DNA of 64,000 nt. Origin: Lachnoclostridium sp. Marseille-P6806 (GTDB lineage: Bacteria > Bacillota > Clostridia > Lachnospirales > Lachnospiraceae). The DNA lies in the NCBI RefSeq assembly GCF_900625025.1, contig NZ_LR130581.1, positions 1 to 64,000 on the forward strand. The letters are read 5' to 3'. A program made the translations under genes and the position numbers. This document shows positions 1 through 64,000 of this stretch, one piece after another. Below the pieces are notes generated by a model. It was given only the letters and a program-made list of their open reading frames with translations, did no database searches and was not told where the DNA came from. The stretch's first letter is position 1; each line of letters starts with the position of its first letter.

Positions 1-116
1 AGAACATCTACCGTGTGGACAACGGAGACAAACAGGGAATCAAAGTTTCCGCAATCCAGAAGAAGACAAAGAACGTGCTGGACACGCTCGGAGTCGACCT
101 ATTACGTAAAATTTGA
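1..116 (+). CDS. C-terminal end of an unidentified protein (start outside window)
   Basis: The frame beginning at base 3 is open to the TGA at 114-116 and gives 37 residues that end in DTLGVDLLRKI. The coding strand and GC content resemble an ordinary gene end. The length is too short to assign a family; the short charged tail is reminiscent of the C-terminus of IS1634-like transposases, but that is only an impression. The gene is followed by an AT-rich stretch holding the control region of the next gene. Confidence 0.4.
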   Translation, partial: NIYRVDNGDKQGIKVSAIQKKTKNVLDTLGVDLLRKI

Positions 117-128
117 GGTTACAGTGTG

Positions 129-194
129 TATAATATTAATAAAATATGGTAGATAGAACAATTAAAACAAACCTGCAGAACAATTAAAACAAAC
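129..194 (+). promoter_or_regulatory. Putative promoter and paired 18-bp operator upstream of the PatB/NhaC pair
   Basis: A TATAAT hexamer lies at 129-134 without a clear -35. Downstream of it an 18-base sequence, AGAACAATTAAAACAAAC, occurs twice in direct orientation at 155-172 and 177-194. The 22-base period equals about two helical turns, so a regulator bound to both copies would sit on one face of the DNA, between promoter and ribosome site. The repeats are seen directly; their use as an operator is inference. Confidence 0.5.
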
Positions 195-217
195 ATTTTA
201 TATCTTAAGGAGGCGAA

Positions 218-1366
218 ATGTTTAAGCAGAAAATATCGAGAATCGGTACAAATTGTGCGAAATGGGATGAAATAATTGAAAAGAACGGCAATCCGCTCCT
301 GATTCCGCTGACGGTTGCGGATATGGATTTTCCTGTTGCGCCGGAGATTATGAGCGAAATAATCCGGGCGGCGGCTCACGGTATTTACGGGTACACCAAT
401 GTCAGTGAGAAATATCTTGCACTGTCAAAAAAATGGATTGAAGATCACTATGCGTATCCGGCAGAGAAAGAATGGATTGTGTATTGTCCCAGAATTATTC
501 AGGCGATATCCCTGTTTATTCAGAACAATACCGCCGTGGGAGATAAAATAATGGTTCTCACTCCCCTGTACGATCCAATCCAAAGCGCGGTAAGGATCAA
601 TAAAAGGGAATTGGTGACCTCATCGCTGGTGATAAAAGGGCGGAGCTATCAGATCGATTTTGAAGATTTCCGGGCAAAGATAGCGGGCGGCGTAAAGATG
701 TTCATTATGGTTTCTCCTCACAACCCGACGGGCAGAGTCTGGGATGAGGCAGAAATCCGCAAAATGATTGAAATATGCAGAGAATATCATGTCCTTATTT
801 TTTCCGATGAAGTACATGCCGATTTCACATGGGAAAAAAATTTCATCAGCTTCGGTCGCTTTTTTGACACATATGAAAATATTATTATAGGAACCTCAGC
901 ATCCAAAACATTCAATATTCCCGGGCTTGAGGCAAGCAATATCATAATCAAAAATGAAAAGCTGAGAAATGAACTGAGACTGTATTTAAGGCAGGCCGGC
1001 ATTCACAATCCCAGCTATTTCTGTATCCCTGCGGTTGAGGCCGCATATGAATCGGGAGAAGAATGGCTTTTGCTTGCCAAAAAAGCGATTAATGATAACC
1101 GATGCTTTGCAAGGAATTTTTTTGAAAATGAACTCAAAGGCTTTAAGGTAATGAATTCCGACGGCACCTTTCTCCTCTGGGTTGATTACAGAGAGAGCAA
1201 TTTGTCGGAGGATGAATTAAAAAATATTATGTACCATAAAGCGAATGTCGTATTTTCCACAGGCAGCGATTTCGGACGAGAGGGGGTGGGTTTTATAAGA
1301 ATAAACGTCGCTTTGCCGCAGGCGTTATTAAAGGAGGCATTACATCGTTTCAAAGAAAGCATTTGA
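218..1366 (+). CDS. PatB/MalY-type PLP-dependent C-S lyase / aminotransferase
   Basis: 382 aa fold-type I PLP enzyme of the MalY/PatB family, usually cystathionine beta-lyase or a related C-S lyase that releases pyruvate, ammonia and a thiol. Seen: the substrate-side MDFPVAPEI segment near the N-terminus, SPHNPTGR, the cofactor-binding aspartate in FSDEVHAD (D197) and the Schiff-base lysine in SASKTFNIPG (K230). Length matches the family. Start ATG follows AAGGAGG by a normal distance. It is followed after 13 bases by an NhaC antiporter, so the two form an operon. Substrate cannot be read from sequence. Codon use is more AT-rich than the genes to the right. Confidence 0.9.
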   Translation: MFKQKISRIGTNCAKWDEIIEKNGNPLLIPLTVADMDFPVAPEIMSEIIRAAAHGIYGYTNVSEKYLALSKKWIEDHYAYPAEKEWIVYCPRIIQAISLFIQNNTAVGDKIMVLTPLYDPIQSAVRINKRELVTSSLVIKGRSYQIDFEDFRAKIAGGVKMFIMVSPHNPTGRVWDEAEIRKMIEICREYHVLIFSDEVHADFTWEKNFISFGRFFDTYENIIIGTSASKTFNIPGLEASNIIIKNEKLRNELRLYLRQAGIHNPSYFCIPAVEAAYESGEEWLLLAKKAINDNRCFARNFFENELKGFKVMNSDGTFLLWVDYRESNLSEDELKNIMYHKANVVFSTGSDFGREGVGFIRINVALPQALLKEALHRFKESI

Positions 1367-1379
1367 TTGGGGGAAAATA

Positions 1380-2795
1380 ATGAAAAGTACAAAAACCAAG
1401 AAAACACCTACATTCGCGCAGGCGGTGCTGCCTGTTATTGCAATGCTTTTGATATTCGGAATAGGAATCGGCAGATTCGGACTGCCGGCAGAGCCGCTCA
1501 TGCTGCTTGCGGCGGTTGTGTCCGGAATAGAGGCCGTTCTGTTAGGTTATTCATATAACGATATCATGAACGAGATAGCGGAAAAAATTTCCAAGATATG
1601 GGGAGCGCTGTTAATTCTGGTAATCGTAGGGTTCATGATCGGTTCCTTTATGGCAGGCGGAACGATACCCATGCTGATATATTATGGATTAAAGCTTATT
1701 AATCCTAAGTTTCTGGCTGTGACCGCGTTTATCGTTACCGCTTTGGTTTCTGTGCTTACAGGTACCTCATGGGGATCAGCCGGTACGATCGGCGTGGCTT
1801 TTATGGGCGTGGCTGTAGGAATGAACGCAAATCTGCCTTTGGTCGCCGGTGCGGTTGTATCGGGAGCATATTTTGGTGATAAGCTGTCACCGCTTTCAGA
1901 CACGACCAATCTGTCATCCGCCGTATGCGGAGTGGATCTGTATGAGCATGTTTACAATCAGCTGTGGACAACTGGCTTTGCCGCTGTCCTGTCTGTTATA
2001 TGCTATCTGATTATTGGGCAGATGGGAGCGTCCGGTCAGGGAGAGGTTCCCGAGATGGTAGGGCTGCTGACCTCCAGCCTTGACAGCATGTTTCACTGGA
2101 ATATTTTATTGCTGTTGCCTTTAATCATTGTTCTTGCAGGCTCCATTATGAGAAAACCGACGATTCCGGTCATGCTTGCCGCATCATTATTTGCTCTGAT
2201 CAATGGAGCAATTTTTCAGCACATCGATTTGACAAATCTGGTCAATGCGACCATAAACGGCTTTAACGTATCCATGCTGGGATTTACCGAGGCCGATATG
2301 CCTGCGGAATTGCTTCGCCTTTTGCACCGCGGCGGCATGATGGCTATGATGAATACTTTATTGATTGCCATATGTGCGATTTCATTTGCAGGTACTATGA
2401 CTGTGACAGGGGCACTGACAGTGCTGGTTGAGGGTCTGCTGAGCAGAGTAAATACCGTATTCGGCCTGATTGCATCCACTATTGTCACCTGCCTCATAAC
2501 AACGGGGGTAACAAGCAACGGGCAGGTGTCTATATTGATGCCGGGTGAGGCGTTCCGTGATGCATATATCAAAAGAGGGCTGCATCCCAAGGTATTATCC
2601 AGAACCCTTGAGGATTCGGTTACATGTACGGAATGTCTTATTCCATGGACCGCAGCCGGAGCATATATGGCGACTACGTTGGGAGTCGCCACACTCAGCT
2701 ACCTGCCATATGCAATACTGAACTATTCCGGTATAGTGTTTGCTTTAATCTGGGCCGCAACAGGCATCGGCATCACAAAGACATCCAAGAAATAA
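1380..2795 (+). CDS. nhaC: NhaC family Na+/H+ antiporter
   Basis: 471 aa polytopic membrane protein of the NhaC/ArsB superfamily with about ten to twelve hydrophobic segments. The GTSWGSAGTIG and GDKLSPLSDTTNLS segments (roughly residues 125-180) are characteristic of NhaC. It starts at an ATG after GGGGGA and is translationally close to the preceding PLP lyase. NhaC proteins exchange Na+ for H+, and some members exchange amino-acid end products such as malate/lactate; in this pairing a solute coupled to the lyase is possible but is inference. Confidence 0.9.
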   Translation: MKSTKTKKTPTFAQAVLPVIAMLLIFGIGIGRFGLPAEPLMLLAAVVSGIEAVLLGYSYNDIMNEIAEKISKIWGALLILVIVGFMIGSFMAGGTIPMLIYYGLKLINPKFLAVTAFIVTALVSVLTGTSWGSAGTIGVAFMGVAVGMNANLPLVAGAVVSGAYFGDKLSPLSDTTNLSSAVCGVDLYEHVYNQLWTTGFAAVLSVICYLIIGQMGASGQGEVPEMVGLLTSSLDSMFHWNILLLLPLIIVLAGSIMRKPTIPVMLAASLFALINGAIFQHIDLTNLVNATINGFNVSMLGFTEADMPAELLRLLHRGGMMAMMNTLLIAICAISFAGTMTVTGALTVLVEGLLSRVNTVFGLIASTIVTCLITTGVTSNGQVSILMPGEAFRDAYIKRGLHPKVLSRTLEDSVTCTECLIPWTAAGAYMATTLGVATLSYLPYAILNYSGIVFALIWAATGIGITKTSKK

Positions 2796-2810
2796 GAATA
2801 CGGGAAAGCT

Positions 2811-4061
2811 TCACACGCGGGGCGGCAGTGCGCCCCGCTTTTTATTTCTCTTCTGCAAAAGCAGGAGCCAGAGCAGCATCAGAATCGGAAACACGATCGC
2901 CGCAAGAATACCGGTTTTCAGATGATTGCCGGAGGCGGCCGCCACGGTTCCGACCACGGTCGGCCCCAGCGAGCAGCCCGCGTCCCCCGCGAGAGCGAAG
3001 AGAGCGAACATCAGCGTCCCGCCGTTCCGTATTCTCGGCGAAGCAATGCTGAACGTCCCCGGCCAGAAAATACCGACGGAAAAGCCGCACAGCGCGCAGC
3101 CGAGAAGCCCCAGAGCCGGCGCCCTGCTCAGCGCGATGAGAAGATAGCAGGCCACGCACAGCAGCGCGCTCCACAGCATGAAGCGCTCCAGCCGGAGCCT
3201 CTCCCCGAATTTTGCAAAGACAGACCGCGACGCCCCCATAAAGAGCGCGAACATCATCGGTCCCGCGAGATCGCCCAGCGTCTTGCTGACGCCGAGACCC
3301 GACTCCGCAAAGGCAGACGCCCACTGACTCACCGCCTGCTCCGACGCCCCCGCGCAGAGCATCATCAGCATGATGAGCCAGAACAGGCGCAGCCGGACAA
3401 GCTCTCTAAGGCGCAGCCCTTTTTCTCCCTCTCCGATGAGGTGCGCCACCGGCACAAAGAAAAACAGCAGCAGATTGCAGAGCGGCACCAGCGCCCAGAG
3501 AACCGCCATGATTTTCCACTGCCGTATCCCGGCAAAATGAAAAAACAGCGTGGAAATCAGAACAACTCCCATCTGACCCCAGCAGTAGAACGAGTGGAGC
3601 AGGCTCATGGCCTGCTCCTTGCGTTTTGTCGGGCACGCCTCCACGATGGGGCTGACCACCACCTCGAGAAGACCGCCGCCCACCGCATAGATAAGCACCG
3701 AAATCAATATTCCCGCAAAGGGATCCGACATCCGCTCCGGCAGAACGGTGAGAAGAAGCAGGCCCGCCGCCGCAAAGGCATCGGCCAGAATCATTGCGGC
3801 ACGGTAGCCGATGCGGTCGATAAAGCCTGCCGAAACCATATCGATCAGAAGCTGCAGCGCAAAATTAAAGGTTGCAAGAAACGTGATCCGCGACAGCGGA
3901 AGCCCGTACTGTGCACCGAACGTCAGAAACAGAAGCGGCACAAAATTGTTGACGATCGCCTGCACGATGTACCCCATGAAGCAGGCATATAATGTATGGT
4001 CGTAGCGGAGCGCACTCCCGCCTCTTCTTTTGCTTTTCCCGACATTCTTATTCATATTCAT
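2811..4061 (-). CDS. Major facilitator superfamily transporter
   Basis: 416 aa with about twelve hydrophobic helices and the usual central loop, typical of MFS carriers; the FLTFGAQYGLPLSRIT start of helix 2 and the RIGYRAAMILAD loop resemble the sugar/unknown-substrate group related to FucP-like permeases. N-terminal MNMNKNVGKSKRRGG is a basic cytoplasmic tail. The gene is alone, convergent with nhaC and divergent from the DUF362 gene. Its GC content (about 60%) is clearly higher than that of patB-nhaC. Substrate is unknown. Confidence 0.88.
   Translation of the reverse strand: MNMNKNVGKSKRRGGSALRYDHTLYACFMGYIVQAIVNNFVPLLFLTFGAQYGLPLSRITFLATFNFALQLLIDMVSAGFIDRIGYRAAMILADAFAAAGLLLLTVLPERMSDPFAGILISVLIYAVGGGLLEVVVSPIVEACPTKRKEQAMSLLHSFYCWGQMGVVLISTLFFHFAGIRQWKIMAVLWALVPLCNLLLFFFVPVAHLIGEGEKGLRLRELVRLRLFWLIMLMMLCAGASEQAVSQWASAFAESGLGVSKTLGDLAGPMMFALFMGASRSVFAKFGERLRLERFMLWSALLCVACYLLIALSRAPALGLLGCALCGFSVGIFWPGTFSIASPRIRNGGTLMFALFALAGDAGCSLGPTVVGTVAAASGNHLKTGILAAIVFPILMLLWLLLLQKRNKKRGALPPRV
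2817..2846 (+). terminator. Intrinsic terminator after nhaC
   Basis: GCGGGGCG (2817-2824) pairs with CGCCCCGC (2831-2838) across a six-base loop and is followed by TTTTTATTT on the + strand. It ends the patB-nhaC transcript and overlaps the last codons of the convergent MFS gene. Confidence 0.85.
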
Positions 4062-4322
4062 CCGTTTTCCCGCAAGTTTTTTCTATACTTCACCGATTGT
4101 TTTCGCTACAATAAAGCTGTGCAGACCCCCTGATTATAGCAGGCTGCCCCGCCGGACACTTGTATATTCCTCGACAGTTCCGGTAGATTCCGTCCTCCTG
4201 CAGCCGGGGCGTCATTTTTCATTTCATCGGCTTCTAATTATATCACCGGCCTGTGCGCGGCGCTGTCACAGCGCGGCCGCAGAGGCTTCTCAGCCGCAAA
4301 GCAGCGCGGCAGGGAGAACAGC

Positions 4323-5447
4323 ATGGAGAAAGCGAAGGTTTATTTCACAGATTTCCGCACGCACGCGGAGCATCCCCTCACAGAAAAGCTCCAGAGGCTC
4401 ATCCGGGCGGCGGGCATCGGACAGATCGACATGAACGGCAAATTTGTCGCCATTAAAATGCACTTCGGCGAGCTGGGGAATCTCGCCTATCTGCGTCCCA
4501 ATTATGCGAAGGCTGTCGCCGACGTCGTAAAGGAGAACGGCGGCAGGCCTTTTCTCACCGACTGCAACACGCTCTATCCCGGCAGCCGCAAGAACGCGCT
4601 CGAGCATCTCGACTGCGCGAACATCAACGGCTTCAACACCATCACGACCGGCTGCCAGATCATCATCGGCGACGGACTGCGCGGCATGGACGAGGCGACC
4701 GTACCGGTTCCGAACGGTGAATACTGCAAGGAGGCCTACATCGGGCAGGCCATTATGGACGCCGATATCTTCATCTCTCTCACGCATTTCAAGGGACATG
4801 AAATGACCGGCTTCGGCGGCACCATCAAGAACATCGGCATGGGCTGCGGAAGCCGCGCCGGCAAAATGCACCAGCACAATCAGGGCAAGCCCCACGTCGA
4901 GCAGGAGCTCTGCCGCGCCTGCCGCCGCTGTGCAAAGGAGTGCGGCTCCGACGCCATCTCTTACGAATCGGGAAAGGCGTGGATCGACCAGACGCTCTGC
5001 AAGGGCTGCGGCCGCTGCATCGGCGCCTGCGCCTTTGACGCCATCCACAACGACAACGCCAATGCCAACGATATTCTCGGCTGCAAAATGGCGGAGTACA
5101 CCGCCGCTGTCGTCACCGGACGTCCGTGCTTCCACATCAGCCTCATCACCGATGTCTCGCCGAACTGCGACTGCCACGGCGAAAACGACGCGCCGATCCT
5201 GCCGGATCTCGGAATGCTCTGCTCCTTTGACCCGGTCGCTCTCGATCAGGCCTGTGTCGATCTGTGTCAGGCCGCGGAGCCTATGCCGAACAGCCAGCTC
5301 TCCGACAACCTTGCAAGGGCAGGCGCCGAGCATCACCACGATCATTTCAAGGATTCCAATCCGAACGTGAGCTGGAAAGAGACGCTGGAGCATGCCGAGA
5401 AGCTCGGCATCGGCTCGCGCGAGTACGAGCTCGTTACGCTCCGGTAA
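4323..5447 (+). CDS. DUF362 domain protein with two 4Fe-4S clusters
   Basis: 374 aa. The N-terminal and C-terminal parts match the DUF362 fold (segments such as IKMHFGELGNLAYLRP, GLRGMD and FKGHEMTGFGG), interrupted by a bacterial-type ferredoxin insert with two CxxCxxCxxxC motifs: C197/C200/C203/C207 and C226/C229/C232/C236. Proteins of this architecture are common in anaerobes and are thought to be iron-sulfur electron carriers or lyase-like enzymes of unknown reaction. ATG at 4323 follows GGGAGAAC. Monocistronic as far as seen; the frame continues open beyond its stop into the relic at 5526. Confidence 0.9.
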   Translation: MEKAKVYFTDFRTHAEHPLTEKLQRLIRAAGIGQIDMNGKFVAIKMHFGELGNLAYLRPNYAKAVADVVKENGGRPFLTDCNTLYPGSRKNALEHLDCANINGFNTITTGCQIIIGDGLRGMDEATVPVPNGEYCKEAYIGQAIMDADIFISLTHFKGHEMTGFGGTIKNIGMGCGSRAGKMHQHNQGKPHVEQELCRACRRCAKECGSDAISYESGKAWIDQTLCKGCGRCIGACAFDAIHNDNANANDILGCKMAEYTAAVVTGRPCFHISLITDVSPNCDCHGENDAPILPDLGMLCSFDPVALDQACVDLCQAAEPMPNSQLSDNLARAGAEHHHDHFKDSNPNVSWKETLEHAEKLGIGSREYELVTLR

Positions 5448-5525
5448 GCCGCCTGCACGGGTTTTTCGGTAAACGAAAAATGCTGTCAGGCTGCGGGGCG
5501 GCATGAGCCGCAGAGAGGTCCGGCA

Positions 5526-6512
5526 CGCTGCGCGGGCGCAGCATGGGAATCCCATCTGAATCTCGCCTGCGACTCGATGCGGGCCGGCAAGTACACCGCG
5601 ATGGAGGTGGCGGGCGCCTACTCCGTTGAGGACTGCTGGAAGCTGGTGCGCACACACGAGGACACGGGCGTGTCCTGCATGATGCTGGAGAATTGCTGCT
5701 ATGGCCGGGACGAGCTGATGGTTCTGAACATGGTTCGTCATGGTCTGCTGAGCGAACTGGTGCACTGTCAGGGCGGATATCGCCATGACCTGCGTGAAGA
5801 GGTCGCAAACGGCAGGGAAAACCGGCACTACCGTTTCCGCAATTATCTGCACCGCAGCTGTGAAAATTATCCCACGCACGAGCTGGGCCCCATTGCAAAC
5901 GTGCTGGACATAAACCACGGCAACCGGATGCTGACGCTCGTCTCCGTCGCGTCAAAGGCGGCAGGCCTGCACGAATATCTGCTGCGGGAAAAGGGCCCGG
6001 GCTGCGACGCGGCAAAAATGAATTTTGCGCAGGGCGACGTGGTGACGACCATCATCAAATGCGCCCGGGGCGAAACGATCTGCCTGACGCTGGACACCAC
6101 TCTGCCGCGGCCTTATTCCCGCGGTTTCCATGTGCAGGGGACAAAGGGCATGTATATGGAGGATAACAGAAGCGTCTTTCTGGACGGCAAAGACAATGCG
6201 TATGACTTCAAATGGAACGAGCGATGGAACAGCGCAGAGGAATACCGTGAGCAGTACGACCATCCAGTGTGGAAAAAATATCTGGCCGAGGGTGTTCGCG
6301 GCGGTCATGACGGCATGGATTGGCTGGTGTTCCGCGCGTTCTTCGAAGCGGCAAAGGCAGACGCGCCCGCTCCCATCGATGTATATGATACGGCGGCATG
6401 GATGAGTATTTCAGCCCTAAGCGAACAGAGCGTCGCGATGGGTGGTATGCCTGTTCCCGTCCCGGACTTCACCAATGGCAAATGGATGACGCGCTCTCCT
6501 TGGCAGGCATAA
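5526..6512 (+). pseudogene. 5'-truncated Gfo/Idh/MocA oxidoreductase, GH109 (alpha-N-acetylgalactosaminidase) type
   Basis: About 325 codons encode the C-terminal two thirds of a GH109-like protein: WESHLNLACDSMRAGKY, EVAGAYSVEDCWKLV, ENCCYGRDELMVLNM, THELGPIANVLDINHGNRM and a C-terminal AWMSISALSEQSVA block. Homology begins at residue AAWESH, upstream of the first ATG (5577), and no start codon with ribosome site precedes it; the N-terminal Rossmann NAD-binding half with GxGxxG is missing. The remnant sits directly behind the DUF362 gene, suggesting a deletion joined the two. A strong terminator follows. Some expression as a fragment cannot be excluded, but activity is unlikely without NAD binding. 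Confidence 0.8.
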
Positions 6513-6536
6513 AGAAACATAACGTATCACACGGGT

Positions 6537-6586
6537 AAAAAGGTCATCTGCCGACATGTCTGGCATGTCGGCAGATGACCTTTTTT
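6537..6586 (+). terminator. Bidirectional intrinsic terminator, 18-bp perfect stem
   Basis: Positions 6541-6558 pair perfectly with 6564-6581 over a five-base loop. An A-run precedes (6537-6541) and a T-run follows (6581-6586), so the hairpin serves both the rightward relic and the leftward patatin gene. Confidence 0.95.
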
Positions 6587-6609
6587 CATGAAAACATCTT
6601 TATAAAATA

Positions 6610-7485
6610 TTATCCCGCAAGAAAGCGCCGCACGGCCTCGAGCTGCCTTGTCCCCTCGGTTCGTCCGATCTCGTACACCTGATGGATCTTCGCGGCGCGG
6701 TGCTCAATTCTGCCGATTTCCAGCGCCTGCGGGGGCGCGATGACAAAGATCCGGCCGCTCTCTTCTTCCCCCCGGAGCTCGTCCAGCGTCCGGTTATAGG
6801 CCGCCGGCCGGACCTCCAGACGCTGGAACAACTTCGGATAGCGCCGGAGCGCGAGCCGGGTCAGCGCCGGATTCCCGCCGTTTCCGCTTTTGCGGTAGCC
6901 GCGGGGCTGCGTGAGAACCGCAACCATCCGGGTATTGCCCTGCGACTGAAGCCAGCGGAACGGGATCGGGTCGGCAATGCCGCCGTCCATGTAAAAACGT
7001 CCTCCGATCGGAACCGGCCGCGCCGCAACCGGGAGGGATGCCGAGGCGCGGAACCACTCGAACGTCTCGTCATCGCAGCGGTCGCAGCGGCGGTAAACCG
7101 GCTCTCCCGTCTCCGCATCCGTTGCCACGACGTAAAATTCCTGCGGATTATTCTCATAAGTCCGGACATCCATCGGATCGAAAACTCCCGGAAGCGCATG
7201 ATAGCAGAACTCCGCGTTGTACAGATCCCCCGTTCGAAGAAGCGAGCGGAGGCTGCCGTATCTGGGGTCTCTGGCAAAGCGCAGATTGTAGCGGAGCACT
7301 CTCCCCGGCTGCCTCGATTTATAATTGCAGCCGAATGCCGCGCCCGCGGAGACGCCGATGACCGAATCAAAGTCCACCGCGTTCTCCATCAGCACATCGA
7401 TGACGCCCGCCGTAAACATGCCGCGCATCGCGCCGCCCTCCAGCACCAGTCCTGTTTTTTCCCTCTTATCCTTATCCTGTTCCAT
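6610..7485 (-). CDS. Patatin-like phospholipase family protein
   Basis: 291 aa. Seen in order: oxyanion-hole GGAMRG (residues 17-22), nucleophile serine in GVSAG (S46), and the dyad aspartate in MDGGIADPIPF (about residue 175). This is the RssA/YjjU-like bacterial patatin group, cytosolic Ser/Asp lipid acyl hydrolases. The C-terminal 100 residues are charged and resemble the usual YjjU tail. No signal peptide. Downstream it ends just before the bidirectional terminator; upstream it is separated by 77 bases from the symporter gene on the same strand, with a GGCCGG-rich hairpin between. Confidence 0.9.
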   Translation of the reverse strand: MEQDKDKREKTGLVLEGGAMRGMFTAGVIDVLMENAVDFDSVIGVSAGAAFGCNYKSRQPGRVLRYNLRFARDPRYGSLRSLLRTGDLYNAEFCYHALPGVFDPMDVRTYENNPQEFYVVATDAETGEPVYRRCDRCDDETFEWFRASASLPVAARPVPIGGRFYMDGGIADPIPFRWLQSQGNTRMVAVLTQPRGYRKSGNGGNPALTRLALRRYPKLFQRLEVRPAAYNRTLDELRGEEESGRIFVIAPPQALEIGRIEHRAAKIHQVYEIGRTEGTRQLEAVRRFLAG

Positions 7486-7562
7486 ACGCTTCCTCCCATC
7501 CGGATCCGGAAGCTCCTCCGGCCGGCATCCCGGCCGCCGCGCTCTGTCTCTCCGTCCGGTTC

Positions 7563-8930
7563 TTACATGCTGATCAGACCGAACACATTCGCCACCGACG
7601 AAAACAGAATGACCGCGACAAAGAACGGACAGAGATACCGGATCATGAAGTTGAATACCGGCCGGCGCGCAAATTTTGCGCCGTCCCGCGTCACCTCCTC
7701 CTCGATGGCCTTGACGCCGACGACCTGATTGATGAGCACGCAGATGGACATCGCCGCCAGCGGCATCATGACCGAGTTGGTGATGAAATCAAAGAAGTCG
7801 AGAAACTGCATTCCGATCAGCTTCACCTCCGCCAGCAGACCATAGCCGAGCGCCGAGAGCGAGCCCAGCGCCAGCATGACCGCGCCGACCGCTGCCGTGG
7901 CTTTTTTTCTGCCCCAGTGAAACTCATCCTCGATGGTTGAAACCGCGCTCTCCGTGAGGGCGATGGACGAGGTCAGCGCCGCAAACAGCACCAGCACAAA
8001 GAACAGAAGCCCGATGAGACGGCCGATCCCCATAGAAGCAAAAATCTTCGGCATGGTAATGAACATCAGGGCCGGCCCCGCCTGCAGCGTCTCGCCCGCG
8101 CCCTCGCCGGAAAAGGCAAAGACCGCGGGAATGATCATCAGGCCGGCCATCACGGCAATCGCCGTGTCAAAGAGCTCCACCTGATTCGTCGAGCTCTCGA
8201 TCGAGACCTCCTTTTTCATATAGGAACCGAAGGTGATGAGAATCCCCATGGCAATGGACAGAGAATAGAACATCTGTCCCATGGCCGCGACGACCGTCAT
8301 CCATGAAAACCTCGAGATGTCGGGAATCATCATGTAGCGTATCCCCTCCACGGCGCCCGGCCTCGTCATGGAATACACGGCGATAATCACCGAAAGCAGC
8401 ACAAGGATCGGCATCATGATGCGCGAAACTCTCTCGATACCGCTGCGCACGCCCATGAAAATAATGACGAGCGTCATCATCGCAAAAGTCACAAAGTATA
8501 TCTCGGACTGCCAGCCCCCGGTGATGAATGCCGTGAAGTAGCCGTCCTGCGCCGCCGCTTCCGCGCCGTCCGTCACATACGAGATGAGATAGCGGACGAC
8601 CCAACCGCCGATCACCGAGTAATAGGGCACGATCAGCAGCGGAATAATCGCGTTGATCCAGCCGCCGAAGCGGAACGAGCCGGTTTTTCCGAAATGCGCA
8701 AAGGCGCCTACCGGGCTCTTGCCCGTCATGCGGCCGAGCGCCGTCTCAGCCATGATCATCGTATAGCCGAACGTCAACGCCAACAGGATATAAATAAGAA
8801 GAAAGATTCCCCCGCCATACTTTGCCGCCAGATACGGAAATCTCCAGATATTTCCCAGTCCCACCGAGGCTCCGGCCGCTGCGAGCACATAGCCCAGCCT
8901 GCCGGAAAAGCTGCTGCGTTTCTTTTCCAT
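7563..8930 (-). CDS. Neurotransmitter:sodium symporter (NSS/SNF) family transporter
   Basis: 455 aa. The N-terminal GASVGLGNIWRFPYLAAKYGG is the Na+/substrate site of helix 1 in the LeuT fold; eleven to twelve helices follow, including the GMGFTSSIALTE-like helix with LFAALTSSIALTESAV. Such bacterial carriers import amino acids, tryptophan or similar amines with Na+. The start was placed at the ATG of MEKKRSSFSGRLG, since the 33 residues upstream in frame are polar and unlike the family. It lies 2 bases beyond the hypA stop, so the two genes are probably co-transcribed. Confidence 0.9.
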   Translation of the reverse strand: MEKKRSSFSGRLGYVLAAAGASVGLGNIWRFPYLAAKYGGGIFLLIYILLALTFGYTMIMAETALGRMTGKSPVGAFAHFGKTGSFRFGGWINAIIPLLIVPYYSVIGGWVVRYLISYVTDGAEAAAQDGYFTAFITGGWQSEIYFVTFAMMTLVIIFMGVRSGIERVSRIMMPILVLLSVIIAVYSMTRPGAVEGIRYMMIPDISRFSWMTVVAAMGQMFYSLSIAMGILITFGSYMKKEVSIESSTNQVELFDTAIAVMAGLMIIPAVFAFSGEGAGETLQAGPALMFITMPKIFASMGIGRLIGLLFFVLVLFAALTSSIALTESAVSTIEDEFHWGRKKATAAVGAVMLALGSLSALGYGLLAEVKLIGMQFLDFFDFITNSVMMPLAAMSICVLINQVVGVKAIEEEVTRDGAKFARRPVFNFMIRYLCPFFVAVILFSSVANVFGLISM

Positions 8931-8932
8931 AA

Positions 8933-9322
8933 TCAGTTCCCATCCTCCACTTGATGTTCTTCGCTGCGTCCCTCCTCCGTCTCGGCCTCGATCTGCTTGA
9001 TCACACATTCGTTTCCGGTTTCGAGCCACGTTTCACCGCTGTGGCAGTAAGGACACTCGCGTCCGTATTGTACCGTTTCATAGCGCCGTCCGCAACTGCT
9101 GCAGTAAGTAACCGCAGGAATTGCCTCAAGACAAAGCTCCGAATCCGCGAGAACCGGGTACCTCCCCTTGAAATAATTCCAGCAGTCGACAAACATATCC
9201 GTCATGATGCCGGAGACCTCTCCGACCGAGAGCGTGACGGAGCCGACGCGGATGATGCGGTTCTCCTCCGCCAGCTCGCTCACGGTCTTTGCGAGATTGA
9301 CGACAATCCCCATTTCGTGCAT
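8933..9322 (-). CDS. hypA: Hydrogenase maturation nickel metallochaperone HypA
   Basis: 129 aa. Starts MHEMGIV, the nickel-binding MHE N-terminus whose His2 is essential in HypA/HybF, and carries the two zinc-binding CxxC pairs in YCSSCGRR and ECPYCHSG. HypA passes nickel to HypB/[NiFe] enzymes. The start is fixed by the requirement of a free MHE terminus; the upstream in-frame ATG would add 12 unrelated residues. It lies beyond a terminator after the oxidoreductase gene, so it may depend on read-through or on its own promoter. The acidic C-terminal tail EEGRSEEHQVEDGN is an extension. Confidence 0.92.
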   Translation of the reverse strand: MHEMGIVVNLAKTVSELAEENRIIRVGSVTLSVGEVSGIMTDMFVDCWNYFKGRYPVLADSELCLEAIPAVTYCSSCGRRYETVQYGRECPYCHSGETWLETGNECVIKQIEAETEEGRSEEHQVEDGN

Positions 9323-9356
9323 AGCTTCCTCCCGGCCGGATCTGTCCGGCCGATAC

Positions 9357-9396
9357 AAAAGAAAACTGCCCGCATGACGCCGGTCATACGGGCAGT
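9357..9396 (-). terminator. Intrinsic terminator between the oxidoreductase gene and hypA
   Basis: Bases 9365-9378 and 9383-9396 form a 14-bp stem with one G-T pair over a four-base loop; on the minus strand it is followed by TTTTC TTTT. It separates hypA from the hypB-hypB-oxidoreductase transcript, either fully or partly. Confidence 0.85.
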
Positions 9397-9405
9397 CCCA
9401 TCAAA

Positions 9406-12213
9406 TCACTTTTTGTTCAGCAGTATTTTAATCTGACGCTTTGCCGCATATTTTGCGACCGGCCCGATCTTGTTGTCGCACGCGATCATGTTCGATGCCT
9501 CCGGCAGGTCCCGCGTGAGATGGATCGCGTCAAACTCGCAGCGGGTTGTGCACAGACCGCAGCCGATGCAGCGGTTCAGATCGACCGTCGTCGCCCCGCA
9601 GCCAAGACACCGGTTTGCCTCGGCCCGGATCTGCTCCTCCGTAAGCGGCAGCCGCAGATCGTGGAACGTCCCTTTCGGATCGCCCGCTTTATGTCCGGGC
9701 GCCTGACGCGCCGTCCGGTCATAGTCGGGCAGCGCAATGTTTTCCTTGTCGAGCTGAATGAACTCTCTTCTGTCGCGGCCGATCGTGAGCGACTGTCCCG
9801 GATGGACAAAGCGGTGCATGGATTCCGCGCCTTTCTTGCCATCCGCAATCGCGTCGATGGCAAAGCGCGCGCCGTGCCCGATGTCCCCTCCGACAAAGAT
9901 ATCCGGCTCCCCGGTCTGGAATGTCACCGGATCGTGCACCACGGTGGCGCCCCGTCCCAGCTCGACCTTTGTCCCCTCGAGGAGGGCTCCCCACTCGGCG
10001 GACTGGCCGATCGCCTGCAGCACGGTGCTGCACGGAACCGCAATGGTGTCGTTCTCATCATACTGCGGCTGGAAGCGTCCTTCCGCATCCTTGACCTGCG
10101 TACAGCGCTTGAAGACGATGCCCGTGACACGGCCGTTTTCCGTCAGAACCTCTTTCGGTCCCCAGCCGTTCTTTACAACAATGCCCTCGCTCTCCGCGTC
10201 CTCGACCTCATCGCGGGCCGCGGGCATTTCCTCCGCGCTCTCAAGGCAGAGCATCGTGACCCTGCCGGACGTGCAGCGCGCCGCGGTTCTGGCTACGTCG
10301 ACCGCAACGTTTCCGCCGCCGACCACAACGACATCCCCGGGGAGCTTCACGGCCGCCTCTGCGCCGTCCGCGCTCATTCCCGAGGCGACCCGCTTAAGGA
10401 ACGCCACGCCGGATTCGACGCCCTCCGCGTCCTCGCCGGGCACGCCCGCCTTGCGGCCGCCCTGCAGTCCGATGGAGAGGTAAAACGCCTTGTAGCCCTG
10501 CTCGCGCAGCTCCGGAATCGTGACATCCTTTCCGACCTCGACGCCGCAGCGGAACTCGACGCCCATGGTGCGCAGCACCTCGATCTCCGCCTCGAGGACA
10601 TCTTTCTCAAGACGAAAATTCGGAACGCCGTTCATCAGCATGCCGCCGGGCCGCTCATCCTTTTCGAACACTGTGACGTCATAGCCGCGCGTGCGAAGAT
10701 AATACGCCGCCGTCATGCCGGCAGGTCCCGCGCCGATCACCGCCATTTTGTATTTCGGGCCCCACATGCCGCCGTCGTCTTTCTCGCAGACGGGGATAAA
10801 GCGCTGATCCGCCTCCAGTTCCCTCGCGGCGATGAACTTCTTGATCTCGTCGATCGCGATGGGCTGATCGACGCTTCCGCGCGTGCAGGCATCCTCACAG
10901 CGGCGGTTGCAGATCGCGCCGCAGACCGCGGGGAACGGGTTGTCCTGCTTGATGAGACGGAGCGCCTCCATATAGCGGCCCTCGGAGGCCATCTTCACAT
11001 AGCCCTGAACGGCCAGATGCGCCGGGCAGTTTGTCTTGCAGGGCGCGGTGCCGCTGTCGTAGCAGTTGATTTTTGCCGTGTCGCGGTAATCCGGATTCCA
11101 CTTCTCCGGCCCCCACTTCACCGCATCCGGCAGTTCGGAGAGGGGATAGCTGACCTCGCTTCCGTCTTTCCGGCAGAGCTTCTGGCCGAGCTTCGCCGCG
11201 CCGACCGGGCAGACCTCGACGCACTTGCCGCAGGCCACGCATTTCTCCCTGTCCACGTGCGCACGGTACGCCGACCGGGACAGATTCGGCGTGTTGTAGA
11301 GCTGCGAGGTGCGCAGCGCATTGCAGACGCCGGGCGCACAGTTGCAGATCGCGACGATCTTGTCCGAGCCGTCGACGTTGGTGATCTGGTGGACAAAGCC
11401 GTGCTTTTCCGAGCGGTCGAGAATCTCGAGCGCCTCCTCGTAGGTGATGTAGCGGCTGCATTCGCGGTCAACCATGAACTCCGCCATATCGCCGACCGAG
11501 ATGCAGAACTCGCCGCCGATCTCGCCGGAGCCCTCGCCGCGCATGGTCTGCTGCTTGCGGCAGGTGCAGATGCCGACCGCATACTTGTCATATTTGTTCA
11601 GCCAGTGTGAAATGTGCTCCACGCTGACCGAGCGGCTCTCCGTCTCGATCGCTTTCTCGACCGGAATGACATGCATTCCGACGCCCGCGCCGCCGAGCGG
11701 GATATTCTCCGTCATGCCCTCCAGCGGAACCTGCGTCATCAGATTGAAGAACGACGCCAGATGCGGGTGCTCGTCCGTGAGCCGGTCGTTCATCATCATG
11801 AACTCGGCGGAGCCGGGAACAAAGATCGGGACGTTGTACTGCTTCTCTTTCTCCGGATTCTCCCGGTTCATCTCGACAACGCCGATCCAGCACAGGTGAT
11901 CGATCAGCTCCTTGGCATGCTCCACGGTTATATTGTTTTTCTTCGCCAGCTCCTCCACCCGGTAGGGTTTGCGGATCTTCCCGAAGCTCAGCATGAACTT
12001 CGCCTCTTCCTTGGTGAGCACCGAATCCAGCGCCCAGTATTCCGGGTCGGAGGTGTCCATGGAATGCGTCAGCTTCACCGCATAACGGTCCGTGATCATC
12101 TCACCCAGCTTGAGGATCAGCTTCTTTTTTTCCTCATCCGGCGCGACATAATTCGGATCCTGACGGAAATCTCTCTCATTCGTAAGACGTCTCGGCTGTT
12201 CTTTTACACTCAT
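9406..12213 (-). CDS. Multi-domain Fe-S/FAD pyridine-nucleotide oxidoreductase (GltD-like fusion)
   Basis: 935 aa. In order: an N-terminal 300-residue part with a winged-helix-like segment (RVEELAKKNNITVEHAKELI) and cysteine clusters (GICTCRKQQ, AICNCAPGVC); a ferredoxin motif CVACGKCVEVCPVG; the GltD-type Fe-S domain (PCKTNCPAHLAVQGYV, CGAICNRRCEDAC); the FAD-binding AVIGAGPAGMTAAYYL; the NAD(P)-binding VVVGGGNVAVDVARTA; and a C-terminal ferredoxin pair ending CIGCGLCTTRCEFDAI. Such proteins pass electrons between NAD(P)H, FAD and ferredoxin-like partners. It is the third gene after two hypB copies, so it may supply reducing power for, or belong to, a nickel enzyme pathway; that is inference. 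Confidence 0.88.
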   Translation of the reverse strand: MSVKEQPRRLTNERDFRQDPNYVAPDEEKKKLILKLGEMITDRYAVKLTHSMDTSDPEYWALDSVLTKEEAKFMLSFGKIRKPYRVEELAKKNNITVEHAKELIDHLCWIGVVEMNRENPEKEKQYNVPIFVPGSAEFMMMNDRLTDEHPHLASFFNLMTQVPLEGMTENIPLGGAGVGMHVIPVEKAIETESRSVSVEHISHWLNKYDKYAVGICTCRKQQTMRGEGSGEIGGEFCISVGDMAEFMVDRECSRYITYEEALEILDRSEKHGFVHQITNVDGSDKIVAICNCAPGVCNALRTSQLYNTPNLSRSAYRAHVDREKCVACGKCVEVCPVGAAKLGQKLCRKDGSEVSYPLSELPDAVKWGPEKWNPDYRDTAKINCYDSGTAPCKTNCPAHLAVQGYVKMASEGRYMEALRLIKQDNPFPAVCGAICNRRCEDACTRGSVDQPIAIDEIKKFIAARELEADQRFIPVCEKDDGGMWGPKYKMAVIGAGPAGMTAAYYLRTRGYDVTVFEKDERPGGMLMNGVPNFRLEKDVLEAEIEVLRTMGVEFRCGVEVGKDVTIPELREQGYKAFYLSIGLQGGRKAGVPGEDAEGVESGVAFLKRVASGMSADGAEAAVKLPGDVVVVGGGNVAVDVARTAARCTSGRVTMLCLESAEEMPAARDEVEDAESEGIVVKNGWGPKEVLTENGRVTGIVFKRCTQVKDAEGRFQPQYDENDTIAVPCSTVLQAIGQSAEWGALLEGTKVELGRGATVVHDPVTFQTGEPDIFVGGDIGHGARFAIDAIADGKKGAESMHRFVHPGQSLTIGRDRREFIQLDKENIALPDYDRTARQAPGHKAGDPKGTFHDLRLPLTEEQIRAEANRCLGCGATTVDLNRCIGCGLCTTRCEFDAIHLTRDLPEASNMIACDNKIGPVAKYAAKRQIKILLNKK

Positions 12214-12326
12214 GTGAAAATCCTCTCCTCATAAAAGTTGTCAAAGTCAAAGCCCCTCCGCGCGGCCGCACATCCGCGCCGGGCCTGTTCTGCGCACCGC
12301 TTTTCTGACGCGCCGGCAAATCCCGC

Positions 12327-13004
12327 CTATGAAACGGACGGAACCGTCTCCCGCCACGCGAGAACCTCTTCCCGGAGCCACTTCTCCCACTCCTCCATGC
12401 CCTCGCCGGTCCTCGCCGACACCGGAAAAATGCGGATCGCCGGATTCAACCGGAGCGCTCTCTCCCGCACGGCGTCCATGTCGAAGCAGAAGTACGGCAG
12501 CGCATCGGTTTTGGTGATAAGGAGCACATCGCTCTTTGCAAACATCAGCGGATATTTGAGCGGCTTGTCATCCCCCTCCGGCACGCTGAGAATCATGACG
12601 TTCCGCCCCGCGCCGGTGTCAAATTCCGCGGGACAGATAAGGTTCCCCACATTCTCGAGAAAAACAAGATCGAGCCCCCCGGTTCCCATGGCCTCAAGCG
12701 CCCGTCTCGTCATGCCGGCGTCCATATGGCACATGCCGTCCGTATGCGCCTGCACGGCGCGGGCACCCGACGCCTCCATGCGGACCGCATCCACATCCGA
12801 GGCGATGTCCGCCTCGAGCACACCGATGTGCAGCTCTTCTTTCATATCCGAGACGGTCCTCCCGAGGAGGGTCGTCTTGCCGGAACCCGGCGAAGACATC
12901 AGATTCACAAGAAGCGTCCCCTGTTCCCGCAGCTCCTCCCGGAGCTGCTCTGCGTCGCGGTCGTTCGACGCCGTGACGGATTTATTCAGTTCTATGACCT
13001 TCAT
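12327..13004 (-). CDS. hypB: HypB GTPase, copy 1 (nickel insertion)
   Basis: 225 aa SIMIBI-class GTPase. P-loop SSPGSGKTT (about residues 37-45), metal-binding Cys-His in HTDGMCHMDA, the NVGNLICPAEFD segment and the base-recognition TKTD are present. The His-rich N-terminus found in many HypB proteins is absent, so storage of nickel is unlikely. Second gene of the hyp transcript, 58 bases from copy 2 upstream and 113 bases from the oxidoreductase downstream. Confidence 0.93.
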   Translation of the reverse strand: MKVIELNKSVTASNDRDAEQLREELREQGTLLVNLMSSPGSGKTTLLGRTVSDMKEELHIGVLEADIASDVDAVRMEASGARAVQAHTDGMCHMDAGMTRRALEAMGTGGLDLVFLENVGNLICPAEFDTGAGRNVMILSVPEGDDKPLKYPLMFAKSDVLLITKTDALPYFCFDMDAVRERALRLNPAIRIFPVSARTGEGMEEWEKWLREEVLAWRETVPSVS

Positions 13005-13062
13005 GGTAGCCTTTCCGCCTGCGGAGCTCCCCCGCAGACTGTCCCTGTATTCTCTCTGCGCG

Positions 13063-13746
13063 TCACCCTTTCTTCGCGCGGAATGCCTGAAGCTCCGCCT
13101 CGAGCCAGTCGAGCCATTCCTCGAAATTCTCTCCGGTCCCCGATGAGAGCGGAATGATTTTCATATCCGGATTCAGAGCGAGAACGCGCTCCCGGCAGGC
13201 CTCCATGTCAAAGTCGAACACCGGCGCCGTGTCGATCTTATTGACGAGCATGCAGTCCGAAACACGGAACATCAACGGATATTTGAGAGACTTGTCGTCC
13301 CCCTCCGGCACACTGAGAATCATGACCTTCTTCTGCGCGCCGACATCGAACTCCGCGGGGCACACCAGATTTCCCACATTCTCAAGAAAAACCAGATCGA
13401 GATCCCGGATTCCCATTCCCTCGAGACCGCGCCTCGTCATGTCCGCGTCCATGTGGCAGCTCCCGCCCGTATGAAGCTGAATGACGCGCGCTCCGGTGGC
13501 CGCGATGGCTTTCGCATCGATATCACTGTCCACATCCGCCTCCATGACCCCGATGCGGTAACGATCTTTCAGCGCTTCGATGGTCCGTACCAGCGTCGTC
13601 GTCTTGCCGGCCCCCGGGGACGCCATCAGATTCACAAGGAATACTCCCTCCCCCGCAAGAAGCGCGCGAACTGCCTCCGCCTCTCTGTCATTGTCTGCAA
13701 GGAGCCTCGTTTTGGTTTCCAGAATTTCAAACGCTTTGTCGCTCAT
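13063..13746 (-). CDS. hypB: HypB GTPase, copy 2 (nickel insertion)
   Basis: 227 aa, a paralogue of its neighbour with the same motifs: ASPGAGKTT P-loop, HTGGSCHMDA metal site, NVGNLVCPAEFD, and NKID for base recognition. The N-terminal half is the most different (SDKAFEILETKTRLLADNDREAE). No His-rich extension. First gene of the transcript, behind a good promoter at 13781-13809. The two copies differ at many positions, so the duplication is old and the two may form a heterodimer or serve different nickel enzymes (inference). Confidence 0.93.
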   Translation of the reverse strand: MSDKAFEILETKTRLLADNDREAEAVRALLAGEGVFLVNLMASPGAGKTTTLVRTIEALKDRYRIGVMEADVDSDIDAKAIAATGARVIQLHTGGSCHMDADMTRRGLEGMGIRDLDLVFLENVGNLVCPAEFDVGAQKKVMILSVPEGDDKSLKYPLMFRVSDCMLVNKIDTAPVFDFDMEACRERVLALNPDMKIIPLSSGTGENFEEWLDWLEAELQAFRAKKG

Positions 13747-13780
13747 CGTCTCCCTCCGTTCCTGACATCACACAAAACTA

Positions 13781-13809
13781 ATTTTACCAATTCAGTTTCC
13801 ATATCACAA
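13781..13809 (-). promoter_or_regulatory. Promoter of the hypB-hypB-oxidoreductase operon
   Basis: On the minus strand TTGTGA (13809-13804) and TAAAAT (13786-13781) are separated by exactly 17 bases, about 35 bases upstream of the first hypB start. No operator is obvious. The remaining bases between here and about 14100 hold only a short open frame (ATG at 14003, MSNTLVLLIFIPM...) that I cannot assign. Confidence 0.65.
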
Positions 13810-14099
13810 TGAGGAATCGCCCGGCAAATTGTACAAATCGTGCTCTCTGTTTTTGTCCAACAATGCCATGATACGTCTGGAGAACGTCAAAAGAGCGGCT
13901 AAGATTCCGTTACAATAGAACAACAGGCCGGGCAGCTGTGATATTCTCCCGTAAGCTTCTGATGCTCCGAATCGCAGAGCATCCACGCGGAGGTATCCTA
14001 TTATGTCCAACACACTTGTTTTACTGATCTTTATCCCCATGGCCGTTCTGGGCGCCGGCTCAGGAAAAGGCATAAAACAGAGCTCCCCGGCACAATGGC

Positions 14100-15094
14100 A
14101 GCGCGGCCGGATGTCTTGCCCTGCAGCGCTTCGCCTCTGCCGACACCCATGTGCCGCTTGTTTTTGTTCTCGCCGTCGTCGTGATATCCCGCCTCACGGA
14201 CGGATACTTTTACGGCATTCTCGGCTCCGTCGTCGCCGTCGTGGGCGTGAATTATGTTTTTACCTATCCCTATTTCCGGCTGGGCTTCACGCCGACCGGC
14301 TATCCCCTGACGTTCGTGATCATGCTGGCCGTCTCGGTGCTCGTCTGTGCGCTGACCACCCAGATCAAGCAGCAGGAGCAGGTGACGCTCGATATGGAGA
14401 GGGAAAAAATGCGCGGAAATCTTCTCCGCGCCGTGTCTCATGACATCCGGACGCCGCTCACCTCCATCGTCGGCAGCGCGTCGGCCATTCTGGAGAGCGG
14501 GGACGCCCTTGACAGCGGGCAGATCCGGGCGCTGCTGAAGGATATTCAGACAGAGGCGCAGTGGCTCACACGCATCGTGGAAAATATCCTCTCCATCACC
14601 CGCATGAACAACGCGGACACAGAGCTCCAGACGAGCGAGGAGCTCGCCGAGGAGATCGTCGGCAGCGCCGCCGTCAAATTCCGGAAGCGCTATCCCGACG
14701 CCGCCGTCGCCGTGCAGGTCCCCGCCGAGGCGCTGCTCGTCCCGATGGATCCCGTCCTCATCGAGCAGGTGCTTGTCAATCTTCTCGACAACGCTTATAT
14801 TCACGGGAAGAAGCCCTCGCAGATCCGGATCGATGTGACCGCCCGTCCGGGCGAAGCCCGCTTCTGTGTGGAGGACAACGGAGCCGGAATCGACCCCGGG
14901 GTACTGCCTCATCTCTTCGACGGCACGCTGCCCCTTAAGGAAAGCGACAGCGATTCCCGCAGCAGCATGCGCATCGGCCTCTCGGTCTGTATGTCCATCT
15001 CAAGGCGCACCACGGCAGCATGAGCGCGGAGAACAAAAAAACCGGCGGAGCGCGCGTCCAGTTCACGCTGCCCTGCCCCGCGGCGGACAGATAA
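14100..15094 (+). pseudogene. kdpD: KdpD-like sensor histidine kinase, 5'-truncated and frameshifted
   Basis: The frame of GTG 14151 encodes a DUF4118 membrane domain (RLTDGYFYGILGS, YVFTYPYFRLGF), then the phospho-acceptor H-box SHDIRTPLTS and the N and G1 boxes (NLLDNAYIHG, VEDNGAGI). Homology extends upstream of the GTG (LALQRFASADTHVP) into an in-frame stop, so the N-terminal KdpD sensor is missing and no real start exists. Near 15000 the frame shifts: SVCMSI continues as KAHHGSMSAENKKTGG in another frame to the TAA at 15092. Two independent defects argue for a pseudogene; sequencing error could explain the second only. Confidence 0.78.
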
Positions 15095-15149
15095 ACGGAT
15101 CAGATAAATAGATGATCAGCTGCATAAGCGATCAGACAGGTAAGAGATT

Positions 15150-15863
15150 ATGGAAGTCAGAGACAGAGTACTCGTCGTCGAGGACGACAGCAGCATCACC
15201 AATCTCATGAAAACCGTCCTCCGGGCAAACAACTATGAGGTGCTCACCGCCTCCACCGGTGCCGAGGCAATCAGCCTCATCACCTCCCACTGCCCTGACC
15301 TCGTGATTCTCGATCTCGGCCTCCCGGACATGGACGGCGTCTCGGTTCTGCAGCAGGTGCGGACATGGTCCGCCATGCCGATTCTCGTCGTCTCCGCGCG
15401 CACCCATGAGCGGGACAAGGTCGAGGCGCTGGATCTCGGCGCTGACGACTACATCGCAAAGCCGTTCGGCACGCCGGAGCTGCTCGCCCGCATCCGCGCG
15501 GCGCTCCGCCATTACCGCCTGCGCACCGGCGCAGGGAGCAGTCCGCAGGGCGATTTCTTCCAGACCGGCGCGCTCCGCATCGACTACGCCAGACACCGCG
15601 TTTATGTGGACGGGAGAGATGCCGGCCTTACGCAGAATGAATTCCGCATCGTCGCCATGCTGGGCCGCCATGCCGGGCGCGTCATCACCTACGACTCGAT
15701 CATCCGGGAAATCTGGGGTCCCGGCGCGCAGCGCGACAACAAGATTCTGCGGGTGAACATGGCAAATATCCGGCGGAAAATAGAAAAGAATCCCGCCCAG
15801 CCCGAGTACATATGCACCGAAACCGGCGTCGGATATCTCATGGCGGACGGGGATTCCCTGTAA
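15150..15863 (+). CDS. kdpE: KdpE-like OmpR-family response regulator
   Basis: 237 aa. Receiver domain with VVEDD, phospho-acceptor aspartate in LVILDLGLPDMDG, the conserved threonine/serine position in VVSART and lysine in AKPF; the C-terminal half is a winged-helix OmpR domain (LTQNEFRIVAMLGRHAGRVIT, IRREIWG-type turn, GVGYLM). In KdpDE systems it switches on the kdpFABC K+ uptake ATPase, but no kdpFABC is in the window and the partner kinase is broken. The regulator itself is intact, so cross-phosphorylation by other kinases is possible. Confidence 0.9.
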   Translation: MEVRDRVLVVEDDSSITNLMKTVLRANNYEVLTASTGAEAISLITSHCPDLVILDLGLPDMDGVSVLQQVRTWSAMPILVVSARTHERDKVEALDLGADDYIAKPFGTPELLARIRAALRHYRLRTGAGSSPQGDFFQTGALRIDYARHRVYVDGRDAGLTQNEFRIVAMLGRHAGRVITYDSIIREIWGPGAQRDNKILRVNMANIRRKIEKNPAQPEYICTETGVGYLMADGDSL

Positions 15864-15948
15864 AACAAGGCAGGCAATAATCAAGAATAATAACCAACTT
15901 AAGTCAATATAGCGAAAAGTGAATTTTAAGATTTTCCTCATTTTTTCA

Positions 15949-16773
15949 TCATGCCCTGACCGGAATACAGATCTCGGTCACAAACTTTTTCGTATCGTTG
16001 GTAACGCCATAGTCGATGAGCGTGACCTCACGGGAAAAACCAACAATTTGCATTTTATGCCTGCCAATATAGTGCAGGAGCTTCTTATACGGATCCTGAG
16101 CTTCTGTATGACTGCCCCGAAAGCGCAGTCGCACGCATAGGGTTTCCGGCAGTTCCATCGTTTCGCCGGTGAAAATATCCTCCTGGTCCAGGATCAGAAA
16201 AATACCATCATATTGTGCTGTTTCTGCTTTTTTCAGATGCTCTGCCGAAATACCAAGCCCTACTTTACCGAGAAAGACAACGGCTTCTGCGTCGGACTGA
16301 TCCAGCTTCCGGATCGGTGCTTCCATATCGGCAGATCCTTCAATTTTCAGCGGATCGTCCATCCACACAATGCGGCAGGCCGGAAGCGCAATTAGGGAAA
16401 TAATGTCCAGCGGTGTATTTTCAGCGTCCGTAAGCCAGTTCAGTCGGTGGTCGATCTTCTGCTCAATGCGTTTCAATTCCTGCTGTTTTTTGAGCACTGC
16501 CTGTTTCTGCTGGCAGAGTTTTTCTTCGATACAATTGATGTCCCTGTTTTTCAGAAAATCCTCAATCTCAGACAAAGGCATATCCAGCACCCTCAGGTAG
16601 CGTATCGTATTAAACACCTCGAATTGTTCTGCGCCATAGTAGCGGTAGCCCGAATCCGGAGAAATATAGGCAGGGGTCAGCAGTTCGATATTCTCATAGT
16701 GACGCAGGCTGCTGACGCTGACATGAAACAGTCTGGATACTTCTCCAATAGAAAAGAGTTTATTTTTGTCCAT
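15949..16773 (-). CDS. MerR-family regulator with GyrI-like ligand domain (BltR/BmrR type)
   Basis: 274 aa. N-terminal MerR winged helix (FSIGEVSRLFHVSVSSLRHYENIELLTPAYISPDSGYRYY), a coiled-coil linker around residues 80-115, and a C-terminal GyrI-like effector domain ending in TEICIPV, typical for multidrug sensors that activate efflux pumps. It is the second gene of an operon with a MATE pump (4-base gap), and a matching MerR-type promoter lies upstream of the pump. Ligands are probably lipophilic cations or other drugs. Confidence 0.92.
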   Translation of the reverse strand: MDKNKLFSIGEVSRLFHVSVSSLRHYENIELLTPAYISPDSGYRYYGAEQFEVFNTIRYLRVLDMPLSEIEDFLKNRDINCIEEKLCQQKQAVLKKQQELKRIEQKIDHRLNWLTDAENTPLDIISLIALPACRIVWMDDPLKIEGSADMEAPIRKLDQSDAEAVVFLGKVGLGISAEHLKKAETAQYDGIFLILDQEDIFTGETMELPETLCVRLRFRGSHTEAQDPYKKLLHYIGRHKMQIVGFSREVTLIDYGVTNDTKKFVTEICIPVRA

Positions 16774-16777
16774 ACCC

Positions 16778-18136
16778 TCAGCCTTCTGACTCTGTCTGCC
16801 TGTCTTTCCTTCGTATAACCGTAAAAGCGGTGACGCAAATCACAACAGACAGCAGAGACCCCGTCGCCGTAGCAAGGCCCATCGGGAAAAGTGTTGTCGG
16901 AAACAGCTTCGAAGTCAGATATACGCCGGGTATACGCACCAGCACAATCGCGATGATATTATGCAGGAACGAGAGCCCTGATTTTCTGCAGGCGCAGAAA
17001 TAACCGCTGAAGCTGAAATGGATACCCGCAAAAATGCAGTCAAAAATGTAGCCCCGTATATATTGACCGCCAAAGCGAACAACGCTCGCACCGTCTGCTG
17101 TGCCCGGATCGGTAAACAGGGCAACAATGGGTTCTGCTGTAAACTGAATGATAATCGAAACAAGAATACCGAATCCTACGGCAATCATAACAGCATACCG
17201 CAGGGTTTGGACCGCCCGGTCCGGCTTGCCGGCGCCGATATTCTGGGCGCCCAAGGCCGAAACGGCAGAGAGCATCGAGGATGGCACCAGGAACAGAAAA
17301 CTGATCACCTTTTCCACAATGCCGACCGCCGCTGCTTCATTCAATCCGCGGTGATTGACAATGATCGTGATGACGATAAAAGCGATTTGGATCAATCCGT
17401 CCTGCACGGCGATGGGAATACCGATTTTCAGTATCTTTCCCATCACCGGGCAGCGCGGTCTTAAGTCATTTTTTTTCAGTACAATGCTCTTTCTTTTCAT
17501 GACAGCGGTCAAAGAAACAGCGACGCTGATGGCTTGAGAAATTGTTGTGCCGAGAGCAGCACCGGCTGGCCCCAGGCGCAAAAAGCCCATAAATAAATAA
17601 TCCAGGACGATGTTGGCGGCACAGGCTATGGCGATAAAGTACATCGGACTCTTGCTGTCACCCATTCCCCGGAAGATGGAGCTGATGATGTTATACGCTG
17701 TAATGAACGGGATGCCAATAAAGCAGATCGTCAGGTATGCCGCTGTGCCGTCTACAGCCTCCGCCGGTGTGGACATGGCTGAGACGATTGGATGCACCAG
17801 CATGAGCAGAACAGCCATCAATGAGACAGACACCGCCATAAACAATACGATAGTATTGCCTACATCTCTTGCTGCCTGTCTGCGGTTGCCCGCACCGATG
17901 GCCTGACCGATGCTGACGGTCGTTCCCATGGCAAGCCCGACGATCATAACGGTGAGCATGTGCATGACCTGCGAGCCGATCGAAACAGCGGTTGTGCTGG
18001 CAACGCCGTCAAACTGTCCGATAATAAAGAGGTCAGCCATTCCATAGAGCGTCTGCAGAAAATAGGAGAGCAGGTAAGGCAGTGAGAACAGAATGACATT
18101 TTTTAATACGCTGCCGGTCGTCAGATTTTTCTCCAT
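16778..18136 (-). CDS. MATE family multidrug efflux transporter
   Basis: 452 aa, twelve-helix MATE carrier (GSVLKNVILFSLPYLLSYFLQTLYGMADLFIIGQFDG; a second repeat begins near residue 230 with GKILKIGIPIAVQDGLIQIAF). It exports drugs or metabolites in exchange for Na+ or H+. The start MEKNLTTG follows AAGGAA; the 27 residues in frame upstream overlap the MerR operator and are rejected. Expression is probably induced by the MerR regulator encoded just downstream. Confidence 0.93.
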   Translation of the reverse strand: MEKNLTTGSVLKNVILFSLPYLLSYFLQTLYGMADLFIIGQFDGVASTTAVSIGSQVMHMLTVMIVGLAMGTTVSIGQAIGAGNRRQAARDVGNTIVLFMAVSVSLMAVLLMLVHPIVSAMSTPAEAVDGTAAYLTICFIGIPFITAYNIISSIFRGMGDSKSPMYFIAIACAANIVLDYLFMGFLRLGPAGAALGTTISQAISVAVSLTAVMKRKSIVLKKNDLRPRCPVMGKILKIGIPIAVQDGLIQIAFIVITIIVNHRGLNEAAAVGIVEKVISFLFLVPSSMLSAVSALGAQNIGAGKPDRAVQTLRYAVMIAVGFGILVSIIIQFTAEPIVALFTDPGTADGASVVRFGGQYIRGYIFDCIFAGIHFSFSGYFCACRKSGLSFLHNIIAIVLVRIPGVYLTSKLFPTTLFPMGLATATGSLLSVVICVTAFTVIRRKDRQTESEG

Positions 18137-18172
18137 TACGCTCGTTCCTTTCTCATCTCTAATGACCTCTAT

Positions 18173-18203
18173 ATCATAAACTCTATAATCGTTGTAGAGT
18201 AAA
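18173..18203 (-). promoter_or_regulatory. MerR-type promoter with 19-bp spacer and internal dyad
   Basis: On the minus strand TTTACT (18203-18198) and TATGAT (18178-18173) are separated by 19 bases. The dyad ACTCTA...TAGAGT (18180-18185 and 18195-18200) lies inside the overlong spacer. This is the classical arrangement by which MerR proteins untwist DNA to activate, so the downstream MATE-MerR operon is most likely autoregulated. Confidence 0.82.
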
Positions 18204-18366
18204 GGCCCAGGCAACAATTTTTAAAAAAATACTCTCCGGCATCTGTTCTGCGCAAATGTCGGAGGGCAAATAATATTTGGGCTGTAATATTTTCCCTGTC
18301 CTTATGATTGGACAGGCTTGTCCGCATCTATGAAGATAAGTGCGCTTGACCATCCATACAGAAAAA

Positions 18367-18624
18367 TCAGATCGCGCCTAAAGAGTCACGCATGCGGTGC
18401 AGCCCCTTCTCACCGTACGTGCTGTAGATCGACTGAAGTCGTGTGATCATCTCCTGCTTCTGCTCGGGAATCCGCCCATAGATCGAGGTGATGATCGACG
18501 CGTTGGTCGCATCAATGAGGGTGTCGTTCTGCAGACCCTTCAGAAATTCAATCCGCTCAAGGATTTTCTCTCCCTCTGTTGCCTCCTGAAATTTTCCGGA
18601 TCTCACATAAAATGCATTGTCTAT
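18367..18624 (-). other. Unrecognised 86-codon open frame beside the MATE relic
   Basis: A frame starting around MIDNAFYVRSGK and ending RMRDSLGAI overlaps the last codons of the degenerate MATE relic. The content is charged and helical (IEFLKGLQNDTLIDATNASI, QEMITRLQSIYSTYGEKGL) and looks like real protein. I do not recognise a family. Given the decayed neighbourhood it is more likely the tail of a lost gene than an intact one; a start at the preceding GGGGGAGGGAATG is possible. Confidence 0.35.
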
Positions 18625-19314
18625 CATTCCCTCCCCCATAACGGGTTTCTCATCATTGCTCTGCCGACACCGATCAGATCAGACAGGTACAAACATGGAA
18701 TATAGACAAAGCCCTGTCTTGAGAAATTTATGATGAGCGCGGACAGTGCCGCACCCATGGCCTGCAGCGCATTGGAAAACATGTAGAACATGCCAGTGAT
18801 CATTGTCACCTTCATGGCGACGCCGAAACCTGCAACCGCCATATCTCCATAAGAAGCTGCCAATGCGTTGGCGACTATGTTGGATACGCTCATCAGAATA
18901 TCGCCGATGGATGCCGGAATGCCAATCGCCAGCACATTTTTCATGATGCCGTTTCTGAAGGCCAAGTCCTTCAGGCGAATAAAGAGATTTCCTGCGAGCT
19001 GCCCGATCATGGCCGTGCCGGCCTTGCCTTCCGAGCGGATGATGTTGGCATAGCAGTTGGCAATCAGGACAAAAGGCCCTCCAAAGGCGACAATCGTCAG
19101 ATACTGCTTTGCATATTCCCAAGTATCAGCGCTTGCGCCGATGACTTTCAGAATCGGATCAATAAAGATGAGAATCAGGGCTGCAAAAACAATGCCTACG
19201 AGAGCGCACATCCGGAAACAGAAGGCGCAGACATGTTTGGCATACTCCTTCTTCCCCTCTCCCATTGATCTGGAGATAACGGATGTACCGCCGATACCAA
19301 AGATGGTCCCAAGC
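18624..19314 (-). pseudogene. MATE efflux pump relic with internal deletions
   Basis: The frame shows MATE blocks GTIFGIGGTSVISRSMGEG, FCFRMCALVGIVFAAL, VIGASADTWEYAKQYL, ANIIRSEGKAGTAMIGQ, LAFRNGIMKNVLAIGIP and SIGDILMSVSNIVANA, then MGAALSALI. The first 60 or so residues are missing and the gene begins inside the tail of a broken marR. Segments are also lost after IGQLAGN and after the ALSALI block, leaving about 230 of the usual 450 codons. Function is excluded. Confidence 0.85.
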
Positions 19315-19688
19315 CAAGGAACAAGCCTCTTTCCTTTTCAGAGAGCGGCGACAAAAGCTTTTCTTCTGTTGCATCCATACGCCGCTTTTTGTCTGCCCTC
19401 TTCTGTGATGCGGATCATCTTGACCCTCCGGTCATCCGCAGCCTGATAGGAAGAGACCAGGTTCTTTTCCATGCGCTTTACAATGCCGGCAGCGGTCGGC
19501 TGGGCGACGCCAAGGAACCCTTCAATCTCCTTCAGAGAAACGGTTTCCTTGCCATTATTGACAAGCTCAGTCAACACACTTGTCTGGATTAAAGTAAGAT
19601 CCTGCGATCACAGATCGTTATTGGCATTTTTTTCCAACTGGTCATTGATCTGTTTGATCAGTCTGCCGCGATCCTCACGCTCTGCCAT
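19315..19688 (-). pseudogene. MarR-family regulator relic
   Basis: ATG at 19688 follows AGGAGG and starts MAEREDRGRLIKQINDQLE. Codon 27 is TGA (19610-19608); reading past it gives the MarR winged helix (TSVLTELVNNG, LKEIEGFLGVAQPTAAGIVKRM, DDRRVKMIRITEEGRQKA). A frameshift then moves to DATEEKLLSPLSEKERGLF, after which the sequence passes directly into the MATE relic. Nonsense codon, frameshift and fusion deletion together show a dead gene, formerly a MarR-MATE drug operon. Confidence 0.82.
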
Positions 19689-19864
19689 TTTCCATTCCTC
19701 CTGACATACAGGAGAGGATGCACCGTGCCATTTGCTGCAGAGCATCTTCACAAAATCCGGGCTGTCTATAAACGATTCTTGAGGTCTTTCTATACTATCC
19801 CTCTGATCTTCTGCATCTCATATCTGTGACGGCGTCTTTTGATGCGCATCTGCAGCTGCGGTAA

Positions 19865-20119
19865 TCACAGAATTTTCAAAGAGGCCTCCTTGTCCCTGTC
19901 CCCAAGTCTCCATGCCCGAAATGCGATACCATGTTCCTGACAAAAACGGATCAGTTGGTCTGATGGATGGAGCGGATTGCTCTCATACTGATCCACCATC
20001 GGTGCAATGTCTGTATTGACCATAAATGGCATATGAATCGCGCCGGCCAGCTGTGCTGTCATCGTGATCACCGTCTTTCCTGTCGCCATTGCTGTTTTCT
20101 CAAAGGTCATATATATCAT
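19865..20119 (-). pseudogene. Aldo/keto reductase fragment
   Basis: The stretch DIAPMVDQYESNPLHPSDQL followed by IRFCQEHGIAFRAW resembles the middle of aldo/keto reductases (P-x-V-x-Q-x-E-x-x-P-x-x-x...L...C-x-x-x-x-I-x-x-x-A-x-x-P). The upstream TIM-barrel strands with the catalytic Asp-Tyr-Lys-His residues are absent and the frame ends shortly after. Only about 85 codons remain. Part of the same decaying block as the marR/MATE relics. Confidence 0.55.
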
Positions 20120-20177
20120 TGTCCCGAATGAAAATATTTTGCTGATCCCTGCCAGGATTTACCGGCGCTCCAGCACT

Positions 20178-20300
20178 TGCCGATCACAGCTCCGATGGAG
20201 AGATACTGCGCGCTCTGATTTTGAGGATAAAGTGCTCCGCTTCAGTGAACTGCAGCGCTACATGCCAAACGCAACAGCCAAAATGCTGTCCCAAACGTGA
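20178..20300 (+). pseudogene. HxlR-family regulator fragment
   Basis: The + strand frame reads DKVLRFSELQRYMPNATAKML, which resembles the recognition helix and wing of HxlR regulators (xLRFNELxxxIPxxTxKMLxxQLRELE). It breaks off at a stop after KMLSQT where QLRELE would follow, and the N-terminus with the family cysteine is unreadable. HxlR genes are often divergent from aldo/keto reductases or quinone reductases, which fits the relic on the other strand. Confidence 0.5.
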
Positions 20301-20322
20301 AAATATGGCTGGAACCTTCTGA

Positions 20323-21075
20323 TCAGGCTTTCTTCCCCTGATTTGCCACCGCCTCCATTTTCCGGCGGATAACCTCCTGATCGCCGAGGTAGTGCTTAGA
20401 GAGGACATGGAAGTCCTGATCGAGTTCATAGACCAGCGGGGTCCCTGTCGGAATATTGACACCGACAATAGTATCCCTGTCGATATTTTCAAAATACTTC
20501 ACCAGAGCCCGCAGAGAATTGCCGTGCGCCGCAATGATGACGCGCTTCCCCGCCAGCATATCCTTTTTGATCACTGATTCAAAATAGGGAACAACGCGGG
20601 CGATCGTCGTCTCAAGGCTCTCGGCGAGAGGGAGCTCCTTGGGATCAATCCCGCGGTACATCTCCTGAAGCGCCGGATTTCTGTTGTCAGACGGATCCAG
20701 AACCGGCGGCTTTACATCGAAGGAGCGGCGCCAGATTTTTACCTGTTCCTCGCCGTATTTGGCTGCCGTTTCCGATTTGTTGAGACCCTGAAGAGCTCCG
20801 TAATGCCGCTCATTTAGCTTCCAGCTCTTTACGACAGGCAGCCAGTCCCTGTCCATCTCATCCAGGATATGATCGAGTGTGTGAATGGCTCTTTTCAGAT
20901 AAGAAGTGTAGCAGACATCAAAATCGTACCCCTCCTGCTTTAACAGTCTTCCGGCATTCTTCACCTCCTCATGCCCCTTTTCGCTCAGGTCAACATCCGT
21001 CCATCCTGTGAACAGATTTTTACTGTTCCACTCGCTCTCACCGTGTCTTACCAGTACCAGCTTCATCGTATCCAT
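20323..21075 (-). CDS. gpmA: 2,3-bisphosphoglycerate-dependent phosphoglycerate mutase
   Basis: 250 aa. The phosphohistidine motif [10 protein letters not shown] lies at residues 7-16, followed by [15 protein letters not shown] and the signature [15 protein letters not shown]; the second catalytic histidine is in [10 protein letters not shown]. It converts 3- to 2-phosphoglycerate in glycolysis. Start MDTMKLV follows AAGGAT by eight bases. The gene is intact although flanked by relics on one side and a transposase fragment on the other. Confidence 0.97.
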
Positions 21076-21199
21076 AATTCATTATCCTTGTCCTTTCCCA
21101 CCGGTTTTCATGAACAGTTCTGTGCTGTTTCCATTGTATAATCGTCTCTTGCCTTATTGTACAGACAGCGCTTCCTTTGTCTGATAAAATCAGTTTACA

Positions 21200-21582
21200 G
21201 CAGGGAAAAAAATTCTTGAAGACCCTATCTGGCGAAATGCACTCAGAGTAAGAACCGTGTGAAACTGGTCACCAGACATATCCGGGAACCATACATGGAG
21301 ATAGCGGAAGACATCCGATACACCATCGGCATGAAGCAGCTCTACGATATCCGGAAAGAAACGACAGAGCGAATCTTCGGAACAGCAAAGGAAGCCCATG
21401 GCTTCCGCTATACACAGATGATAGGTAAAGCCCGTATGGAAATGAAAGCCGGGTTTACTTACACATGCATGAATCTCAAAAAACTGGCAGGAATGCTTCA
21501 AAGAAAGGCTAAAAGAGAGGGCGGATCCTCATCTTATAAATGCTTATTTTTTGTTTTCAGCAGCATAAATGTTTCTAGATAA
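21200..21582 (+). mobile_element. IS1182-family transposase C-terminal fragment
   Basis: The open frame reads PYLAKCTQSKNRVKLVTRHI, then YMEIAEDIRYTIGMKQLYDI, RKETTERIFGTAKEAHGFRY and CMNLKKLAGML, which are the C-terminal blocks of IS1182 transposases including the catalytic glutamate region (ETTERIFG). The N-terminal three quarters and both terminal repeats are missing, so this is a dead remnant. The last about 15 residues look like read-through. Confidence 0.8.
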
Positions 21583-21715
21583 CAGAAAAGTGGATAATCT
21601 TGCAGTGCCGATTACCCACTTTGTCTTCACTCTGAGCGGACGGGAATCCCCGTCCGCAGCCTTGCTGTCATCCTATTCCGATTCGCGGAGAAGCATACTG
21701 AAACCCCCGCCGATT

Positions 21716-21820
21716 TTATCGGTCTTTCTTTTTCTCGTCCCGCTTCACCTTGTATACCAGCGCCGCTATCAGCGCGCAGGATACGATGCAGTCCAGAATA
21801 AAAACTCCCGTGCCGCTCAT
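21716..21820 (-). CDS. Small single-span membrane protein (34 aa)
   Basis: MSGTGVFILDCIVSCALIAA then LVYKVKRDEKKKDR: one hydrophobic helix followed by a basic cytoplasmic tail. ATG at 21820 stands nine bases from a strong GGGAGGAAAC ribosome site. It follows another short open frame by 13 bases. No family recognised. The good ribosome site and the clear membrane topology make it a plausible small protein. Confidence 0.5.
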   Translation of the reverse strand: MSGTGVFILDCIVSCALIAALVYKVKRDEKKKDR

Positions 21821-21833
21821 GCCGTTTCCTCCC

Positions 21834-21947
21834 TCACTCCCCATCCTGTTTCCTGTCCCCGGAATCCCCCGGCTTTTTCCCGGTGAGATTGTACCAGAGC
21901 CCGAACCAGATCGCCGCGCCTCCTGTCCCGTCCGCGGCGTCCTGCAC
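21834..21947 (-). CDS. Possible small membrane-associated protein (about 37 aa)
   Basis: A frame from GTG 21947 gives a sequence with GGAAIWFGLWYNLTGKKPGD, a short amphipathic/hydrophobic segment and a charged tail, ending just upstream of the 34-aa membrane protein. No ribosome site precedes the GTG, so the start is uncertain and the frame could also be the end of an older gene. No family recognised. Confidence 0.25.
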   Translation of the reverse strand: MQDAADGTGGAAIWFGLWYNLTGKKPGDSGDRKQDGE

Positions 21948-22028
21948 CGCACAGCCGCGTCGTCCGTTTCTGAGCCGATACTAGCACGGGCACCCGCTAA
22001 AGCGGCGTAAAGAGAATGAGTTTTTCCG

Positions 22029-22859
22029 TTAAGAATCCGTCAAAAGCGTATCGAGCGCCAGCTCCTCCCGCACAACGTTCCCCCTTTCGTCATGCTTCAG
22101 AATGCTGACACAGCGGAAGCCGCACGCGGCGGCCGTGCGCAGCGCCGTCGGAAAGCCGCCGTCCAGAAGCTCCGCCTGATGCGCGTCCGAGCTGATAAAG
22201 ATTTCACCTCCGAAGTCCCGCAGCGCCCGGAGCAGACGCCGGTTTGGGTACAGCTCCCTTTTCCGCTCCCGGTTGAACGCCCCGCAGTTGATTTCAAAGG
22301 GCACCCCCTCGCGGACAAGATATTCCATCGCTTCGAGCGCCGGGCCGATGTAGCGCGGATCCTCTTCATCGAGAACGTGCAACTCGTCATTAAAACGCGT
22401 CACCAGATCAAAATGCCCCACAAAGGTGCAGTGTGTACGGTCATAAACCTCTGCTTCCAGCGCGAAATAGGCTTTTGCAAGCCGGTAATAATCCCCCCCG
22501 TAATATTCCTCCGCCAGCCTCCGGAACAGCTCCGGCGTGCTGTCGACCGGCAGCAGATCACCCCCTGTATCGAGAAAATGCGTAGAGCCGATCACGTACT
22601 CCGCGCGCTCTGCCCAGCAGGGGTCGTAGAGGCAGTCCAGCTCAACACCGAGAAGAATGTCGAGCCGTCTCCGGTACTTTTCCCGAAGCCGCATGATTTC
22701 CGCCGCATAAGCGTCGAAATCCATATGAATGTCCGCATCCATATGTCCGGAAAAGCCGAGCTGCGCAAAGCCCAGTGCGGCGGCACGTTCCGCCATCTCC
22801 TCCGCTGTATTTTTGCCGTCACAGAACGCTGTGTGCGTATGAAAATTTGCTCTCAGCAT
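22029..22859 (-). CDS. PHP-domain phosphatase, histidinol-phosphatase (HisJ/HisK) type
   Basis: 276 aa. Metal ligands typical of the PHP fold are visible: FHTHTAFCDG near the start, LGFSGHMD, GVELDCLYD, GSTHFLD, VGHFDLVTRF and FISSDAHQ. This group dephosphorylates histidinol phosphate, but PHP proteins outside a his operon may use other small phosphates. No other histidine genes are near. ATG at 22859 follows GAGAGGAG. Next on the strand are the tRNA genes. Confidence 0.85.
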   Translation of the reverse strand: MLRANFHTHTAFCDGKNTAEEMAERAAALGFAQLGFSGHMDADIHMDFDAYAAEIMRLREKYRRRLDILLGVELDCLYDPCWAERAEYVIGSTHFLDTGGDLLPVDSTPELFRRLAEEYYGGDYYRLAKAYFALEAEVYDRTHCTFVGHFDLVTRFNDELHVLDEEDPRYIGPALEAMEYLVREGVPFEINCGAFNRERKRELYPNRRLLRALRDFGGEIFISSDAHQAELLDGGFPTALRTAAACGFRCVSILKHDERGNVVREELALDTLLTDS

Positions 22860-22943
22860 AAAAGCCGCTCTCCTCTCTGCCGCAAACCGTCATTTTATCC
22901 GCTTCTAACACAAAAGCCTCCGGCAAAACCGGAGGCTTAAAGA

Positions 22944-23015
22944 GCGACAGGCGGGATTCGAACCCGTGGTCTCCACCTTGGCAAGGTGGCGCTTTACCAG
23001 CTAAGCTACTATCGC
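22944..23015 (-). tRNA. tRNA-Gly(GCC)
   Basis: 72 nt cloverleaf. Acceptor arms GCGATAG and CTGTCGC pair (one G-T); TTAGCTGG D-loop, anticodon stem-loop CACCTTGCCAAGGTG with anticodon GCC, and GGGTTCGAATCCC T-arm. The CCA end is not encoded. Confidence 0.97.
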
Positions 23016-23080
23016 AAACATCTTGGAAGCTATGATTGCAAAACCACGATCATGAAACTATGGCAACGAAGCTGCCAAGA

Positions 23081-23152
23081 GCGATAGGCGGGATTCGAAC
23101 CCGTGGTCTCCACCTTGGCAAGGTGGCGCTTTACCAGCTAAGCTACTATCGC
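23081..23152 (-). tRNA. tRNA-Gly(GCC), second copy
   Basis: 72 nt, identical to the neighbouring tRNA except for one acceptor-stem base (CTATCGC rather than CTGTCGC, which makes the pair standard). Same anticodon GCC. The copies are 65 bases apart and likely made from one transcript. CCA not encoded. Confidence 0.97.
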
Positions 23153-23383
23153 AGAAAACACTCTCCCAAAACTGCTGCTGTAAAAATCAGAAAACAGATT
23201 GCTCACACGCAAGTGATAATTTACTATATATCCCTCTCTCTGTCAAGGCTTTCCCCTCGAAATCCACGCTCTTGCGGAATTCCCCTGCAACAGCAGTTTC
23301 TCCTGCACTCAGTTCGGCCTGTCTCCTTTCTCCAGATCCTTGAGATTACAACGGACAAGAAACTTCCCACCGCTCCAGCTTAC

Positions 23384-24124
23384 TCAAGACTTCACTTTCC
23401 GGCGCCCACAGCTCGCTGCCCGGCCGGGAGGAGCGACGCCGTGCTTATCTGGAGCACCCTGCTCTTCTGTCCGCATGCAGCGGACGGTCACTCGGGCATA
23501 GCCCCCCACTGTGCAGGTAAACAACGTCAGATCATAACGCGCATCCGTCATATCCCGGATGGCTGTGGCTGGAAGCGTCGTGATCTCCGACACCGCATAG
23601 TGAAACTTATTCCCGTCCATATCCGTAAGCACTACCACCGCACCCACAGAAAGCGTGTCAAGCAGGCCGAAATGCGCGCGGTAATTGTGTGCCGCGATCA
23701 CCATGCCGCTCCGGTACGCCGTTCCTGTATAGCGGCAGGGGGACACGCGAAGGTTCTCATAGCTCCAGCTATCCGCGACCGGAAGCTCCAAAGAAAGCGA
23801 GGGGATGGACAGCGAAGCGACATAATCCATGCCGTCCACGGTCTGTACCGGCATCGCCATCTCAGGATGAAGCACATAGTCCGGCAGCATCTCCGAGGAC
23901 TCTGTACTCTCCTCCAAAGCATTTTCTCCCGGCTCTCTGAGAACGTCTCCCGCCGAACCCTCCTCAGGGAGCGCGGCACTCAGACGATACAGCACGCGCG
24001 CACTTGATCGCGCCGCCAGCGAGGCCTCTCGAAGATGACAGAGCATAAGAAAGAGCGCCGCTCCGATGAGGAGCACTCCTGCGCTGATCTCAATTTGTCC
24101 CTGTCTCACACGCCTTCTCCCCAT
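23384..24124 (-). CDS. Sortase family transpeptidase (last gene of pilus operon)
   Basis: 246 aa. One N-terminal membrane anchor (ISAGVLLIGAALFLMLCHL), a low-complexity acidic linker, then a sortase core with catalytic histidine in IAAHNYRAHF, cysteine in TLFTCT and arginine in RVTVRC. It lacks the C-terminal second membrane span and the lid of class C enzymes, so it is more like class B/D or a housekeeping-type anchor; the class is uncertain. It starts one base after the minor pilin stop, so the two are co-translated. Possible role: covalent attachment of the finished pilus to the wall. Confidence 0.88.
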   Translation of the reverse strand: MGRRRVRQGQIEISAGVLLIGAALFLMLCHLREASLAARSSARVLYRLSAALPEEGSAGDVLREPGENALEESTESSEMLPDYVLHPEMAMPVQTVDGMDYVASLSIPSLSLELPVADSWSYENLRVSPCRYTGTAYRSGMVIAAHNYRAHFGLLDTLSVGAVVVLTDMDGNKFHYAVSEITTLPATAIRDMTDARYDLTLFTCTVGGYARVTVRCMRTEEQGAPDKHGVAPPGRAASCGRRKVKS

Positions 24125-24125
24125 A

Positions 24126-25103
24126 CTATTCCCCCCTCCGATGCAGAATACCGAGAAGGATCAGCGCCATACCCGAAACGGCAAGGAGCTGCACCGGCCA
24201 CCAGAGCTGTCCGGTTTGGGGAAGCTTTGTTCCGAGCGCCCTTTTTCCCGCCGCCGTTCTACCGGCCTCCGGCGACGGCGTTGTGTGCCGCGTATTCGTG
24301 ATCGTATCCGTCGTCCCGCTTCTCTCCGTCTTTACCGTATAGCCTGGGAGCTCCCTTTCTACGACCGTCCAGTCATCGCTCTCGCTCAGCTTTTCCCAGG
24401 TAAAACGCCAGTTGTTGTCCTTATTAAGCGTCACCGTGGCATAGACCTCCCGGTTCCGCAGAAGATCCACCGTAACTCCGGCGGGACGCAGGCTCTCGCT
24501 CCCCGCATCGTCCCAAAGCTTGAGCACCCGGCGGGAGGTCATTCCTCCCTTCTGCTCTTTCTTTCTCTCATGCTTTGGAGATACCGTCAGGGCATAGCGC
24601 CAGTCATTCTTCTCCGTCTCCGCCCCAGGAAGCATCACAAGAAACGGAGACGCTGTATAAAGATAACCGTCCGCCACGCACTTTTCACCAACGACGAGAT
24701 AGAGCCCCGGTTTCAGACGCCCGCCGTCCGTAGGGAAAGTGAGCGTCCCGTTTCCATCCGTCTTCCCGCTTCCCGAGGGGGGAAGCTGATCCCGCAGCGC
24801 ATATCCCGAGAGCGTAAGCGCCAGGGATGTCCAGCCCTGTCCGCTTACGCTCTCTGTATGGAGAGGGTAGCCGGAAAATGCCGGCGTCCGCGTAAATGTC
24901 CCGTAAGCATCCACCTCCGCCACCTTATAGAGAGTAAACGTCGCTCCGGAAATCGCCTTTCCTTCATGGATATAGCGAAGCGTCAGTGTCACGTCACGCC
25001 CTGTATCGATGGATCCGGCCGCCTCCGCCCGTGCCGGAAACAGCAGGGCAATAAGAAGCGCAGAAAGAAACAGGCGCCACATTGTCATTCGGATTTTCTG
25101 CAT
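24126..25103 (-). CDS. LPXTG minor pilin (SpaA/Cna-B-like)
   Basis: 325 aa. Signal peptide with RLFLSALLIALLFPARAEA, two beta-rich Cna-B/SpaA-like domains (GKAISGATFTLYKVAEVD..., GVTVDLLRNREVYATVTL...LPGYTVKTE) and a sorting signal LPQTGQLWWPVQLLAVSGMA with a basic tail HRRGE. Start chosen at MQKIRMTM because GAGGTG stands seven bases upstream. In such operons the minor pilin is the basal or side subunit. It lies between the class C sortase and the second sortase. Confidence 0.85.
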   Translation of the reverse strand: MQKIRMTMWRLFLSALLIALLFPARAEAAGSIDTGRDVTLTLRYIHEGKAISGATFTLYKVAEVDAYGTFTRTPAFSGYPLHTESVSGQGWTSLALTLSGYALRDQLPPSGSGKTDGNGTLTFPTDGGRLKPGLYLVVGEKCVADGYLYTASPFLVMLPGAETEKNDWRYALTVSPKHERKKEQKGGMTSRRVLKLWDDAGSESLRPAGVTVDLLRNREVYATVTLNKDNNWRFTWEKLSESDDWTVVERELPGYTVKTERSGTTDTITNTRHTTPSPEAGRTAAGKRALGTKLPQTGQLWWPVQLLAVSGMALILLGILHRRGE

Positions 25104-25148
25104 GCATCTACACCTCTGTATGCCGTCTGTCATCTCTTATTCGGATGC

Positions 25149-26039
25149 CTAAAACAACGTAAGCAGAACCAGAAGAAGAAGGAGCGGTATGGAAAGAAGC
25201 GGCGCGATCACCAGAGGCTCGATCTGCACGGCCTCGGCAATGAGGCGGATATTCCCCGCCTCTGTCCGGTTTTCTATCCGGTGTCCCCGGATCAGAAGCC
25301 GGTGCGTATTGATCCCGTAGGGCGTACAGGTGATCAGCGTGCAGTAGTCCTTCCCCTCCGCGATCTGCAGCGCGGACACATCCTGCGGCTCCACGATCAG
25401 GATCTGATCCACTTCATATGTGAGCGTCTCATCGAGTACCCTGAGCAGAAAAATATCCCCCGCAGACAGCTTGTCCAGATCCGTAAAGAGACGGCTCGAG
25501 GGAAGCCCCCGGTGTCCGGACAGCACGCTGTGGGTGCTTTCGCCCCCCACCGGCAGGCTCGTCCACGCAAGATGCCCCACCGCCCTCTGCAGCACCGCGT
25601 CCGAGGTGCCGTGGTAGATCGGAAGCATCACCTCCAGAGAAGGGATCTCAATATAGCCCATCGCACCGCTCCTGCTGATATCAAGAAGCCCCGGATATGC
25701 CACTTCCTGTTCTTCCGTGAGTTGATAGGGATTGTCCCGCGAAGAAAGAGAAGCATTATAGATCTCCGCTTTCTGCCGCAGCTCCCCACATACCGCCGCA
25801 TCAAGCCCCTCCACCTCCTGCGCATAAGCAGCGATCTCTCTCGTCTGATGGAGCACATTGATATAGTTGCTGAGCGAGGGATACAGCACCAGCGACAGGC
25901 CTGTCACAAATGCCGCAAGGAGACCGAACGCCGCCGTTTTCCTGTTTTTTTCACGGGAGGGGTACCTCCTCTCAGGCGCAGCGCCGGGAAGCAGCTCTCT
26001 CCTCCCCCCCGGCACGCCACCGTAAAAGGACCGGCTCAC
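25149..26039 (-). CDS. srtC: Class C (pilus-polymerising) sortase
   Basis: 296 aa. Two membrane spans flank the catalytic core (N-terminal FGLLAAFVTGLSLVLYPSL; C-terminal IAPLLSIPLLLLLVLLTLF), a lid-like segment with SSRDNPYQL, catalytic histidine in VLSGHRGLP, cysteine in TLITCTPYG and arginine in HRLLIRGHR. These are the hallmarks of class C sortases, which join pilin subunits by lysine-threonine bonds. It overlaps the backbone pilin gene by four bases (ATGA), so translation is coupled. Confidence 0.95.
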   Translation of the reverse strand: MSRSFYGGVPGGRRELLPGAAPERRYPSREKNRKTAAFGLLAAFVTGLSLVLYPSLSNYINVLHQTREIAAYAQEVEGLDAAVCGELRQKAEIYNASLSSRDNPYQLTEEQEVAYPGLLDISRSGAMGYIEIPSLEVMLPIYHGTSDAVLQRAVGHLAWTSLPVGGESTHSVLSGHRGLPSSRLFTDLDKLSAGDIFLLRVLDETLTYEVDQILIVEPQDVSALQIAEGKDYCTLITCTPYGINTHRLLIRGHRIENRTEAGNIRLIAEAVQIEPLVIAPLLSIPLLLLLVLLTLF

Positions 26040-27487
26040 TTCCGCTCCGCTCTCAGCTTTCTGCGGGTGATGAAGACCGTGACCGTGCCGACAAGAAGCA
26101 GTCCGCCCACCGCATAGAAGAGCGTCGTGCCGATACCGCCCGTCTCCGGAAGCGTCGTACCGGACTTATTGGGGATCTCTGATTTCTGCGATACACCGAT
26201 GCCGAAAGTACCACCGCCGCCCGATGTCGTGGTGTGGGTTATTTTCACCTCCACGTCATGATCGAGCAAATTAAAACCCTGTGGCGCAATTGTCTCGCGA
26301 AGATAGTAGGTGCCATCCGACAGGCCAATGAATTCCAGCGCGCCCTGGCTATCCGTCTTCTTCACCGTCGCCTGCGTCATATCACTTACCCATGACACAG
26401 TGTCAGTCGCGGCATCATATTTATAAAAGCTCTCAACCCCGCCACTCTTCTTCACAAGAATGAATGAGGCATCCGGCAGCTTCTTTGACGGCGCGGACGC
26501 ATCGTATTTGTCCACCACAATCTTCGAGGTATAAACCTCCTTCTCCACCGGAGGTGTGGTCGTCGTTCCTCCCATGGGGTCATTGCTATACTCGAGCGTC
26601 GCACTGTTCTTCGTCAGCGTCACTACTGCATTCTTATTCACCACCGCGCTGTAGGTAATCGTGATCGCCTGCCCCTTATACTGCTGATAATTCACCATGT
26701 CGAAACTCAGGGTAAATCCGTTGCTCGCATAGCTTGGTGCCACGCTGATCGGCGTTCCTCCGAACTTCACACTGAAATTCGCCGTGGTATTGTTGAATGT
26801 GAGCCCGGGGCTCATGGTATCTTTCACCTCATACTTATAGCTCGCGTACCCTGTCGTATCTGGCACCTTGCCTGTGACGGTGAATGTCACTGTCTGTCCA
26901 ACCTCCACATCCTGATCGTTCACACTCTTTTCGATCTCAGGATAGGTTGCCTTCACATTCACCGTCGCCGTCGGCACCGTCGAGGTTAGAGAGCAGATCG
27001 AGCCATAACTCCCCCCGATATCCGTTGCCCCCTGCGGATAAACCAAATAGTAGCCAAGAGGAAGACCCGTAAACTGCACCGTCGTCCCCGTGGCAACCTT
27101 GGTGTCATCCGCGGGCTTTGCCGCCGCATAGGCGAGCGCCGCCTGCGCAAATGCCGCGATGTTGCTGTCCGTGATGTTGATGTAGTAAGTGGTCCCGTTA
27201 TGCGTCAGTTGATTGAGCCCCGGCGTCGCCGTCTGGGCCAGGTAGGCTGCCCCCGGCGCTCCCGCTCCGATGAAAAAATTCACCCAATCGGGATCGATCG
27301 TGTACGAGACATTCGTCCCCGTCGCCGACTTCGTCAGGTCAAATATCTTGTAGACATCATAGGTCTTGCCCGTCGTGGCTCCGTTGACCGTAATCTGCCC
27401 GTTGTTGTCCGCAAGAACCGTCGTCGCTGTCGCAAGGAACAGCAGAACGGCCAGCAGGGCGGAAAAAATTCGTTTCATTCCTTTCAT
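26036..27487 (-). CDS. Backbone pilin (SpaH/EbpB family, isopeptide-forming)
   Basis: 483 aa. Signal peptide MKGMKRIFSALLAVLLFLAT; N-terminal pilin domain; Cna-B domain with the E-box glutamate in YLRETIAPQGFNLL; sorting signal LPETGG at residue 446 with membrane span and RRKLRAERK tail. Isopeptide bonds of Lys-Asn type are expected inside the domains. The lysine that class C sortase would use is not in a clear YPK pilin motif: the equivalent place reads KATYPEIEK. ATG 27487 is preceded by GGAGGAGAG. It is probably the shaft subunit. Confidence 0.93.
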   Translation of the reverse strand: MKGMKRIFSALLAVLLFLATATTVLADNNGQITVNGATTGKTYDVYKIFDLTKSATGTNVSYTIDPDWVNFFIGAGAPGAAYLAQTATPGLNQLTHNGTTYYINITDSNIAAFAQAALAYAAAKPADDTKVATGTTVQFTGLPLGYYLVYPQGATDIGGSYGSICSLTSTVPTATVNVKATYPEIEKSVNDQDVEVGQTVTFTVTGKVPDTTGYASYKYEVKDTMSPGLTFNNTTANFSVKFGGTPISVAPSYASNGFTLSFDMVNYQQYKGQAITITYSAVVNKNAVVTLTKNSATLEYSNDPMGGTTTTPPVEKEVYTSKIVVDKYDASAPSKKLPDASFILVKKSGGVESFYKYDAATDTVSWVSDMTQATVKKTDSQGALEFIGLSDGTYYLRETIAPQGFNLLDHDVEVKITHTTTSGGGGTFGIGVSQKSEIPNKSGTTLPETGGIGTTLFYAVGGLLLVGTVTVFITRRKLRAERK

Positions 27488-27543
27488 GGTGCTCTCTCCT
27501 CCAAATGATAATGATTCTGTTTCCCGGGAGTTCCGTTCGGTGC

Positions 27544-30500
27544 TTACGAAATATCGCCGGGGAAGGTGCGTCTCTTATTCTGCCTTTCCCTCCTTTCCTG
27601 TTCGTACCTCAGCAGTATATAGCCCGCTGCCATGGCAGCCGTGCACAGCGCCGTCCCGCCAAGCAGATAAGGAAGTATGCCGTGCCCCCCCGTTGAGGGG
27701 AGCGTCACTCCGGTATTATTCACCACCTCGACCGCCTGATCCCGCATGACGGTGACAGAGGCCGTATCGCCCTGACTGAGCGTTGTCCCTCCCGCGGTGG
27801 TATTTTTGATAAGAACCGAATAGCCCTCATGGCCCGTCTCCGTAACGGTCGCCGTCGTACCCACGGGAACCCCTGGGAGCGTCACACTCTCCCCGTTCCG
27901 GAGGGAAAATGTCACATCTCCCGTAATCGAATCCACTGCATACAGCGCCGGGCTCGCCGTATCCGCCGGGAGGATCACCGTTCCGCCATCCGCATCCCGG
28001 AGCGTTATCTTGAACGGGAAGCTGCCCGCCCCGCCGCCGATGACCGTCTTCTTGACCGTAAGCGCCACCCTCGCCTGTTTCACCTCGGCAGAGACCGGTA
28101 CAGTATAAACCGGAGCCGGGATCGACGGTGTATTGTAGGCTGCGTCATTATAGTACACATCCCTGTCTCTGTTTCCCGAAAGGTTCAGCGTGACGGTGAT
28201 CCGGATCTTGGCGTAGGCCCCGACATTTGTCCCCTTGAAGTGCAAAAGAGTCGGCGTTGTCCCCGCGGGGAGCGTCAATGTCGTAACATGACCGGAAACA
28301 GATGCCACGGCCGCCGTATAGGACGATGTAAATCCGGGGTCGAATACCGCATCCTCATGCCCCTGCACGGAGGTTTCCGTCGTATAATCCAACGCATACT
28401 GCCCCGCCGCGTCATTCAGACGCTCCACCGTCACCGCACTCACTGTATAGCTCCCGTGAAAGCTGCTTCCCCTCTGGTCTCCGTTGTATGGCAGGAGATC
28501 AGCGATGTGCATCGTCGGGATCGCCACACTGCTGTTGTTAATGTAAGTGATCGTGTAGATCGCCGGCTTGTTGACATCGATTTCCGGCGTGACAATATTC
28601 TTCTGAATGGTCGCATTCTCCAGACGGAACACATGGATGGTCGCTGTGGAAAGATTGCCGTAAGAACCATGGAACGTCTTGCGGCTGTTGGTCGAAAAGA
28701 TGTTCGCCGTATTGGTAAGGGACTCTCCGTCCCGCACATCATACAGCGGATCGTCCACATTGCCGATCCGGGCACTGTAGTAGAGCCTGGGCATCTCCTG
28801 TCCGACCTGCACGTTGGTAAGGATCCATTTAAGCTGTGTTGAACCATCTCCGTTCGGCGTGATAGCCAGCGTTACATCGCCGACGGTTGCCGCCGAAACA
28901 GGCGCACCTGTAACGGTTCCGTTATCGGTAAGTGCCGTGCCACCCGTGACAGTTCCATGGCTCTTGCGGTCCGGCGGCTGACTGTATGTGCCGCCAAGGA
29001 CTGCGCTCCCGGGAACATAGCGCAGCCCCTTGGGCAGCGTATCCGTAACCGTCACAGTTGTCATCGCGACACCGGAAGTCGGAACATTGGAGGCATTCGC
29101 CATCACGCGGGGAGAGAGAACATAGTCCACGTTCCGTTCCCCGCTGTCGATGAAATAGCTGCTTCGCGGTGCACCGTCCTGCTCCTGCGCAACGCTCTTG
29201 GTAATTTGGGCATTTTCACCGATGACTTTGATGGTACTGCCTGAAAATGCCTCTCGGTATACATCGCGCTCAGCAACTACATATCCTGCAAGATAATATT
29301 TCTGCATCGTTGTGCCTATCTGCGAAATATCATATTGCTGATCAAATGACGACAGAACATGCTTGAAAAAGCCAACTTTTTCCGTGTAAACAGAATAATC
29401 AGGAATTTGATTGGGGTTGGTATAACTATGAATATAATTTGTGGCTTTTGGAAGCACGGCACTGGTTTCGCGCGAAGTCGTAATGTTTGTTGCATATGAC
29501 CGGCTCTCTAAAATCAGCTCCTGTATGGAATCTACGGGCGCAGATTCCTTTACCATCATCTTTATCCATGGCTGAAAAACTATATTGCCGTTGGTATCCT
29601 CCAGTACCGGCAGTCCCGCCGGATTCCTGATTTCCAGCCATACGCCTACACATGTTGCCCCTGCTGCCTCCAACGCACTGAGGGATGTATAAACCCGAAG
29701 ATTTCCGCTTTCATGCATATTGGTTGTCAGCATCTCTTCTCTGTTAATCCATGTCGTCCCATCCGCTTTGGCCACATATAATGTTCTGATGTTTAAATTC
29801 ACACTATTCGCATTAGCTGCAATCAAATCTGTATTTGTGAAATGGGCCCCTGCCGCATCCGGGCTGATGCCGTCTGTGAATTTAATAAAAAAATCCGCAC
29901 AATATAATTTGGAATTGTATGTACTCTGATGCCACAAAGCAGTAACAAATGGTGTTTCTTTCACATATGCTGCCGCCGAGGAATTGATAGTTCCAATTCC
30001 GATTGCCTGAATAAAATCCCCGTTTGGTACATTATTAAAAAACAGACGCGCCCGATTGTCTGACGTACCGGTTTCCGATTTATCCGTATCGGCATCTGCC
30101 ACCGAAGTCCCATTGATTGTAATCATGTCAGCAATGTCACAGAAAGAAGTGTATTTGCCAGGCTCAGTCAACTCTCCCGTCGGATAGAACACCTGTATCA
30201 CGCCACTGGCAAGAAGCGCCTCTGAACTGTTAAAGGCGGACGCCATAGTCGCCGAATGGGTCGGAAATATGTAGTCCGAATCAATTCCGATAAAATCTAT
30301 TTTGATTCCCTGCCCGGATACCTTAGCCGCCGTCATATTGCCGGACTTGAAAACCGCATTTTTCTCATTTCCCAAGCTTCTGTCAGAATAGGGCAGCTGG
30401 TTTCTTCCTGACGAAACGTTCGTATCAACGTTCAAAAAAGGCGCACACAGATCCCGTCCCTGTAATCCATTACCGGAGTTTGTCACAAGCGCATATTCCC

Positions 30501-33078
30501 ACATTTCCGGACCATCAGAGACATAGGATGAGAGCAACGATCCATCCTTATAAAACTGCGGCTGCACATAGAACGAGACAGATTGCAGATCCACATAGAT
30601 TCCCCGCAGTCCCTTGGCACTGTCTGTACTCACGGCAGATATATATATCCCACAATCCACAAGCTGGCCGACTGTGCCGCTGCCAAGTTGTCCTGTATTC
30701 GTGTCAAGCTTAATGTTCTTCACAATATTGATCGGCCGGATGGAAACGTTATAATGCGCCGCCGCACTGACAGTTACGGCCCCCGGTGTAATACTCTTTG
30801 CCTTCGGCTTATCCAGCCACAGTTTGAAAGAAGGCTCCACCATGCTCCCATTTGGCATCCCCTTGACCGCCACAGCAAGCTTCAGCGTACCGGTGGCCGG
30901 GATGGCAAAATCATGATCCCCCGCATCCATGGCATAGCAGCCCGTAAGCGTCTGGCTTGCGCCGTGATCTGTAATCGCCGCATCTTTCATCCACGGCATG
31001 GCACCCAGATCGAAGGCCGCTTTCTCCTTAGATAAGGGAAGAACCGCCTCCACGTACAACTTTCCTTTCCGGTAACCGGAAAAGACCCCCTGATATTTAT
31101 CCGTCAGGTTCAGCGTGTAGCCGACATTATAGAAAATCGTATCAAAGGAACGCACGATGTCGTTGAGCGAGCTGGAATCATTCCCCGGCGCATTATCCGC
31201 ATCCCACGGAGCCGTGCCCGTGACCATCCTGCAGTTCACCGCCGTCACCTCACCGGTGTTCGCCACATAGCTTTCACCCACTCCGCCCGCTGGTGCGTCG
31301 GTCACGCCGATCACCAGCTCACTTCCATCGGAAAACGTGATTATCAGCCTCTCTTCGGTATTAAAAGCTTTCCGGGAGATCAGCTTCCACCCCTCCCCGG
31401 TTTCTTCCGCCGAGATAAGCGCGGGATCGCTGAATGTGACACCGATCACAGAACCGGTATCACGGTCGATATTCAGACTCTCGAACAGTTCAGAAAGAAG
31501 CAGCTCGTCCTTGCCGAGGATACTGTAATCGTACTCTCCGTAATGGAAATCCACGGTAAAGGTGACTCCGTAAAGCGAAAAATGATCCGTCTCTAAAAAG
31601 ATTTCTCCGTTTCTGTCCGTCGTGCCCGACATGTCCTCCGCCGTTTTATTCCCCGTATCCACATGGAATACCTGTGCATCGGCTTTCGGTGCCTCAATTC
31701 CCGCAAAGGAAACAGTGACCGCTCCCTCCGGCTGCACTTCTTCTTTCCCACGCAGCACACGGATGTCAAAGAGCAAAGTCTCCCGCCGCACGCTCTTCTT
31801 ATCTTCCGCTCCTGCCTCCGACTCAATCAGACGCTTCGCCGCAGCGTCCTGTGTCTCAGAAACAGACAAAGAGAGCTCCCTCCCGGCCGCGTCGAACGAA
31901 GCCGCAGGCGCCCGCAGCGTGATCGTCACACCGTCCCCGGCTTTCGCCTGAAGCACGATCTCCTCTTTCTTCTCCGCTTTTCCCTCTTTCTCTGCTTTCT
32001 CCTCCTGCTTTCGCGGAGCATCCGGGTTTTCCGGAAGCCGCCCGTAGCAAAGGATCGAAGAATTCGAAAGATCATAGCGGCGGCTCACCACACGATCCCC
32101 CGCATTTCCCTCGATCACCTGCACCGCTTCCGGAACTCCGCTCTCATCCCTCTCTGCTTCCCATACAAGACCTACATGGTCTGCCTCTCCCGAGCCGTCA
32201 CGATCAAAAAATACGAGATCCCCCCGCTCCGGTCCCTCGGCAGCCGAAAAGCACAGCCCTTTCGCTTCCAGCGCATCCACCCAGCGCGGGCAGCTTGAGT
32301 CAAAGGGAAAAAGTGCGGGATCCACGCCTGCATAATGCAGGCAGAATGAACAGAACATCGCACACCAGTTGCCGTATCGATCCCCATACCAGTCGCCGTA
32401 CCGGGTATAACCCCGCCGCTCCCCTCTCTCGTCATAGATGAAATTCCGCGTGCTCTCGGCATAACCAAGCTGCATGTCAGCAACAGCCAGCACATCCTCT
32501 GCCCAGTTTCCGCTCCGATGTATGCCGCAGAACAAGGATTCCCACGCTTCCTGTGATTCCACATCCGCTGTCGGATCCCCCTCCGCAAGGAGCTCTTCCT
32601 CTTTTTTCTCCTCTTCTTCCTCGGTCTCCGGTTCCTCCGTGATCCCCTCTCCGGCCTCTTCCTCTGACTCCTCCGTGTCCGGATAGCAGGACGGCGTGTG
32701 CACATGCTCCTCCTTTCCGCAGAGCAGGATGCGTTCCGTCGAGTAGCAGTTCTCGTCATGCGTATGGCCCGGCATCTCCTCAAGACCGCAGGAAAGCTGC
32801 CCCTCCTCGTCACAGCAGCTCCCGTCATGCATATGACCCGGGGTCTCCTCGAGATCACAGGAAAGGTACATCCTCTCCTCATAGCATGCTTCGCTGTGCA
32901 CATGCTCCTCCCGGCCACAGACCGAAGTATGCTCCATCGTGATTGCCGGAAGAATCAGCGCATAGGTTGTCACAAAAACAACGACCGCCGAAAGCACACT
33001 GACGCAGCGCCGCCAGCACTTTCTTCGGCCGCGCTGCGCTCTGATTTCCTCCGTCCGCCGCTTTACTGCCTTATCCAT
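27544..33078 (-). CDS. Giant LPXTG pilus tip protein with CHAP amidase domain
   Basis: 1844 aa. N-terminal membrane/signal segment (VSVLSAVVVFVTTYALIL), then four to five His/Cys repeats of the type C-G-x-E-E-H-x-H-x-x-x-C-Y at about residues 52-130, an acidic linker, a CHAP domain (about 195-345; cysteine in NWCAMFC, about C237, histidine in ADHVGLV, about H300), a long beta-rich region with Cna-B-like and DUF11-like domains, and the sorting signal LPSTGG at about 1793 with a basic tail. It is the largest subunit and the first structural gene of the operon, so a tip adhesin with wall-hydrolysing activity is likely. Whether CHAP is active cannot be told from sequence. Confidence 0.9.
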   Translation of the reverse strand: MDKAVKRRTEEIRAQRGRRKCWRRCVSVLSAVVVFVTTYALILPAITMEHTSVCGREEHVHSEACYEERMYLSCDLEETPGHMHDGSCCDEEGQLSCGLEEMPGHTHDENCYSTERILLCGKEEHVHTPSCYPDTEESEEEAGEGITEEPETEEEEEKKEEELLAEGDPTADVESQEAWESLFCGIHRSGNWAEDVLAVADMQLGYAESTRNFIYDERGERRGYTRYGDWYGDRYGNWCAMFCSFCLHYAGVDPALFPFDSSCPRWVDALEAKGLCFSAAEGPERGDLVFFDRDGSGEADHVGLVWEAERDESGVPEAVQVIEGNAGDRVVSRRYDLSNSSILCYGRLPENPDAPRKQEEKAEKEGKAEKKEEIVLQAKAGDGVTITLRAPAASFDAAGRELSLSVSETQDAAAKRLIESEAGAEDKKSVRRETLLFDIRVLRGKEEVQPEGAVTVSFAGIEAPKADAQVFHVDTGNKTAEDMSGTTDRNGEIFLETDHFSLYGVTFTVDFHYGEYDYSILGKDELLLSELFESLNIDRDTGSVIGVTFSDPALISAEETGEGWKLISRKAFNTEERLIITFSDGSELVIGVTDAPAGGVGESYVANTGEVTAVNCRMVTGTAPWDADNAPGNDSSSLNDIVRSFDTIFYNVGYTLNLTDKYQGVFSGYRKGKLYVEAVLPLSKEKAAFDLGAMPWMKDAAITDHGASQTLTGCYAMDAGDHDFAIPATGTLKLAVAVKGMPNGSMVEPSFKLWLDKPKAKSITPGAVTVSAAAHYNVSIRPINIVKNIKLDTNTGQLGSGTVGQLVDCGIYISAVSTDSAKGLRGIYVDLQSVSFYVQPQFYKDGSLLSSYVSDGPEMWEYALVTNSGNGLQGRDLCAPFLNVDTNVSSGRNQLPYSDRSLGNEKNAVFKSGNMTAAKVSGQGIKIDFIGIDSDYIFPTHSATMASAFNSSEALLASGVIQVFYPTGELTEPGKYTSFCDIADMITINGTSVADADTDKSETGTSDNRARLFFNNVPNGDFIQAIGIGTINSSAAAYVKETPFVTALWHQSTYNSKLYCADFFIKFTDGISPDAAGAHFTNTDLIAANANSVNLNIRTLYVAKADGTTWINREEMLTTNMHESGNLRVYTSLSALEAAGATCVGVWLEIRNPAGLPVLEDTNGNIVFQPWIKMMVKESAPVDSIQELILESRSYATNITTSRETSAVLPKATNYIHSYTNPNQIPDYSVYTEKVGFFKHVLSSFDQQYDISQIGTTMQKYYLAGYVVAERDVYREAFSGSTIKVIGENAQITKSVAQEQDGAPRSSYFIDSGERNVDYVLSPRVMANASNVPTSGVAMTTVTVTDTLPKGLRYVPGSAVLGGTYSQPPDRKSHGTVTGGTALTDNGTVTGAPVSAATVGDVTLAITPNGDGSTQLKWILTNVQVGQEMPRLYYSARIGNVDDPLYDVRDGESLTNTANIFSTNSRKTFHGSYGNLSTATIHVFRLENATIQKNIVTPEIDVNKPAIYTITYINNSSVAIPTMHIADLLPYNGDQRGSSFHGSYTVSAVTVERLNDAAGQYALDYTTETSVQGHEDAVFDPGFTSSYTAAVASVSGHVTTLTLPAGTTPTLLHFKGTNVGAYAKIRITVTLNLSGNRDRDVYYNDAAYNTPSIPAPVYTVPVSAEVKQARVALTVKKTVIGGGAGSFPFKITLRDADGGTVILPADTASPALYAVDSITGDVTFSLRNGESVTLPGVPVGTTATVTETGHEGYSVLIKNTTAGGTTLSQGDTASVTVMRDQAVEVVNNTGVTLPSTGGHGILPYLLGGTALCTAAMAAGYILLRYEQERRERQNKRRTFPGDIS

Positions 33079-33081
33079 CCC

Positions 33082-33714
33082 TTAAAATCTCCCGTTCTGT
33101 CCGTCCCCGACCCCGCCGAAATGCGACAGCGGCCAGACGCGGAACACGATACGGCCCACAATCTGTTCTTCCGCGATGCATCCCACCGCGGTATTCCGGC
33201 TGTCCGCCGATGTCGAGCGGTGATCTCCCATGACAAAGTAACGTTCATCCGGTACCTGATAGGGAAGACCAATGTTGACATCTCCCAGCGCTTTATCCAT
33301 AAGATACGGCTCCTCGAGCATCTCTCCGTCGACATACACGGTGCCCTCACCGTCGATATCCACCCACTGCCCCGGTCCTGCGATCACACGCTTAACAAGG
33401 AGTTTATTCCCCACGTACAGACCGACGATATCCCCGGTCCGAAAGCTACTTCCCTTCAGCGAAACAACGATCTCTCCCTCACAGAGGGTCGGAGTCATGG
33501 ACTTACCATAGATGCGCAACACCGGCAGCCAGATTGTCGCGACCAGCACCGATACCGCCGCCACCACCACAAGAGAAAAAAGGGTGCTGCGCAAGGTCGC
33601 ATGATACCGGCGGGCATCCTGCTCCCTCCGCAGTGCTTCCTCCGCCTCTCCGGACGTCGGGAGTATGACAACGGTTCCTCTCTGTTTCATACGCTCCTTT
33701 TGTCCACTCCTCAT
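33082..33714 (-). CDS. Pilus-operon signal peptidase I
   Basis: 210 aa. One N-terminal membrane span (LFSLVVVAAVSVLVATIWLP), catalytic serine in GKSMTPTLCEG, lysine in LLVKRVIAGPGQ, and the box E segment PDERYFVMGDHRSTSADSR. Such dedicated signal peptidases in pilus clusters (SipA/LepB-like) may act as chaperones for pilins; here both catalytic residues are present. Start at ATG 33714, which overlaps the upstream stop as ATGA, showing translational coupling. Three bases separate it from the tip protein. Confidence 0.93.
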   Translation of the reverse strand: MRSGQKERMKQRGTVVILPTSGEAEEALRREQDARRYHATLRSTLFSLVVVAAVSVLVATIWLPVLRIYGKSMTPTLCEGEIVVSLKGSSFRTGDIVGLYVGNKLLVKRVIAGPGQWVDIDGEGTVYVDGEMLEEPYLMDKALGDVNIGLPYQVPDERYFVMGDHRSTSADSRNTAVGCIAEEQIVGRIVFRVWPLSHFGGVGDGQNGRF

Positions 33715-34253
33715 GACTGCGTCTGCTTTTCAGCAAGAAGCCCTACAAACTCCCTGAGCCCCTGCCGCTCGTGATACAGTGCCTCCAGACGAGACGACAG
33801 ATCGCTCCAGTACCGCTCTGCCTCCTCCCGACTTCGCTCATTTTGTCTCTGTGCCTCCAGGCGAATCCCCTCGGCCTCCTGCTTTGCCTCCGCAAGAATT
33901 GCCTCCGCTTTCTTCTGTGCATCCGAGATCAACTGCAGTGAAAGCGAGCGCTGGTCCCTGCTCAGACGCTCGATATTCTCCTTATACTGAACCACCGCCT
34001 GCTCCGCATCCGCAAAGATATGACTGAGCTGCAACGACGCCTCCGCGATATTCCCCGCATCCTGAAGCGCGATCCGCCGCTCGTTCCGCTCCGTTTCCAA
34101 CGCGGAAAGTTGTTCTTCCTGCTCCTCGAGCTTCTTCGACTGGAGGAATATCACCTCCAGCAGCTCCGCGCGGCTGTACTCCCGAAGCTTCCCCGACGGT
34201 TCCCTTGCTGGGCCTGCAACGACAGCCAGCGTCCGATGTTTCCGTTTCATCAT
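33711..34253 (-). CDS. Coiled-coil protein, first gene of the pilus operon
   Basis: 180 aa from ATG 34253 (MMKRKHRTLAVV). A motif LREYSRAELLEVIFLQSKKLE resembles the N-terminal lipid/polar-binding part of DivIVA/GpsB-like proteins, followed by a long heptad-rich coiled coil (about residues 45-175) ending EFVGLLAEKQTQS. Similar proteins head pilus operons in Lachnospiraceae and may place the assembly machinery, but the function is unknown. An earlier in-frame start at 34442 is rejected because it would read across the inverted repeat and lacks conserved sequence. Confidence 0.75.
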   Translation of the reverse strand: MMKRKHRTLAVVAGPAREPSGKLREYSRAELLEVIFLQSKKLEEQEEQLSALETERNERRIALQDAGNIAEASLQLSHIFADAEQAVVQYKENIERLSRDQRSLSLQLISDAQKKAEAILAEAKQEAEGIRLEAQRQNERSREEAERYWSDLSSRLEALYHERQGLREFVGLLAEKQTQS

Positions 34254-34360
34254 TTTCCCTTTTTGTTTTCCATTCCCGAAAGAAACATAGCTGAAAGCTT
34301 CCGAAACAGCCAAAGTTCCATCGCTTTCATCTTTTCCCTGTTCTTCTGCGGTGTGCCAGC

Positions 34361-34394
34361 GCAATACCACATAATAAGAATTATGTGGTATTGC
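34361..34394. repeat. Left inverted-repeat site of the candidate invertible segment
   Basis: Palindrome with arms TACCACATAAT and ATTATGTGGTA around the centre AAGA (34365-34390); the symmetry extends to 34361-34394. The same 26 bases occur in exact reverse orientation at 36376-36401, where the centre reads TCTT. Only the central four bases give the site a direction. It lies between the pilus operon start and the regulator start, so it may be a recombination site, an operator, or both. Confidence 0.8.
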
Positions 34395-34466
34395 AGCGTC
34401 TTCTGTCTGGAAGCGCCGGTCCGCTGGCCTCTTTGCACACAAAGTGCACAGGAAGGGGAGACCGTC

Positions 34467-36215
34467 ATGACCTTTTCAGAAATACTGAACCAATACATCG
34501 AAGAACTCGGCAGCAGTGCCAGAAGACTGGCCGGGACCTGCGGCTGCTCCGAGGCGGCTCTCAGCCGCTATCGAAACGGACACCGCCTGCCGGACGAAGC
34601 TGCACTTCGCCGACTTGCGGCGGGTATTGCACGGTTAGCCGCAGAAAGACAGCTCACAGCGCTTTCCTGGGAGCGCGTGTATGATGAACTTTCTCAGGCT
34701 TCTCAAAAGGCAGGTGAGAACTTCCCGTATGAGATCCTGCGCGTCCGTCTCTCCCTCCTTGTCCGGGAATTGGACATCCGTCTGGGAGAGCTCGCTCTTT
34801 ACTGCAGCATAGACAAGTCATTCCTTTCCCGCATCTGCTCCGGGAAAAGACGGCCGCACGAACCAGAATGGGTCATCGACCGGGTTTCCCGCTATGTCGT
34901 GCACAGCTATACTGGAGAGGGCGACAGGAGGAGGGTCTTTGCGCTTATCGGGTATCATAGCACCTGTTCTGCGGATGAGGATGCATATCGGGAAATGCTC
35001 GCTGCCTGGCTTTCAGGGAAGAAAAGGACAGGCAAAACGGCCGTCTTCACGCCGCCGGAGCATCACGCGGTCTTTGCTCCAGAGGAGTTTTTCTGCGCAC
35101 GCTTGTTTGGAACAGAGGCGCTTCTTCCGTTCCCCTTGTCGTTCCCTTCTATAAAAAGCTACCATGGCACACCGGGCATGGAGCAGGGGCTCGTGGAGTT
35201 TCTCCAGGCGACGGTTTCCGCAAAATCCCGGCAGGATATCGTGCTGTACGGCGATCACCCGATGGAACACTGCCTCGGCAGTCCTGAATTCCTCGGCCAG
35301 TGGATGCAGGGGATGGCCGCTCTCCTCCGAAAAGGACTTCACGTCCATGTGATCCATCATATCGGCCGGCCTTTTTCTGAGTTGCTTCCGGGCCTTGAGG
35401 CATGGCTTCCTCTCTACATGACCGGTCGGCTTTCCGGCTACTACCTTGACGGACCGAAAGAAAAACTTTTTTCTCATCTGCTTCTGGTTTCCGGCGGTGC
35501 GACGTTCTCCGGCAATGTCATGCCCGACTGCCCGGAGAGCGGGCACTACACGCTCTGCAGAACAGGTACTGATGTCGCGTGCGGCCGCTTCCGGGCCAAT
35601 CACCTCCTGCGGCACTCCCATCTTCTCATGGATATCTGCGAGGAAAGCTGCGCCGAGGCGCTCGAAAGGCTTCTTCAGCAGGAAATGGCTTCCTCCGCCC
35701 CCTGCCGGCGGCTTCTGACCGCGCCCCCAGTCCATACCATCAGCGACCATCTTCTCGAAAAGCTCCTTGCCCGCAGTCATATCACCCCGGACATGGCGGA
35801 ACCCATCCGGGCATATGTCCGGGCATCGAGAAAAAGGATACGGCATCTCTTAAAGCGCAGCACACTTGAAGAAATCATCTCCCTGTGGTCTCCGGAGGAA
35901 TATACCCGCGCCCCCGTCCCGCTCTCCCTTATCTATCTCTCCGGCGGAACCGACGTGTACTACAGCTACGAGGAATACCGGGAACATCTCCGGGAAACCG
36001 AGGCATTTGCCGCTCATTGCAAAGGGTATCAGCTCACATTTGACCGGACCCCCTGTCTCCGGAACATCCAGATCACGCTCCGTCCAGGGGAATATGCCGT
36101 CATCTCAAGGAACAGAGCGCCGAATCTTCACCTTGTACTGCACCATCCGCGACTGCTTGAGGCGATCGGTCGTCTTATGGACAGCAAAAAGCCTGAACGC
36201 ATGTTCAGGCTCTGA
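34467..36215 (+). CDS. Large regulator with two N-terminal HTH domains
   Basis: 582 aa. Two successive helix-turn-helix segments: ARRLAGTCGCSEAALSRYRN (about residues 19-38) and GELALYCSIDKSFLSRICSG (about 106-125), both Xre-like. The rest (150-582) is a mixed alpha/beta sensor-like part with blocks such as DIVLYGDHPMEHCLGSPEFL and VHVIHHIGRPFSELLPGLEA; I recognise no named family. ATG at 34467 follows GGAAGGGGAG. It is divergent from the pilus operon and lies wholly within the two inverted sites, next to a tyrosine recombinase. Probable job: control of the pilus operon (inference). Confidence 0.8.
   Translation: MTFSEILNQYIEELGSSARRLAGTCGCSEAALSRYRNGHRLPDEAALRRLAAGIARLAAERQLTALSWERVYDELSQASQKAGENFPYEILRVRLSLLVRELDIRLGELALYCSIDKSFLSRICSGKRRPHEPEWVIDRVSRYVVHSYTGEGDRRRVFALIGYHSTCSADEDAYREMLAAWLSGKKRTGKTAVFTPPEHHAVFAPEEFFCARLFGTEALLPFPLSFPSIKSYHGTPGMEQGLVEFLQATVSAKSRQDIVLYGDHPMEHCLGSPEFLGQWMQGMAALLRKGLHVHVIHHIGRPFSELLPGLEAWLPLYMTGRLSGYYLDGPKEKLFSHLLLVSGGATFSGNVMPDCPESGHYTLCRTGTDVACGRFRANHLLRHSHLLMDICEESCAEALERLLQQEMASSAPCRRLLTAPPVHTISDHLLEKLLARSHITPDMAEPIRAYVRASRKRIRHLLKRSTLEEIISLWSPEEYTRAPVPLSLIYLSGGTDVYYSYEEYREHLRETEAFAAHCKGYQLTFDRTPCLRNIQITLRPGEYAVISRNRAPNLHLVLHHPRLLEAIGRLMDSKKPERMFRL
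36185..36211 (-). terminator. Intrinsic terminator of the recombinase transcript, inside the regulator 3' end
   Basis: AGCCTGAAC (36190-36198) pairs with GTTCAGGCT (36203-36211) over GCAT. The minus strand continues with TTTTTG, the plus strand has no T-run, so it stops leftward transcripts from the recombinase gene. It lies in the last codons of the regulator and would reverse its direction if the segment inverts. Confidence 0.75.
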
Positions 36216-36263
36216 TTGCCGCAGGAGGCAACGGCTTCTATGCAGAGTTGCCGCAGGAGGCAA
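36216..36263 (+). repeat. Two copies of a 16-bp self-complementary repeat
   Basis: TTGCCGCAGGAGGCAA occurs at 36216-36231 and 36248-36263, period 32. Each copy can pair TTGCC with GGCAA and holds a CAGGAGG like a ribosome site. A TATAAT hexamer follows at 36284-36289. Their place just inside the right inverted site means they would come to lie upstream of the pilus operon after inversion. Role unknown. Confidence 0.55.
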
Positions 36264-36375
36264 TGAAAATTACCGAAAAATCGTATAATATAGCATTATA
36301 GTTTCGTTTTTTGTTCGTGGTTTGCCGGGCAAAACATTTCTCAAGGAACGTCTTCATGGTTCTGATTCTGTCGTT

Positions 36376-36401
36376 TACCACATAATTCTTATTATGTGGT
36401 A
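36376..36401. repeat. Right inverted-repeat site of the candidate invertible segment
   Basis: Arms TACCACATAAT and ATTATGTGGTA around TCTT, the exact reverse complement of the site at 34365-34390. It is 12 bases downstream of the recombinase stop and about 160 bases downstream of the regulator stop, i.e. between two convergent gene ends, a place where a promoter operator would be unusual but a recombination site is typical. Confidence 0.8.
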
Positions 36402-36413
36402 CATACCTGGCCG

Positions 36414-37250
36414 CTAGGTCACAAGCCTCAACTTTTCGATGAGACGCAGATGCTCCCGTCCGCTGCTCACAAGGTAGATCCGCGTGGTATTCACCGTCGA
36501 GTGGCCAAGAATATCCGCCAGTCTGACCAGGTCCCTTTTGATCTGATAGAACGCTCTGGCAAACAGACGACGCAGGCTGTGGGGGTATACCTTAGATGGG
36601 TTTACCTTGGCCAAAAGACAAAGCCTTTTCATCTCCGACCACACATTGCTCCGATCAAGGGGCCGGCCGCCGCGCGTCCGGAAAAGGATCCCCTCACGGA
36701 TTCCCTCCGACCTCGCATACAAAAGAAGCTTGCGGCGGAGCTTTACCGGGAGCAGCACCGTTCGCATTTTATTTTTGCACGACACCGTGACGCTCCCCTT
36801 CCGGACCGCCTCCACTGTGAAAAAGCACAGCTCCGAGATGCGGATTCCCGTGCTCCCCAGAGTCTGCAGAACAAGGCTCAGCCGAGGTTTCTTCTCCGCC
36901 GCCTGCAGAAGACGGAAATATTCCTCTCTTGTCAGTTCCCGCTCCACCGGACAATAAACCGGCTTCTGAATCCGAAGTGTACGCACACAACAGTCTTTCC
37001 AGCAAAGAAAGCCGAACAGCTTGTGAAGGCTTGCCAGCATGGAATTGATGCTGGCCGGCGCATAGCCCTCGTTCTGCAACGCCTTCTTATATCCGATCAC
37101 CCTTTCCCTAGTCACCGTACAGCCCCCCATATAGCGTAGGAACGCCCGCGCATCCCGCAGATATTTCTCTATGGTGACCGCACTTTTCTCTTCCTCAGAA
37201 AGGCGCCGTACAAAACCCTGCAGTGTCTCCTCCGTCAGTTTCCGTATCAT
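36414..37250 (-). CDS. Tyrosine recombinase (phage-integrase/XerC-like)
   Basis: 278 aa. N-terminal SAM-like core-binding domain (TIEKYLRDARAFLRYM), then a catalytic domain with arginine in TGIRISEL, lysine in KNKMRTVLLP, HSLRR (H-x-x-R), GHSTVNTT histidine and the tyrosine nucleophile in TRIYLV. All active-site residues are present. Start at ATG 37250 after GGAGGACAATATT. The size is that of DNA invertases and XerC relatives rather than phage integrases with an arm-binding domain. It adjoins the right inverted site, so it is the candidate enzyme for inverting the regulator segment. Confidence 0.92.
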   Translation of the reverse strand: MIRKLTEETLQGFVRRLSEEEKSAVTIEKYLRDARAFLRYMGGCTVTRERVIGYKKALQNEGYAPASINSMLASLHKLFGFLCWKDCCVRTLRIQKPVYCPVERELTREEYFRLLQAAEKKPRLSLVLQTLGSTGIRISELCFFTVEAVRKGSVTVSCKNKMRTVLLPVKLRRKLLLYARSEGIREGILFRTRGGRPLDRSNVWSEMKRLCLLAKVNPSKVYPHSLRRLFARAFYQIKRDLVRLADILGHSTVNTTRIYLVSSGREHLRLIEKLRLVT

Positions 37251-37323
37251 AATATTGTCCTCCGCATCCACCAAGCATCAAGAAGATCATAACGAATTTT
37301 CGGAGCGATTAGTGAATGTGTTT

Positions 37324-37560
37324 TTATTTTAGCATAAGAATTTTACCCAGAATATCACGATACCTCACAAGACTTACATCTCCATACTCTGCCGCCCTTA
37401 CTCTGCCGCCCTGTCTGCACATTCCCCGGCAAAGCCGGATTTTGCGGCAGAACCCGGGATAAGCATATAGCTTTCCTGCTCCATAAAGGCATAGAGCCCT
37501 GCTTCCTGATAGAAAAATCCGCACACCGGCCCTTTCCGCTTGACAGAGGGCCTCCATGCA
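37324..37560 (-). pseudogene. Unidentified gene relic with a 14-bp tandem duplication
   Basis: The minus strand encodes a plausible protein tail GFFYQEAGLYAFMEQESYML...GECADRAAE that hits a stop; removing one copy of a 14-base duplication (ACTCTGCCGCCCT at 37386-37398 and again at 37400-37412) joins it to EYGDVSLVRYRDILGKILML ending at 37324. No family recognised. The rest of the 330-base gap to the next gene holds only that gene's promoter. Confidence 0.35.
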
Positions 37561-37568
37561 AAGACAAT
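37540..37568 (+). promoter_or_regulatory. Promoter of the SGNH hydrolase gene
   Basis: TTGACA at 37540-37545 and GACAAT at 37563-37568 with exactly 17 bases between. The likely transcript start near 37575 lies shortly before the first in-frame ATG, which rules out the earlier TTG as start. Confidence 0.7.
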
Positions 37569-37587
37569 AAAAGCGCACAACAGATTT

Positions 37588-38469
37588 ATGGGGGATATGA
37601 TATTGAAAAAACTGTCTTTTCTTATAAAAAATAAAAAATCCCGGCGTGCCGCGCAGAGATTTTCTGCCGCTCTCGCCTTTATCTCCGCTCTCGCCGCGTT
37701 TCTTCCGGCGCCGCTCACGGCGGCGGCCGCGGAGCTGGCAGGCAGGAGCTTTTCCATCTGCGGCGACAGCATTTCGACCTATGAGGGATATGTGGATTCG
37801 GATATTTTCTATTATCCGAAAGATACGGACGTGGATTCGCCCTCCAAAACATGGTGGGGCCAGCTCTCCGGTCTCACCGGCCTGCGTCTCCTCTCCGACG
37901 CCTCTGTCGGAGGAGCAACCGTCTGCGGAAATCCGCAGGACCCGACCGGGAAGTGCTTCACCAGCGACGTCCGCATTCAAAAGCTCGCGGGACCGCGCGG
38001 CGTCTCTCCCGACATCATTTTCGTCGAGGGGGGCATCAATGATTTTGCACAGAACCGTCCGGTGCGCCCCGACGCCTTTCAGCAGGCTGTCATCAGCTTC
38101 GGCGATCCCGAGGGACCGGATAATATCATTGTGTTCTCGGATGCCTACGATCTGCTGCTCACAAAGCTCCAAGAAGCCTACCCGGACAGCGAGATCATTG
38201 CGTTCACCTGCACGGAAATCATTACCTATACCGATGAAACGCACACAAAATGGTTTGCGCCGACCAATGTCTTCGGCGCCTCCATCCGGGATTTCAACGA
38301 CGTGATCCGGGTGACGGCAGCCGCACACGGGATCCAAGTGATCGACGTGCACGGCTGCGGCATCACTCCCGAAAACGGCGCGCTGCTCACCACAGCCGAC
38401 GGCGTCCATCCGAACGCCACCGGCTGTATGCTGATGGCGCAGACGATCGCCGCGGAGCTTCTCCACTGA
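37588..38469 (+). CDS. Secreted SGNH/GDSL-family hydrolase
   Basis: 293 aa. An N-terminal basic stretch and hydrophobic signal (ALAFISALAAFLPAPLTAAAA) direct export. Catalytic blocks are FSICGDSISTYEGY (block I serine), EGGINDFA (block III) and DGVHPNATG (block V Asp/His). Such enzymes remove acetyl or other ester groups from glycans or lipids. ATG 37597 is an alternative start; neither has a strong ribosome site. Monocistronic, convergent with metQ. Confidence 0.88.
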   Translation: MGDMILKKLSFLIKNKKSRRAAQRFSAALAFISALAAFLPAPLTAAAAELAGRSFSICGDSISTYEGYVDSDIFYYPKDTDVDSPSKTWWGQLSGLTGLRLLSDASVGGATVCGNPQDPTGKCFTSDVRIQKLAGPRGVSPDIIFVEGGINDFAQNRPVRPDAFQQAVISFGDPEGPDNIIVFSDAYDLLLTKLQEAYPDSEIIAFTCTEIITYTDETHTKWFAPTNVFGASIRDFNDVIRVTAAAHGIQVIDVHGCGITPENGALLTTADGVHPNATGCMLMAQTIAAELLH

Positions 38470-38476
38470 AAGAGCC

Positions 38477-39373
38477 TTATTCTCCGTCGTAGGGAATGAC
38501 GTTCCCGTTGTAATTGTCGTTGATGAACTGGCGGATCTCATCGGATTTCAAAACCTCAACGAGCTTTTTGACCGCCTCGTTGTTCTCGTTCCCCTCTTTG
38601 ACCGCGATGACGTTGACATAGGTCTTCGCCGCCTCGGACTCGGACGACTCATAGGCCAGCGCATCGCCGGAGACGGTGTAGCCTGCCGCCAGCGCATAGT
38701 TTCCGTTCATGACAGCGTAGGATACCTCTCCAATGAGATGAGGAACCTGCGCGGCCTCCACCTCCTGAATTTTCAGATTCTTCGGATTCTCCGTGATGTC
38801 ATTGACGGTCGCGGTAAGTCCCGCATCCTCGGTCAGCGTAATCAGACCGTTGTCCTGCAGCAGAAGAAGTGCCCGCGCCTCGTTCGTCGTATCGTTCGGA
38901 ACCGCAACGGTATCGCCGTCCGCCAGCTCCGAGAGGCTCTTCTTCGTGCCCGGGTAAATGCCGAACGGCTCGTAATGAATTTTGCCGGCCACGACAAGGT
39001 GCGTCCCTTTCTCCTCGTTGAACGATTCCAGATACGGAACATGCTGGAAGTAGTTGGCATCAAAATCGCCGGACTCGACTACCTCGTTGGGCTGCACGTA
39101 ATCCTCAAACTCCGTCACCTCAAGGGTGACGCCCTCTGCGGCGAGAAGCTCCGCCGCCTTTTCCAGAATCTCCGCGTGGGGCGTGGGGCTCGCCGCGATT
39201 TTGAGCGTCACCGGGACCGCCGATGCCTCTGTCCCGCCGTCCTCTGCGGTCTGTGCCTCTGCCGCTTCCAGGGCGTCCGCCTGCGATGCCGCGCCCGCGC
39301 CGCTTCCGCAGCCGACAAGCGCGCCCGCCGCAAGAGCCGCGGTCAGCAGTCCTGCCAATACTTTCTTTTTCAT
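38477..39373 (-). CDS. metQ: MetQ/NlpA-family methionine-binding lipoprotein
   Basis: 298 aa. Lipoprotein signal MKKKVLAGLLTAALAAGALV with the lipobox cysteine at C22 in LVGCGSG, then an Ala/Glu-rich linker and the NlpA domain (HAEILEKAAELLAAEGVTLE, NYFQHVPYLESFN, AIPNDTTNEARALLLL-like VAVPNDTTNEARALLLLQ). It binds methionine outside the membrane for the MetNI transporter. Start follows AAGGAGGAGA. Last gene of metN-metI-metQ. Confidence 0.95.
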   Translation of the reverse strand: MKKKVLAGLLTAALAAGALVGCGSGAGAASQADALEAAEAQTAEDGGTEASAVPVTLKIAASPTPHAEILEKAAELLAAEGVTLEVTEFEDYVQPNEVVESGDFDANYFQHVPYLESFNEEKGTHLVVAGKIHYEPFGIYPGTKKSLSELADGDTVAVPNDTTNEARALLLLQDNGLITLTEDAGLTATVNDITENPKNLKIQEVEAAQVPHLIGEVSYAVMNGNYALAAGYTVSGDALAYESSESEAAKTYVNVIAVKEGNENNEAVKKLVEVLKSDEIRQFINDNYNGNVIPYDGE

Positions 39374-39487
39374 AAATCTCCTCCTTGCCGAAGCATCTGA
39401 TGCCGGCACGCGCGGTCTGTCTGCGCACACCTCCTTAAAAATCTATATACAAGGCGAACAGCCGCACAGACTGCCGCCCGGTATATC

Positions 39488-40150
39488 TTACGAATGCCGC
39501 CGGTCCAGCTTGGCCGCGAACCCTGTCCCCGCAAGCTGGAAGAGCTGGGTGAGCAGAACCAGCAGAAACACCGTCACCATCATGATATCCGTCTGATAGC
39601 GGTAATAGCCGTAGCGGATCGCGATATCGCCGAGCCCTCCGCCGCCCACGATTCCCGCCATCGCCGAATACCCGAGCACCGTTCCGAATACAATGGTGAC
39701 GCCGACAATCAGCGAAACCCGCGCTTCGGGAAGAAGCACCCGGCGGATGATGGTGCCGTTGCCGGCCCCCATCGCCTGCGCCGCCTCGATAACGCCGTGA
39801 TCCACCTCCTTAAGAGAGGATTCGACCATGCGGGCAATAAACGGCGCGGCGGAAATGACCAGAGGAACGATCGCACCGGTGGGGCCGTAGCTCTTGCCCA
39901 CCACAAAACGAGTGAACGGAATCAGCAGAATCAGCAGAATCAAAAATGGAACGGAGCGCAGAATATTGATCATAAAATCGAGCGTGCGGTAAACGACGCG
40001 GTTCGGATGGATCCCGTCACGATCCGTGACAGCGCAGAGCACGCCGACCGGAAGTCCCAGAAGATAGCCGAACACCGTTGAGACGCAGGTCATATACAGG
40101 GTTTCTCCGATGCCCTGTACGATCATGGATACCACCTTGCTGTCAAACAT
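39488..40150 (-). CDS. metI: MetI methionine ABC transporter permease
   Basis: 220 aa with five hydrophobic helices and the EAA-loop VIEAAQAMGAGNGTIIRRVLLPEA, which contacts the ATPase. Start at ATG 40150, overlapping the metN stop by one base (TGATG); a GTG directly before is possible. Together with MetN and MetQ it imports D- and L-methionine. Confidence 0.95.
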   Translation of the reverse strand: MFDSKVVSMIVQGIGETLYMTCVSTVFGYLLGLPVGVLCAVTDRDGIHPNRVVYRTLDFMINILRSVPFLILLILLIPFTRFVVGKSYGPTGAIVPLVISAAPFIARMVESSLKEVDHGVIEAAQAMGAGNGTIIRRVLLPEARVSLIVGVTIVFGTVLGYSAMAGIVGGGGLGDIAIRYGYYRYQTDIMMVTVFLLVLLTQLFQLAGTGFAAKLDRRHS

Positions 40151-41226
40151 CACCTGTCCACCTCCCCGCCATTCAGCTCTATTTCCTCAACGTCCAGCTT
40201 TCTGCCCCGGAGATAGGCTATCATTTCCTGCTGCAGCTCCCGGCCCTCCGGCAGTCCCAGTATCATCTCTCCCCGCGCCGTGCCCCCAACATCCTTGGTA
40301 TCGGCCTTGAGAATATTGACCGGCGCGCCGAAGCGCAGGATCATGTTGGCGATCACCGGCTCGTAGGCCGAATTTGTAGAAAACACGATGCGGATGCAGC
40401 GGCTTCCCCGAAGCTCACGGAGAAATCCCGTCTTCGCGGGTGCGGGGCGCTCCTCCTGCGGAACCTGCCACTCATCCGGGTCCTTTCCCTCTATGATAAG
40501 ACGCTTTGCCGCGGCCGACCTCGGATGACTGAAAATATCGACGACCCGGCCGCTCTCCACAAGATTCCCGGCCTCGACGATCGCGACGTTGCTGCAGATT
40601 TCCCGAACGACCGACATCTGATGCGTGATCACGACGATCGTGACCCCCATCTCACGATTGATTCGCCGCAGGAGCTGCAGAATCGACTGCGTCGTCTGCG
40701 GATCGAGCGCCGAGGTCGCCTCGTCGCAGAGCAGAATCTTCGGATCTGTGGCGAGCGCACGGGCAATCGCCACCCGCTGACGCTGTCCGCCGGAGAGCTG
40801 CGCCGGGTAGGCAAGCTCCTTGTCCGAGAGGTCCACCGTCCGCAGAAGCTCCTTTGCTTTCTGTCTGGCCGCGCTCTTTTTCATGCCCGCAATCTCGAGA
40901 GGAAACATGACATTGCTGATGACGGTGCTCTGCATCAGAAGATTGAAGCTCTGGAAGATCATGCCGATGCTGCCGCGCAGCTTTCGCAGCTCTGCATCGC
41001 TGAGGGATGAGAGGTCCCTCCCCTCCACCGTCACGGTGCCGGAGGTCGGCCGCTCAAGGAAATTGAGGCAGCGCACAAGCGTGCTCTTGCCTGCGCCGGA
41101 CATCCCGATGATACCGTAGACATCCCCCTCCTCGATCCGGAGAGAAATATTCTTCAGCGCATCCACCGACGCTTCCTTGGTCTGAAAGGTTTTGAACAGA
41201 TCCTTTACTTCAATAATGTAAGACAT
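40150..41226 (-). CDS. metN: MetN methionine ABC transporter ATP-binding protein
   Basis: 358 aa. Walker A GMSGAGKST, signature LSGGQRQRVAIA, Walker B ILLCDEATSALD and H-loop VITHQM are present; the last about 90 residues are a NIL domain (RIVFSTNSAYEPVIANMILRFG) that senses methionine and inhibits transport. First gene of the operon; its 5' leader holds an intrinsic terminator, so expression is likely attenuated. Confidence 0.96.
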   Translation of the reverse strand: MSYIIEVKDLFKTFQTKEASVDALKNISLRIEEGDVYGIIGMSGAGKSTLVRCLNFLERPTSGTVTVEGRDLSSLSDAELRKLRGSIGMIFQSFNLLMQSTVISNVMFPLEIAGMKKSAARQKAKELLRTVDLSDKELAYPAQLSGGQRQRVAIARALATDPKILLCDEATSALDPQTTQSILQLLRRINREMGVTIVVITHQMSVVREICSNVAIVEAGNLVESGRVVDIFSHPRSAAAKRLIIEGKDPDEWQVPQEERPAPAKTGFLRELRGSRCIRIVFSTNSAYEPVIANMILRFGAPVNILKADTKDVGGTARGEMILGLPEGRELQQEMIAYLRGRKLDVEEIELNGGEVDR

Positions 41227-41263
41227 AACTGCCCCCGCCGCTCAAAGCACCGCTTTCCGAAAC

Positions 41264-41295
41264 AAAAAAAGACAGCCGCCGTCGTATGCGCTGTC
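41264..41295 (-). terminator. Intrinsic terminator in the metN leader (attenuator candidate)
   Basis: On the minus strand GACAGC (41295-41290) pairs with GCTGTC (41276-41271), followed by TTTTTTT (41270-41264), 38 bases before the metN start. A terminator inside a leader of about 230-270 nt points to a riboswitch or similar, but I find no SAM-I (S-box), T-box or other known core in the leader. Confidence 0.75.
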
Positions 41296-41495
41296 CCGAA
41301 GAGCTCTTCTTGCAAAATCCGTACTGCGGGCCCGTTGCCATTGCCCTGTCTGCACAGCAGACTCTCTGTACTTTCTGCGGAACGAATACATACCTGCCGG
41401 CGCCCGCGCGATACGGGAATATCTCCCGCCCCGCGCCGTGCGATGAATCTCTTTTATTTCCTACTGTTTCAATATGCTTTGAATTTCTTTACCGT

Positions 41496-41524
41496 ACTGT
41501 ACACTGCGCCTGTCTGTTTGTCAA
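41496..41524 (-). promoter_or_regulatory. Promoter of the metNIQ operon
   Basis: Minus strand TTGACA (41524-41519) and TACAGT (41501-41496), spacing 17. It defines a leader of about 265 nt before metN; the region between (41296-41490) is GC-rich and can fold but carries no open frame. Confidence 0.75.
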
Positions 41525-41563
41525 CAACAGATTTTCAAAAAAAGCCGGCTCCTCCGCTCACGC

Positions 41564-42874
41564 TCAGCGCTCCATCCGCCAGAACGCGGCGCTGTATGCC
41601 GGAAGAAGACTTCCTCCGCCGAAGTCGTGCGTCTTTCCGGTGAGGAGCTCCTCCGCCGTCCCGCATCCCGCGTCGAAATGCGCCATAAAGTCCGCTCCGT
41701 CCGCATTGATCGCGACAAGAACTCTCTCCCGCTCTGTCCTGCGCTCGAAAATGCACTGGCGGTTTGTCAGAAGAATGCTGCGGAAATCGCCGAAGCAGAG
41801 CGCCTCCGACCCTCGTCTCGCCTCGGACAGCCTGCGGATGAAATCCGTGAGCTCCGTCCATTCCGGTTTTGGCGCCGGTACGCGGAGCGCCGGATCGCCG
41901 TCTTTTTTATCACCGCGCAGTCCCCATTCGCTTCCATAATAGATGCAGGGGATCCCGGGCATCCCGAATGCCAGCGCATAAATAAGAGGAAGATGCGCCG
42001 GGTTCGATAGAATACTGGCAACGCGCGTGACATCGTGGTTATCGACAAAGGTCAGGAGGTTCTTCCCGCGGTACAGGCACCACGGCTCCGAACCGAACTG
42101 CCGCTGGAGCGAATGGTTGATTTCAAACATATTCATGCTGTTGAAGCTCGAAAACAGCCCCTTGTAGCATTCGTAGTTCGTCGCCGAATGCAGCATGTCG
42201 TCTGCCATAATGGTCTTATAATCGCCCCCGAGGATCTCGCCCACCATCCAGAAATCCGGCTTCAGCTCATCGGTGAAGCGCCGAAGTCTCCGGAGAAAAT
42301 CCCGGTCAAGGCAGTACGCCACATCGAGCCGCAGGCCGTCGATGCCGAATTCCTCCGTCCAGAAGCGCACGGTATCGAGAAGATACTGCACCACCGCATC
42401 TTCACGCAGGTTCAGCTTCACCAGCTCGTAATGTCCCTCCCAGCCGTCATACCAGAAGCCGTCATGATAGGCGGAATCCCCGTCGAAGCTGATATGAAAC
42501 CAGTTCTTATAGGAAGATTCCCGGCGGTGCTCCTGCACATCACGGAACGGGCCGAAGCCCCGGCCGACATGATTAAACACCGCATCCAGCACGACACGGA
42601 TTCCCGCTTTGTGGAGCGCGTCACAGATCTCGCGAAAATCCTCGTTCGTCCCGAGGCGCACGTCAATTCTGCGGTAATCCCGAGTATCGTAGCCGTGCGC
42701 GTCCGATTCAAACACAGGGCCGAAATAGACAGCACCCACGCCCAGCCTCACAAGATGGGGAATGTAGTCCAGCACCTCGCGGATCCGATGCGCTTCGACT
42801 CCATCATTTTGAAGCGGCGCGCCGCACATCCCCAATGGATAAATATGGTAAAAAACACTCTCGTCAGCCCACAT
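41564..42874 (-). CDS. GH13 alpha-amylase family glycosidase
   Basis: 436 aa. The GH13 blocks are seen: region I DAVFNHV, region II GLRLDVAYCLD (catalytic nucleophile Asp), region III MVGEILGGD (acid/base Glu) and region IV FVDNHDVTR. No signal peptide, so it is cytosolic and probably acts on maltodextrins or cyclomaltodextrin-like substrates. Start at MWADESVFYHIYPLG, seven bases after GGGAGG; longer in-frame starts are unconserved. Its promoter lies near the TTGACT-N5-AGTCAA dyad at 42986. Confidence 0.92.
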   Translation of the reverse strand: MWADESVFYHIYPLGMCGAPLQNDGVEAHRIREVLDYIPHLVRLGVGAVYFGPVFESDAHGYDTRDYRRIDVRLGTNEDFREICDALHKAGIRVVLDAVFNHVGRGFGPFRDVQEHRRESSYKNWFHISFDGDSAYHDGFWYDGWEGHYELVKLNLREDAVVQYLLDTVRFWTEEFGIDGLRLDVAYCLDRDFLRRLRRFTDELKPDFWMVGEILGGDYKTIMADDMLHSATNYECYKGLFSSFNSMNMFEINHSLQRQFGSEPWCLYRGKNLLTFVDNHDVTRVASILSNPAHLPLIYALAFGMPGIPCIYYGSEWGLRGDKKDGDPALRVPAPKPEWTELTDFIRRLSEARRGSEALCFGDFRSILLTNRQCIFERRTERERVLVAINADGADFMAHFDAGCGTAEELLTGKTHDFGGGSLLPAYSAAFWRMER

Positions 42875-42985
42875 CTGTCTGCTTCCTCCCGGACGCCTCT
42901 CCGGGAAACGTCCCATACCGTCCCAGTGTAACTGCATTTTTCCGAGAATGCAATCTCCACGGCGCATCCGGGCATTTTTCATTGT

Positions 42986-43014
42986 TTGACTGTATTAGTC
43001 AATTAAATTATCAT
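42986..43014 (+). promoter_or_regulatory. TTGACT-N5-AGTCAA dyad, copy 1, overlapping a promoter
   Basis: The 17-base dyad is at 42986-43002. On the + strand its TTGACT is followed 17 bases later by TATCAT (43009-43014), a good promoter that faces a gene-free stretch. On the minus strand the same dyad lies about 112 bases before the amylase start. A second copy occurs at 45836. Confidence 0.6.
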
Positions 43015-43289
43015 GACTTTGTACACAATTTCATGATTGACCGGTCCGAACGGTTTTTCCCCCGGAACTGGAGCCTAATTGGCCGAGAAATCCCCAGAAT
43101 CCACAGAGTTATCCACAATAATAGGCCTTTTGACTCATTTCGACGCAGTTTTCCACAGTGACTTGTTCAGTAGATATCTAACTGTTTCTGAAATTTTTTG
43201 AATTTTCTCTACGATTTATACCAATTCAGCGCCCGTATGAGCAATCCGCGAAGCGGATGCGAATAGGGATGCTGATATTCAAACCAGCA
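43015..43289. other. Gene-free stretch with DnaA-box-like sequences
   Basis: No gene is seen. It contains AATCCACAG, then TTATCCACA (about 43109-43117, a perfect DnaA 9-mer) and TTTCCACAG within 50 bases on one strand, an AT-rich segment, and a small hairpin ATCCGC-GAA-GCGGAT near 43250. A short RNA from the promoter at 42986 is conceivable. With no dnaA/dnaN nearby and only three boxes it is unlikely to be the chromosome origin. Confidence 0.4.
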
Positions 43290-45734
43290 TTACAGCCACT
43301 CATTCCAGAAGCGGTCGATCCGCCCCGGGAGTTCCTCCGTAGAGATCTCCTCGTAATCCGACCACTCGCGCGGAAACAGACGCCGGTACCCACTCGTCAG
43401 AAAACGCTCGTCGAGCAGCGCGATCACACCGATATCCTGCTGCGTCCGGATCACCCGTCCCGCCGCCTGCATCACCTTGTTCATGCCGGGGAAACAGTAG
43501 GCATAATCGTAGCCGTTCACACCGGTTTCATTGAAGTACTCGCGGAGGAGCTCGCGCTCTCCGCAGATCTGCGGGATCCCGGTCCCGACCACGGCGGCGC
43601 CGATGAGGGAATCCCGCCGGAGATCGATGCCCTCCGAGAAGATACCGCCGAGCACCGCGAAGCCAATCAGCGTGTGCTCATCCGAGCTCTGCGCAAAGCG
43701 CGCGAGGAAAGCACTTCGCGCCGCCTCGTCCATTCTCTCCTGCTGACAAATGCACTCCGTCACGGATGCATCCTGATAGCGCCGCGCATAGACCTCTGCC
43801 ACCTCACGGAGAAAGACGAACGAGGGGAAAAAGACGAGATAATTTCCGTGTCGCCCCGAGGTCATGTAATGAATGCCGCGCGCGAGACGGTCATACTGCT
43901 CCGGCCCCCGCCGCGCGTAGCGGCTGGTCACATCCCGCACGATAAGAAGCGCCCGCCTCTCGGGATCAAAGACAGAATGCGCGTACACCTCATAATCCTC
44001 CGCCCCGCCGCCGAGGAGCTTCTTGTAATACTGAATCGGCAGGAGCGTCGCCGAAAAGAGGATGGAGGACACACCTCTGTCCATACACCGCTGCAGATTC
44101 CTGCCCGGGTCCACGCAGAACAGCCGGATGCGGAAGCTCCCATCCGCAAATTCAGTGTAGATGCGGTAATGCTCGTCCATCAGCTCCCGGATAAGGAGAT
44201 AGTGCGAGAGCTCGAAGTACAGATTCAGGATCTTTTCCTGCAGCTCCTTTTTCCTCCGGGACGGCTTCCTCACACGGCGGCGCGCCCTCCGGCGCTCCTC
44301 CTCCAGCCACTTCCCTACCCGGCCGTGCAGCGCCGTCACCGCGTCATGAAAGGTCGCGGTCTCGTCCTCTCCGCGGACAAGCAGAGCCTCCGTCTGCTGC
44401 CTGCGCCGCAGCGCCCCGAGCGCGAGAAGACAGCCCACCGTGCCGTCCGCAAGCTCCGAGCGCGTCCCTCGCAGAACCGCCTCCATACTCTCCAGAAAGC
44501 CCTGATCGATGGCCGCGCTGTACATCTCTCTCCCGCGATCCACGAGGTTATGGGCCTCATCCACAAGAAAAAGATACGCCCGCCGCAGCTCGCCCTCCCC
44601 GAAAAAGCGCCGGAGATAGACATGCGGATCGAACACGTAATTGTAATCCCCGATCACGACGTCCGAAAACAGGCTCATGTCCAGCGTCATTTCAAAGGGG
44701 CAGACATTGTGCTTCTCCGCACAGGCCGCGATCGTCCCGCGGTCGAAATGATCCGCCTGCGTCAGCAGCTCGTAAATCGCACGGTTGATCCGATCATAGT
44801 GCCCCTGCGCACGGGGACAGGCATCCGGATTGCAGTCGGGCCGGCCGAGAACACAGAGCTTTTCCTTTGCGGTGAGGGTCACGCTCTTTGCGGCAAGTCC
44901 CCCCGCACGGCAGAGCTGCAGCGTATCCTCGGCGACAGCTCCCGCAACCGTCCGCGCCGTGAGGTAAAAGATGCGTTCCGCCTTACCCTCCCCCATGGCC
45001 TTAAGCGCCGGGAAAAGAGCTGCGATGGTTTTGCCTGTCCCGGTCGGGGCCTCGAGAAAAAGCTTCCGTCCGCGCACAATCGTCCGGTAGACATGCCCCA
45101 TCAGCTCCCGCTGTCCCTCGCGGTAGGGAAAGGGAAAGGCCAGCGCCCGAATCGAATTCTGCCGCTTTTCCAGCCAGCCCAGAGCATACTCCGCCCATTT
45201 CCGGTATTCCCGCATCAGCGCCCCGAACCATGCCGCCAGCTCTTCGCGGGTCTGCCTTTCATAAAAATAATGGATATCCTCGTTGTCCAAATTGACATAG
45301 CTGAGGCGCACATAGACAAACTCCGCCCCCTGTTCCGCACAGTACATCCATGCGTAGCATCTGGCCTGTGCGAGATGCACCGGGTCCGGCTCTGTCATCC
45401 GGGCGAGGTTGCGGTAGGTGGACTTGATTTCATCGATGACCGGTCCCTCCTCGCTCGCCGGATCGTCCGGGAGGCGCCCCGTAAAGATACCGTCCGCCCG
45501 TCCTTCCACAAGGACGGAAAACGGACGGAAGTTCGGTTCGGTATATTCCCAGCGGCAGCACAGCGAAACCTCCGGCTGATAATCCGGCCCCGCCTGCTTC
45601 TGAAGCCTGCGGTGCATCCTTGCCCCCGCAAGCATGGCCTCTTCCGGCGCTGCTCCCGCCCTGTTATCCAGATCGCCGTTCCGCAGCACAAATTCCACAA
45701 GACTGCGAACAGATACCCGCATTTCTGTCGTCAT
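43290..45734 (-). CDS. Cas4-like nuclease fused to an XPD/DinG-type Fe-S helicase
   Basis: 814 aa. Residues 1-175 carry a PD-(D/E)XK nuclease signature (EGRADGIF, VIDEIKSTYRN, LAQARCYAWMY). The rest is a superfamily 2 helicase: Walker A APTGTGKT, DEAH box FLVDEAHNLVDR, four cysteines of an Fe-S cluster (KLCVLGRPDCNPDACPRAQG and VCPFEMTLD), and motif VI-type YDYAYCFPGMNKVMQAAGRVIR. Bacterial XPD relatives with this fusion probably act in DNA repair or recombination on 5' tails. ATG at 45734. Monocistronic. Confidence 0.9.
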   Translation of the reverse strand: MTTEMRVSVRSLVEFVLRNGDLDNRAGAAPEEAMLAGARMHRRLQKQAGPDYQPEVSLCCRWEYTEPNFRPFSVLVEGRADGIFTGRLPDDPASEEGPVIDEIKSTYRNLARMTEPDPVHLAQARCYAWMYCAEQGAEFVYVRLSYVNLDNEDIHYFYERQTREELAAWFGALMREYRKWAEYALGWLEKRQNSIRALAFPFPYREGQRELMGHVYRTIVRGRKLFLEAPTGTGKTIAALFPALKAMGEGKAERIFYLTARTVAGAVAEDTLQLCRAGGLAAKSVTLTAKEKLCVLGRPDCNPDACPRAQGHYDRINRAIYELLTQADHFDRGTIAACAEKHNVCPFEMTLDMSLFSDVVIGDYNYVFDPHVYLRRFFGEGELRRAYLFLVDEAHNLVDRGREMYSAAIDQGFLESMEAVLRGTRSELADGTVGCLLALGALRRRQQTEALLVRGEDETATFHDAVTALHGRVGKWLEEERRRARRRVRKPSRRKKELQEKILNLYFELSHYLLIRELMDEHYRIYTEFADGSFRIRLFCVDPGRNLQRCMDRGVSSILFSATLLPIQYYKKLLGGGAEDYEVYAHSVFDPERRALLIVRDVTSRYARRGPEQYDRLARGIHYMTSGRHGNYLVFFPSFVFLREVAEVYARRYQDASVTECICQQERMDEAARSAFLARFAQSSDEHTLIGFAVLGGIFSEGIDLRRDSLIGAAVVGTGIPQICGERELLREYFNETGVNGYDYAYCFPGMNKVMQAAGRVIRTQQDIGVIALLDERFLTSGYRRLFPREWSDYEEISTEELPGRIDRFWNEWL

Positions 45735-45835
45735 GCCGCTATTATACTACCTGCACGCATATTCGAACATACTTTCGCTTCTCATATTGACCGGATATTC
45801 CTGCCATAAAAATGCGAAATATTTTCTTTTGATTC

Positions 45836-45864
45836 TTGACTAAATAAGTCAACTTGTGTAGACT
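45836..45864 (+). promoter_or_regulatory. TTGACT-N5-AGTCAA dyad, copy 2, overlapping the -35 of the next gene
   Basis: Dyad at 45836-45852. TTGACT is also the -35 hexamer; TAGACT (45859-45864) stands 17 bases on as -10. A protein bound here would block the promoter of the secreted protein gene and also lies about 100 bases upstream of the helicase start on the other strand. MarR-type operator shape; owner unknown. Confidence 0.6.
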
Positions 45865-45927
45865 AAGGACAATAATCCACAATATTTAGTATATTCTGCA
45901 CAGGATGCTTCATCTTCGAGGACTTCC

Positions 45928-46620
45928 ATGGATCGTTTTTTCCGCCATTCCCGTTCCATCCATTTCCGTCTGTCCGCCGCTCTGTGCGCACTGGGCGCCG
46001 CGGCCTTTCTCTCCGCCCCGTCCGGCAGCGTCTATGCGGCCGCAGGAGCAGAGGGCAAGGTCACCGCTGTCAGTGCCCCTGCGGTCCGTGAATACCACTT
46101 TCCTGTCGGAACCTCGCTGGAAAGCATGGGCCTGCCCGCCCGTCTGAACATCACGATGACGACGGACAAGGGGGCTGAAATCCAGAGCGTCTCCGAGGTC
46201 GACTGGAAAGGGTATTACGACGCCGGCACAGCGGGAAGCTACTGGCTCGACTGCGAGCTGCCGGATGCTTCGGAGGGCGGAAGCCCCTGCGCCGCTGCGC
46301 TCGACATGCCGGTAATCCGGGTCATACTCTCCGACGCCACACAGATCACCCGCGTTGCTTCCCCCGCGGCCAGCTCCTATGTCCGGAGGCTCGGCTCCGA
46401 TATCGAAGAGATCACCGCGCTGTTTCCGGAGCGGCTGAATGTCGTCTTCACGACAAAGTCCGGCGGCGTCACCTCCACAAACGAGGTGACCGAAGAAGTC
46501 AACTGGGTCTGCCGCGGCTATCAGCCGAACCGCGCCGGCGACTATCGCTTTACCGCTGTCTTTACCGATGAGGGCCTGCGCTTTTCCGCCATGCCCTCCA
46601 TCATCGTGACGCTGCGCTGA
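45928..46620 (+). CDS. Secreted protein with two Ig-like repeats
   Basis: 230 aa. Signal peptide ALCALGAAAFLSAPSGSVYAA. The mature part has two similar halves, each with a VG/ER..L....LP.RLNV..T.K.G...S..EV.W.GY....AG.Y pattern, like bacterial Ig-like (group 4) domains found in surface proteins. No LPXTG signal, no catalytic motif. It starts MDRFFRHSRS after GAGGACTTCC. Role is unknown, probably wall-associated. Confidence 0.75.
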   Translation: MDRFFRHSRSIHFRLSAALCALGAAAFLSAPSGSVYAAAGAEGKVTAVSAPAVREYHFPVGTSLESMGLPARLNITMTTDKGAEIQSVSEVDWKGYYDAGTAGSYWLDCELPDASEGGSPCAAALDMPVIRVILSDATQITRVASPAASSYVRRLGSDIEEITALFPERLNVVFTTKSGGVTSTNEVTEEVNWVCRGYQPNRAGDYRFTAVFTDEGLRFSAMPSIIVTLR

Positions 46621-46631
46621 CTGTTTTTCTC

Positions 46632-48905
46632 TCAGCCCACGCCGATCGCCGCGAGCACCTCACCCGCCGTCCGCACGGGGACAAGAGTGAGACTTTCTCT
46701 CACCTCAGGGGAGACTTCTGTCAGATCCTCTGCATTTTCCTCCGGGATAAAGACCCTGTGCACACCGGCTCTCTGCGCGGCGAGGAGCTTTTCCGGCAGT
46801 CCGCCGATCGCCGTGACGGCACCGCGGAGCGAAACCTCGCCCGTCATTGCCACATCCTGCGGAACGACGCTTCCTGTCACCAGAGAGGCGAGCGCCGTTG
46901 TCAGCGTGATGCCTGCCGACGGACCGTCTTTCGGCACCGCCCCGGCCGGGACATGGATGTGAAGGTCATTCTTCTCAAAGAGCTCTGCCTTATCCGGAAA
47001 CATATCTTTTACAAGACTGACGGCGATCTGCGCCGACTCTTTCATCACGTCGCCGAGCTGCCCGGTAATCGTGAGTTTCCCGTTTCCCCCGGTAAACAAT
47101 GTCTCAATATGCAGAATTTCGCCTCCGGCCTGTGTCCACGCAAGCCCCGTCACCACACCGGGCCTGCCCTCATCGAGAATGCGGTCGTGCCGCACCGGGG
47201 GCATGTCGAGGAGCTCGCGCAGTTCCTCCGGTTTCACGGAAACGTGCTCCTCCGGCGTCCTGGAGATCCGGACGGCCGCCGTCCGGCACAGCGTGTCAAT
47301 CCGCTTGCGCAGGCCCCGCACGCCGCCCTCCATGGTATAGTCCTCGATGATGCTGCGCAGCGTTTCTTCACTGATTGAGAGCTGATCCTCCGCGATTCCC
47401 ATCGCCTCCATCGCCCGGGGAAGCAGGTGCTCCTTGGTGATACGGAGCTTCTCCTCCGGCGTATAGCCGGTGAAGCTGATCACCTCCATACGGTTGAGGA
47501 GCGGCGCAGGGATCGTGTCCGTCGTATTCGCAGTGCAGATGAACATGACATTCGACAGATCATACGGGACATTCATGTAGTGGTCCGTAAAGCTGTTGTT
47601 CTGCTCCGGGTCCAGCACCTCGAGCAGTGCGCTCGCCGGATCGCCGTTGTAGGAGACGGCGAGCTTGTCCACCTCATCGAGCACCACAACCGGGTTGGAA
47701 ACACCGCTCCTTTGAATGCCGTTCATGATACGGCCGGGCATCGCCCCGATATAGGTTCTCCGGTGTCCGCGGATATCCGCTTCATCACGGACACCGCCGA
47801 GCGCGATGCGGACGTATTCTCTGCCGAGCGCCCGTGCAATGCTCCGTCCGATGCTGGTCTTGCCGGTGCCCGGAGCGCCGACAAAGAGAAGAATGGAGCC
47901 CGCCTGCTGCTTCCTGAGATTCATGACTGCGATCTGCTGAAGTATTCTGCGCTTGACCTTTTTCAGTCCGTAATGATCCTCGTCGAGAATGCGTTCCGCC
48001 TCTCCCAGATCGATGAAGCGCGCCTCCTCCTTTTTCCACGAAAGGCTTGTCACAAAATCGAGATAATCATAAAGCATCGCCGTCTCCGAGTTTTCCCTGC
48101 CCTCCTGCTTCAGGCGGTTCAGAATCTTCTCGGCCTCTTTCCGGGCCGTCTCGTTCATGCCGGACTCGGCGATCTTCTTTTCAAAGCGCTGCACATCGGA
48201 GACGTTCTCGGGATGCAGCGCGTCAAGCTCTTTCTGCAACAGTTCCATCTGCTTGCGGATCGCAGACTCACGGTACATGTTCTGATATTCCTGCTGACGC
48301 TCGGAATGCGCCTCGTTCGTCACCCGCGAGATCTCGAGGAACTCATAGGACACGCGCTCGATCATCGCCGTCCGCTTCGCAATGCTGTCCTCCGCGAGCA
48401 GCGCGTAGCGCTCCTCATGATCGATGGAAAGCCACGGAGAGAGCGAGACCACGACGCCGTTCATATTTTCGATCTGACCGATCCATGCCTTTGCCTGCTC
48501 TGCCCAGTCGAAGCCGTCCGCGTAGGTCTCCATCGCTTTCTTCAGGGCCTGCAGGCGCTCATAGCTCTCGGCCTCGTCCATGTCATGCTGATCGGCCCGG
48601 CGCGAAATGGTGAGATCAAAGCTGCGGTCGCTGTTCATCCATATCATATCGATGTTGACGCGCCCCAGCGTCTTGATGCCGATATAGCCTTCCTGACTCA
48701 CCTCACTGATAACGCCCTGCACGCCAATCGGGTGAAAGCTCTCCTCGTTCATCGCCTCGCGGGTCCCGTTTTCCTTTGCAACAAGGAGCACCACCTTCTC
48801 GTCCAGTGCGCCGCCGCGGCCGGCCAGCTTGTAAAACTCCTGCGTCTGAAAATAAATATTAGTATCGGGCATCACAATCTTGTTGTATACGGGAATCACT
48901 AACAT
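46632..48905 (-). CDS. lon: Lon ATP-dependent protease
   Basis: 757 aa. N-terminal substrate-binding LON domain, coiled coil, AAA+ module with Walker A GAPGTGKTSIG and Walker B VVVLDEVDKL, sensor GGVRGLRKRID, and the protease domain with catalytic serine in KDGPSAGIT and lysine in LPEKLLAAQRAG. It degrades misfolded and regulatory proteins in the cytosol. Start placed at MLVIPVYNK, eight bases from GGAGG; earlier ATGs at 48911 and 48935 are also in frame. A perfect CIRCE element lies 50 bases upstream, so HrcA heat-shock control is expected. Confidence 0.96.
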   Translation of the reverse strand: MLVIPVYNKIVMPDTNIYFQTQEFYKLAGRGGALDEKVVLLVAKENGTREAMNEESFHPIGVQGVISEVSQEGYIGIKTLGRVNIDMIWMNSDRSFDLTISRRADQHDMDEAESYERLQALKKAMETYADGFDWAEQAKAWIGQIENMNGVVVSLSPWLSIDHEERYALLAEDSIAKRTAMIERVSYEFLEISRVTNEAHSERQQEYQNMYRESAIRKQMELLQKELDALHPENVSDVQRFEKKIAESGMNETARKEAEKILNRLKQEGRENSETAMLYDYLDFVTSLSWKKEEARFIDLGEAERILDEDHYGLKKVKRRILQQIAVMNLRKQQAGSILLFVGAPGTGKTSIGRSIARALGREYVRIALGGVRDEADIRGHRRTYIGAMPGRIMNGIQRSGVSNPVVVLDEVDKLAVSYNGDPASALLEVLDPEQNNSFTDHYMNVPYDLSNVMFICTANTTDTIPAPLLNRMEVISFTGYTPEEKLRITKEHLLPRAMEAMGIAEDQLSISEETLRSIIEDYTMEGGVRGLRKRIDTLCRTAAVRISRTPEEHVSVKPEELRELLDMPPVRHDRILDEGRPGVVTGLAWTQAGGEILHIETLFTGGNGKLTITGQLGDVMKESAQIAVSLVKDMFPDKAELFEKNDLHIHVPAGAVPKDGPSAGITLTTALASLVTGSVVPQDVAMTGEVSLRGAVTAIGGLPEKLLAAQRAGVHRVFIPEENAEDLTEVSPEVRESLTLVPVRTAGEVLAAIGVG

Positions 48906-48956
48906 AATCATATCCTCCGCGCCGAAGCGCATCATTCCTCATTCTGTTTTATTCTG

Positions 48957-48983
48957 TTAGCACTCAAATCAAAGGAGTGCTAA
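48957..48983. promoter_or_regulatory. CIRCE element (HrcA operator)
   Basis: TTAGCACTC (48957-48965), nine bases, GAGTGCTAA (48975-48983): all 18 conserved positions match the canonical CIRCE. It stands between lon (minus) and a TetR gene (plus). Confidence 0.97.
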
Positions 48984-49080
48984 CTACTCTCGATATTACG
49001 CCGCGGTTTGACAACTGTCAACGTTCATGGTTTACTTTTCACAAACTGTTTATATCTTTACATCTGCGGGGATTCTGTCC

Positions 49081-49647
49081 ATGTATACCGGTTCCAACAA
49101 AACAGCCCTGTCCTCCCAGCAGCAGATCGCCGAAGCGTTCGTCTCGCTGCTCGAAAACAGGGCCTATTCCTCTATCAGCATCAGTGAAATATGCAAGAAA
49201 GCCGGCGTGTCGCGTCAGACCTTCTATTCTCTTTTTGCTTCCCGGGAAAATATCATCAGCTACGTGCTCGAAAAAAAGCACGGCTACGATCCCGGCGAGA
49301 AGTGCAGCCGGACTGCGGTTTCTCTCGCCGAGCTGAGCACCAGCTGCGCCGTCTATATCACGAAAAAAAAGCATGTTCTCTCGCTTCTCGTCCGCAACGA
49401 CATCATCTACCTGATGCACGAGAGTCTTTATACCTCGTTTCTTTCCTGCCGCTGCTTTCTTCCTGCCCGGAGCGAGTCCGAGCGGATCTACTGCGCCGAA
49501 TTTTTTGCAGGCGGTCTGTCCGCCATTGCCAAAACCTATATCCAGCAGGGCGCGGAGGAATCCGCCGAGGAATTGGAGCGCATCATCTGCCGTCTGTTTT
49601 CGGGGGCTTTCTTCAAGGGCGCCGCCGCGCAGCGCTCCCCCGCATGA
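49081..49647 (+). CDS. TetR/AcrR-family transcriptional regulator
   Basis: 188 aa. The N-terminal HTH ISEICKKAGVSRQTFYSLF (about residues 35-53) is typical of TetR; the remaining part is the ligand domain with FFAGGLSAIAKTYIQQG. Start at MYTGSNKTALSS; upstream in-frame residues are unlike the family. It is 10 bases from a TM1266-like regulator gene and divergent from lon. It may control its own operon. Confidence 0.88.
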   Translation: MYTGSNKTALSSQQQIAEAFVSLLENRAYSSISISEICKKAGVSRQTFYSLFASRENIISYVLEKKHGYDPGEKCSRTAVSLAELSTSCAVYITKKKHVLSLLVRNDIIYLMHESLYTSFLSCRCFLPARSESERIYCAEFFAGGLSAIAKTYIQQGAEESAEELERIICRLFSGAFFKGAAAQRSPA

Positions 49648-49657
49648 AAGGAGAAAC

Positions 49658-49927
49658 ATGAATACGAATTCTGCCACAGAGGAGTCGCGCATCGCCGTCA
49701 TCGGCATCATCATCGAGGACACCGCAGCCGCCGCGCCGCTCAATGAAATTCTGCACGAATACAGCGAATACATCATCGGCCGCATGGGCATCCCCTACCG
49801 GAAAAAAGATGTGCACATCATCTCCATTGCCATCGACGCGCCCACCGATATCACCTCGGCGCTCACCGGACGGATCGGACGGCTCCCGGGGATCCGCACA
49901 AAGACTGCGTACGCATCCCGCTCATAA
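49658..49927 (+). CDS. TM1266-like iron-only hydrogenase system putative regulator
   Basis: 89 aa. The body IAVIGIIIEDTAAAAPLNEI, LHEYSEYIIGRMGIPYR, IISIAIDAPTDITSALTGRI and GRLPGIRTKTAYA match the small ACT-like TM1266 family (TIGR03959) that is associated with [FeFe]-hydrogenase maturation (HydEFG). ATG follows AAAGGAG. No hydE/F/G gene is in the window. Its operon partner is a TetR regulator. Confidence 0.9.
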   Translation: MNTNSATEESRIAVIGIIIEDTAAAAPLNEILHEYSEYIIGRMGIPYRKKDVHIISIAIDAPTDITSALTGRIGRLPGIRTKTAYASRS

Positions 49928-49943
49928 AAGACGTTCCCACGAC

Positions 49944-49987
49944 GATGTTCCCGCGATGTTTCCGTGATGTCTCCGTAATGTCTCCAT
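49944..49987. repeat. Tandem 11-bp imperfect repeat (four copies)
   Basis: GATGTTCCCGC, GATGTTTCCGT, GATGTCTCCGT, AATGTCTCCAT follow one another at 49944-49987, with a related GACGTTCCCAC just before (49930-49940). It lies in the gap between the TM1266-like gene and the next gene on the opposite strand. The 11-base period is one helix turn. Confidence 0.7.
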
Positions 49988-49999
49988 TACGAGTTTCCA

Positions 50000-50332
50000 T
50001 TACGAAAGTCTGCGGATCCGCTCCGCCAGTTTTCTCTCTCCCGTGAGGTCGTACACCATGCGGTAGCAGTCGCACGCCTGCCGGCGAAGCACGGCCGCGG
50101 TCTTTAAGGCTTCACACGCGGCGGAACTCCCGGCCCCGGCCTCTTCGCGCAGCGCCGGACCTTCTTCATGCAGAGTCTGCCCGGCGCTCTCCGCCGCCCG
50201 CCGCTCCGCCTCCTCCGCCTGTGCAAGGAGGGCTTCCAGCTCCCTGCCGTCCTCGAAGTCATACGCCTCCGGGCGGCAGTAATATTCATACAGAAACTGT
50301 TCCGCTATGTGATTGATACTGACTTTTTCCAT
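50000..50332 (-). CDS. Hypothetical protein, overlaps helicase 3' end
   Basis: 110 aa: MEKVSINHIAEQFLYEYY then a charged helical part (ELEALLAQAEEAERRAAESAG, AACEALKTAAVLRRQACDCY). It starts 47 bases inside the DEAD-box helicase gene, in another frame, without a clear ribosome site. The overlap could permit coupled translation. No family recognised; moderate confidence that it is real. Confidence 0.5.
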   Translation of the reverse strand: MEKVSINHIAEQFLYEYYCRPEAYDFEDGRELEALLAQAEEAERRAAESAGQTLHEEGPALREEAGAGSSAACEALKTAAVLRRQACDCYRMVYDLTGERKLAERIRRLS

Positions 50333-51638
50333 ATCGCGACGTCCCGCTGCCCGGTCTCCTGTCCGGGCTTCCGTCCCGGCCGCTGCGGCGTCTTCCGCTT
50401 ATGCCCGGGCGGCTGTTCCTGCCGCCTGCCGCGCCGGAGCTGCCATAGCCTCTCCCCGCAGAGTGTCTCCTGTCCGCGCCGCTCTTTCGCCGGGCGGCGC
50501 GCGCGGCTTTCCTCTCCAAGGGAACGGAATAGCTCGTCTCGATCTCCGGGATCTCTTTCTTCATCATTTTTTCGATATCGCGCAGAAGCTCCAGCTCCTC
50601 CTCGCAGCAGAGCGTCACCGCCTCGCCGCTCTCCCCGGCCCGGCCCGCGCGTCCGATGCGGTGAATATACGACTCGCTCTCCATCGGCAGATCGTAATTG
50701 AACACATGAGTGATCTTCGGAATATCGATTCCCCGGGAGGCCACGTCCGTCGCCACCAGCACCTTTACGCCGCCGGAACGGAAGCGCTCGAGCGCATTCT
50801 GCCTCTGTCCCTGCGTCTTGTCGCCGTGGATCGCGATGGCCGCGACCCCCTCCTTTCCCAGATCCCGGACAAGACGGTCCGCGCCGTGCTTTGTCCGTGT
50901 GAAGACGATGGATTTCTTCACCTCCTCTTTCTTCAAAAGATCGCCGAGAAGATGCTTTTTATCCACCTTTTCCGTAAAGACCAGAGACTGGTTCACCGTG
51001 TCCGCGGGATCAGTGGTCTGCGCCACCTTGACGATCGCCGGGTCTGTCAGCAGCTCTCCTGCGAGCTCCTCGATCTTCGGCGGCATGGTCGCGGAAAACA
51101 TGACAGTCTGCCTCTCTCCGGGAAGATGGGAAGCGATCTTACGCACATCGCCGATAAAACCCATATCCAGCATACGGTCTGCCTCATCGAGGACGAAGAT
51201 CTCCACCTCCGAAATGCGGATGTATCCGCTGTTCATGAAATCCTGCAGGCGCCCCGGCGTCGCGACCAGAATGTCACAGCCCCTCTCCAGCGCCGCGATC
51301 TGCGCGCCCGGCTTTGCACCGCCGTAGACGCAGACGGTGCGCAGCTTCAGATAGCGCCCGTATTTCCGGAAGCTGTCAAAAATCTGTATCGCCAGCTCTC
51401 TCGTCGGCGTAAGCACCAGCGCGCGGATTTTCTTCGGCCGGATCTCCTCGAGCCGGTTCAAAATCGGCAGCGCAAAGGCCGCTGTCTTTCCGGTTCCGGT
51501 CTGCGCGCAGGCGATCAGATCCCGTCCGGCGATGATCTCCGGAATCGCCTTTTCCTGTATCGGCGTCGGCTCGCTGTATCCCGCCTTGCCGACCGCACTT
51601 TGAATGTCCCGTTTCAGTTTCAGTTCCTTAAATGACAA
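50286..51638 (-). CDS. DEAD-box ATP-dependent RNA helicase
   Basis: 450 aa. All superfamily 2 motifs: Q-motif EPTPIQEKAIP, AQTGTGKTAAF, PTRELAIQ, VLDEADRML, SATMPPK, and HRIGRAGRAGESG. The C-terminus is a short Arg/Gly/Ser-rich tail (RRKSGADRRHSAGRGYGSS). Such enzymes unwind RNA in ribosome assembly or cold shock. I take TTG 51638 (MSFKELKLKRDIQ) since AGGGTGAG stands just before it; a GTG at 51668 would add ten unconserved residues. Confidence 0.92.
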   Translation of the reverse strand: MSFKELKLKRDIQSAVGKAGYSEPTPIQEKAIPEIIAGRDLIACAQTGTGKTAAFALPILNRLEEIRPKKIRALVLTPTRELAIQIFDSFRKYGRYLKLRTVCVYGGAKPGAQIAALERGCDILVATPGRLQDFMNSGYIRISEVEIFVLDEADRMLDMGFIGDVRKIASHLPGERQTVMFSATMPPKIEELAGELLTDPAIVKVAQTTDPADTVNQSLVFTEKVDKKHLLGDLLKKEEVKKSIVFTRTKHGADRLVRDLGKEGVAAIAIHGDKTQGQRQNALERFRSGGVKVLVATDVASRGIDIPKITHVFNYDLPMESESYIHRIGRAGRAGESGEAVTLCCEEELELLRDIEKMMKKEIPEIETSYSVPLERKAARAARRKSGADRRHSAGRGYGSSGAAGGRNSRPGISGRRRSGRDGSPDRRPGSGTSRYGKSQYQSHSGTVSV

Positions 51639-51914
51639 AGTTCTCACCCTACCGAAGCGCCGGCTCACGGAGCGGCCCGGGCTTCGGAGCGGACCCTCCC
51701 GCGCAGAGGGCTCTGCTCTCCGCGCAAAAAAGCTGATCCGACGCCATTTGCCAGACCAGCTCTCTCTGTATTCACTGCAAACATAGAAATATTAGCACAG
51801 CGCGGCAGAAAGTGCAAATACAGCGCGCCGCTGTATACGCCGCAGGCTCCGCCGCCGCTGCGAAGCCGTCCGTTTTACGCCGGCCCCTCTGCGATGATAA
51901 GCCGCGGGCCACCG

Positions 51915-52532
51915 TCATTTTTTCTTCCCGTAGCGGAGCGGTTCCGCGACCGTATGATTGAAAAAGGAAATCAGCGGCCCCATGAAGAACGCCGTGATGA
52001 TCGTTCCGAGGCCGAACGTCGCGCCGAGGAGCCCCCCGATCACGACGCAGATCAGATCCGTCGCGATCCGGATATACTTGAATTTCCACTTCGGCACCCG
52101 CTCGTCAATGGTCACGGCGACCGCGTCGTAGGTCGAAATTCCCATATCCGCCGTCATGTAGAGAGCCGACGCAAAGCACATGATCACGACCGCTGTGAAG
52201 AGCGCCGCCAGCCTCAGCGCAAAGCCCGGATTCGGGTGGAGCCGGTCAAGACACCATTCCATAAATTCCGCAAGATATCCGATAAGGAACAGATTGATCA
52301 CTGTCCCCAGACCAATCTTGCGCCGGTTCACAAAAAAAATCACGACCAGCATCACCGCGTTCAGAATCGCGTAAAACGTTCCGAAGCCGATCGGCGTCAG
52401 TCCCCAGACGCCGTGCGCAAACACCTGAAAGGGGTCAAGCCCCAGATCGGAGTAGCTGAAAATACCGACGGAAAGCCCGGCAACCGATACGCCCAGCACC
52501 GTCATAAGAATTCTTCTGTGAAGCTCTTTCAT
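51915..52532 (-). CDS. YczE/YitT-like membrane protein
   Basis: 205 aa with five or six hydrophobic segments and conserved GLDPFQVFAHGVWG and DMGISTYDAVAV blocks that mark the YczE/YyaS/YitT family. Function of this family is not known. Nine bases downstream of the iron alcohol dehydrogenase stop, hence the same transcript. Confidence 0.85.
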   Translation of the reverse strand: MKELHRRILMTVLGVSVAGLSVGIFSYSDLGLDPFQVFAHGVWGLTPIGFGTFYAILNAVMLVVIFFVNRRKIGLGTVINLFLIGYLAEFMEWCLDRLHPNPGFALRLAALFTAVVIMCFASALYMTADMGISTYDAVAVTIDERVPKWKFKYIRIATDLICVVIGGLLGATFGLGTIITAFFMGPLISFFNHTVAEPLRYGKKK

Positions 52533-52541
52533 GATTCCCCC

Positions 52542-53654
52542 TCAGCGTCCCCAGTATGCGATTCGCCGCAGCGTCTCACGGCTCACGGCAAACGGCGCTT
52601 TTTTCAGCTTCGCCGTGTTCTCCATGGCGGTATCCACAGCATGCTCGAGAATGCTCTCCGGAAGCTTCCCGCCGCCGCACAGCAGCTCATAGCAGCGCTG
52701 CCAGTCGACGAGATCCGCAAAGCCCGCCGTCTCGAGAAGATAGCGCCTCAGCTCCTCCGGCCCCTCCGCGAGATATCCCGCCTGAAAGTATCCGATGGCC
52801 GCGCCGTGCGCCATATGCTCGGAATAAGTGATCGGATAGGACAGCGCATGCGGCAGAGAGGTGCCGGACTGTGCGATCGCCATGCCGGCGAACATGGATG
52901 CGCGCATCAGATTCGTATAGTCCTCCGCCGTGTAAAGCCGCTTTCCGTCTCCGGACTTCGCCGCGCGGAGCAGCAGCTCCCGGCTCCGGCTCCACACTTT
53001 CAGCCCGGCATCGGCGCACATCCGCGCGGCATCGCTCACATCGGCGTTGAGGCAGCTCTCCCAGAGATGTCCCAACGCATCCACCGCGGTGTTGCGGATA
53101 ACCGTCTCCGGCGCGACCGCCAGATATTTCCCGTCAACCAGAGCCGTATCGCAGAAGATCCGGTGCGGAATCGCCGCCTTTGTCTGCTGATCATGGAGCG
53201 TAAGGACGCTGGCCGCCGTCACCTCGGAGCCGGTCCCGCAGGTCGTGGGAATCAGCACGAGCGGCAGGCGGTGACGCCCGTTTTTCAGCTCTCCGTGAAA
53301 AAGAAAATCTGCCGGTTCCTCCGGATACGCAAGCATCAGCGCAATCGCCTTTGCCGCGTCGAGAGGCGAGCCGCCGCCGATGCCGATCACGCAGTCCGCT
53401 CCCTCCGCAAGGCCGAAATCCCGCGCCCGCATCACCGTCTCCACCGACGGATTCTCCTCTATGGCATCGAACAGCACATGCTCCGTGCCGCAGGCTTTCA
53501 GCGCAGCGCACACATCATCATACGAGCCGTTCGCCCGGGCGGAATGACGCCCCGTGACGACGAGCGCGCGCCTGCCCGCTCCGGCAAACACCTCCGCATG
53601 CCGCCGCACACAGTCCGCTTCATCATATACCTGTACCGGCATGTAAAACTGCAT
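52542..53654 (-). CDS. Iron-containing alcohol dehydrogenase
   Basis: 370 aa, group III Fe-ADH. NAD-binding GIGGGSPLDAAKAIAL and metal ligands in AVDALGHLWES, TSLPHALSYPITYSEHMAHG (two histidines). It reduces aldehydes or oxidises alcohols with NAD(P)H. Start ATG 53654 after GGAGGATCC. It precedes the YczE-like gene. Substrate unknown. Confidence 0.92.
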   Translation of the reverse strand: MQFYMPVQVYDEADCVRRHAEVFAGAGRRALVVTGRHSARANGSYDDVCAALKACGTEHVLFDAIEENPSVETVMRARDFGLAEGADCVIGIGGGSPLDAAKAIALMLAYPEEPADFLFHGELKNGRHRLPLVLIPTTCGTGSEVTAASVLTLHDQQTKAAIPHRIFCDTALVDGKYLAVAPETVIRNTAVDALGHLWESCLNADVSDAARMCADAGLKVWSRSRELLLRAAKSGDGKRLYTAEDYTNLMRASMFAGMAIAQSGTSLPHALSYPITYSEHMAHGAAIGYFQAGYLAEGPEELRRYLLETAGFADLVDWQRCYELLCGGGKLPESILEHAVDTAMENTAKLKKAPFAVSRETLRRIAYWGR

Positions 53655-53837
53655 GGATCCTCCTTTGCTCCGAAGCCGGGCGCTGCCGCAGCGGAGTTCT
53701 GTTCCCTGTTGTCGGACAAAAACAGACGCCTCGGGTCAGCACACCCGGAGCGCCCATATCCATATTACCAACTAATCTGATACATTCAATAACGAATGTT
53801 GCGTTGCCGCGAAAAAACTGCCCTGCCGGCTCTCTGC

Positions 53838-54968
53838 TCACGCATCCTGCCATGTATCCTCGGCAATCTCGCGCACCAGAGCGACTTTCTTCCACTGCTC
53901 CTCCTCGGTGAGCCGGTTCCCGATCTCGCAGGAGGCAAAGCCGCACTGCGGACTGAGGCAGAGCCGTTCCAGAGGAAGATATTCTGCAGCCTCAAAGATC
54001 CGCTTCTTCACCGCATAGCGGTCCTCGAGCTTCGGCGATTTGGTCGTGACAAGGCCCAGAACAACGGTCTTGCCCTCCGCAACCTCGGCGAGCGGTTCAA
54101 AGCCCCCGGAACGGGCGTCGTCAAATTCCAGATAGAACGCGTCGACATTCTCCCGCGCAAACAGAAATTTTGCGACGTCATTATAAGCGCCCTGCGCCGC
54201 CCATGTGGAATGAAAATTGCCGCGGCACACATGCGTGTTGATCGCCAGATCCGCCGGCTTTCCCTCGATCGCAAGATTATTGATCTCGAGATACTGCTGC
54301 TTGAGTCTCTCGAGCCCGGCGTCGTCGGTATCAAAAAAGCGCTTGGCGAGCGGATCGACAAAGAGTCCCCACGAGCAGTCGTCAAACTGAAGTGTCCGGC
54401 AGCCCGCCTCGTAGATCTGCCGGATAAAGCTGCGGTAGCCCGCGGCGATGTCCGCGATCAGCTCGTCAAAATCCGGGTAAAACTGCCGGCTGTGCTCCGC
54501 GGCAAAGGGCATCGTGAACTGCTCGAGAAACTGCGCCGGCGCGGGGATCGTGAGCTTTGCGGCCGTCCTTTCGTCCGTCAGGGAATTGACAAAGCGAAAA
54601 TGCTCGATAAAGGGATGATGCTCCGCCAGAGAAAGCCTGCCGGTCAGATAGGTATCATCGATCTTTGCCGTCTCGCCGTGAAAGGGGAGCCCTGTCTCCG
54701 TCGGCCGGTGTCCGACGCCCTCAAAGCCCCACATGAAATCCAGATGCCATGTCGCCCGGCGGAATTCGCCGTCCGTAATAGTCTTCAGGCCCGCCGCTTT
54801 CTCCTTGTCCACCAGATCGCGAATCGCCGCGTCCTCAGCCTCTTTCAGCTCCCCGGCGCCGATCCGTCCGGCCTCAAAATCAGCCCGCGCTTTCTTCAGC
54901 GCCTCCGGGCGGAGAAAGCTTCCCACCACATCATAGCGCGACGGAGATGTTATCGTCCCTGTACTCAT
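53838..54968 (-). CDS. MetE-like (short) cobalamin-independent methionine synthase
   Basis: 376 aa, equal to the catalytic C-terminal half of MetE, as in YxjG/YxjH proteins. Zinc ligands appear in AINTHVCRGN (His and Cys) and SPQCGFASCE (Cys), with ITDGEFRR and QFDDCSW blocks for substrate. These enzymes transfer a methyl group to homocysteine, from methylated corrinoid-like or other donors rather than folate polyglutamate. Start follows GAGGAGGATTGG. Divergent from a LysR gene, with a MET-box-like dyad between, so control by methionine supply is likely. Confidence 0.9.
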   Translation of the reverse strand: MSTGTITSPSRYDVVGSFLRPEALKKARADFEAGRIGAGELKEAEDAAIRDLVDKEKAAGLKTITDGEFRRATWHLDFMWGFEGVGHRPTETGLPFHGETAKIDDTYLTGRLSLAEHHPFIEHFRFVNSLTDERTAAKLTIPAPAQFLEQFTMPFAAEHSRQFYPDFDELIADIAAGYRSFIRQIYEAGCRTLQFDDCSWGLFVDPLAKRFFDTDDAGLERLKQQYLEINNLAIEGKPADLAINTHVCRGNFHSTWAAQGAYNDVAKFLFARENVDAFYLEFDDARSGGFEPLAEVAEGKTVVLGLVTTKSPKLEDRYAVKKRIFEAAEYLPLERLCLSPQCGFASCEIGNRLTEEEQWKKVALVREIAEDTWQDA

Positions 54969-55087
54969 CCAATCCTCCTCTGCCGGACACACTGCGTCCG
55001 GCTGCATGCTTTGTAAAGTCATTGACACGCTTTTCGAAATCGTTTACATGAATTGTAGCCGTTACAAAACATTTTGCAAAATACATA

Positions 55088-55134
55088 AAAATGTTATTCT
55101 GTAATAGTTTCAGGCTATCACAAAATAACATTTT
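55088..55134. promoter_or_regulatory. Concentric dyads with a MET-box-like core (LysR operator)
   Basis: AAAATGTTATT (55088-55098) and AATAACATTTT (55124-55134) are perfect 11-bp inverted arms; at the same centre lies ATAGTTTCAGGCTAT (55104-55118), close to the TATAGTTT-n-AAACTATA box of MtaR/MetR regulators and with the T-N11-A form of LysR sites. It stands between the divergent metE-like and lysR genes. Confidence 0.75.
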
Positions 55135-55174
55135 CATCACCAATCAAACCGCTTCACGATAAAAGGAGGCCCCT

Positions 55175-56122
55175 ATGACACTCCAGCAGCTCCGCTACAT
55201 CGTCGCCATCACCGAGACCCGCAGCATCACTGCTGCCGCGGCAAGACTCTTCGTCAGCCAGCCCAGCCTCACAAATGCCGTCCGTCATCTGGAAGAGGAA
55301 ATGAACCTCTCTCTCTTTGTCCGAAGCAGCCGCGGCGTCGAGCCCAGCTCTGAGGGAAAGACTTTTCTCTCCTACGCGCGGCAGGTTCTCGAGCAGGCCA
55401 ATCTTCTCGAGGAAAAATACAAGAACACGCAGCGGCAGAGCCCGCGCTTCTCCGTCTCGTGCCAGCACTATTCCTTTGCTGTCGAGGCGTTCGTCGACGT
55501 CATCCGCCGCTTCGACGCCTCCGACTACGATTTCACACTGCGGGAAACGCAGACCCATGAGATCATCGAGGATGTGAGCCGCCTGACCAGCGAAATCGGT
55601 GTCCTCTATCTCTCGTCCCGGAACGAAGAGATCATCCGCAAGCTCCTCCACCGGAACCGGCTCCGCTTCCAGCTTCTCTTTGAGGCGAAGCCCCACGTCT
55701 TTCTCCGGCGCGGACACCCGCTCGCCGGACGGGAGCAGATCCGGCTCGAGGAGCTGCAGTCGTACCCGTATTTCTCGTTCGAGCAGGGCGAATACAATTC
55801 GTTTTATTTTTCGGAGGAAATTCTGAGCGCAGCGGACAGTCCCAAAAACATCAAGGTACGCGACCGGGCCACCCTGTTCAGCCTCCTCATCGGTCTCGAC
55901 GGCTATACCGTGAGCTCCGGCGTCATCAGCGAAACGCTGGACGGCTCCGGCATCATCGCCCGCCCCCTCGTCTCGGACGAAATCATGCGCATCGGCGCCG
56001 TGACCCAGAAAGATATGATACTCTCCCGCTACGGCAAGTGCTATCTCGAGGCGCTCCACGAACACATCAAAAATCCGGCTGCTCCCCCTCTGACCGGGAA
56101 ACAGCCGGATCCTGCCATATAA
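55175..56122 (+). CDS. LysR-family regulator, probable MtaR/CmbR-like methionine regulator
   Basis: 315 aa. N-terminal winged helix (RYIVAITETRSITAAAARLFVSQPSLTNAVRHLEEEM) and the periplasmic-binding-like co-inducer domain. ATG follows AAAAGGAGGCC. The gene is divergent from the MetE-like synthase, and the operator between them resembles known methionine boxes, so a role in methionine or sulfur control is inferred from context. Confidence 0.85.
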   Translation: MTLQQLRYIVAITETRSITAAAARLFVSQPSLTNAVRHLEEEMNLSLFVRSSRGVEPSSEGKTFLSYARQVLEQANLLEEKYKNTQRQSPRFSVSCQHYSFAVEAFVDVIRRFDASDYDFTLRETQTHEIIEDVSRLTSEIGVLYLSSRNEEIIRKLLHRNRLRFQLLFEAKPHVFLRRGHPLAGREQIRLEELQSYPYFSFEQGEYNSFYFSEEILSAADSPKNIKVRDRATLFSLLIGLDGYTVSSGVISETLDGSGIIARPLVSDEIMRIGAVTQKDMILSRYGKCYLEALHEHIKNPAAPPLTGKQPDPAI

Positions 56123-56172
56123 CGGCGCATGTCTGCCCGCAGGCTCTGAAAAATCATCGCCGCCGTCTGCGG

Positions 56173-56247
56173 ATTCACTTTACGCACCTGCGGATCAGCT
56201 CCACAAGCCTTGTCAGCTCATCGATTCTCTTCTGTATCGTAGGTCTC
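56173..56247 (-). CDS. Possible 24-aa peptide downstream of flavodoxin
   Basis: GTG 56247 encodes MRPTIQKRIDELTRLVELIR then RCVK and a stop. The sequence is a perfectly amphipathic basic helix. GGGGTG precedes the start. It lies 30 bases behind the flavodoxin stop on the same strand. No family recognised; a chance frame cannot be excluded. Confidence 0.3.
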
Positions 56248-56277
56248 ACAGAATCACCCCGCTTCCCGAAGCGCTGC

Positions 56278-56700
56278 TTATGCCAGCGCTTCCCCGAGGG
56301 CTCTGCACTCCGCCTTTGCCGCGTCGTCCGGTTCATTCTGGCAGGTCACGCTGTCGCAGCAAAGCGCCGCGCCAGCGCTCTGGCAGCGGGCTTCCCAGTC
56401 GAGCATCCACGCCCCGCCGCCCCAGCCCCATGAGCCGAACAGGGCGATCTTCTTTCCGGAGAGCTGTCCCTCCACCGAGGAGAACATCGGTTCAAACTCC
56501 GTCTCCTCCAGAACCTCCGCACCCATCGAAGGGCAGCCGAACGCGATCGCATCATAGTTCGACACATCGCCCGCAGAGAACTCCGCCGGCCCGAGGACCG
56601 TGACCTCGGCGCCCTTTGCCCGCGCTCCCTCTGCAACCGCATCCGCCATCGCTGCGGTGTTGCCGGTGCCGCTCCAAAAAACCACTGCTACCTTGCTCAT
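56278..56700 (-). CDS. Flavodoxin
   Basis: 140 aa. FMN phosphate loop WSGTGNTAAMADAV near the start and the aromatic loops SWGWGGGAW. It replaces ferredoxin as a low-potential electron carrier, typically when iron is short. The gene follows a DUF3793 gene with a 130-base gap, a pairing that is common in Clostridia and usually iron-regulated. Confidence 0.93.
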   Translation of the reverse strand: MSKVAVVFWSGTGNTAAMADAVAEGARAKGAEVTVLGPAEFSAGDVSNYDAIAFGCPSMGAEVLEETEFEPMFSSVEGQLSGKKIALFGSWGWGGGAWMLDWEARCQSAGAALCCDSVTCQNEPDDAAKAECRALGEALA

Positions 56701-56832
56701 TGTAATCTCCCTCTTTCTGTATGTACTTACTGTCCTGCCGTTGTCTGTTGCCGCTGCCCGCTGCTGTTGCCTGCGTTTTCCGCCGATTCCGGTCCCCGCG
56801 GGTTCGTGATCACCGCTCCGCAGAGTGTCTGT

Positions 56833-57384
56833 TCAGATCCGCACGGCCAGATCCCGGAGGCATCTGCCGGCCGCGAGGCTCTGCCGGTAGCATTCGGTAC
56901 AGCGGCGGTACTCCGCAAAGCAGCGCGCCGCGCGGTTCACATCGCCGTACACCTTCCAGTAGCCGGTCAGCTTGCAGCCCTCCTGCGGACTGCGGATAAA
57001 GCCCTCCACGTCCTCCGGCGGATAGCCGAGAAAAAGTCCGATCTCATGCGGAAATTCTTCCGATTCCCGAACACGGCCGATCATTTCTTTCACCAGCTGC
57101 TCCGCATTCCCGCCCCGGTAGCCGCGCGCCCGCAGCATGCCGCTCGCCTGCGCGTCTCCGAAATCTCTTTGCAGAAGAGCCGGGCGGTACATATACAGAA
57201 GCACGCGTCCGCGTCTTGCACGGACCGGCACCACGCGGAGCCCCACCGGCCCCAGCATCCGGTTAAGCCGCCGGAGCTCTCCGGCGAGACGCTTTGCGCC
57301 TTTGTACTCTGCGGAAAAAAGATTTGCGGATTTCAGGCCCGCCAGCGTCGGCGAACAATGCTCGATCAGGAATTGCTCGGACAT
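56833..57384 (-). CDS. DUF3793 family protein
   Basis: 183 aa. The C-terminal block HEIGLFLGYPPEDVEGFIRS and TGYWKVYGDVNRA is the DUF3793 signature; the N-terminal part RFLIEHCSPTLAGLKSANLF also fits. Function unknown, but the family is often found with flavodoxin and iron-uptake genes, as here. Start just downstream of a GGTTAG-N6-CTAACC dyad. Confidence 0.88.
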   Translation of the reverse strand: MSEQFLIEHCSPTLAGLKSANLFSAEYKGAKRLAGELRRLNRMLGPVGLRVVPVRARRGRVLLYMYRPALLQRDFGDAQASGMLRARGYRGGNAEQLVKEMIGRVRESEEFPHEIGLFLGYPPEDVEGFIRSPQEGCKLTGYWKVYGDVNRAARCFAEYRRCTECYRQSLAAGRCLRDLAVRI

Positions 57385-57402
57385 CGCTGTTATACTCCAA
57401 TC

Positions 57403-57420
57403 GGTTAGATTTAACTAACC
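57403..57420. promoter_or_regulatory. GGTTAG-N6-CTAACC dyad upstream of DUF3793
   Basis: Perfect six-base arms at 57403-57408 and 57415-57420; half-site GATTGGTTAG occurs again near 57513. The arms resemble DtxR/IdeR sites (TTAGGTTAG-like), so iron control of DUF3793-flavodoxin is plausible. The rest of the 260-base gap to the ZIP gene holds a GGCGCTG/CAGCGCC hairpin (57437-57452) and two copies of CCAAATTC-GG, but no gene. Confidence 0.55.
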
Positions 57421-57644
57421 AATCGCCCGGAAATAAGGCGCTGGACAGCGCCTCCATTCCGTTTTGACCAAATTCCGGGTTGGCCAAATTCTGGTTTGAG
57501 CGAACTCTGTTTCGATTGGTTAGTCTTGTATAACTATTCACAGTTTAGAGCATCCCTTCCGATTTGTAAAGAGGCCGACTCGAATTTTTCTTTCGGCAAC
57601 GCAATCTGTCTTTCCGCGACAGCTCCCCGCCGCGTCTTTTCTTT

Positions 57645-58439
57645 TCATCCCAGCGCTACATCGAGGATCATCATGAGCACAAAGCCGACTGAAAACGCAA
57701 GCGTGCCGATATTCGAGTGCTCCCCCTCCGACATCTCGGGAATCAGCTCCTCGACAACGACATACATCATGGCACCCGCCGCAAAGGCCAGAAGATACGG
57801 CAAAACCGGCACGACAGCGGCCGAGGCCAGCACGGTCAGAGCAGTCGCCGCAGGCTCCACCGCACCGGACAGCATGCCGTAAAAAAAAGTTTTCTTCCTC
57901 GGCATCCCCTCGGCAAGAAGCGGCGTCGAGACGATGGCGCCCTCCGGAAAGTTCTGAATCGCGATTCCGACAGAGAGAGCCAGAGCCGCGGCCAGACTGA
58001 CCGTCGCCTCCCCGGCAATCCACCCCGCAAAGACGACGCCGACCGCCATTCCCTCCGGAATGTTATGGAGCGTGACGGCAAGAATCAGCTTCGTCGTCTG
58101 ACTGAGGGGACTGCGCGGCCCCTCCGCATGGTGATCCATGTGCATATGCGGTGTGACAACATCGAGGAGCAGAAGAAAACCGGTACCCGCAAGATACCCT
58201 ACTGCCGCGGGAAGAAACGCCAGCTTTCCAAGCGCCTCAGAGCTGCTGATCGCCGGCTGCAGAAGACTCCAGAAAGAGGCCGCCACCATAACGCCCGCCG
58301 CAAAGCCGCCAAGGCCCTTTCGCAGCGCCGCTGACATCTCCGCTTTCATAAAAAACACAAGCGCCGCGCCGAATGTTGTTCCAAAAAACGGGATCAAGGC
58401 TCCCGCTGTCAGTTGTAAAAGCATACGATGATACCCCAT
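57645..58439 (-). CDS. ZIP family metal transporter
   Basis: 264 aa with about eight hydrophobic helices. The ZIP signature HNIPEGMAVGVVFAGW carries the metal-binding His and Glu, and QNFPEGAIVS the second site; a His-rich loop DVVTPHMHMDHHAEG lies between helices 3 and 4. It imports zinc, iron or related divalent metals. Monocistronic. Confidence 0.92.
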   Translation of the reverse strand: MGYHRMLLQLTAGALIPFFGTTFGAALVFFMKAEMSAALRKGLGGFAAGVMVAASFWSLLQPAISSSEALGKLAFLPAAVGYLAGTGFLLLLDVVTPHMHMDHHAEGPRSPLSQTTKLILAVTLHNIPEGMAVGVVFAGWIAGEATVSLAAALALSVGIAIQNFPEGAIVSTPLLAEGMPRKKTFFYGMLSGAVEPAATALTVLASAAVVPVLPYLLAFAAGAMMYVVVEELIPEMSEGEHSNIGTLAFSVGFVLMMILDVALG

Positions 58440-58542
58440 TCCCGGTAAAAAACACCCGCCGGCCTTTTCACCTGAACGGCCAAAGCCCGGAAGAGCGCTT
58501 TACAAAGCGTTCCGATGCAGGATGTGCACAAAACCTGCCTGT

Positions 58543-59049
58543 TTACGCATTTTTTCCATGACATTTCTTGTACTTTTTGCCGCTGCCGCAGGGGCAGGGA
58601 TCGTTGGGATAGACTTTCTTTTCCTTTACGACCGTGCCGGACTTCTTCTGCTCGAGATAGAGCTCTTTACGCTTTTCCTCCGGGAAAATGCTGTTCCATT
58701 CCTCCAGCCCGTACAGCCAGTCCGCGCCGGCCGCCACCATGTTCTTATAGAGCTTCTCCGTGTTGAACGCGAGGGAGACCTCCGTGTTCTCGTCCATGGT
58801 CTCAATCGGATTTTCCGTCTCGAGTGAATCGTTGATCCCGTCCAGAAAGCCGACCATATATTCCAGAGAAAGGCCGTACTTTTCCGCAAGACCGCTGACC
58901 GTCCCCTTTACCTCCGTATCGGGCTCCTTAAGGAGCTCGGCGTACACATCGCGCTCCTTTTTGAAATAGTCTGCCCAGAGTCTCTGCAGATCACCCTTAT
59001 TCGCCTTTTCGTTATACGCCTTGTTTCTCCAGTCCTGAAGAATTCCCAT
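58543..59049 (-). CDS. SEC-C metal-binding motif protein
   Basis: 168 aa. The C-terminal [20 protein letters not shown] is the zinc-binding SEC-C motif known from the SecA tail. The helical rest ([20 protein letters not shown]) has no known function. It starts [15 protein letters not shown] and is followed after 56 bases by thrS downstream on the same strand... thrS lies upstream, so this gene may be read through from it only if the terminator is weak. Confidence 0.88.
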
Positions 59050-59105
59050 AATCCCTGTCTCCTTGCTTCTGTTATGGCCTGTGTTACCGCGGTGTCATAT
59101 CGGCG

Positions 59106-60884
59106 TCATACGCCGAGCTCCATCTCACGATCCGCGATCTGCCGCAGCACCGCGTCCCGGAACGCCTCTGTCGTCATGGTCTTTGATTCGCCGGTATCAC
59201 GGTTCCGTACGGTCACCGTACCCTCCTCAACCTCTTTCTGGCCGATGACCAGCATATACGGCACACGGTCGACCTGCTGCGCCTCGCGGATCTTGTAGCC
59301 GATCTTCTCGGAGCGGTCGTCGAGCTTCACGCGGATGCCCGCGGCTTTCAGCTCATCATAGAGCTTTCCCGCATAGTCCAGACTCTTGTCGGAAACCGGC
59401 AGAATCTTCGCCTGCACCGGGGCAAGCCACAACGGGAATTTGCCACCGAGATGCTCGATGAGAATGCCCATGAAGCGCTCGACCGAGCCGAACACGACGC
59501 GGTGAATCATGACCGGCGTGTGAAGCTCGCCGTCCGCCCCCACATACTTCGCATCGAAGTTCCGGGGGAGCTGGAAATCAAGCTGGATTGTGCCGCACTG
59601 CCACTCTCTGCCGAGGCAGTCGCGGAGGTGAAAGTCGATCTTCGGGCCGTAGAAAGCGCCGTCGCCCTCGTTGACGATATAGTCCAGTCCGAGCTTTTCG
59701 AGCGCGTGGCGCAGACCGTTCGTCGCGTTCTCCCACTCCTCGTCGGAGCCCATGTGATCCTCCGGCATGGTGGACAGCTCCACATAATAGGTAAAGCCGA
59801 ATTTATGATAGACCTCATTGATGATGCGGGAGATGTTCCCGATCTCCTGCTCGACCTGCTCCAGCGAGAGCAGCGTATGCGCATCGTCCTGATGGAAGCA
59901 GCGGACGCGCATAAGGCCATGCAGCTCGCCGGACTTCTCATAGCGGTGCACAAGACCGACCTCGGCATAGCGCAGCGGCAGCTCCTTGTAGGAGCGCGGG
60001 CGCTGCTTGTACACCAGCATCGCGCCGGGGCAGTTCATCGGCTTGATGCAGAAGAGCTGATCGTCGATGCTCGAGGTGAACATGTTGTCCTTGTAATGTC
60101 CCCAGTGACCGGAGGTGACCCAGAGGGACTGATCCAGCATAATCGGCGTCTCGATCTGGTGATAGTCCTCTCTGGTGTGAATTTCCCGCCAGTAGGACAT
60201 CAGCTCGTTGCGTACAATCATGCCGTTCGGAAGAATAAACGGAAAACCGGGCCCCTCGTCCATGAACGCAAAGAGCTCCATCTCCCTGCCGATCCGGCGG
60301 TGATCGCGCTTTGCCGCCTCCTCGATCATCTTCTCATACTCTTCCAGTTCCTCTTTCGAGGCAAAGGCCGTCCCCGAGATACGGGTCAGCATTTTGTTGT
60401 TCTGATCCGCCCTCCAATACGCGCCCGACTGTCCCGTGACGCGGAACGCCTTGAGCGCCTTGGTATAAGTCAGGTGCGGGCCGGTGCACATGTCGATGTA
60501 ATCGCCCTGCTGGAAAAAGCTGATGCGGGCATCCTCCGGAAGATCGCCGATATGCTCCGCCTTGTAGTCCTGTCCGCGCTCCTGCATGAACTTTACCGCC
60601 TCAGCGCGGGGAAGCTCAAAGGTCTTGAACGGAAGATTCTCTTTCACGATCTTCCGCATCTCGTCCTCAATCCGCCGGAGGTCGGCGTCGGTCAGCTTCG
60701 CTTCCCCCAGATCCATATCATAATAGAAGCCTTTCTCCGTCGCGGGGCCGAACGCGAACTTCGCCTGCGGATAAAGGCGCTGCACCGCCTGCGCCATGAT
60801 ATGCGCGGCGCTGTGGCGGATCACATGGAGCTCGTCCTGCACGGGGCACTCCTCCACTCTGCCGTCATTGTACAAAATCTTCAT
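59106..60884 (-). CDS. thrS: Threonyl-tRNA synthetase (TGS-less form)
   Basis: 592 aa. Editing domain with HSAAHIMAQAV and class II catalytic core with CIKPMNCPGAM (zinc cysteine), motif 2 RCFHQDDAH, motif 3 and the C-terminal anticodon-binding domain (KLDDRSEKIGYKIREAQQ). The usual N-terminal TGS domain is nearly absent: the protein starts MKILYNDGRVEECPVQDE and enters the editing domain at residue 17. ATG follows AGGAGG. Preceded by a T-box leader and a good promoter. Confidence 0.97.
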   Translation of the reverse strand: MKILYNDGRVEECPVQDELHVIRHSAAHIMAQAVQRLYPQAKFAFGPATEKGFYYDMDLGEAKLTDADLRRIEDEMRKIVKENLPFKTFELPRAEAVKFMQERGQDYKAEHIGDLPEDARISFFQQGDYIDMCTGPHLTYTKALKAFRVTGQSGAYWRADQNNKMLTRISGTAFASKEELEEYEKMIEEAAKRDHRRIGREMELFAFMDEGPGFPFILPNGMIVRNELMSYWREIHTREDYHQIETPIMLDQSLWVTSGHWGHYKDNMFTSSIDDQLFCIKPMNCPGAMLVYKQRPRSYKELPLRYAEVGLVHRYEKSGELHGLMRVRCFHQDDAHTLLSLEQVEQEIGNISRIINEVYHKFGFTYYVELSTMPEDHMGSDEEWENATNGLRHALEKLGLDYIVNEGDGAFYGPKIDFHLRDCLGREWQCGTIQLDFQLPRNFDAKYVGADGELHTPVMIHRVVFGSVERFMGILIEHLGGKFPLWLAPVQAKILPVSDKSLDYAGKLYDELKAAGIRVKLDDRSEKIGYKIREAQQVDRVPYMLVIGQKEVEEGTVTVRNRDTGESKTMTTEAFRDAVLRQIADREMELGV

Positions 60885-61010
60885 ACTGCGATACCTCCTG
60901 CTCCGGCTTCCGCTTGCGAACGCGGAAGCCATCGTTCATAATAAGTAAATGATTCGGCATTCGCCAGGCGGACATGCAAGCATGTCCATTTGGCTCATTG
61001 CTCACGGAAA

Positions 61011-61255
61011 TAAAAGAAACACCCGCGAACAACGAAAGTTGCCCAAGGGTGCTGATCATTCGCACGGTTCCACCTTGACTTTTCACTCATGCCCCGTTAA
61101 CGCCGGAATACGGTGATGCTTGCTGTCTCGCATCACAGCTCGGGAGGGGTGCACAGCGCCGCGGTCTGTCCGGTAATTGCAGCCGTTCCCGAAAAGGGGA
61201 GCGATACCGGATCTCTGCTTCAGATCATGAGCGGACTGTGTTCTCCGTCATTGCT
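61011..61255 (-). ncRNA. T-box leader of thrS
   Basis: Minus strand. The T-box sequence AGGTGGAACCGTGCG (61075-61061) is followed by a terminator hairpin with stem CACCC/GGGTG and a T-rich tail (61051-61011). Transcription would start near 61255 from the promoter at 61262-61290. Such leaders are opened by uncharged tRNA, here tRNA-Thr, so thrS is induced by threonine starvation. I could not fix the specifier codon by eye. Confidence 0.9.
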
Positions 61256-61261
61256 GACTAG

Positions 61262-61290
61262 AATATACAACCCGGGCAGGCAAAAGTCAA
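61262..61290 (-). promoter_or_regulatory. Promoter of the thrS T-box transcript
   Basis: Minus strand TTGACT (61290-61285) and TATATT (61267-61262), spacing 17 bases, just before the T-box leader. It lies close to the start of the divergent MATE gene. Confidence 0.75.
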
Positions 61291-61332
61291 ACGGCAAAGG
61301 TGCAGAAACTCTTTAAGAAGGTGTACAGAAGC

Positions 61333-62682
61333 ATGCTCCGCATCAAGGTCAGAAAGGGATTTTATCCCGAAGTATTCGCTCTCGTTCTCCCGATCATTCT
61401 CCAGAACCTCATCAGCACGGCGGTCGGAACCGCCGATGTCGTGATGCTCGGCATGGTCGGGCAGACCGCCCTCTCGGCATCTTCTCTCGCCGGACAGGTC
61501 GCTTTCATCCTCAGCATCTTTTTCTTCGGCATGCAGTCTGCCATCACCATCCTCGCCGCCCAGTACTGGGGCAAGGGCGACCGTTCGACCGTCTCGAAAA
61601 TCTACGGCCTCGCGCTTCTGATTTCCGTGCCTCTGTCCGCCGCGGCCATGCTGCTCGCGCTCTTCTGTCCCGGTTTTCTCATGTCCATCTGGACGAACGA
61701 TGCGGAGCTGATTGCCGAGGGAATGCACTATCTGCGCTTCGTCGCGCTCTCCTATCTCTTCATGGGCATCTCGCAGATGTACCTCTCGGTGATGAAGAGC
61801 TGTGAGCGCGTCCTGCTGTCCACACTGGTATCCGGCTCGACGCTGCTGCTCAACATCCTCCTGAACGCCGTGCTCATTTTCGGACTTTTCGGCGCGCCGG
61901 TCATGGGGATTCGCGGCGCGGCGCTCGCCACCTCCATCGCCCGCGGCCTTGAGCTTCTCATCTGTGTGCTCGACATGCTGCGCCAGAAGCTCCTGCCAAT
62001 GCACCCCCGCATCATATTTCGCATACCGAAGACGCTGGTGCTCGATTTCATCCGCTACTCCGTCCCCGCGCTTGTCAACGATATCGCGTGGGGCGTCGCC
62101 TATTCGATGTACTCCGTGATCATGGGGCATCTCGGCTCCGACATCGTCGCGGCAAACTCCGTCGTCACCGTATGCCGGAACCTCTGCACCACCATCGGAT
62201 TCAGCCTTTCGGCCGCCTCCTCCATCCTCATCGGCAAGGAACTGGGCGAAAACAACATCGAGCAGGCGGGAAACGACGCAGACGCGATTCTCATGCTCTC
62301 GTTCCTTTCGAGTGCGGCGACCGGGCTGATCCTTTTCCTCGTAAGTCCCGTCATTCCGGACCTCACCCGCCTCACCGAAACGGCCCGCGGTTATCTGCGC
62401 ATCATGCTGTACATCAATGTCTTTTACCAGATTCCGCAGGTTGTCAACACGGTCATCATCAGCTCTCTCTTCCGGGCAGGCGGCGATTCCCGCTACGGCA
62501 TGATTCTCGATATTCTTTCGATGTGGGCCTACGCTGTCCCGCTGGGCCTCATCAGCGCCTTTGTGCTGAAGCTCCCGCCGATCTGGGTCTACTTTCTGCT
62601 CTGCACCGATGAATACGTCAAGCTCCTGCCCGAATTCATCCATTACCGAAGCGGCAGGTGGCTGCGGAATCTGACGCGGTAG
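61333..62682 (+). CDS. MATE family efflux transporter (second copy)
   Basis: 449 aa, twelve helices. PEVFALVLPIILQNLISTA, GTADVVMLGMVGQTALSAS and AAQYWGKGD mark the N-terminal repeat; IPKTLVLDFIRYSVPALVND the second. Start at MLRIKVRKGF, after an AAGGTG; a GTG at 61300 would add 11 residues. Substrate unknown. Divergent from thrS. Confidence 0.9.
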   Translation: MLRIKVRKGFYPEVFALVLPIILQNLISTAVGTADVVMLGMVGQTALSASSLAGQVAFILSIFFFGMQSAITILAAQYWGKGDRSTVSKIYGLALLISVPLSAAAMLLALFCPGFLMSIWTNDAELIAEGMHYLRFVALSYLFMGISQMYLSVMKSCERVLLSTLVSGSTLLLNILLNAVLIFGLFGAPVMGIRGAALATSIARGLELLICVLDMLRQKLLPMHPRIIFRIPKTLVLDFIRYSVPALVNDIAWGVAYSMYSVIMGHLGSDIVAANSVVTVCRNLCTTIGFSLSAASSILIGKELGENNIEQAGNDADAILMLSFLSSAATGLILFLVSPVIPDLTRLTETARGYLRIMLYINVFYQIPQVVNTVIISSLFRAGGDSRYGMILDILSMWAYAVPLGLISAFVLKLPPIWVYFLLCTDEYVKLLPEFIHYRSGRWLRNLTR

Positions 62683-62709
62683 GTTCGCCTTTGACTTATC
62701 AGAGACCTC

Positions 62710-63444
62710 TTACTTCACATCCGTGAGCGAAAGCGCTTCTTCGTCGCACACGACGACCACATTCGGGTGAAGCTGGAGAACCGACGCCGGAACCGCAGGC
62801 GTCACCGGCCCGAAGAACGAATTGCAGATCGCCTCCGCCTTTGCCCGGCCGCTCGCCACAAGAACAACCATTTTCGCCCGCATGATGGTGCCGACGCCCA
62901 TGGTGATCGCTTCCCCCGGCACCTCCTCCCGGCTCGCAAAGAAGCGCTTGTTCGCCTCGATCGTGCTGTCCGTCAGCTTTACGATATGCGTTCCGTCTGC
63001 AAAGGTCTCCGCCGGCTCATTGAAGCCGATGTGGCCGTTGTTGCCGATGCCGAGGAGCTGAATATCCACGCCCCCTGTCCGCCGCACCGTCTCATCGTAT
63101 GCGCGGCAGGCCGCCTCCGCATCCGCCGCAAGACCGTCCGGGACAAAGGTGCACTCCCGGCGGATATTGATGTGACGGAACAGATTCTCGTTCATAAAAT
63201 AACGGTAGCTCTGGTCATGCTCCGGCGAAAGGCCGCAGTACTCATCAAGATTGACCGTCGTCACCGCGCTGAAATCGAGATCTCCCTGCTCGTACCACTT
63301 CGCCAGATACTGATACAGGCCGATCGGCGTGGAGCCGGTGGCAAGTCCCAGCACACAGTCCGGCTTCAGCACAACCTGTGCCGCCAGAAGCTCCGCTGCC
63401 TTCCTGCTGATTTCGTCGTAGTTCTTCCCTCTGATGATGCGCAT
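62710..63444 (-). CDS. nagB: Glucosamine-6-phosphate deaminase
   Basis: 244 aa. Phosphate-binding GLATGSTPIGLY, NLDEYCGL with the catalytic Asp, and GIGNNGHIGFNEP are the NagB motifs. It converts glucosamine 6-phosphate to fructose 6-phosphate and ammonia. Start at MRIIRGKNYDEIS after AAGGAGAGCGTC. No nagA or PTS gene adjoins. Confidence 0.96.
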   Translation of the reverse strand: MRIIRGKNYDEISRKAAELLAAQVVLKPDCVLGLATGSTPIGLYQYLAKWYEQGDLDFSAVTTVNLDEYCGLSPEHDQSYRYFMNENLFRHINIRRECTFVPDGLAADAEAACRAYDETVRRTGGVDIQLLGIGNNGHIGFNEPAETFADGTHIVKLTDSTIEANKRFFASREEVPGEAITMGVGTIMRAKMVVLVASGRAKAEAICNSFFGPVTPAVPASVLQLHPNVVVVCDEEALSLTDVK

Positions 63445-63502
63445 GACGCTCTCCTTTTTGGAATACTCTTCCATGCATAATTATGTGAAGAATTTTTCTT
63501 TC

Positions 63503-63531
63503 ATTATACCGAATTACACGGAGCCTCACAA
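63503..63531 (-). promoter_or_regulatory. Promoter of nagB
   Basis: Minus strand TTGTGA (63531-63526) and TATAAT (63508-63503) with a 17-base spacer; -10 is perfect. Confidence 0.75.
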
Positions 63532-63601
63532 TGCTTCACAGATGTCTTGCCTGCCGCAGTGACCTCACCTGCCGCCGCGCAGCCCCGCCGCCGGAAAGCG
63601 C

Positions 63602-64000
63602 TCAATCTTCCACGTCCGCGATGATGGCCTGCGTCGTGCGGGATGCCTCTCTCGTCACTTTGCTGCTCTCGGGAGTCAGGCAGGGATCCTCCTTGGGCTG
63701 CGGCTGCGGCTTCGGCGTTCTGTCCACCGGCGTCGCGTCACCGATTCCCAGAGACTCGGCCATCACGCCGAGCGATGACACCACGCCCGCAATATCCGAC
63801 GGCATGTAAATCTTCGTGGCCCGACCGTCCGCGACGTCCTTGAGCGCCTCGAGCCCTTTCAGGCGGAGAACGGAATCGCTGACATTCGCGTTCTTGAGGG
63901 CCTCAAGACCATCGGCCTCCGCCTCGTAAACCATCTTGATCGAGCGCGCGCGGCCCTCTGCCAGAGCAATCTGTGCGTCCCTCTCCGCCTCCGCCGCAAG
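63602..64000 (-). CDS. SPFH/Band 7 protein, C-terminal part (start outside window)
   Basis: The last 132 codons of a protein whose reading frame is open to the window edge. LAAEAERDAQIALAEGRARS, IKMVYEAEADGLEALKNANV and KIYMPSDIAGVVSSLG are the helical C-terminal part of SPFH-domain (stomatin/flotillin-like) membrane scaffolds; a proline-rich PKPQPQPKEDP linker precedes the tail. The SPFH domain itself must lie beyond the window. Confidence 0.8.
   Translation of the reverse strand, partial: LAAEAERDAQIALAEGRARSIKMVYEAEADGLEALKNANVSDSVLRLKGLEALKDVADGRATKIYMPSDIAGVVSSLGVMAESLGIGDATPVDRTPKPQPQPKEDPCLTPESSKVTREASRTTQAIIADVED

Follow-up and report, generated by a model that had tools for sequence, protein, structure and literature searches.

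Organization of the locus

The window, the whole stretch of 64,000 nucleotides that was analyzed, contains a pilus operon, a regulator gene enclosed by two inverted 26-bp sites and a tyrosine recombinase gene, arranged as follows.

25149..26039, minus strand: sortase (profile)
26036..27487, minus strand: backbone pilin with GramPos_pilinBB, SpaA and LPXTG anchor (profiles)
27544..33078, minus strand: CHAP-domain surface/tip pilin-like protein, 1844 aa (ORF and profile)
33082..33714, minus strand: signal peptidase I (profile matches)
33711..34253, minus strand: coiled-coil/DivIVA-like protein, first gene of the operon (profile matches below the cut-off, Pfam included; start codon)
34250..34330, minus strand: candidate leader ORF of 26 aa, with a Shine-Dalgarno-like AGGGAAAAG and an overlap with the next gene's start (sequence alone)
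34365..34390: left crossover site TACCACATAAT-AAGA-ATTATGTGGTA, in a palindrome reaching 34361-34394 (sequence and genome search)
34391..36375: 1985-bp segment between the sites, thought to invert (sequence and comparison)
34467..36215, plus strand: regulator, 582 aa, in which two XRE-like HTH regions precede a predicted PLD-fold part resembling that of TrmB/TrmBL2 (profiles HTH_31 and HTH_3; AlphaFold2; Foldseek)
36376..36401: right crossover site, centre TCTT, exact reverse complement of the left site (sequence and genome search)
36414..37250, minus strand: XerC/D-like tyrosine recombinase, 278 aa (PF00589 match and residues)

The first-pass annotation had described a pilus operon beginning outside the left site, and a coiled-coil/DivIVA-like gene, signal peptidase I, a CHAP protein, a pilin and a sortase were indeed found there. 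Located behind the far site as seen from the recombinase, this operon (25149-34253) is co-directional with the recombinase gene and reads away from the left site. The complete double-HTH regulator described in the same annotation is also present; its ORF is intact from the ATG at 34467 to the end at 36215 and lies wholly between the sites, with the second HTH taken from the structure model. Likewise, the two copies of the 26-bp site (TACCACATAAT-N4-ATTATGTGGTA), reported as exact inverted repeats, are exact reverse complements of each other at 34365-34390 and 36376-36401, with centres AAGA and TCTT. The arms of the left palindrome comprise 15 bases, extending 4 bases further on each side than the stretch common to both sites. 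With up to three mismatches allowed, the motif was matched twice in the window and never in 100 shuffles, and a search of the whole genome (3,125,999 bp) located it only at these two places. A chance repeat was rejected on these grounds. No match to the exact 26-mer was found in viral contigs.

The stop codon of the recombinase gene and the right site are 12 bp apart. The encoded protein matches PF00589 (9e-21) and possesses R137, K161, H224, R227, H250 and Y259, the catalytic set of such enzymes, in agreement with the earlier description of a fully equipped tyrosine recombinase adjoining this site. This R-K-H-R-H-Y set is complete in a protein that shares 45-58% identity with 18 aligned relatives. 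Across 62 genomes of the genus, its own included, the best other recombinase was 47% identical. Among named records, related recombinases came from MAGs of Oscillospiraceae, Clostridia and Treponema.

Matched site centres in related recombinase loci

Related recombinase ORFs were examined for sites of the same kind. A set of 65 ORFs was drawn from loci L097-L156, L003 and L004 (BLAST E <= 1e-30), and further sites were sought by arm sequence only, with at most two mismatches and within about 2.6 kb. No site was present near the 3' end of 17 ORFs, 13 had one, and 35 had one or more further sites. In 35 of these 35 loci a further site carried the exactly inverse 4-nt centre, an outcome with a chance of 1 in 256 per site, and the centres differed between loci. 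Matched sites were 179-425 bp apart, and 37 of 38 further sites were centre-matched, the exception being an extra second site in L003. A broader set of 125 ORFs (E <= 1e-25; L097-L156, L169-L225, L003 and L004; relatives down to 27%) yielded 76 centre-matched pairs, 70 of them at 169-487 bp and six at 637-991 bp; 29 of the 125 ORFs, with more than 1.5 kb behind them, had no such pair under our own thresholds. Given that the pair search in the broader set presupposes a matched centre, the centre rule is tested by the 65-ORF count only. The broader set double-counts a few genes (e.g., L126/L225 and L124/L197), and its scan excludes L226-L228. L005 was left out of the further analysis, the relatives represent part of the recombinase matches, and the simple ORF caller missed the expected L110 recombinase. 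The core motif occurred in 42 of 299 family genomes, compared with 15 of 299, mostly once, for a backward control. Contig ends fell within 300 bp of the 3' side of 17 of the 125 recombinase ORFs, one of an initial 18 being discounted as a cutting artefact, and of the 5' side of five. Overall, the comparison identifies the 26-bp sites as crossover sites of the recombinase.

The segments of the relatives are mostly promoter-sized and precede surface operons, in one case (L113) a homologous pilus operon. The order in L113 is the same as here, namely recombinase 3' end, site, segment, site and pilus operon, with identities to the window of 56% for the signal peptidase, 39% for the CHAP protein, 33% for the pilin and 59% for the sortase. 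A pilus-type gene was among the first three downstream genes for 11 of the 52 recombinase ORFs that had downstream genes. The L113, L146, L154 and L003 loci resemble the window in recombinase order and orientation, in the arms ACATAAT/ATTATGT, in the matched 4-nt centre and in having a pilus operon or another surface operon beyond the far site. However, their segments measure 169-487 bp and carry no regulator, whereas that of the window measures 2011 bp and holds a 582-aa regulator; it was the longest examined, exceeding the largest of the 70 short segments more than fourfold. In a search conducted without a shuffle control, -35/-10-like pairs (11 or 12 of 12 matches) faced the operon in some relatives and the recombinase in others. 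Additionally, the interiors of L131 and L128 aligned with a score of 59 in the inverted sense versus 22 in the same sense (maximum of 30 in 100 shuffles), while those of L127, L129 and L130 aligned in the same sense. L131 and L128, which belong to the same genus, thus seem to have opposite orientations, possibly through natural inversion; with one genome per species, such a difference was seen solely between same-genus relatives.

Owing to the matched centres and the loci of the relatives, the locus can be assigned to a known kind of phase switch, the inverton. It is very probable that the recombinase at 36414-37250 would invert the 2-kb segment and thereby change pilus expression. The proposal of the first-pass annotation that the adjoining recombinase can invert the segment accordingly gains strong comparative support from the centre rule, although no flipped copy of the locus was found among the 62 genus genomes, its own included; inversion in the source species itself is our inference.

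The regulator within the segment

Of the two HTH regions of the regulator, sequence profiles detect the first only, and the second is visible in the AlphaFold2 model (pLDDT 82.9). Foldseek matched the model to TrmBL2 (7e-5, 173-184 columns) and TrmB (1.7e-2, 161 columns); the best match was a polyphosphate kinase (2.4e-6), and whole-chain TM-scores were about 0.2. TrmB-like regulators combine an HTH with a PLD-fold effector domain, but the HTH regions here are XRE-like. Among regulator homologues with a neighbour, 16 of 19 are divergent from it at 27-268 bp, as is the regulator here in its present state. Ten divergent neighbours were scanned: four were of surface or secretion type (LRR twice, fn3 and an M4 protease), and the other six comprised MscS, TPR and four without a family. 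The term "pilus regulator" in the first-pass annotation is presumptive, helped by the usually divergent arrangement of the homologues and by the several neighbours that are surface or secreted proteins. For 15 homologues, the divergent intergenic regions were compared by eye and showed no common operator motif.

No regulator homologue was found beside other recombinases in L097-L156, L003 and L004 (E <= 1e-4) or in the recombinase neighbourhoods L169-L225 (E <= 1e-25), and none of the 20 fetched neighbourhoods of regulator homologues contained a recombinase homologue. The presence of a whole regulator, which had been thought to distinguish this segment from promoter-only switches, does set it apart from the other recombinase neighbourhoods fetched.

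Ends of the segment and the proposed switch

The right end of the segment contains the following features.

36188..36213, minus strand: intrinsic-terminator-like hairpin over the 3' end of the regulator gene, followed by minus-strand T residues (own scan and fold)
36216..36231: palindrome TTGCCGCAGGAGGCAA, copy 1, operator-like or an RNA hairpin (from the sequence)
36248..36263: palindrome TTGCCGCAGGAGGCAA, copy 2 (from the sequence)
36284..36289, plus strand: candidate TATAAT -10-like hexamer, directed outward to the right, with a weak -35 ATGAAA at a spacing of 15 (from the sequence)

The two exact copies of TTGCCGCAGGAGGCAA occur nowhere else in the genome and have their centres some 40 and 72 bp ahead of the start expected from the TATAAT at 36284. 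The hairpin at 36188..36213 came from a scan without a shuffle control and is absent from the standard terminator scan. Given that the standard scan gave fewer hits than shuffled sequences (one promoter versus 2.0; two terminators versus 3.5), our promoter and terminator assignments derive only from position and comparison. Its single promoter-like pair, CAGACA-18-CATAAT, has its -10 inside the left site and at present reads into the pilus operon; it is the sole promoter-like site at the left end of the segment, which is GC-rich (60.5%).

In the proposed switch, the recombinase would recombine the two 26-bp sites and turn the segment around. This would aim the AT-rich right end, with its outward TATAAT and paired palindromes, at the pilus operon in the manner of the relatives' short segments, and the regulator would move along with this promoter-like end. 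Flipping would place the regulator gene downstream of the recombinase gene and co-directional with it, and the two could then share a transcript, whereas in the present state the terminator-like hairpin may guard its 3' end against read-through from the recombinase. The first-pass annotation had suggested that transcription through the flipped regulator could reach the pilus genes. Such read-through is possible, but the best-supported route is the promoter-like stretch of the right end, which would face the operon after the flip. Because the sole AT-rich, promoter-like end of the segment faces away from the operon at present and would face it after inversion, we infer that the pilus is at present OFF, with a modest lean toward this state.

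The same switch could also be ON at present, if a promoter across the left site is activated by the divergent regulator and inversion parts the regulator from the operon. This sub-case, for which we hold a minority expectation, is favored by the divergent arrangement of most regulator homologues, by their surface- or secretion-type neighbours (four of the ten scanned) and by the weak CAGACA-18-CATAAT now directed into the operon. The GC-rich left end without a further promoter-like site argues against it, as does the placement of the TATAAT and the repeated palindromes at the opposite, AT-rich end. That end could instead encode a minus-strand small RNA moved by inversion rather than an operator-controlled promoter. 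The two palindromes read as UUGCC-UCCUGC-GGCAA with anti-Shine-Dalgarno-like centres, an intrinsic terminator-like hairpin with U residues after it is present, the minus strand of 36186-36290 has a predicted folding energy of -37.8 kcal/mol (z -4.7), and a TATAAT can be read on the minus strand at 36295-36300. However, the plus strand folds almost equally well (z -4.25), the predicted fold pairs the two palindromes together instead of forming two separate hairpins, and no Rfam family was matched in 33900-37500, where one sub-threshold snoRNA match appeared; a small RNA is thus a rather unlikely product of this end.

Insertion of the regulator may have frozen the segment, leaving the sites and the recombinase intact. 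The single orientation seen and the excess length over the short segments would fit such a locked or dead switch, but perfect sites and a complete recombinase are not expected under decay, the family includes segments of 637-991 bp, and one same-genus pair seemingly differs in orientation; we consider a locked switch improbable, slightly more so than the small RNA. The alternative raised by the first-pass annotation itself, that the regulator binds the 26-bp palindromes as ordinary operators and that they do not recombine, draws on the fact that long palindromes flank a double-HTH regulator. Nevertheless, the palindromes track the recombinase: the 20 regulator-homologue neighbourhoods yielded one unpaired match with two mismatches. 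A dimeric repressor has no need of the centre, which is inversely matched in every locus with a further site. The association of the sites with the recombinase and their matched, locus-specific centres contradict the operator reading, which was rejected as highly implausible.

Returning to the inverting segment, the regulator presumably acts on the co-travelling promoter or on its own adjoining intergenic region. A bolder and doubtful extension is a self-contained flipping circuit, in which the moving piece would hold a ligand-sensing regulator together with the promoter and operators under its control. If this were true, a single recombination event would both direct the promoter toward the pilus operon and take the regulator out of a promoter-poor place into the recombinase transcription unit, thereby coupling switch state to the levels of activator and recombinase.

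Relation to known switches

Invertible promoters generate random variation of pili and capsules. In Escherichia coli fimS, a recombinase and a pilus operon accompany an invertible piece that contains no gene, whereas the kilobase-sized H segment of Salmonella carries its own serine recombinase, and the invertible piece of Moraxella, also kilobase-sized, carries pilin genes. To our knowledge, none of the three carries a regulator. A promoter-only element of the fimS kind has no complete gene in its segment, in contrast to the 582-aa regulator here. Our analysis supports the view that the inverton-type switch is already known and that the difference lies in its cargo, a whole double-HTH/PLD-fold regulator.

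Read-based detection of inversion has identified 1837 invertons, 952 of which intersect a coding sequence; in that study, inverton group 139, with 32 of 33 members from the class Clostridia, is statistically linked to the tyrosine-type invertase group 35 (Microbiome 2025, PMC11892184). Its members resemble the window as inverted-repeat-bounded segments with a tyrosine-type recombinase group, but the account of group 139 in PMC11892184, as far as it was available, makes no mention of regulator cargo. That group 139 and the ACATAAT-type switches are the same is a guess, as they are likened by description and not by repeat motif. The RecV switches of Clostridioides difficile, also a member of Clostridia, are similar in the recombinase-driven inversion ahead of surface or signalling genes; as described there, however, one recombinase serves several segments and the two-component regulators are encoded outside the DNA that flips (PMC5903667, PMC7241687). 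The Cdi7 segment of that species spans a 228-nt ORF, according to the same sources, and provides a precedent for a gene inside. A pilin inversion in Moraxella is also among those listed in PMC11868660.

A switch with its own regulator in the moving part would couple sensing to random switching, and each orientation would have a distinct regulator output. With a defined recombinase, defined sites and one operon, the locus offers a testable case. Furthermore, the sequence rule derived here (ACATAAT/ATTATGT arms, inversely matched 4-base centres and an adjoining recombinase 3' end) can find such switches in assemblies for which no reads are at hand.

Layout of the locus

Two exact 26-bp sites lie in inverse orientation, 2011 bp apart from start to start, with a complete regulator gene between them; a tyrosine recombinase stands outside the right site and a pilus operon starts outside the left one, in agreement with the first-pass annotation.

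34365–34390: left crossover site, 26-bp palindromic, TACCACATAAT-N4-ATTATGTGGTA
34467–36215, plus strand: regulator, 582 aa, the sole complete gene between the sites
36188–36213: terminator-like hairpin, then T residues on the minus strand
Starting at 36216 and 36248: two identical 16-bp palindromes
36284–36289: TATAAT, reading outward from the segment
36376–36401: right site, exact reverse complement of the left site
12 bp to the right of the right site: XerC/D-like tyrosine recombinase, 3' end facing the site
Left of the left site, reading away from it: pilus operon (coiled-coil protein, signal peptidase I, CHAP-domain giant protein, LPXTG backbone pilin, sortase)

The recombinase possesses the catalytic residues attributed to it (R137, K161, H224, R227, H250, and Y259), and the pilus genes were recognized by profile matches. 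No third copy of the 26-bp site was found in the 3.1-Mb genome with up to three mismatches allowed. The left site's palindrome extends over 34361–34394, with arms of 15 bases; the flanks of the right site lack such an extension, so a flip would break it. Additionally, a possible 26-aa leader ORF (window 34250–34330, minus strand) overlaps with the beginning of the pilus operon's leading gene.

Crossover sites and probable inversion

Recombinase matches at E <= 1e-25 occurred in 72 of 299 same-family genomes and in 9 of 62 same-genus genomes (own genome included in each), the closest other recombinase in the genus being 47% identical. Site pairs like the one that the first-pass annotation had proposed to seek in relatives were found at the 3' end of many related recombinases. 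Tyrosine recombinases require crossover-region identity in both partners, whereas an operator does not. The 4-base centres between the site arms were compared across 65 recombinase ORFs, with further sites sought by arm sequence alone. No arm-matching site lay near the 3' end of 17 ORFs, 13 had a single site (several of these at contig ends), and at 35 the first site was accompanied by one or more further sites. At all 35 loci, one further site carried a centre exactly inverse to that of the first; overall, this was true of 37 of 38 further sites, and the one that deviated is an additional site in L003 (L handles denote loci fetched around recombinase or regulator homologues in related genomes). 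Centres vary widely from locus to locus. Given the requirement of the recombinase, these matched inverse centres identify the sites as crossover sites. By comparison with the relatives' sequences, it is thus very likely that the window's two-kilobase segment inverts, as originally claimed. Family-wide, the core pattern was found in 42 of 299 genomes, mostly as inverse-centre pairs among the matches listed, and a backward control pattern in 15, mostly once.

No flipped copy of the window's own locus was seen in the genomes searched, which comprise one per species. Three indirect signs of inversion came from relatives. The best promoter-like pair of short segments points toward the operon in some loci (L144 and L156) and toward the recombinase in others (L003 and L101), in a comparison that had no shuffle control and in which several segments had weak pairs both ways or none. 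The L131 segment aligned with that of L128 in the inverted sense with a score of 59, against 22 in the same sense and 30 for the best of 100 shuffles, while the L127, L129, and L130 segments align in the same sense. L131 and L128, from the same genus, thus seem to differ in orientation; this evidence is moderate because the L131 contig ends inside the segment and the alignment lies partly on repeated half-sites. Furthermore, a contig end lay within 300 bp on the switch side of 17 of 125 recombinase ORFs, compared with 5 on the other side, an excess that mixed orientations would cause; an eighteenth end, created when the fetched sequence was trimmed, is left out of the count.

Other site architectures were also observed. 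L213 3490–3943 (G250:C2:187889-188342; genome, contig, and positions) is a switch with three tandem 18-bp cores per side, 34 bp apart, whose centres are uniformly AACA at one end of the switch and the inverse of AACA at the opposite end. Arrays of 4–7 half-sites (ATTATGCGGTA and similar), mostly ~53 bp apart, lie within the segments of three same-genus pilus switches of 0.8–1 kb (L128 7434–7697, L127 8105–8296, and L131 10805–11132) and are possibly accessory recombinase binding sites. L119, L120, L133, and L137 carry two different tyrosine recombinases in tandem, with pilus-type loci in L120 and L133; site scans found no ordinary site pair at these four.

The regulator and segment orientation

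The structure model of the regulator (mean pLDDT 82.9, pTM 0.61) contains a pair of helix-turn-helix regions together with a long alpha/beta part. In a Foldseek search it matched, at low whole-chain TM-scores, polyphosphate kinase, phospholipase D-fold proteins, and the archaeal regulators TrmBL2 and TrmB; from these matches, one may reasonably guess that the regulator senses a ligand. Sixteen full-length homologues aligned at 26–34% identity. Among 19 homologues with a neighbour on the side concerned, 16 were divergent from it, 27–268 bp apart; of ten such neighbours that were scanned, two contained leucine-rich repeats, four contained fn3, M4 protease, MscS, and TPR, respectively, and the remaining four gave no domain. 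Only one of 20 regulator neighbourhoods contained a site match (two mismatches, unpaired). Considering these divergent neighbours and the near absence of sites, it seems that a local regulator of a neighbouring operon became enclosed by the crossover-site pair of a phase switch.

No good promoter was found at the left non-coding end (34391–34466, 60.5% GC). The right non-coding end has 42.9% GC (35.7% from 36264 on) and includes the TATAAT; the putative promoter there would presently read toward the recombinase's 3' end and, once flipped, into the pilus operon. After such a flip, the regulator would moreover follow the recombinase gene and share its direction. We lean toward the present orientation being pilus OFF. 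However, the putative TATAAT promoter has a poor -35, a standard scan gave no excess of promoter-like or terminator-like sites and did not list the 36188–36213 hairpin, a weak CAGACA-18-CATAAT pair now reads into the pilus operon, and the regulator family is habitually divergent. The palindrome centres lie, by arithmetic, ~40 and ~72 bp upstream of the predicted transcription start, and no further exact copy of the 16-bp palindrome was found in the genome. Instead of serving as operators, the palindromes may act in RNA, since the minus strand of 36186–36290 folds like a terminator-bearing small RNA (z -4.7; plus strand, z -4.25), with anti-Shine-Dalgarno-like palindrome centres and the terminator-like hairpin.

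Segment cargo in relatives and known systems

Across the fetched loci, 125 recombinase ORFs were surveyed, including a few duplicates; centre-matched pairs were identified at 76, spaced 169–487 bp in 70 and 637–991 bp in six; two of the six hold an ORF (100 or 182 aa, simple ORF caller). The window's pair alone encloses a regulator. The recombinase neighbourhoods that were fetched yielded no regulator homologue, and the 20 regulator-homologue neighbourhoods yielded no recombinase homologue. L113, with a homologous pilus operon (signal peptidase, CHAP protein, pilin, and sortase; 33–59% identity), has the ordinary arrangement with sites 324 bp apart, in contrast to 2011 bp and a regulator in the window.

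Gene-holding invertible pieces are known, such as the Salmonella H segment and the Moraxella pilin inversion. Invertible promoters are a classical kind, e.g., fimS (PMC7241687), and invertons intersecting coding sequences are reported (PMC11892184). Inverton group 139, described in 2025 for a defined gut community (33 invertons, 32 from Clostridia) and linked there to a group of tyrosine-type recombinases (PMC11892184), may well be the same family as the window's switch. In C. difficile, the segment Cdi7 includes a short ORF of 228 nt, and a switch stands ahead of a two-component regulatory operon (PMC5903667), whereas the window's regulator lies inside the segment. Judged from the search listings, the literature searched, with subscription papers mostly outside it, contained no report of a tyrosine-recombinase inverton holding a regulator gene ahead of a pilus operon; as far as seen there, the cargo is new, while the inversion machine is already known.

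Of 52 recombinase ORFs followed by downstream genes, 11 had a pilus-type gene within the first three. Ten other downstream proteins of relatives' loci were scanned for domains: five had surface-type domains (LRR/dockerin, Listeria-Bacteroides repeats, adhesive pectate-lyase-like, choline-binding, and VWA/tip pilin), two matched no family, and the other three were a signal peptidase, a TIR-domain protein, and a protein for polysaccharide synthesis. At L104 3312–5942, the gene immediately following an invertible segment of the same recombinase family encodes a protein with TIR and TPR domains and is thus a candidate for phase-variable defence or signalling.
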